DNA from: a virus
Virus record (IMG/VR): IMGVR_UViG_3300037196_000543
Span: 1 to 20,838 of that record
Strand: one strand, 5' to 3'
Length of the DNA: 20,838 nt
Below the pieces are notes generated by a model. The model was not told the origin of the DNA. It was given only the letters and a program-made list of their open reading frames with translations, and searched no databases. A program made the translations under genes and the position numbers. Shown here piece after piece: positions 1 through 20,838 of this stretch (positions are counted from its first letter, which is position 1; each line of letters begins with the position of its first letter).

Positions 1-113
1 GTGAAGTTGGCCGCCTTCTTGTTTACCCAGCTTTCAAACGCAACTTTCTGGCTGTGAGACAAATGGCCCAGGAAATTGAAAGGAGGTCCGATGTTTGCAT
101 ACGAATTCGACAA
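1..113 (-). CDS. 5' part of a hypothetical protein, runs off the left edge
   Basis: The first 37 codons of a gene that leaves the window on the left. The start is a TTG at 113-111, with GGAGG five bases upstream (121-117 region), just behind the TAA of the neighbouring 740-residue gene (127-125). The peptide begins MSNSYANIGPPFNFLG and continues with HSQKVAFESWVNKKAANF, a natural composition. The other two minus frames are interrupted in this stretch. It sits last in the left-hand structural operon with an 11-base gap, so a virion or tail-associated protein is the likeliest role (inference from context only). A plus-strand reading (3-140) is also open but looks less protein-like. Confidence 0.6.
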   Translation of the reverse strand, partial: MSNSYANIGPPFNFLGHLSHSQKVAFESWVNKKAANF

Positions 114-124
114 TCAAGCCTCCA

Positions 125-2347
125 TTACCCAACGAAATAGCTGACCGTTACCGAGAAATAGTAGAAGAAGCTGCGGGTAGTGCCATTGTCTACAGTGGTC
201 ACTTGGAATCCGACACCGAAGGAAGAATCATTGACGATTGCCGGCGTGAGTGCTGCACCCCACATGTCATTTCCTCCGCCAAATCCCACCACTGTTGGAG
301 AACTCTGATTGTAGAGGCCAGGGTTCTTGGCGGTGCCAATTATGCTTCCCCGATAGAACAGAGCCACTCCTGTGAGAATACCATCTCCAGCATTCTGGCC
401 TTGCCAATCCACACTTGCCGATACACCGTAGATGGTCGCATTAGAGGGTACTCCGAGCCCAAAGCCATAGGCTCTGATGTAGTCAGTAACTGTGCCTCCG
501 CCGACACCTCCCTTTGTACGGAGCGCATTGGCTCCTTGGAAGTTGTTGTACTCGTACTGCGAGGTGTTGTATGTGAGAGAAGCAGAATTGGGATAGGTCG
601 TACCCGCTTTGTTCAGTACAGTTACACTTACGACGGTTATGGGCACGTTGCCTCCGTAGTAAGTGAAATTTGAGTGTGTAACAAAGCTGGTTCCATACAG
701 ATAGGTGACTGGTCCAGAGATAGTGACATTCAAGTTGGAGACAACCGTACTGCTGACATTCACCACCGGAGTGGCTACAGCCGTCCATCCAGTGATCCAA
801 GCATTCCCAGTGCCACCCATCACTGGAGTGGCTGTCACTACAGCAGAGCCAAAGTGGGAATCAAACGTGAGAACACAGGTCGTTCCATTTTGCAGCGGAG
901 GCAATGGCTTGACCAGGGAAATAGTGAACGTCACCGGACTGCCATCAGCTGCCACTGATGTGGGACTGACGTTTGGAGATGCTCCTATTCCTGGATTTAC
1001 CAGCCAGTCAACTTCAATTCCTAAACTCTGACCTCCGCCTTGACTTGTAACTTGGAACATATCGGCAAATCCGGATCTATACCAAGCCAGGTCGTCCTGT
1101 GTAATGGTGATGTTGGTCTTTGCCACATTGGGATCAGAGGAGTTGCCATTGTAGTACAGGCCGACAGACCCTGATACGGGATACGTGAAACTCAACTTGC
1201 CTGAATAGCTTCCGTTGTCTCCGGTTGCATTCAACATCCCTGGTGGTGGATTGGTTGGAGATGCTCCGTTGAAACTGGGAAGAACGAAGTCCGTTCCGCT
1301 AGATGTGCTGTTCGTGAGGAACACATATCCAGTGGAGCCTTCCAACAAGCCCAAATAGGGACGAGTGTTGTAACTAATCCCCTGAACTTGGACATTGATT
1401 GTTGCTGAAGATCCTACCACATAGGGACCCTGGCTGGTTGGAGTCAAAACCAAATTGCCATTAATGGCGCCAGGAGGAGCAGGAACGATGGTGGAAGCAA
1501 CTGGAAGGATCAGAGATCTGGCTCCAGTTCCGTAGAAGAGGTCGAACTGGCATTGAGAAGCACCAGAAGCGAAGCAGATTTCAAACGGATAGACACCTGC
1601 AGTCGGGAAGTTGACCACAAAATTATCGGTCTGATTGTATGGATAGACCGAAGGAGGACCTGTAAGACCAGAATCTCCAAGCAATGGACTGTATCCCTTG
1701 ATCGGAGTTGTGATCATGCCATTGAATCCCTGACGACCTGAGACGTACGAAGCACCCTGAATGGCGATAATGCAGGTAGAGTTCAGGACCGCCATTAGAT
1801 TCATGTTGCCTGCGGACCCAACTACAAAGTTACCAGTGAGACACACCAGAGAAGGATAACTGGCGATGGTTTGATCACCACCATATCCACCGGCTGAAGT
1901 AACAATGTTGCTGACAAACGGATTGGCTTGGTTGCCAATTGCGTGAGGATCTCCTGAAAACAAGCTCTGTGGGAATGTATTGAACATCAAGCCGCTGATG
2001 CCGGACGCCACTGCGTTTCCAAAGTTACCGGCTGTCAATCCTGATGGGAAATTTGCGTTGTAGTTGGCTGTGTTCACATACGCAGTGACCGGAGTGACAG
2101 CGATTGGACCATTGGTGGCTTGCCAGACCACATTGACAGCATTGGACGTCAGACCAACACGAGAGATGGTAGCCTGAATGCTATCAACACCTGCTAATGT
2201 GCCGATGTCAACAATTGTTCCAGTTCCAGATCCTGTAGTTCCGGATCCTGATCCAGAAGTAGTGGAAGTATCGACAGAAATGGAGCCAGTTCTAGGACTC
2301 CCTCCTCCCGATGGTGTAATGGTATAGTTGACTGTCTCTCTCGGCAT
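125..2347 (-). CDS. Large beta-rich tail/adhesion protein (740 aa)
   Basis: Probable virion surface or tail-fibre-associated protein. The chosen start is ATG at 2347-2345: GAGG lies 6 bases upstream and the TGA of the preceding gene is at 2358-2356, giving an 8-base gap. A TTG at 2359 would add four residues. Residues about 10-50 are a Gly/Ser/Thr-rich linker. A middle segment (around residues 150-280) contains VNFPTAGVYPFEICF, which resembles the PA14-like pattern of a beta-sandwich with an aGvYp core. The last 130 residues carry YGFGLGVPSNATIYGV, then VDWQ...ALFYRG, GGGNDMWGAALTPAIVN and SFGVGFQV...VTVSYFVG. This is the beta domain (FGF-IPs-A-I-G ... W-lt-in-tFGv ... itVyY) common at the C-terminus of phage tail proteins. 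No signal peptide. Exact role unknown; an adsorption role is inferred from composition and neighbours. Confidence 0.8.
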   Translation of the reverse strand: MPRETVNYTITPSGGGSPRTGSISVDTSTTSGSGSGTTGSGTGTIVDIGTLAGVDSIQATISRVGLTSNAVNVVWQATNGPIAVTPVTAYVNTANYNANFPSGLTAGNFGNAVASGISGLMFNTFPQSLFSGDPHAIGNQANPFVSNIVTSAGGYGGDQTIASYPSLVCLTGNFVVGSAGNMNLMAVLNSTCIIAIQGASYVSGRQGFNGMITTPIKGYSPLLGDSGLTGPPSVYPYNQTDNFVVNFPTAGVYPFEICFASGASQCQFDLFYGTGARSLILPVASTIVPAPPGAINGNLVLTPTSQGPYVVGSSATINVQVQGISYNTRPYLGLLEGSTGYVFLTNSTSSGTDFVLPSFNGASPTNPPPGMLNATGDNGSYSGKLSFTYPVSGSVGLYYNGNSSDPNVAKTNITITQDDLAWYRSGFADMFQVTSQGGGQSLGIEVDWLVNPGIGASPNVSPTSVAADGSPVTFTISLVKPLPPLQNGTTCVLTFDSHFGSAVVTATPVMGGTGNAWITGWTAVATPVVNVSSTVVSNLNVTISGPVTYLYGTSFVTHSNFTYYGGNVPITVVSVTVLNKAGTTYPNSASLTYNTSQYEYNNFQGANALRTKGGVGGGTVTDYIRAYGFGLGVPSNATIYGVSASVDWQGQNAGDGILTGVALFYRGSIIGTAKNPGLYNQSSPTVVGFGGGNDMWGAALTPAIVNDSSFGVGFQVTTVDNGTTRSFFYYFSVTVSYFVG

Positions 2348-2355
2348 TTCAGTCC

Positions 2356-5300
2356 TCAACCCGCGTAGTAAGTTGGAATGGAGCCACTTGCAGGTACCAA
2401 GTAGATCGCTTCACTCGTGTACTGCAGCCACTGAAAAGTGACCGATTTTGAAATTCCCTTGTCAGTCACTGACACGGTTATGTTGTTGCTTCCCGTTGAG
2501 CCAACTAATGACCCGGTCAGTTGAATCAGAGCCACCGCACTGCCTGAAGATCCAGTTACAGATGTTACAGTTGCCGAAACTCCTGGTACTGAAGTGGATG
2601 CTGAAATAGTGCTAGTTGAAGTAGAAATCACTCCAGTTGCAACCACATAGAACGACATGTTCGGACGAGGACTGACTGAACTGATGTTACCAGCATCCAC
2701 TCCTCCTACGAATCCACTTGGAGATCCTCCTGCAACATAGTCCGGCCCTGACACCAGATGCAAGTTAGAAGCTACAGTCAGAGACAAGGTCCTTGTGACA
2801 TAGGCTGTGGTAGAATCTGTCAGCCGGAAAGTGAAGCTGTATGTTCCAACCGCAGTCGAAGTGCCTGTGATAGCTCCAGTCGAAGCATTCAGATTCATGC
2901 CAATTGAAGACAAAGAAGCTGCTGAGGAAGGATCAATCGACCAAGAATAAGCTCCCACACCGCCAGTTCCAGTCAGAGTGGCGGCGCTGTAAGCCACTCC
3001 TGCTGTTGAGTTAGGAAGTGAAGAAGTGGTAATGACCAGAGTCGTATTCTGAACCCTGATGCTGAGAGTGGCTGAAACCCCGGTGTCTCCAGTGTATCCA
3101 GGGACTCCAGACAAAGCCGCATTCAAACTGTCAGTGGCCGTCACAGTAAAGGTCGAAGTGCCAGTTGCAGAAGGAGTTCCAGATATCACTCCTCCAGAAC
3201 TCAGAGTCAGCCCAGTTGGGAGACTTCCAGAAGTGAGAGCCCAGCTAACAATCGGAGGATTGTTGGTGGTGGCCGCCAGGGTAGTGCTGTAAGTGCCTCC
3301 AGCAATTCCATCCGGTACAGCAATGGTTGTAACCTTGACCGATGACACAGTCGTGAAAGGAACAGGACCCGTGAAATTCTGTCCTAGGCTGTCCTGCACC
3401 ATGAAGGTGTAGTTGGCCGCCGTGAGAACTAGGTCACAAGTTCCCGAAAGTCCACCGTTGTAAGTGTATCCACTTCCACGAGTCATCTGTAAATAGTTGG
3501 GAAATGCAGGTACTCCCGTGTAGTTCCAGGTATAGGGTGGGGTGCCTCCTAGAGCACCTAGAGTTCCAATGTATCCCTGTCCACCATAGGGAGCACGAGT
3601 GATCGGACCAACACCAGAAATATCAATTGACATGGTGTTAACAGTAACTGAAATCGTAAACACCTTTGAGGTTGTGACACTAAGGCTATCAACAACCTGA
3701 ATCGTCACAGATTGAGGTCCTGACAATGTTGCCGGCCCAAGGCCACTGATAGCACCACTTGAATCCATTGTGATTCCTGCAGGGAATCCTCCTGCAATCA
3801 CTGACCAAGTGTATCCTAGACCAGATCCTCCACGAGCCGACATCTGAGCATTGTAGTAAGCCGATTGTGTTACGCTTGGAAGAGGAGAAGTGTTAATAAT
3901 GATCAGAGAGTCATTCAGAGTGATCGGCAGGGAAGTAGTTGCCTTCACCCCTCTCGAGTCTGTGAGCGTGATCCCCAGAGTGCTCGAGAAAGCCGTGAGT
4001 GCTGTTGTTCCAGAGATAATTCCATTGGGGATCGCAACCGGCAACGATGAAGTTGAAGGTGTGAATCCTGAAGGAAGACTTCCACTGGTCAGTGCCCAAG
4101 TGTACGGTCCGACTCCTCCAACTCCCTGCAAAGCATCACTGTATGCGATAGACGGGAAGATCTGATCAAGATAACCTGTGAGGATCGCCAGAGGAGTGAC
4201 ATACTTGGAAACGAATCTCTTGTAGAGGAACCCAACCGCCCCGGTTGTCGCTATGACCTTGAACCAGACATCAAAGTATCCGGATTCCGTAGTCGTTCCC
4301 GCGACCGTCACTTGTGTTGGAGTCACGCTGTTGACCACTGCTGTGATTCCAACAGGGAGCCGTCCTGCAACGATGGACACCGAAGACAAAGTTCTGTCGG
4401 CTTGAATTGACCCAGAATACGGAAGCTGAATGGTGCAATAGGGACTTCTGGGATCACCAAGATTATCGGTCAAAATCACCACACCAGCATAGTTGTTCCA
4501 AGTGATCGTGACTGTTCCAGTAGTCACATTGGCAACTATGTAGTTCAGGACTGTCGAATAGACATTGGTGGAAGTGAGGTATCCATAGATCAATCCAGAA
4601 CTTGAATCCAATGACAAGCCGCCCGGCAGGAAAGATCCAGTTGCCAGCGAAACTGTGCAACCTGCTCCTTTGCCGAACGATGGTGAGTTGAAGAAGGGCT
4701 TCAGTGGATTCAGGGTTACTAGATTTCCGACTAGATACGGAATAGCTGAAGAACTCAAGTTTCCACCCACAACCGCCAAAGTTGCGCTGTTGGAGTTCTC
4801 CACTGTGTACTCATGGCTGACAGTTGCCACCTGATTTCCTGCAGCGAGAATTGGAACCGAAGTCGTTCCATTGGCACTGCCGAAGAAACTGGGAGAAACT
4901 ATCTGCTGGAAGACCAAGTCTCCGCTCGTCAGAGTGATGCTGATTCCGTTTGCCGAAGTTGCTGAGTACGAACCCAGGGTCAACCCAGACAAGTTCGAAG
5001 AATCGAGGGGAAGAGAAACTGTCGTTGTTGTATCCCCTGATTCCCAAAGATGGTCAACAATCGGATTGTACAATCCAACATTGGCAACCTGAAGACCGAC
5101 CGTGTAATTGACACTTAGGTTTTCGGTGTGGGAAGCAGAGTCAGTAACCAAGAAAGATAGGGTCTGAATTCCAATTTTATCAACTGTTGGAGTCAGAAGA
5201 AATTCCCAACGACCGTCAATCAAGGATCCGGAAGATGTGATACCGGCTCCGTCAGTCATGACTACAGTGTAAGGTCCAACTCCACCAAAGATTCCCAATC

Positions 5301-7176
5301 CGATTCTGAACGTCTCTCCAGCAAAGACTACTGGCAACTGAGAAGGATCCAAAGTCAAAGTGGCAGGAAGAAGATCGATACCAAAGTACTGCATGGCAAC
5401 GGCTCCAATGGCATCAGCCACTTGAATCGTTACAAAGAACGGTGTCGTGAAATCAATTGTGGAGTTGTTTGTGGTCGGATATCCGCTTATGAGACCGGCA
5501 GAATTCACGATCACATTGTTGGGCAAACCACCAACTGAACCTGGAGTAACTGACCAAGTGAACGGCGCAATGCCTCCTGTATTCAGCATCTGGTAGGAAT
5601 AGCTCGCCATCACTTGTGCTGAAGGCAAGTAGACATTTCCGTTGATGATGGGAAGACCAGTTGTGTTGATCGCCAGGTTGCTACGAACAGCGACGTCTAC
5701 AACAATAGTATCGATGAATTCCGGGTTGCTGCTGTCACTCACTGAGAAGGTACACTGGTAGATTCCCAGAACCATCGGAGTTCCTGTTAGCGTTCCATCA
5801 ATTGAAAACTTGAGACCATAGGGAAGATCTGCAGCGTACCAGCTGTAAGGAGCGATTCCTCCAGAAGCCGTGAAGCTGATTTCATCCATCGGTAGACCAG
5901 CAATCACATCAATTTCAGGAGTCGTTCCTACCGCATTCACCAAAGGAAGATTGGAAGAATTGATGACTACTGGAGAACTGCTGGAAGTTGCCGCTGTGAG
6001 AGCAGGTGTGATATCCATCAGATCCTGCACCTGAGGTCTTCCAATGAGCGGAAAGACATCTGCTGCCATGGTGCCCAGGATTGAACTGGCGTTCTGGTAG
6101 CGAGACAATGCCACCAGCAGCTTCAATTCATTGGTCACCGTGTCGCGAACCAAAGATCTCATGATCACAGCATAAGGTTCGGGAACTCCTCCAGCCAGAG
6201 CGTCTGTGATCTCGAAGCCGGTGGTGCCATACATGCCCACCGTTCCCGTGATGATTTCTGACGAGGCCTGAGTTGGAACCCAAACTGAATTGCTGACAAA
6301 GATCGATTTGGTGATGGACCGGCGAAGTTGAACTGCCGGCGAGGCAGTCGAGTAGTCATTCTGGACTTCAACTGAAAACGTGACCGCACCAGAATTGCCA
6401 AAGATATGGCTGACCGTCTGTACACTGATGGGAAGCCAGGCAGTTGCCCCTGTTGAGAATACCAGACGCCACTGAGATGCACCAGTGTAAGTGCCAGATA
6501 ATGAAATGAGAACTGGCTGGTTGATCTGAGCCGTGGTTAGGTCAACTGCCACCGAACTGTCAGTGAAGACGCTTGGAAAACTGAGGTAGTTTGTCCATCC
6601 AGGAGCATCGGCATAGTCCGGATCAGCCGACAGGGCCTGCATCTTGACACTGTATCCGTCCAAGGTTACAGTCGTCCGGAAAGAACGTGAACTGAGGGTT
6701 CCTCCAAACTCCAAACCTGTGGGAAGATTTCCTCCCACCGACTGAAGTAGAGGATCAGTGGGATTAGAAGCCGCGATCAGCCAGATATTCCAGTCATTGT
6801 AAACGGAGTATCCACCGTTGACTGCAGCAGGATTCCAAGCCAGTGTCAGAGTGAGATCCTCTTCAATATATCCCAAAGTGATGGCATCCTGAAGAGGAGT
6901 TGGATTAATGGCGAGGCTGATGGTTGTTGTGGCTGTCTCTGCGGTCGGAGTAGTGGAATCTACGACTGAAAATGCCACTGAGTACGGTCCAATGGCCGAC
7001 AACGATGGAGTTCCAGTGATCGCTCCGGTAGCAGTATTGAGCACCAGTCCATTCGGGAGACCTGCTGCACTGTATGTGTACGGAGTGATGCCTCCAGTAG
7101 CCACCACGGCATTGCTGTAAGCGATGCCTGCTGTACCACTTGGAAGAGAAGTCGTAGAGAAAACCAAAGTTGACAT
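2356..7176 (-). CDS. Giant putative-Ig repeat adhesin (about eleven He_PIG-like modules, 1606 aa)
   Basis: The protein is built from roughly eleven tandem immunoglobulin-like modules. Each has the He_PIG pattern: an aGvaYs-type strand, GGvgPYtW, LPsGLtls..G.IsGTP, and a closing FTVtvtDs strand. Clear examples start near residues 13 (SGTAGIAYS, AITGTPSLSAIGPYSV), 470 (SFTASGGIAPYSW, TLTGTPMVLGIY), 1350 (SGSLPTGLTLSSGGVISGTP) and 1420 (AGVAYSAATLTG). Such arrays are known in phage tail fibres and bacterial surface proteins, where they bind carbohydrate or act as spacers. The start is ATG 7176, with GGAG a few bases upstream and the TAG of the preceding gene at 7189-7187. The stop overlaps the ribosome-site region of the next gene. 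No signal peptide or sortase/anchor motif was seen, which favours a virion protein over a host-surface one. Function is inferred. Confidence 0.85.
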   Translation of the reverse strand: MSTLVFSTTSLPSGTAGIAYSNAVVATGGITPYTYSAAGLPNGLVLNTATGAITGTPSLSAIGPYSVAFSVVDSTTPTAETATTTISLAINPTPLQDAITLGYIEEDLTLTLAWNPAAVNGGYSVYNDWNIWLIAASNPTDPLLQSVGGNLPTGLEFGGTLSSRSFRTTVTLDGYSVKMQALSADPDYADAPGWTNYLSFPSVFTDSSVAVDLTTAQINQPVLISLSGTYTGASQWRLVFSTGATAWLPISVQTVSHIFGNSGAVTFSVEVQNDYSTASPAVQLRRSITKSIFVSNSVWVPTQASSEIITGTVGMYGTTGFEITDALAGGVPEPYAVIMRSLVRDTVTNELKLLVALSRYQNASSILGTMAADVFPLIGRPQVQDLMDITPALTAATSSSSPVVINSSNLPLVNAVGTTPEIDVIAGLPMDEISFTASGGIAPYSWYAADLPYGLKFSIDGTLTGTPMVLGIYQCTFSVSDSSNPEFIDTIVVDVAVRSNLAINTTGLPIINGNVYLPSAQVMASYSYQMLNTGGIAPFTWSVTPGSVGGLPNNVIVNSAGLISGYPTTNNSTIDFTTPFFVTIQVADAIGAVAMQYFGIDLLPATLTLDPSQLPVVFAGETFRIGLGIFGGVGPYTVVMTDGAGITSSGSLIDGRWEFLLTPTVDKIGIQTLSFLVTDSASHTENLSVNYTVGLQVANVGLYNPIVDHLWESGDTTTTVSLPLDSSNLSGLTLGSYSATSANGISITLTSGDLVFQQIVSPSFFGSANGTTSVPILAAGNQVATVSHEYTVENSNSATLAVVGGNLSSSAIPYLVGNLVTLNPLKPFFNSPSFGKGAGCTVSLATGSFLPGGLSLDSSSGLIYGYLTSTNVYSTVLNYIVANVTTGTVTITWNNYAGVVILTDNLGDPRSPYCTIQLPYSGSIQADRTLSSVSIVAGRLPVGITAVVNSVTPTQVTVAGTTTESGYFDVWFKVIATTGAVGFLYKRFVSKYVTPLAILTGYLDQIFPSIAYSDALQGVGGVGPYTWALTSGSLPSGFTPSTSSLPVAIPNGIISGTTALTAFSSTLGITLTDSRGVKATTSLPITLNDSLIIINTSPLPSVTQSAYYNAQMSARGGSGLGYTWSVIAGGFPAGITMDSSGAISGLGPATLSGPQSVTIQVVDSLSVTTSKVFTISVTVNTMSIDISGVGPITRAPYGGQGYIGTLGALGGTPPYTWNYTGVPAFPNYLQMTRGSGYTYNGGLSGTCDLVLTAANYTFMVQDSLGQNFTGPVPFTTVSSVKVTTIAVPDGIAGGTYSTTLAATTNNPPIVSWALTSGSLPTGLTLSSGGVISGTPSATGTSTFTVTATDSLNAALSGVPGYTGDTGVSATLSIRVQNTTLVITTSSLPNSTAGVAYSAATLTGTGGVGAYSWSIDPSSAASLSSIGMNLNASTGAITGTSTAVGTYSFTFRLTDSTTAYVTRTLSLTVASNLHLVSGPDYVAGGSPSGFVGGVDAGNISSVSPRPNMSFYVVATGVISTSTSTISASTSVPGVSATVTSVTGSSGSAVALIQLTGSLVGSTGSNNITVSVTDKGISKSVTFQWLQYTSEAIYLVPASGSIPTYYAG

Positions 7177-7186
7177 GCCTGCTCCG

Positions 7187-10100
7187 CTAACCTAGACTTG
7201 GAACTGCCGCTGAAGAAGAATCTGTGATGATGATGCCTCCAGCAAATGAATCAGTCCCTGATGTGGGATACTGCAGCACCGACATCGTGTTCAGGGATGC
7301 CTGACCTCCTGATGAGAAATCAGGACTGCAAACGATTGAAGAACTAATACCCGCAGTCGCCACAAGGATAGAACTCGTAATCCCTGTTTCTCTCAAAGGT
7401 GAGTGAGTTTCCAAAACCAGTGAACTGCCATACTGCATCGCGTAAAATGGACCTGCTACTCCAGTGCAAGCTAGATCTACTGCTGAAGAAGTCATCTGAG
7501 ATCCAGAAAGGATGATTCCTTGCGTTCCTTCGCTCAGGTTGATCAAACCTTGATGCATCTCAACACTGCTCTGATCAAAAGAGCCAGCTGTAACATTATT
7601 CACGAAGTTGCAGTCTACGAACTCAATATCTGAATCGACACCCTGCACTGCCCCGTTGATGAATCCCTGGAATGTGAAACCACTGAACACCACACGTGAG
7701 TCATTCACATAGAAAGCAGAGACTTCTCCATCTCCATAGCTGACACCTGTACCATCAATTACCGCACCAGGACCCAGGATAGTGAGAGATCCCTCTTCTT
7801 GTATTGAGTATCCTATGATTCCCAGAGCGTAGTATTTGTTAGCACGGATGGAAGAATCACCACCCAAATTCGCAATTTCCAATGAGGAATAGCTGGACAG
7901 AAGGTACGGAATTGGTGCTCCGGTAGTTGTCACGGGAGCCGCAACATTCAAGATCACTTTATGCAGCAAGATTGGAGGAAGAGTTGCCAGCGCGGCCTGG
8001 ATGGTCATCATCGGAGTAGTGAGTGACAAACCATCGTTAGAGTCCTTGCCAACTACTCCGTTCACATACAGATTCACTGGAGAAGATGTCGTGGTGGCAT
8101 ATACCGATCCCGACGTGACAGTTGGGCCATGAACCGCGAATCCAACATGAGGAAGAATCTGTGTGAATCCTCTTGTTGATGGAAGACTCAGTTGAATCGT
8201 CATGCGCTTGTCGTCGGCAAGGGACTGAATGAAGTCGTTGGTATACACCGGGACTTCGAAGACATTTTCTACGTTGTTGTACAGCTTTGATTCATAGTTC
8301 GAATCAAAGTAAGATGAAACCGGCTGATTGATCAAGTCGGTATCGTTCCAAGAACTGCCAGTGGGAAGTGAGGTAACGATGGGGAGCTCTCTGTTGTAGG
8401 GATATACATCCTTGATTCCCACCAAAGGAGCCGCGCCTGTTCCATTCGTGGTGACCAGAGCACAGTCCTGGGTGTAGATCACATCGTAATTCCGGTTGGC
8501 AACTCCCTCTCCCTGATAGGGAACAATCAGTGTTGACAACATCAACTGAGCATCTGCTCTGAAAGCCGGAAGAATTGCTCCAGTCATGAAGAATCCCTGT
8601 ACTTCGAGATTCACCGTGGCCGGAATGGTGATAGTCAGCAAGCCATTGTTGGTGAACTGCACTGAAGTAATCGGAACCGCTGTGAGAGTGCCCGAGCCGC
8701 CGTCTACCCAGACATATCTGAGGACGTCATTTCCCGAGATTCCCTTCAACACGCAGTTCGTAACTGCTGCCACGATTATGTTGTTGACGCCTGAGTAGAA
8801 CTTCTTAGACACCACCTGAACGCGGGTGTCCATCAGATAGGTGCCAGTGGTGTCAGCATAGGTGCCAAAGAGAACGGTCTCTTCAATCGCCACAATCCCT
8901 CTGACCGCTGCATTGTACACGAGTTGGGCAGTGTTGGCACAAAGAACTGTGATCTGTAATGGATCAATCATGTTTCCGAGGATAGTGACTGCCATCATGT
9001 TCACTGGAGCAGAGGCTGTAGTCGCGAGGGCAACTGAGAATGGAGCTATCATGCTTCCAGCATCATTCACGCTGACGATGTGCAATCCCTTTAGATTTGT
9101 GTTAGCCTGACTGCTGGGAATGGCCAGAGTTGTGTAGCTGCCTCCCAGAGTAACTCCGAAAATTGTGGATGTAGGCACAGTCACAGTGTTATTGATGACG
9201 AAAGTGAGAAGAGTTCCGCTGGTAGAAACTGACACCACATGGTACAACTGACCAGAGATAGCATTCCAGGCTGTGATCTGGGAAGCCAGCCAAGTTGTTG
9301 GGACCGGATTGGGAATGCTTACTGTGGTGGTTGGTCCTGAATTGGAAGCAACAACAACTCCAGGAATGAGATTGAGAGTAGCTCTGACTCCAAATACCTT
9401 GTTGCTGTACTCGTTGTTGATTACAGTCAGGTTACCATCTGCAGATGAGGAGTTTTCATACTCCGAAACTCCAAACACAGGCAAGCTCTTGCCGCTCGCT
9501 GTGTCAAGAAGGGTTCCACCATAGACCTGTGTGGGAATTTGTCCCAAGTCAAATCCAGATCCCTTTGCATAGCTGATTCCGAGAGTCACATACAGAGGAT
9601 TGGCACCGGGATCAAAAGAAGTCCCTGCGACATTCTGAACAATCGTGATTGTGACAGTTTGCGGATTTGTTAGGTTCAACCCTGCAATGCTGACCTGGCC
9701 CTGCATGAGAAAGACTGGATTCTTGATGTTGTTGATATTGTCGTTGACCAGAGCCATGACCTGCACAAACTCAATAGTGCCAACTGAGGGAGCGACAGTG
9801 AGTGAGAATGCATCGCCCTGAACCCAAGGTCCTCCAATGATTCCAGCAACATTCTTGCTGTTGATGGAGACCTGTTGAGTTAGATAGTACAACCGATTGT
9901 CAGCGCAGAAACCGTTCATGTAGCCATCAAAGGTGCCCAGACGCAGAGTGTTTGCAATTCCTGTCTGAGCCACTGAGATGTCATAGGTCACCTGAGATCC
10001 CAAAGAATTGACTGGCGGAATCAGACTGGTTCCTCTGCCGACTGCCTGCCGAGACTCTCCTGTGATGAGATCAACAAATCCTTTCCTGAGGACGTTGTCG

Positions 10101-11143
10101 TATTCATAATCCTTGAGAGAGACCGTGAGGCGAGTGTCTACCACCTCATCCGAGGTGATGCCGTCTGCAAACTTGCCATCAAGACGTCCTGATACTCCAG
10201 AAGTCAGCAAGCCAGCGCCGAACGGATTTGACTGAATTGAGAAATTGCTGCTGTTCTTCTGGAAGATGACCGCCAGAGGATAGGCGTAGGAATATCCATC
10301 CAAGGCTCCGATCCCATTGGTGGTCGTGCCATCTCCGGCCCTCCACAAACCGCTGTCTCCATTAATCGTAGACATGGGTGTGTAGGAGAAAGGGTCGGCA
10401 ACAATGGGATTTCCGTTTGTGTCGGAAGCATAGACGGTGTTGGCAGGATCCGTGGGTCCGCTGTTTCCTGACAGGAAGGTTGGCGTCAAGCCGTTCGATT
10501 GTGTGAAATTATAGGCCAGAGTCACCGGCTGAATTCGAATGGCCCACTGAATCATGGCACGAGTTGTAGTGTTGTCAGATTCAAACGGGTCAACGACATC
10601 CATGAGCAGAGAATTTGCCAGAGTCGGATCAGGCGCGGCAATGATCGACGCCATGTTAGCAGTCCGGCAGCCGTTCGGAAAGAAGAAGTTTCTAGGATAT
10701 GACAGAGTGTTGTCAACATAGTATGCTGTTAGGTCGTTCTGCAAAGAAGTGTAGCGGAACTCTACAAACGCGATGTAGACGGTGGCTGCCATATCCGCCG
10801 CCGCTGTCTGGCCAACTGGAGGAGGAAGCACCACGTTGTTTACAGTCATGTCGCTGGAAAGGTTGCCAGCGATAGTCACGATCTCCCCTTTGAAGAGGAC
10901 ATTGAAGGCCGGAACCTGGAAGGTGTTGGCAACAGTCGGCGTGAGAACAAATGGAGACCAGGATACTGCCCCCGAGACCGTCTCGTTGTCCAGTATGCGC
11001 TGGCGTTTGTAGTCCTGCAGATCCTGAATCAGATTGATGTCTGCGTCGGACAGGTGATGCTCAAACATACCAACGACAGTGGTAAGAGCCTTCTGGCTAG
11101 GATCCAGGGATCTGGAGACGACGGATATCGGATATGTCTTCAT
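7187..11143 (-). CDS. Tail/baseplate-type virion protein with C-terminal beta-helix (1318 aa)
   Basis: First gene of the left operon, starting ATG 11143 with AAGGA four bases upstream. The N-terminus carries LSDADINLIQDLQDYKRQ, resembling the conserved 'L-d-sELNLlQD' region near the start of large baseplate or fibre-attachment proteins of tailed phages. Around residues 330-370 it has DGKFADGITSDEVVDTRLTV, like the 'Dg...i...dv-DtRh' motif of the same proteins. From about residue 1020 the text VNGVVGKDSNDGLS, PMMTIQAALATLP resembles the entry to a right-handed parallel beta-helix (pectin-lyase/DUF1565-like fold). Short repetitive strands follow to about residue 1240, as in tailspikes. The likely layout is an attachment domain followed by a receptor-binding or depolymerase-like helix. 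No catalytic residues can be assigned, so enzymatic activity is unproven. Confidence 0.8.
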   Translation of the reverse strand: MKTYPISVVSRSLDPSQKALTTVVGMFEHHLSDADINLIQDLQDYKRQRILDNETVSGAVSWSPFVLTPTVANTFQVPAFNVLFKGEIVTIAGNLSSDMTVNNVVLPPPVGQTAAADMAATVYIAFVEFRYTSLQNDLTAYYVDNTLSYPRNFFFPNGCRTANMASIIAAPDPTLANSLLMDVVDPFESDNTTTRAMIQWAIRIQPVTLAYNFTQSNGLTPTFLSGNSGPTDPANTVYASDTNGNPIVADPFSYTPMSTINGDSGLWRAGDGTTTNGIGALDGYSYAYPLAVIFQKNSSNFSIQSNPFGAGLLTSGVSGRLDGKFADGITSDEVVDTRLTVSLKDYEYDNVLRKGFVDLITGESRQAVGRGTSLIPPVNSLGSQVTYDISVAQTGIANTLRLGTFDGYMNGFCADNRLYYLTQQVSINSKNVAGIIGGPWVQGDAFSLTVAPSVGTIEFVQVMALVNDNINNIKNPVFLMQGQVSIAGLNLTNPQTVTITIVQNVAGTSFDPGANPLYVTLGISYAKGSGFDLGQIPTQVYGGTLLDTASGKSLPVFGVSEYENSSSADGNLTVINNEYSNKVFGVRATLNLIPGVVVASNSGPTTTVSIPNPVPTTWLASQITAWNAISGQLYHVVSVSTSGTLLTFVINNTVTVPTSTIFGVTLGGSYTTLAIPSSQANTNLKGLHIVSVNDAGSMIAPFSVALATTASAPVNMMAVTILGNMIDPLQITVLCANTAQLVYNAAVRGIVAIEETVLFGTYADTTGTYLMDTRVQVVSKKFYSGVNNIIVAAVTNCVLKGISGNDVLRYVWVDGGSGTLTAVPITSVQFTNNGLLTITIPATVNLEVQGFFMTGAILPAFRADAQLMLSTLIVPYQGEGVANRNYDVIYTQDCALVTTNGTGAAPLVGIKDVYPYNRELPIVTSLPTGSSWNDTDLINQPVSSYFDSNYESKLYNNVENVFEVPVYTNDFIQSLADDKRMTIQLSLPSTRGFTQILPHVGFAVHGPTVTSGSVYATTTSSPVNLYVNGVVGKDSNDGLSLTTPMMTIQAALATLPPILLHKVILNVAAPVTTTGAPIPYLLSSYSSLEIANLGGDSSIRANKYYALGIIGYSIQEEGSLTILGPGAVIDGTGVSYGDGEVSAFYVNDSRVVFSGFTFQGFINGAVQGVDSDIEFVDCNFVNNVTAGSFDQSSVEMHQGLINLSEGTQGIILSGSQMTSSAVDLACTGVAGPFYAMQYGSSLVLETHSPLRETGITSSILVATAGISSSIVCSPDFSSGGQASLNTMSVLQYPTSGTDSFAGGIIITDSSSAAVPSLG

Positions 11144-11247
11144 GTTTTCCTTGTGAACTGCTCACCCTATAAAGTGATCATGTAGTGCTTTTCCCGGATT
11201 CAAATTTTCAGAATCCAGTTAGGGTGCAATAGTCCGGAGGTAGATCC
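11144..11247. promoter_or_regulatory. Divergent intergenic region with a 6-bp inverted repeat
   Basis: About 100 bases separate the divergent starts of the left structural operon and the 170-residue plus gene, so promoters for both directions probably lie here. An inverted repeat GGATTC / GAATCC (11196-11201 and 11211-11216) with a 9-base AT-rich centre could be an operator or an RNA hairpin. TATAAAGT at 11168-11175 on plus is only loosely like a phage late promoter or a -10 box. No convincing -35/-10 pair was found on either strand. Confidence 0.35.
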
Positions 11248-11760
11248 GTGCCAACATCGTCGATTCTGATCATCCCAAGGCCTGGAGTTTCGTCATGTCT
11301 CATCAGTCCCAGAGACAATGATTCATTCTTCAACCCAGTTTTAATGGGACATACTGGGTTTGCTGCCAATGGAACGATGTACAATACAGGAGTTCCACAG
11401 CCTGTGGTTGCTTCCTGGTTCTCTGAAGGATTAAGTTCCACACGTGGAAATCCTGCTTTCCCCAGTACCGGGCTGGCTCTGTTGTCCAAGACGGATCTCA
11501 CCATCTACGATGAATCCGATAGACATCTTCCTCTATGGATGAGGTTCGTACTTGCGGACAATCTTCTGCTTACGAACAACTTTGATGGATTACATGGGTT
11601 CACACCCAGTGAAGTGAGCTATGCACAGGGAGTTATCAGCCTCCTGTTCACACCAGATCCCGGACTTGTTCTTCAGACCAATCTAGTTATCACTATCGAT
11701 TTCTCTAAGGACACTGCTGCCATTGAGTTTATTTCGGGTCCTGGTTCGGCGGAAGCGTAG
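11248..11760 (+). CDS. Hypothetical protein, probably virion-associated (170 aa)
   Basis: GTG start at 11248 with a perfect GGAGG 7 bases upstream (11236-11240); TAG stop at 11758-11760. The protein starts MPTSSILIIPRPG and alternates hydrophobic beta-like strands (LSKTDLTIYDES, LPLWMRFVLADNLLL, VLQTNLVITIDFS) with no signal peptide or transmembrane segment. This suggests a small beta-sandwich. The family is not recognised. It is transcribed away from the big tail operon, and its 3' end overlaps the converging 81-residue gene by 32 bases. A minor structural role is a guess from position only. Confidence 0.7.
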   Translation: MPTSSILIIPRPGVSSCLISPRDNDSFFNPVLMGHTGFAANGTMYNTGVPQPVVASWFSEGLSSTRGNPAFPSTGLALLSKTDLTIYDESDRHLPLWMRFVLADNLLLTNNFDGLHGFTPSEVSYAQGVISLLFTPDPGLVLQTNLVITIDFSKDTAAIEFISGPGSAEA

Positions 11761-11974
11761 GGTTGATGTCTACCGTCACTCCTTCCGGAGTCACCTTGGC
11801 ATCCACTGGTCCCAACTGGGAGTAATCAATTGTCTGAGGGTTGTTTATCCGCTGCCAGGTCGCGGCGGCGATTTCACACTCTCCAGGATCCATACCAGAT
11901 CTCGTGTATGTTTGGAATACATGAAGCAGGTATGTGTGCAGGTTTTCCGGAAGGACAACGACTTTGACATCCAT
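11729..11974 (-). CDS. Small hypothetical protein (81 aa)
   Basis: The sequence from MDVKVVVLPENLHTYLLHVF through EIAAATWQRI to a Pro-rich tail (INPTLPPNQDPK) reads as a genuine small protein: a short strand, two amphipathic helices and a disordered C-terminus. The competing plus frame is Arg/Val-rich and unnatural. ATG 11974 is the simplest start but has no clear Shine-Dalgarno. The frame stays open upstream to an ATG at 12094, giving 121 residues with an LRDLILVLVIC stretch, but that would overlap the divergent gene at 12067. Function unknown. It converges with the 170-residue gene (32-base overlap). Confidence 0.55.
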   Translation of the reverse strand: MDVKVVVLPENLHTYLLHVFQTYTRSGMDPGECEIAAATWQRINNPQTIDYSQLGPVDAKVTPEGVTVDINPTLPPNQDPK

Positions 11975-12066
11975 GTTAGAGAGATACCGGAGTTCTGAAA
12001 TTTGAGGACAAATCACGAGAACGAGTATTAGATCCCTGAGTTCCACCAAATCAAAAGGAGATTCCG

Positions 12067-12642
12067 ATGGAAATGGCACTGAAGTATCCCACATCCCAGA
12101 AGCTGGGAGCGTGGTCTATGATTATGACTCTGATGCTGGGGATGTTCGTTTCCGTCGGCATCGTGCAGACAACCGGATGCACAACCAACCAGATCCAGAA
12201 TAACGTCAATGCGGTGTTGAGTGCTGCTCAGGCAGTTCTCAAGGTTGCTGAACCCAATGCACCTTGGGTGCCCCAACTGACGGCAGCCATTACAGCCTTG
12301 CAACAGGCAGAAGCCTCCTGGAAGGGTGGCAGTTCAATCGCTATTGTGGAGTCTGCGTTGAACACCGTTGCCGCCGTGGCCTCAGTGATTCCTATCGCGT
12401 CAGCTTACGGTCCGTTGATTGACATCCTCGTAGCTGCGATTGACCTGGTACTGAATACCATTCAGGTGGACAATCCGACTGTCACTGTCAAGGCAATTGC
12501 TCCGTTCGGACCGTTCAACCATCATGGCCGCGTCCAGTTGAAGAAGCCCGGAACATTCCAGAATCAGGCCGGTGCAATCAAGGCTCAGTGGAATGCTGCT
12601 GTCAAGGCGAATCCCGCGTTGGCCGCTGCGAAGCTGCAGTAA
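12067..12642 (+). CDS. Putative membrane-anchored lipoprotein (191 aa)
   Basis: ATG 12067 follows AAAAGGAG with a 6-base gap. Residues 1-15 are polar/basic, residues 16-33 are hydrophobic (MIMTLMLGMFVSVGIV), and TTGC at 35-38 resembles a lipobox with Cys38 as the lipidated residue. The -3 position is Thr rather than the usual Leu, so a plain N-terminal anchor is also possible. The mature part is Ala-rich helix (NNVNAVLSAAQAVLKVAEP) plus a second hydrophobic helix pair (IVESALNTVAAVASVIPIAS, LIDILVAAIDLVL), ending in a basic, Pro-containing tail. Similar small lipoproteins in phages serve as outer spanins or superinfection-exclusion proteins; neither is proven here. The gene is monocistronic, with its own terminator directly downstream. 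Confidence 0.75.
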   Translation: MEMALKYPTSQKLGAWSMIMTLMLGMFVSVGIVQTTGCTTNQIQNNVNAVLSAAQAVLKVAEPNAPWVPQLTAAITALQQAEASWKGGSSIAIVESALNTVAAVASVIPIASAYGPLIDILVAAIDLVLNTIQVDNPTVTVKAIAPFGPFNHHGRVQLKKPGTFQNQAGAIKAQWNAAVKANPALAAAKLQ

Positions 12643-12660
12643 CTCATTCGTGCGCGAGAA

Positions 12661-12697
12661 GGCCCTTGGATTTTTGATAATCCAAGGGTCTTTTTGT
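12661..12697 (+). terminator. Rho-independent terminator after the lipoprotein gene
   Basis: A perfect 10-bp stem, CCCTTGGATT (12663-12672) with AATCCAAGGG (12079 bases into the block, 12679-12688), closes a 6-base loop TTTGAT. It is followed at once by TCTTTTTG. It starts 18 bases after the TAA of the lipoprotein gene. This is one of the two clearest terminators in the window and it isolates the lipoprotein gene from the endonuclease gene downstream. Confidence 0.93.
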
Positions 12698-12714
12698 CTT
12701 CTCATTTCCAGACC

Positions 12715-13110
12715 ATGGGTGGAAAATGGGTACATCGAATTTCCAATATTGATGAAAGTACCAAGACAGGCCTGTGCTTAAATTGTGGACCAGTCAAACT
12801 CAAGTTTCTAAAAGGTCAGAAGAGATGGGCCTGCAGAATACAAAGTGAAAACTGGAGTTGGCGAGGCATTTACATCAGAAGCACTGGAATTACCTATGAA
12901 CAGTTTATGAAAAAGATGAAGTCAGTAGAAGGCAAGTGTGAGATCTGTGGAAGTGATCTAAATCCAGTATTTGATCATGACCATAAGACCAATAGAGCTA
13001 GAGGAATTCTTTGTAGGGACTGTAATACAGGACTAGGATTGCTCAAAGAAGATCCCAGTGTTCTTTTGTCAGCTATTCGATATCTTGAAAAGGAGTACCC
13101 TCGTTTCTAG
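12715..13110 (+). CDS. Endonuclease VII-like HNH nuclease, probable free-standing homing endonuclease (131 aa)
   Basis: The motifs match the recombination endonuclease VII (His-Me finger) family. An N-terminal CxxC (Cys21, Cys24) is followed by CEICG (Cys75, Cys78), FDHDHKT (Asp-His-Asp-His at 87-90), then RGILCRDCNTGLG (Cys100, Cys103, Asn104) and the typical end SAIRYLEKEYP. The four Cys near the active site bind structural zinc, and the DHDH plus Asn form the metal-dependent cleavage site. The start ATG 12715 lacks a clear ribosome site, and a TTG at 12694 inside the terminator tail is less likely. The gene is more AT-rich than its neighbours and is orphan-like, which fits a mobile nuclease. 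Its 3' end overlaps the converging 241-residue gene by 38 bases. Confidence 0.88.
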   Translation: MGGKWVHRISNIDESTKTGLCLNCGPVKLKFLKGQKRWACRIQSENWSWRGIYIRSTGITYEQFMKKMKSVEGKCEICGSDLNPVFDHDHKTNRARGILCRDCNTGLGLLKEDPSVLLSAIRYLEKEYPRF

Positions 13111-13798
13111 TTCTTCTTTTGAGCATCAAACGAGAGACAATCCTGACTGAACCCTTCTTCTCAATTTTCTTAATCCACGACGGAGGTATCGTCACAGCGA
13201 TAGAGATGTCAGCACCTTTCAACATCGGATGCTGGGCAAGCAGAGCGTTGTCGTCCTCATATCTCATGTCCGGAACTATGTATCTGTAATATTCCGGAGG
13301 TACGACAAACTTGACTTCCACCTTGGTGGAATCAAACACGAAACCTGACGGCTGATCAATTGTACCGAAGGTGCTCTGGCCCTCTTCACCGCCGTTCAGA
13401 CCTTGCCTCTTGATGCTGTCCATGTACTTGGCAAAGGTCTCATGATAGACCGGAAGTCCATTGGGATACCTGGCTCTGAGATTGTACTGGAATGGAGAAT
13501 CCCCTGTGAGACGGATGCCCCAGGGATTCATGTCGCTGTCAAGGACTGACCTTACTTCGCTAGAGAATCCCACCAGATACAGAGAGTTGAATGGGACATG
13601 CCAGAACTGCTGGGGAGCGAGATGATCTTCAGAGTCGTCATCCACCCATGCCTTCATCCGAACAACATCGGACATGCGATAGACACGTTCCTTAAGACGC
13701 AGAAGGATGTGTTCCATCGCCTCTGCAGGAACATGCTTAAACTGGATGGGAACCCAGGGTCCTGGTTTTAGAATTGTGTGATCTGACGGAGGCGGCAT
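13073..13798 (-). CDS. Hypothetical protein (241 aa)
   Basis: ATG 13798 immediately follows the TAG of the upstream 46-residue gene (TAGATG, no gap), so it is probably translated by coupling; no close ribosome site is visible. The protein is soluble, rich in aromatic and charged residues (LAPQQFWHVPFNSLYLVGFS, VEVKFVVPPEYYRYIVPDM) and ends in a very basic tail (RIVSRLMLKRRTRNEG). No signal peptide, membrane segment or catalytic motif was recognised. Family unknown. Position suggests an early or accessory phage gene. Confidence 0.75.
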   Translation of the reverse strand: MPPPSDHTILKPGPWVPIQFKHVPAEAMEHILLRLKERVYRMSDVVRMKAWVDDDSEDHLAPQQFWHVPFNSLYLVGFSSEVRSVLDSDMNPWGIRLTGDSPFQYNLRARYPNGLPVYHETFAKYMDSIKRQGLNGGEEGQSTFGTIDQPSGFVFDSTKVEVKFVVPPEYYRYIVPDMRYEDDNALLAQHPMLKGADISIAVTIPPSWIKKIEKKGSVRIVSRLMLKRRTRNEGTPFQDIE

Positions 13799-13939
13799 CT
13801 AGGTTAGCTGCACACCCTTTCCGAACACGAACTCAGCAAGCACCTGTGACTGCTGGTCGGCGGGAGTCTGAGCCAGAAGCTGCTCAAGTTGGGCTGCGGT
13901 CTTCTTGATCTCGGCTTCCTTATTGATCTGCTTCTTCAT
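13799..13939 (-). CDS. Small hypothetical protein (46 aa)
   Basis: A short gene: ATG 13939, stop TAG 13801-13799. AGGGGGAAA ends 3 bases before the start, a good ribosome site. The peptide begins MKKQINKEAEIKKTAAQLEQ and continues as a charged, coiled-coil-like helix, then VLAEFVFGKGVQLT. It abuts the 241-residue gene without a gap, so the two should be co-translated. The leader contains the long palindrome at 13954-14004. Function unknown. Confidence 0.75.
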   Translation of the reverse strand: MKKQINKEAEIKKTAAQLEQLLAQTPADQQSQVLAEFVFGKGVQLT

Positions 13940-13953
13940 GGCTTTCCCCCTGT

Positions 13954-14004
13954 TCTATTCTACGGAGATTTCCCATGAAACGGGTAATCTCTACCTAGAA
14001 TAGA
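13954..14004. repeat. Long imperfect palindrome in the leader of the 46-aa gene
   Basis: The outer arms TCTATTCTA (13954-13962) and TAGAATAGA (13996-14004) pair perfectly over 9 bp. The inner arms GAGATT (13965-13970) and AATCTC (13986-13991) add 6 bp. After one mismatch, CCC / GGG (13972-13974 and 13982-13984) close a 7-base loop. No T-run follows on either side, so it is not a standard terminator. On the minus transcript it lies between the stop of the 47-residue gene and the ribosome site of the 46-residue gene. An RNA-processing site, a translation-control hairpin or a protein-binding operator would all fit. Confidence 0.7.
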
Positions 14005-14008
14005 GAAG

Positions 14009-14152
14009 TTAAAATCCGGTCAATTCGACTTCGTACTCGAAGGCATCCTGCTTGATCTTGTAGACGATTCCTTCACGAACCAGCTGGGCGAGGAACTTGG
14101 CAAGACGCAATTCGCAAACATCTTCGTTTTTGTCGAACCGGATAGATTTCAT
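14009..14152 (-). CDS. Small hypothetical phage protein (47 aa)
   Basis: ATG 14152 with GGAGGG five bases upstream, a much better start than the longer upstream frame that would run into the tmRNA terminator. The peptide MKSIRFDKNEDVCELRLAKF continues through AQLVREGIVYKIKQDAFEYE and ends VELTGF. It resembles a small winged-helix-like or helix-plus-beta-hairpin protein, but the family is not recognised. It is the first gene of the short minus operon leading to the 46- and 241-residue genes. Confidence 0.8.
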   Translation of the reverse strand: MKSIRFDKNEDVCELRLAKFLAQLVREGIVYKIKQDAFEYEVELTGF

Positions 14153-14204
14153 TGTTTCCCTCCACCTCTCTCTACGGAGTTCGTGCGAGTTCCAGCTAAC
14201 AAAT

Positions 14205-14232
14205 GTCAAAAGAAAAGGCCTCCGAAGAGGCC
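14205..14232 (-). terminator. Terminator of the tmRNA gene (UUCG loop)
   Basis: On minus, GGCCTC (14232-14227), a TTCG tetraloop (14226-14223) and GAGGCC (14222-14217) form a 6-bp GC-rich hairpin followed by TTTTCTTTT. A canonical intrinsic terminator placed at the 3' end of the tmRNA coding half. Confidence 0.92.
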
Positions 14233-14305
14233 CTCTCTTTGCCACGTGATCCCGGTTTATCCAGGACCTTCTGTTGCTAGGATCGTAACCGACCCCCGAC
14301 AGCGA

Positions 14306-14392
14306 TTAAGCTGCCATTGCCAGCGGAGCGAACGAACGGACCGGGAAGGCCAGGACGTTGCTACGACGGGCGCTGATACCATTGTCGGTAGC
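14306..14392 (-). other. tmRNA proteolysis-tag reading frame (28 codons)
   Basis: The tag frame of the tmRNA, from the GCT resume codon (14392-14390) to TAA (14308-14306). The encoded tag begins ATDNGISARR, close to the common ANDN start, and ends APLAMAA, a typical small hydrophobic-Ala degron like those recognised by ClpXP. At 28 residues it is long; common bacterial tags are about 8-15. The stop codon sits in the loop of a 6-pair hairpin, GGCAGC-TTAATC-GCTGTC (14315-14298), the usual place for the tag stop in helix P5. There is no ribosome site because translation resumes by trans-translation. Confidence 0.8.
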
Positions 14393-14482
14393 AGTTATTG
14401 TTTCTGTGTCCGATTACGGAGGGCCACAGCGTACCGAGTTGTTATCTCTGGTCAGTTCCAATTGTCGAATCTGTTCGCCCCC

Positions 14483-14566
14483 ATCATAAGCACTCTGGTT
14501 CCCAACTTCTGAACAGTCTCTTCTCCAGCGACCGTATGAAATTCTAGGCGAAGTGGAGAGTGCTTA
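14483..14566 (-). other. Intervening segment joining the two tmRNA halves
   Basis: This 84-nt segment lies between the CCA end of the acceptor half and the first G of the coding half, and should be removed during maturation. Its ends are complementary: ATAAGCACTCT (14567-14557, including the last A of CCA) and AGAGTGCTTAT (14496-14486) pair perfectly over 11 bp. Together with the acceptor stem and two of three junction pairs they make a nearly continuous 21-position helix. This shape, acceptor stem extended into the intervening loop, is expected for a permuted tmRNA precursor presented to RNase P and 3'-end nucleases. Confidence 0.8.
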
Positions 14567-14713
14567 TGGTGGAGGCGCGGGTCTATGCTAACCCGGTCCA
14601 AATGGCACATCACTTTGACTTCAGCTCCGAAGAGCATACAACCATATAGATAGTCTACTGGCTATATTTGAATTCCAGGTACATCAGTAGTATCTTTAGA
14701 GAGGTGGCGAGAT

Positions 14714-15472
14714 TTGAACAAGCGTCTGGTATACACGGTCTATAAAACCGTGAACAAAGCAAACGGTAAGTTCTACCTTGGAGTTCATAAGACTTCAAAT
14801 CCGATGGATGAGTACTTAGGTTCTGGTACTTACATCAAGCGAGCCGTTGCAAAGTATGGTCAATCTGGTTTCACGAAAGAAATCCTCTTTGAGTACGAAA
14901 CTCAAGAAGAAGGATGGGACAAGGAGGATGAACTCATTGAGTTGAATCGGAATAATCCTCTTTGTACAAACATACGGAAAGGAGGTTCTGGAGGATTTGA
15001 TTATATCAACAAAAATGGATTACTGACTATGTCAGACGAGACTAAAGCTAGGTGTACTGCTAAGCTGTTAAACTGGAGGAAAGAACATCCTAATGAAATC
15101 AAAGAGAATGCTCGAATAGCTAATCTAACTAGAAGCAAGCAGTGGAAGGGAGGTAAGCATACAACTGAAGTTTGTCATAGAATCTCAGAAGTGAGTAGTG
15201 GACCACACAATAACATGCATGACAAGAAATGGGTACATCATCCTGAATTGGGATTTAAGGCCGTTCTTCTAGATGAAGTACAATCGTATCTAGATGCTGG
15301 ATGGCTACTTGGAAGAATTAGATATCGCAAGACTACTCATTCAACTTATGGTAAGATTTGGATAAATAATGGAGAAAGAAACAAATTGGTGTCTAATCTA
15401 GAAGAGTTTCCAGGATGGAAACGTGGAAGATTGATGACTATGATACAACGCAGTTTTGCTTCCATCTCTTGA
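14714..15472 (+). CDS. GIY-YIG homing endonuclease (Seg-like, 252 aa)
   Basis: TTG start at 14714 with GAGGTGG about 8 bases upstream (14701-14707). Residues 7-90 form a GIY-YIG nuclease domain: YTVYKTVNKANGKFYLGVHK (YLG at 21-23), EYLGSGTYIKRAVAKYG, FTKEILF, acidic KEDELIE near 70-76 and CTNIRKGGSGG. This is the layout of T4 Seg-type enzymes. The C-terminal half has two short repeats, KWVHHPELGFKAV...YLDAGWLLGR and KIWINNGERNKLV...FPGWKRGR, typical of DNA-recognition repeats appended to such nucleases. It is AT-rich relative to its neighbours and starts about 75 bases from the tmRNA gene in divergent orientation. Free-standing enzymes of this kind usually cut alleles lacking them and spread with flanking DNA. 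Confidence 0.9.
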   Translation: MNKRLVYTVYKTVNKANGKFYLGVHKTSNPMDEYLGSGTYIKRAVAKYGQSGFTKEILFEYETQEEGWDKEDELIELNRNNPLCTNIRKGGSGGFDYINKNGLLTMSDETKARCTAKLLNWRKEHPNEIKENARIANLTRSKQWKGGKHTTEVCHRISEVSSGPHNNMHDKKWVHHPELGFKAVLLDEVQSYLDAGWLLGRIRYRKTTHSTYGKIWINNGERNKLVSNLEEFPGWKRGRLMTMIQRSFASIS

Positions 15473-15475
15473 AGA

Positions 15476-15544
15476 TTGTGTCCACGCGAAACCCGAAGGT
15501 CAGAACTTGTGTCCACCAGGTACCAAACTCAGGCTCCGCGTGGA
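15476..15544. repeat. Inverted and direct repeats between convergent genes
   Basis: TCCACGCG (15481-15488) and CGCGTGGA (15537-15544) form a perfect 8-bp inverted repeat spanning 48 bases. TTGTGTCCAC is also directly repeated at 15476-15485 and 15507-15516. The pair lies between the stop of the GIY-YIG gene and the stop of the 54-residue minus gene. There is no T-run, so terminator function is doubtful. Confidence 0.5.
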
Positions 15545-15555
15545 ACCTAGAAAAA

Positions 15556-15720
15556 TCAGTATGTGATCGCGACCTTCATCTTGCGGAAGCGGTCGACTGC
15601 CTGCTTTGAGTGGTCAACTGCTTGCGCGGTCTGCTTCTTGGTTTGTTCCCAGAAAGAAACCATCGCCTTCCAGCAGGATTCACCGTTCAAAACCACTTTG
15701 CCGTTGACTTCAACATTCAT
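15556..15720 (-). CDS. Small hypothetical protein (54 aa)
   Basis: The peptide MNVEVNGKVVLNGESCWKAM continues as a charged amphipathic helix (FWEQTKKQTAQAVDHSKQAV) and ends KMKVAITY. ATG 15720 is preferred because GGTGAT, complementary to the end of 16S rRNA, lies four bases upstream; an ATG at 15726 would add two residues. Composition is protein-like and the other frames are not. Function unknown. The hairpin-rich region lies directly upstream. Confidence 0.72.
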   Translation of the reverse strand: MNVEVNGKVVLNGESCWKAMVSFWEQTKKQTAQAVDHSKQAVDRFRKMKVAITY

Positions 15721-15988
15721 TTTCATCACCATTCAAGTGGGAATCAGGCTGCGGGCCATCTGGGCGTCGTCCCACCCGATCCGCTCCCAGACAGTTCTGT
15801 CTTGCGACAGGCCGCAGCCCTCACCCTCGTTAGGAGATAGACATCTCCTGAAATTTGGGTGGAGTCAGTCGCCCTTCTCCAACTCTCAAGATTCTGGCAT
15901 CCGTCAATGTCCATGAGAGACCACTCCACTTCGTGGTTTTAAGTATTTCCTGTGGGTGATAGGCGTGGTGCAACGCCTTGTTTTGCTT

Positions 15989-16042
15989 CTAGGGTCGGGG
16001 AGGGATTGCTCCCTCCCGGATCACCCTCTCCTGCTGCTGCAT
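15989..16042 (-). CDS. Possible mini-ORF (17 aa)
   Basis: ATG 16042 with a perfect GGAGG 7 bases upstream (16054-16050), encoding MQQQERVIREGAIPPRP and ending TAG. The last part of the frame is the 8-bp GCAA-loop hairpin at 15998-16017. It could be a leader peptide, or the ribosome site could be chance within a structured RNA. Low confidence. Confidence 0.3.
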   Translation of the reverse strand: MQQQERVIREGAIPPRP

Positions 16043-16096
16043 ACAAATACCTCCGCAGCGAGTTCTCGCTCCACTGATTAGCTGCTCGTTAGGCAG

Positions 16097-16132
16097 CTAG
16101 AAATCGTCACCAAAGAAATAGCCATCGCGCAT
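16097..16132 (-). CDS. Possible mini-ORF (11 aa)
   Basis: ATG 16132 with GGAG 7 bases upstream (16143-16140), encoding MRDGYFFGDDF and stopping at TAG. The stop codon is part of the 7-bp hairpin TAGCTGC/GCAGCTA (16079-16099). A stop followed immediately by a strong hairpin is the arrangement of leader peptides, but there is no T-run. It may also be a very small phage protein. Confidence 0.35.
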   Translation of the reverse strand: MRDGYFFGDDF

Positions 16133-16204
16133 GGGAAGTCTCCTGTACAGATCTCACCTTGACGAGTGAATGATACTACTCTACCGAAGAAAACGGGAAA
16201 TCAG

Positions 16205-16441
16205 TTATTTTGCCCCAAGAGTGGGCTGGGTGCCGGTCACAAATTCTACATGCCTGATTTCCTTGGCCGTCTGTTCCGGAGTGGCTTCGACGGTTTCCAG
16301 GTGCCTATCCATGTTGGGCTCTACCATCCGTTCACCCAGTGAAGGACTTTCGGCGCTGATGAAGGCGACTGGACTCAGCTTGATCATGAGTTCTCCCTTG
16401 AATCGGAAGAGACTCTTGATTGGGATTTCTGCGAATGTCAT
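16205..16441 (-). CDS. Small phage protein with FxFKGELxIKLS motif (78 aa)
   Basis: ATG 16441 with GAGG six bases upstream; the TAG of the GIY-YIG gene lies 9 bases before the start. The N-terminus MTFAEIPIKSLFRFKGELMI-KLS matches a pattern seen in small phage and bacterial proteins ('f-dlpvGt-F-f-g--wiKls', an SH3-like small barrel). The C-terminal half is polar and acidic. Function unknown. Last normal-sized gene of the 19498-16205 operon before the hairpin region. Confidence 0.78.
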   Translation of the reverse strand: MTFAEIPIKSLFRFKGELMIKLSPVAFISAESPSLGERMVEPNMDRHLETVEATPEQTAKEIRHVEFVTGTQPTLGAK

Positions 16442-16450
16442 GTTATGCCT

Positions 16451-16996
16451 CTAGACTGGATACGCTACTTCAGCGAGTTTCCTTCTCTTGCCGGCGGAAA
16501 TAGCCGCGCACTCTTCCGGAGAGCGTTTCTTGCCCAGTCTTCCTCTAGCAAAGGACTGAAGAGTTGCCAACGCAAGCGGGTGTGGTACTCTTCCTTTCTT
16601 CAACGCAGATTGACTATCACAGAATTCCTTAGTCCTTTTCTTTCCTATATTTGCTCTGCGGATTCTTTCAACCACTTCTCTAGGCATCTTCCAACCAGAC
16701 TTACCTTCTCCACCAAGGGTCTCGTTGTAGCCACTACCCAAAGAGGCAAGCGTACCTTGTGATTTGATGAACTGCTTCTCGAGATCATTCAACAAACTGA
16801 CTTCGCAGCAAGCAAGTTCCTGAATGGAAAAGTTGGAAGCACCATACTTTCGGATGGCCCGATACAGAGCAAAGTCAAGTCCGCTTTTTGCGTTGGCGAC
16901 ATGGTCCTTCCATCTCCCAGCCACCGATTTCGAGGTTTGTCCAACATACTTCTTCTGATTCACCAAGTTGACAATAAGATAGATGAATCCATTCAT
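16451..16996 (-). CDS. GIY-YIG homing endonuclease with NUMOD3-like repeats (181 aa)
   Basis: The start ATG 16996 overlaps the stop of the preceding gene (ATGA). The nuclease domain fills residues 4-95: FIY (4-6), KKYVGQT with YVG at 17-19, conserved Arg28, LYRAIRKYG, Glu73 in DLEKQFI and Asn91 in YNETLGG. All the expected catalytic positions are present. The rest holds two or three NUMOD3-like DNA-binding motifs (GKKRTKEFCDSQSALKKG, GKKRSPEECAAISAGKRR). Unlike the other nucleases here it sits inside an operon on minus. A longer upstream frame lacks nuclease homology and overlaps the preceding gene. The enzyme would cut a specific phage target to promote its own spread. Confidence 0.9.
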   Translation of the reverse strand: MNGFIYLIVNLVNQKKYVGQTSKSVAGRWKDHVANAKSGLDFALYRAIRKYGASNFSIQELACCEVSLLNDLEKQFIKSQGTLASLGSGYNETLGGEGKSGWKMPREVVERIRRANIGKKRTKEFCDSQSALKKGRVPHPLALATLQSFARGRLGKKRSPEECAAISAGKRRKLAEVAYPV

Positions 16997-17160
16997 ACCT
17001 GATAGGTTCCTTCGAAACAGTCTTTGACATCCTGAAGTCCACAAGTACACTTTGGAGGAGGCTTCGTTCCGCCTTCTGCCACCTTCTTGTTCCACTCGCT
17101 CACTTTGCACTCAGGTGTGTGCTCAGCTTGCTCGAGGTACTCTTGTGCCTTGCTTAGCAT
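16993..17160 (-). CDS. Small Cys-rich, possibly zinc-binding protein (55 aa)
   Basis: ATG 17160 lies inside the end of the 791-residue gene (38-base overlap), and the stop overlaps the start of the GIY-YIG gene (ATGA), so translation is probably coupled on both sides. The peptide MLSKAQEYLEQAEHTPECKV carries His14 and Cys18, followed by CTCGL (Cys38, Cys40), a plausible single zinc site HxxxC-19-CxC. No strong ribosome site. Function unknown. Confidence 0.68.
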   Translation of the reverse strand: MLSKAQEYLEQAEHTPECKVSEWNKKVAEGGTKPPPKCTCGLQDVKDCFEGTYQV

Positions 17161-19498
17161 TTTCGGTTGCCCACTTGGTGATGATTCCATCCCAGGGTGT
17201 CTTCTGAGAGTTTGCTCTCTTCCAGGATGCAACGCGGCGGTCCCAGGATGACGATTTGTACTTGTTCACAGCCTCTACGAAATTCTTGGGAAGTTCAATC
17301 TCGATCTTGTAGTAGGACTCAGTCTGCTTGGCATTGAACGGAGCAACCAATGCTCTGGCTTTCTTCAGATAATCACGGAGCCAGCGAAGCTCAGTGTCAA
17401 TCTTGGGATCGTCCTCATCCTTCTTGAGAGCATCGTTCATCAAGCGAAGCAAGCTGGTGCAGTAGTTGGTACGAGGAGTGCTGTACTTCAGATCTCTGAA
17501 TTTGTCTTCCTTTTCACTACCTGCCAGAGCCGCTTCCATCTCCGCACGATACTTTTGGAGCTTTCCGTACTCAACCGCTGTGAGATCAGCACCTTCAAGT
17601 TTCTGACCACACAGCTTCTCATACTTCTTTATGATCTCTGGCATGCGATTTTTCTTATCATCTGCCAGAAGTGAAAGTAGCAGTTGCTCGAGCTCAGGCC
17701 ACCGCTTGGGAGCAATGTGAGGAGGAGACGTCCATCTCTCTTTGGAACCATAGGAATTTGTGTTATTGAACGCGAACTCGCCTGAAGTTCCGCCGTAGTA
17801 ATACATCATGTCGTAGTCATCTTTGACTGCAATCATGGCTGCTTCAAGACTAGCATCACGCTCCTTGTAATTCTTGAAAGCGTTGAATGTCAGCACATCT
17901 CCGAATCTCGTAGAACAGCAAGCCAGAACGAGGTCATGAAGATCCTGGCGCCAAGGCGACGAGCATCTGTAGTAGTATTGCTTGAGGAAGGCCTCCAGCT
18001 TGTTTCCGACCTTTTCGATGCCGGTAGTCTCAGTGTCGTATGAATCCTTGGTAGTCGGAGGCGGAGTTGCCACTCCCTGCTTCAGCAAGGCAATTGCTGC
18101 TTCTTCGAACTCTGGCCAAGGCTTCTCATCATTGACTCTGAGATAGGTGTTGCTAACGAAGTTCTGTTTGTAATAGGTGAGGACTGCCTGCAGGTCGTTC
18201 ATGGTCATCTTCTGCAGCAGGTACGGCTCTGCGGCGGCCACCTTAGAGTTGGCACTTTGAGAAGAACTCCGACGGTAGTTGGACTCCCATTGCAGTTGCT
18301 TGATGAACCAAACCACATCAGCGAACTTGGCTGACGGAAGCCACTGATCAGCCAGATCCTGGACAATCTTCTGTCCTTCCGGCTTGTTGAGCGGAGTCTT
18401 GCCATCATCCTTGAACATGTACTGAGAGAATGGAACCTTGTTCAACTCGAACAACTGAGCGAGCGAGAGAGTTCCCTTTTCCTTCTTCTTCTCGATGGTT
18501 TTCTCGATCTTCGCACGATCAGTCAGGAATGGCTTCAGAGTTTCAGGTACTGGCTGCTTGTTAGCCTTGAACCACTTCTGGAGCTTCGCTACGAAGGCTC
18601 TGCATTGAGCATCAGTCACGTAGGAGAATCCACGCAGGGGAGTCTGAGTCGCAAAGGGTGAGTCCTTGGGATTCAGGAAGTTACCGCCGTTGGGATCCCA
18701 CTGAGCATAGTGGGCTCCGTTCAGGAAGAAGACGTAGTCAGGACCCTTCTGAAGATAAGAAGCGGCAGTGCCCTCGTTCTTGGTGCACCAGTTGGTTCCT
18801 TGTGACAGAGCCGAGAGAGCACGAGGATCAGTGACCTTGACGATCTGGTATCTGCCCTCTGTAGGAACGAAGGGATCATCGTGTCCATCCTTCGATTTCT
18901 GGCAGACACTGCAGGTCATCTTGTCGTCATATTTGGGCTTGAATTCATGAGGCTCAAAGGAAGCAGCCGTCTCTCCGGATTCATCCACAATGAGTTCGGC
19001 GCCAGCGAAGTTCTTGCCACTCAGGATCTGATCTTTGACCTTGTCAAAGTTCGCGTCCATCCACTCCCTTTTGGCACTCTCAGACATCTGGTCCCAAGTA
19101 ACTTCAGGAGGAGCCACAGGTGCCTCTTCTCCCTGCTCGAGATTCGATTCTCCTTCACCCACGGCGTCATAGAGAGTTGCTGGAGTGTACTTGAAAATGT
19201 CCTTCTCACCCTTGAACTTGGGAGACCGGCGGAGTTTGTTGAAGATCGCCAGCTGCTTGTTGATCTTCTCGATGTCTTCAGGAAGATTGATGAGCTTGGT
19301 GTTGGGCTGGCCCTTGGTGATCGACTTGTTGCCCTTATACATTGATGCAATCCACTGGACATAGTCCTTTTCCGTTGGATCGGCATCAATGCACCACTCG
19401 ATTTCCTGATCTGTGAGACCTTGAGTCTTCAACAATTCTAACTTGGCTTCAGTAGGTCTGGCCAGTATCAGAAGGGAGGCGGTGAAGTATGAAGTCAT
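17123..19498 (-). CDS. Large phage protein of unknown function with GTNWCT motif (791 aa)
   Basis: ATG 19498 with AAGGAAG about 8 bases upstream; first gene of the minus operon. The N-terminus (residues 25-115: TDQEIEWCIDADPTEKDYVQ, then WIASMY, EDIEKINKQLAIFNKL, DIFKYTPATLYDAV) resembles a conserved module of large-phage proteins. A CxxC (CSVC near 194-197) is followed by a domain with VTDPRALSALSQGTNWCT (near 218-236), YLQKGPDYVFFLNGAHYAQW and a Gly/Asn-rich turn. That 'G-T-x-W-C-T ... Y ... G' signature recurs in phage proteins, and I know of no demonstrated function for it. The C-terminal 500 residues are mostly alpha-helical and charged. No transmembrane segment. Not a standard structural protein. 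Its function should be treated as unknown. Confidence 0.82.
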   Translation of the reverse strand: MTSYFTASLLILARPTEAKLELLKTQGLTDQEIEWCIDADPTEKDYVQWIASMYKGNKSITKGQPNTKLINLPEDIEKINKQLAIFNKLRRSPKFKGEKDIFKYTPATLYDAVGEGESNLEQGEEAPVAPPEVTWDQMSESAKREWMDANFDKVKDQILSGKNFAGAELIVDESGETAASFEPHEFKPKYDDKMTCSVCQKSKDGHDDPFVPTEGRYQIVKVTDPRALSALSQGTNWCTKNEGTAASYLQKGPDYVFFLNGAHYAQWDPNGGNFLNPKDSPFATQTPLRGFSYVTDAQCRAFVAKLQKWFKANKQPVPETLKPFLTDRAKIEKTIEKKKEKGTLSLAQLFELNKVPFSQYMFKDDGKTPLNKPEGQKIVQDLADQWLPSAKFADVVWFIKQLQWESNYRRSSSQSANSKVAAAEPYLLQKMTMNDLQAVLTYYKQNFVSNTYLRVNDEKPWPEFEEAAIALLKQGVATPPPTTKDSYDTETTGIEKVGNKLEAFLKQYYYRCSSPWRQDLHDLVLACCSTRFGDVLTFNAFKNYKERDASLEAAMIAVKDDYDMMYYYGGTSGEFAFNNTNSYGSKERWTSPPHIAPKRWPELEQLLLSLLADDKKNRMPEIIKKYEKLCGQKLEGADLTAVEYGKLQKYRAEMEAALAGSEKEDKFRDLKYSTPRTNYCTSLLRLMNDALKKDEDDPKIDTELRWLRDYLKKARALVAPFNAKQTESYYKIEIELPKNFVEAVNKYKSSSWDRRVASWKRANSQKTPWDGIITKWATENAKQGTRVPRAS

Positions 19499-19533
19499 CA
19501 GATTGCTTCCTTAGACAGAGTCATCAGTTGGGA

Positions 19534-19944
19534 ATGAATTTCTCAACAGCACAGCAGAAGCTGTGGAAACTCGTTCTCTTCAACCTGGTTAAGAAAGCTG
19601 AAGTCAATATTTGTATTCATTGCGGAAAATTGATTGAAACGGTTCGAGAACTGAGCATCGCTCACCGACAGAAGTGGTTCGATGTCAATCCAGATTTGTT
19701 CTGGGATCTGGACAATATCGGTTTTGCTCATCTCCATTGCAATATAAGTGATGCTTTCAAAGGTAAAAAGAAAACTTCTCCCAAGCAACTGGCAGTTATG
19801 GCGGCTGCTATGGAACGATCCAAACAAAGAAGGGAATCTGCAACTCATGAGGAGTTGGTAGAGTGGTCAAATAAGGCTCGTTCCGCAAGGAAATTCTTCG
19901 GTCGTGACGAGAAAGGTCACTATGTGAAGAAACCTCAGCAGTAG
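19534..19944 (+). CDS. HNH endonuclease, probable homing type (136 aa)
   Basis: A His-Me finger nuclease: CIHCG (Cys27, Cys30), ELSIAHRQKW (His44), LFWDLDNIGFAHLHCN (Asn61, His66, His68, Cys69, Asn70), then a basic helical tail (FKGKKKTSPKQ, ERSKQRRES). This is the C-x2-C...H...N...H-x-xCN layout of phage HNH homing enzymes. ATG 19534 is preferred because the family-like text starts at MNFSTAQQKLWKL. An in-frame ATG at 19489 has a good GGGAGG upstream (19474-19479) but would overlap the divergent 791-residue gene's start by 10 bases. The gene lies alone on plus between two minus operons. Confidence 0.83.
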   Translation: MNFSTAQQKLWKLVLFNLVKKAEVNICIHCGKLIETVRELSIAHRQKWFDVNPDLFWDLDNIGFAHLHCNISDAFKGKKKTSPKQLAVMAAAMERSKQRRESATHEELVEWSNKARSARKFFGRDEKGHYVKKPQQ

Positions 19945-20210
19945 ATCTTGCGATCACCGGCTCTACATTGAGCCTGAGACCATGAAGACCTACGAGCCTT
20001 GCGGCGCTTCGCCTTGACCTTGAAATACTTGGCCGCGTGGCACATGGTTGATCCACAGTCTCCATTCCACTTGGCATAGCGTCCCCATACCGGAACGAAG
20101 ATTCCAGGGGCATCACGATATCGATGGAAGGAGTTTAGATCTCGGTGGGTGCGAAACTCAATTATGCGGGTGCGCTGATGCCGCCGTTCGGCACGGTTGG
20201 TAGGGTGCAT
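19935..20210 (-). CDS. Small basic Cys-containing protein (91 aa)
   Basis: ATG 20210 preceded by a purine-rich GGGGAGAG about 8 bases upstream. Very basic, starting MHPTNRAERRHQRTRIIEFR, with VWGRYAKWNGDCGSTMC (Trp48, Cys52, Cys57) and then KYFKVKAKRRKARR. The combination NRAERRHQR, W-x3-CGxxxC and a basic helix recurs in small uncharacterised phage proteins, and nucleic-acid or zinc binding is plausible. Its 3' end overlaps the HNH gene's end by 10 bases in convergent orientation. A leader hairpin lies just upstream. Confidence 0.75.
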   Translation of the reverse strand: MHPTNRAERRHQRTRIIEFRTHRDLNSFHRYRDAPGIFVPVWGRYAKWNGDCGSTMCHAAKYFKVKAKRRKARRSSWSQAQCRAGDRKIYC

Positions 20211-20226
20211 TGGCTTGTCTCTCCCC

Positions 20227-20250
20227 GCTCACACCTTATGCGGTATGAGC
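20227..20250 (-). promoter_or_regulatory. Leader hairpin of the 91-aa gene
   Basis: On minus, GCTCATACC and GGTGTGAGC pair over nine continuous positions (one U-G wobble) around a 6-base GCATAA loop. On plus the same arms contain a C-A mismatch, so the structure is better as minus-strand RNA. It is followed directly by the GGGGAGAG ribosome site, so it could modulate translation or mark a processed 5' end. Confidence 0.5.
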
Positions 20251-20309
20251 GATCTTAGGCTTTGCCATGCACCCCTCCTTCTCCGAGTGAACAAGTGGAA
20301 TAGTGGAAA

Positions 20310-20555
20310 TTGTACGAACGAAAAGGCGACTGGGATAACGACGCTCCCTCCAGTTTCCTGGCTGAGCAACTATCCTTGCGGACAGTTTGGGGTCGAACCA
20401 AAGATAACCCAAATCTAACGGCTCGTACAAAACTTTCTGCACATGAACGAAGAGCGAACTGGAAAATTGTTGGACACTGTAAAAGTACTCTTGAGCTAGC
20501 ATCCCGAAAGATGGAAATACTCAGGAGAACGACAGTCAATGACCGCCACAGTTAG
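20310..20555 (+). CDS. Hypothetical protein, possibly truncated by an amber codon (81 aa)
   Basis: TTG 20310 is the only plausible start after the upstream in-frame stop; its ribosome site (GTGGAAA) is weak. The peptide begins LYERKGDWDNDAPSSFLAEQ (initiator read as Met), has GRTKDNPNLTARTKLSAHER and a charged helical end, natural for a soluble DNA-associated protein. Translation ends at TAG 20553-20555, but the frame stays open for 34 more codons to TAA 20660 and repeats the DNPN-x-TAR motif. The ORF may therefore be a decayed or amber-interrupted longer gene. The minus frames here are Ser/Arg/Leu-rich and look like shadows. Function unknown. Confidence 0.55.
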   Translation: MYERKGDWDNDAPSSFLAEQLSLRTVWGRTKDNPNLTARTKLSAHERRANWKIVGHCKSTLELASRKMEILRRTTVNDRHS

Positions 20556-20588
20556 GTAGATAATCCCAATCCAACGGCTCGTGTGCAA
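20403..20588 (+). repeat. Two imperfect copies of a 30-base coding repeat (DNPNxTAR)
   Basis: Copies at 20403-20432 and 20559-20588 share AACGGCTCGT exactly and most flanking bases. Both read in the same frame: DNPNLTARTK and DNPNPTARVQ. The offset is 156 bases, exactly 52 codons. The second copy lies beyond the TAG stop. The in-phase spacing suggests an old internal duplication or a repeated protein motif. Confidence 0.6.
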
Positions 20589-20688
20589 ACTGTGGGCAAC
20601 CCACCGGGCTGCCTCTGGACTATCGATACGCTGAATATTCAGAAAAGTAAACACTTTTAATTGAACATCTGACTTTTTGCTCCATTGT

Positions 20689-20838
20689 ATGGAATGTTCA
20701 TACTGCCACAACAATCCTTGTAGACCAGGCTTCGACACCTGCAGTCGTAGTTGTGCTTCCTCTAGAGCCAACAGTAATCGAAAACTATCTGAGGAGACTA
20801 AAGAGAAAATTAGAAGAACTCTTCAATCCAAGTATCCT
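20689..20838 (+). CDS. 5' part of a zinc-finger/NUMOD3-like protein, runs off the right edge
   Basis: ATG 20689, open to the window end (50 codons). The text MECSYCHNNPCRPGFDTCSR, then SCASSRANSNRKLSEETKEK, has a CxxC...C...CxxxC zinc-finger pattern followed by a NUMOD3-like S-E-E-T-K-E-K-I-R-x-T-L motif. That combination is usual at the N-terminus or DNA-binding end of phage homing endonucleases. No ribosome site is visible before the start, as for other orphan nucleases in the window. The catalytic part would lie outside. Confidence 0.7.
   Translation, partial: MECSYCHNNPCRPGFDTCSRSCASSRANSNRKLSEETKEKIRRTLQSKYP

Follow-up and report, generated by a model that had tools for sequence, protein, structure and literature searches.

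Permuted tmRNA gene in the window

The IMG/VR record analysed here (the window, 20.8 kb) carries a circularly permuted tmRNA gene on its minus strand, in the order acceptor piece ending CGCCTCCACCA, intervening segment (IVS) of 84 nt and coding piece starting GGGGGCGAACAGATTCGAC at 14482 (Table 1). The minus strand from 14626 to 14306 matched the Rfam model RF04321 (tmRNA_permuted) with 64.8 bits (E 1e-10, cut-off 47), and RF01849 (alpha_tmRNA) was also above its cut-off in the window (61.6 bits against 50, E 5.4e-15), both by cmscan with curated thresholds. These matches to two Rfam models rule out a chance resemblance to tmRNA. An earlier, sequence-only reading of this DNA had proposed a permuted gene with the CCA-bearing piece ahead of the coding piece and had named the Rfam two-piece models as a check, and both the gene order and the model matches agree with it.

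The acceptor stem is formed by CGCCTCC (14577–14571) and GGGGGCG (14482–14476) with seven of seven pairs, G3-U70 included, and ACCA is encoded, with the CCA end at 14567. Counted from G1, the resume codon GCT (14392–14390) is nucleotide 91; the tag frame reads ATDNGISARRSNVLAFPVRSFAPLAMAA, and its stop TAA (14308–14306) lies in a hairpin loop closed by six base pairs, GGCAGC/GCTGTC. The perfect acceptor stem, the alanine resume codon at this nucleotide, the tag frame with its stop in a hairpin loop and the UUCG terminator had all been described in the earlier reading and were recovered as described. The fold of the whole precursor beat 100 of 100 shuffles (z -4.4), and acceptor stem and IVS together reached z -6.7 against shuffles.

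Table 1. Features at the permuted tmRNA locus, in window coordinates.
Feature	Position	Strand	Basis
Acceptor piece: helix 2 3' strand, T-arm CGGGT/ACCCG (loop TAGCATAG), CGCCTCC, ACCA	14567–14626	-	RF04321 and RF01849 alignments, sequence
IVS, 84 nt, predicted hairpin: terminal stem TAAGCACTCT...AGAGTGCTTA, then TGAT	14483–14566	-	identity with G001, fold z -6.7
Acceptor 5' strand GGGGGCG, first bases of coding piece	14476–14482	-	7/7 pairs with CGCCTCC
Alpha-type coding piece, with 3' motif GCAACAGAA at 14277–14269	14259–14482	-	RF01849 match reaches 14259
Tag frame: resume GCT, 28 codons, stop TAA	14306–14392	-	sequence reading and model alignment
UUCG intrinsic terminator GGCCTC-TTCG-GAGGCC with T-run, common to G001	14208–14232	-	sequence, G001 alignment
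Left block differing from G001: endonuclease and acceptor piece up to CGCCTCCACCA	14578–15475		alignment with G001
Right block differing from G001: coding piece to just before terminator	14248–14475		alignment with G001
Homing endonuclease ORF beside acceptor piece, not at this place in G001	14714–15472	+	phrog_314, E 2.7e-32

The other check named in that reading gave a different result, as ARAGORN called no tmRNA in the window, although the same tool calls the tmRNA of the related contig G001. The T-loop TAGCATAG is non-canonical, and several pairs of helix 2, for which the earlier reading had counted 8 of 10, are flagged as non-standard in the RF04321 alignment. The ARAGORN miss and the partly non-standard helix 2 suggest that the gene is a divergent tmRNA member. 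The same divergence might be taken to mean that the phage RNA is a decoy or inhibitor of the host tmRNA rather than a working tmRNA, as might the finding of SmpB genes in none of the 14 phage records searched, which are possibly fragments; the accessible part of PMC11915505 cites an inhibitory tmRNA without a CDS from phage DS6A. However, the gene still has its tag frame with resume codon and stop hairpin, its acceptor identity and its terminator, and rescue would rely on host SmpB, which could serve it. We therefore consider a decoy quite unlikely.

Phage origin and relation to known tmRNAs

The earlier description of the genome as phage-like is consistent with its source in IMG/VR, with the Baseplate_J protein and UvsX-like recombinase encoded by the relatives G006 and G004, respectively (in the sequenced stretches examined), and with homing endonuclease-type genes around the locus. 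The relatives are contigs of 11–187 kb, several of which contain tRNA genes, and the 143.6-kb G006 carries the same tmRNA gene (1 mismatch over 14120–15518). Neither the tmRNA region of the window nor its 791-aa neighbour had a match among 50,697 isolate phage records; the tmRNA of another viral locus (L115) matched one isolate record, Xanthomonas phage Rb1, across 22% of the query.

A permuted tmRNA borne by a phage is already published. According to the accessible part of PMC9004378, phage Melnitz encodes a two-piece tmRNA, and 53 two-piece forms occur among 133 unique phage tmRNA structures; PMC11915505, again in its accessible part, covers 79 phage tmRNA sequences and uses the term intervening sequence for the portion that is cut out. 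When IMG/VR was scanned by pattern, at least 119 stretches matched, with RF04321 above cut-off in 113 of 119 records among the matches listed. In one phage contig (L028:526–5928), a permuted tmRNA gene closes a run of 13 tRNA genes.

The window gene agrees with the tmRNAs of RF04321 and RF01849 in gene order, in the acceptor stem and 3' alpha motif, and in the resume codon, tag and stop, and differs from them in lying in a phage genome and in sharing its IVS with a different tmRNA type of a relative. Its tag has 28 codons, whereas the most frequent tag length is 10 according to the accessible part of PMC11915505. Phage Melnitz and other aquatic phages likewise encode a two-piece tmRNA; the Melnitz ssrA has a predicted glutamine riboswitch, and exchange of the IVS is not described in the accessible part of that paper (PMC9004378). 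The new aspect with respect to the published phage two-piece tmRNAs is the excised IVS. No paper title on shuffled IVSs or on linkers flush with CCA ends was found in the literature covered, most subscription journals being outside its scope.

Replacement of both tmRNA pieces around a retained IVS

The flanks of the locus are closely similar in G001 (28.8 kb), with 98.8% identity to the window over 13114–14247 and 99.1% over 15476–16464 (a wider range of flank identity being 91–99%). The IVS is also shared (first 60 bases identical, 96% overall), the terminator is identical and the DNA beyond it is nearly the same. The two contigs differ in the acceptor piece outside CGCCTCCACCA and in the coding piece after GGGGGCG, and their coding bodies are 41% identical. 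With RF04321 the G001 tmRNA scored 103.1 bits; its best clan model was beta_tmRNA (67.9 bits, below the cut-off of 84) compared with alpha for the window copy, and ARAGORN reads its tag as AEPYALPMAA. A near-identical IVS between differing pieces suggests that the mutually pairing parts were both replaced and the discarded part retained. Judged from this alignment, in which the G001 state is known from one contig, both mature tmRNA pieces are swapped around a common IVS.

Such a mosaic could in principle result from misassembly or bacterial contamination, the sequences being metagenome contigs and G001 a single one. However, many contigs have the same pattern and the window-type locus recurs in G006. 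The common stretches beside the IVS (11 and 7 nt) are moreover shorter than usual assembly k-mers. An artefact of this sort is highly improbable.

The ORF at 14714–15472 is assigned to the GIY-YIG type through profile similarity to the ORF at 16451–17110, having no Pfam match of its own, and alignment against L132 places the limits of its insertion at 14603–15475. There are four nuclease-type genes in the window (12694–13110, 14714–15472, 16451–17110 and 19489–19944), an endonuclease VII-like, two GIY-YIG-type and an HNH gene, and the alignment of the window with its relatives breaks at or near them. An endonuclease adjacent to the tmRNA might act by intronless homing, cutting tmRNA alleles that have no endonuclease beside them so that repair copies both the endonuclease and the resistant tmRNA. 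In keeping with this, G001 lacks the whole block made up of the endonuclease and the alpha-type acceptor piece, and this phage group has several such endonuclease genes, which vary between relatives. However, had one conversion tract been copied from a donor whose IVS differed, the IVS would have been replaced too, yet it stayed. A homologue of the four queried endonucleases was detected near the tmRNA in only one of 56 other distinct loci (L042), and homing is thus not the general cause. We regard homing as an unlikely explanation overall; locally, the neighbouring endonuclease may have driven the replacement of the tmRNA in this way.

Exchange of IVSs and bodies among phage tmRNAs

Viral loci were picked by pattern with an IVS length of 65–95 nt; after loci cut at contig ends had been dropped, 104 of 121 were kept, representing 58 distinct tmRNA genes. 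Five pattern loci without a match to a tmRNA model were also dropped (L016, L019, L045, L094 and L104). Among the 1653 pairs formed by these distinct genes, 26 had an IVS identity of at least 95%, and in 13 of the 26 the coding bodies were less than 85% identical; pairs that belong to the same IVS family are not independent. More than one distinct tmRNA occurs in eleven IVS families, eight of which include bodies less than 85% identical. The 71-nt IVS of L041 and L046 was 100% identical in 11 of 11 contigs with four body types, between which body identity was 0.44–0.64 and two of which have differing T-arms; all 11 loci of this family could be parsed, and in the other family analysed with it 24 of 51 loci were unparsed or cut. 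The converse, a body at least 85% identical with an IVS below 75%, was observed in 13 pairs, most sharply in L005/L110 (body 0.98, IVS 0.59) and L033/L100 (0.99 and 0.62).

A tmRNA-pattern scan of bacterial genomes was tried as a control and rejected. When 25 pattern-hit bacterial genomes were searched with RF04321, a permuted tmRNA was over the cut-off in 10 (best-scoring loci only). The scan itself returned 60 stretches, none of which contained any of 21 RF04321 loci, and those with six to seven acceptor pairs resemble coding sequence. The pattern hit L170 is not a tmRNA either. With none of these loci inside a pattern stretch the scan was unusable, and alphaproteobacterial loci were used instead; the order of an Azospira genome, with three of 60 genomes over the cut-off (best-scoring loci only), was set aside. 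Among the alphaproteobacterial permuted tmRNAs (best-scoring loci only; 50 of 59 parsed, nine unparsed), none of 1225 pairs had an IVS identity of at least 95%. IVS length was 10–70 nt in this set versus 65–95 nt in the phage set, which had been selected for that length. On these comparisons, a retained IVS with replaced bodies appears to be general among phage permuted tmRNAs.

An IVS could be shared without any exchange if purifying selection acted on the excised RNA, and one interior family does have a conserved, covarying structure (see below). Three observations argue against it: among 43 compared interiors only six pairs beat the best shuffled pair, near-identical tmRNAs have different IVSs (the L005/L110 and L033/L100 pairs), and the same interior is found behind different genes. 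Purifying selection in place of exchange is very unlikely.

Hairpin linkers flush with tRNA CCA ends

A 19-mer from one IVS family matched 50 viral stretches, and in 14 of these the same sequence, of about 90 nt, was found outside tmRNA, directly after a tRNA-like 3' CCA (L308, L312, L313, L320, L321, L322, L324, L325, L327, L329, L330, L334, L335 and L339). L315 is ambiguous in this respect. In L312 such a linker fills the interval between the end of tRNA-Arg at 2130 and the start of tRNA-His at 2225, and L308 and L313 are alike. Rfam 15 had no family at E≤1 at the linker in three linker-bearing loci. A terminal inverted repeat starting from the CCA, with a score of 11–17, was present in 14 of 163 distinct tRNA 3' contexts in phage loci, some of which had been included because of the element; the others scored 9 or less.

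The consensus of the terminal repeats is CCATATNNAARCACATTA...TAGTGTGYTTNNATATGG. A strict selection pattern (CCATAT...ATATGG) matched at least 120 viral stretches and none of 398 bacterial genomes of the phylum of a Pararhizobium genome. Of 121 strict elements parsed among the matches listed, 90 were exactly flush with the CCA of a called tRNA (tRNA-Lys in 57 of the 90), and at 31 no tRNA was called. A relaxed core gave 185 elements with strands merged (the 346 unmerged matches count near-palindromes on both strands). Of the 185, 110 follow a tRNA (109 of them at a distance of exactly 5 nt) and 50 precede one, 39 doing both, the flush fraction expected under random placement being 4.6%. Seven are located in tmRNAs. 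The remaining 57 abut neither a called tRNA nor a called tmRNA, and a T-loop motif is nearby in only seven of them. Linkers also follow CCA-ending sequences without an ARAGORN tRNA call in L367, L369, L444, L454 and others, and these sequences are possibly other small RNA genes.

Against isolate phages or plasmids, three linker queries had no match, or none better than E 8; two longer queries including tRNAs matched on their tRNA parts, with two pieces in two Salmonella records. GOLLD (RF02032), which is a structured RNA known from the tRNA arrays of phages, occurs in an array that also has a linker (L339). The GOLLD model has 416 positions, whereas the linkers were found to be about 65–125 nt long and tRNA-flush.

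The IVS of the window has a terminal inverted repeat starting at the CCA end, TAAGCACTCT/AGAGTGCTTA, and its terminal stem AAGCACTCT/AGAGTGCTT compares with AAACACTCT/AGAGTGTTT of L312 and L335. The R1 structure (24 linkers of one family, in both tRNA and tmRNA contexts) was searched without filters in the window and L132 together (29.7 kb), and the top hits were their IVSs, with 21.3 bits (E 0.0016) and 22.8 bits (E 0.00065), respectively. In the window the stem alone was aligned, and it is a near-palindrome that scores 16.6 on the opposite strand. The window was absent from the filtered R1 search at E≤1, and none of 59 bacterial tmRNA loci gave an R1 hit at that threshold. Besides the window itself, the interior of its IVS was found in G001 and G006 only and behind none of the tRNAs; an interior in common with tRNA-borne linkers holds for other tmRNA IVSs (L111 and the L002/L029 group). 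As far as can be read from the sequence, the window IVS belongs to the linker family by its terminal stem only.

Exchange of linker interiors and conservation of structure

Clustering of 177 linker interiors (with the real tmRNAs L015 and L090 left out) gave 97 families. One family of 13 members, eight of which were aligned, occurs behind tRNA-Gln, tRNA-Lys, tRNA-Glu, tRNA-Thr and one uncalled gene; also among its members is the IVS of the L111 tmRNA. The phage contigs L313 and L321 are about 92–97% identical over long stretches; at tRNA-Glu the linker interior has been exchanged and the repeats kept, and at tRNA-Leu the tRNA body has been exchanged and the linker kept. This double exchange is the same pattern as that of the window and G001 tmRNAs.

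The terminal helix of the IVS is paired in 470 of 552 cells across 46 representatives (shuffle mean 341, maximum 371), and TGAT is found at the IVS end in 40 of the 46. In the R1 structure, both-sided changes were seen in seven of 25 predicted pairs, a count reached by none of 500 shuffles and by slid structures to at most one; further pair types are less telling, their count being reached by 37 of 500 shuffles. Among 97 distinct strict elements the seventh pair covaries (AT 50, TA 24, GC 16, CG 2); at the eighth position, 56 elements have an A-C or C-A mismatch. By reading, the ACCA/TGAT junction of the tmRNA form is comparable, with a single C-A mismatch. In the alphaproteobacterial set, 25 of 50 IVSs end in TGAT and the stem-plus-TGAT layout is frequent, so that the stem layout alone is not phage-specific. 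It probably predates the phage cassettes.

The conserved terminal repeats, the precise placement at 5 nt from the tRNA end and the occurrence of one interior behind different tRNAs, with swaps ending at the repeats, would also suit a true mobile DNA element of a site-specific, integron-like or MITE-like kind, which targets CCA ends and exchanges its interior enzymatically. Integron attC sites have RYYYAAC/GTTRRRY ends and the recombinase IntI. Like the linkers, they fold into a hairpin, follow the 3' end of a gene and have conserved ends around a variable interior. However, inspection of the repeat consensus by eye revealed no recognisable attC end motif. An equal footprint would be left by homologous recombination at repeated stems, and covariation of the terminal pairs suits selection on RNA and folding of single-stranded DNA equally. 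A dedicated mobile element is thus, like homing, an improbable account of the linkers.

Proposed explanation

It is probable that the locus and its relatives are best explained as an alpha-type permuted phage tmRNA in which both pieces have been replaced around a recombining hairpin linker flush with the CCA. The comparisons described above directly show how the gene is organised, that the IVS was kept, which parts were exchanged and that linkers are placed at CCA ends. The permuted, alpha-type gene would belong to a large tailed phage; its transcript probably starts upstream of the acceptor piece, ends at the UUCG terminator and would then be cut at the CCA and at G1. The resulting two-piece tmRNA would add the 28-residue tag together with the host alanyl-tRNA synthetase, EF-Tu and SmpB. 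During infection it might tag proteins or redirect ribosome rescue, as the earlier reading proposed.

The excised IVS would be a hairpin linker from a large recombining family, whose repeats are placed flush with the CCA of a tRNA or of a tmRNA acceptor piece and often also with the 5' end of the next gene. Its interior is exchanged between genes and phages, as comparison shows for the family; in the window, the terminal stem and the retained IVS are what is seen. The most likely role of the linker would be that of a link between mature tRNA-like ends, serving RNA processing or stability, with tRNA processing enzymes removing the hairpin from the transcript. Its repeats may double as crossover points for phage recombination that harm neither RNA, with which the UvsX-like recombinase of G004 is in line, and in the lineage of the window both mature tmRNA pieces would have been replaced while the linker was retained.

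A broader proposal is that the linkers constitute an undescribed class of exchangeable, CCA-flush, repeat-ended hairpin cassettes that punctuates phage tRNA arrays and splits tmRNAs, and that may be mobile, the cassette or the neighbouring tRNA or tmRNA body being exchanged exactly where CCA and repeat meet; each may also be released as a small stable RNA with an interior of its own. We hold this only tentatively, at somewhat under an even chance. Phage tRNA arrays and permuted tmRNAs would gain a common building block, and a manner in which phages might swap entire tRNA or tmRNA bodies with the transcript undisturbed is suggested. The maturation of a CCA end buried in a hairpin becomes a testable question. 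If released, the linkers would make up a new and large group of small RNAs in phages, and if mobile, they would be a new way to shuffle RNA genes.

Additional features of the contigs

At L037:5090–5180, an IVS and coding piece like those of L033 were found with an unrelated acceptor piece upstream and no tmRNA called by ARAGORN, and this contig is chimeric or the gene broken. The GOLLD RNA of L339 lies at 6032–6498 on the minus strand (RF02032, 217.8 bits) and overlaps tRNA-Asn in the phage tRNA array. In the window itself, positions 2356–7176 of the minus strand encode a protein of 1606 aa that contains five stretches of He_PIG (putative Ig) and adjoins a 1318-aa protein without a Pfam match, and the two are perhaps virion surface proteins.
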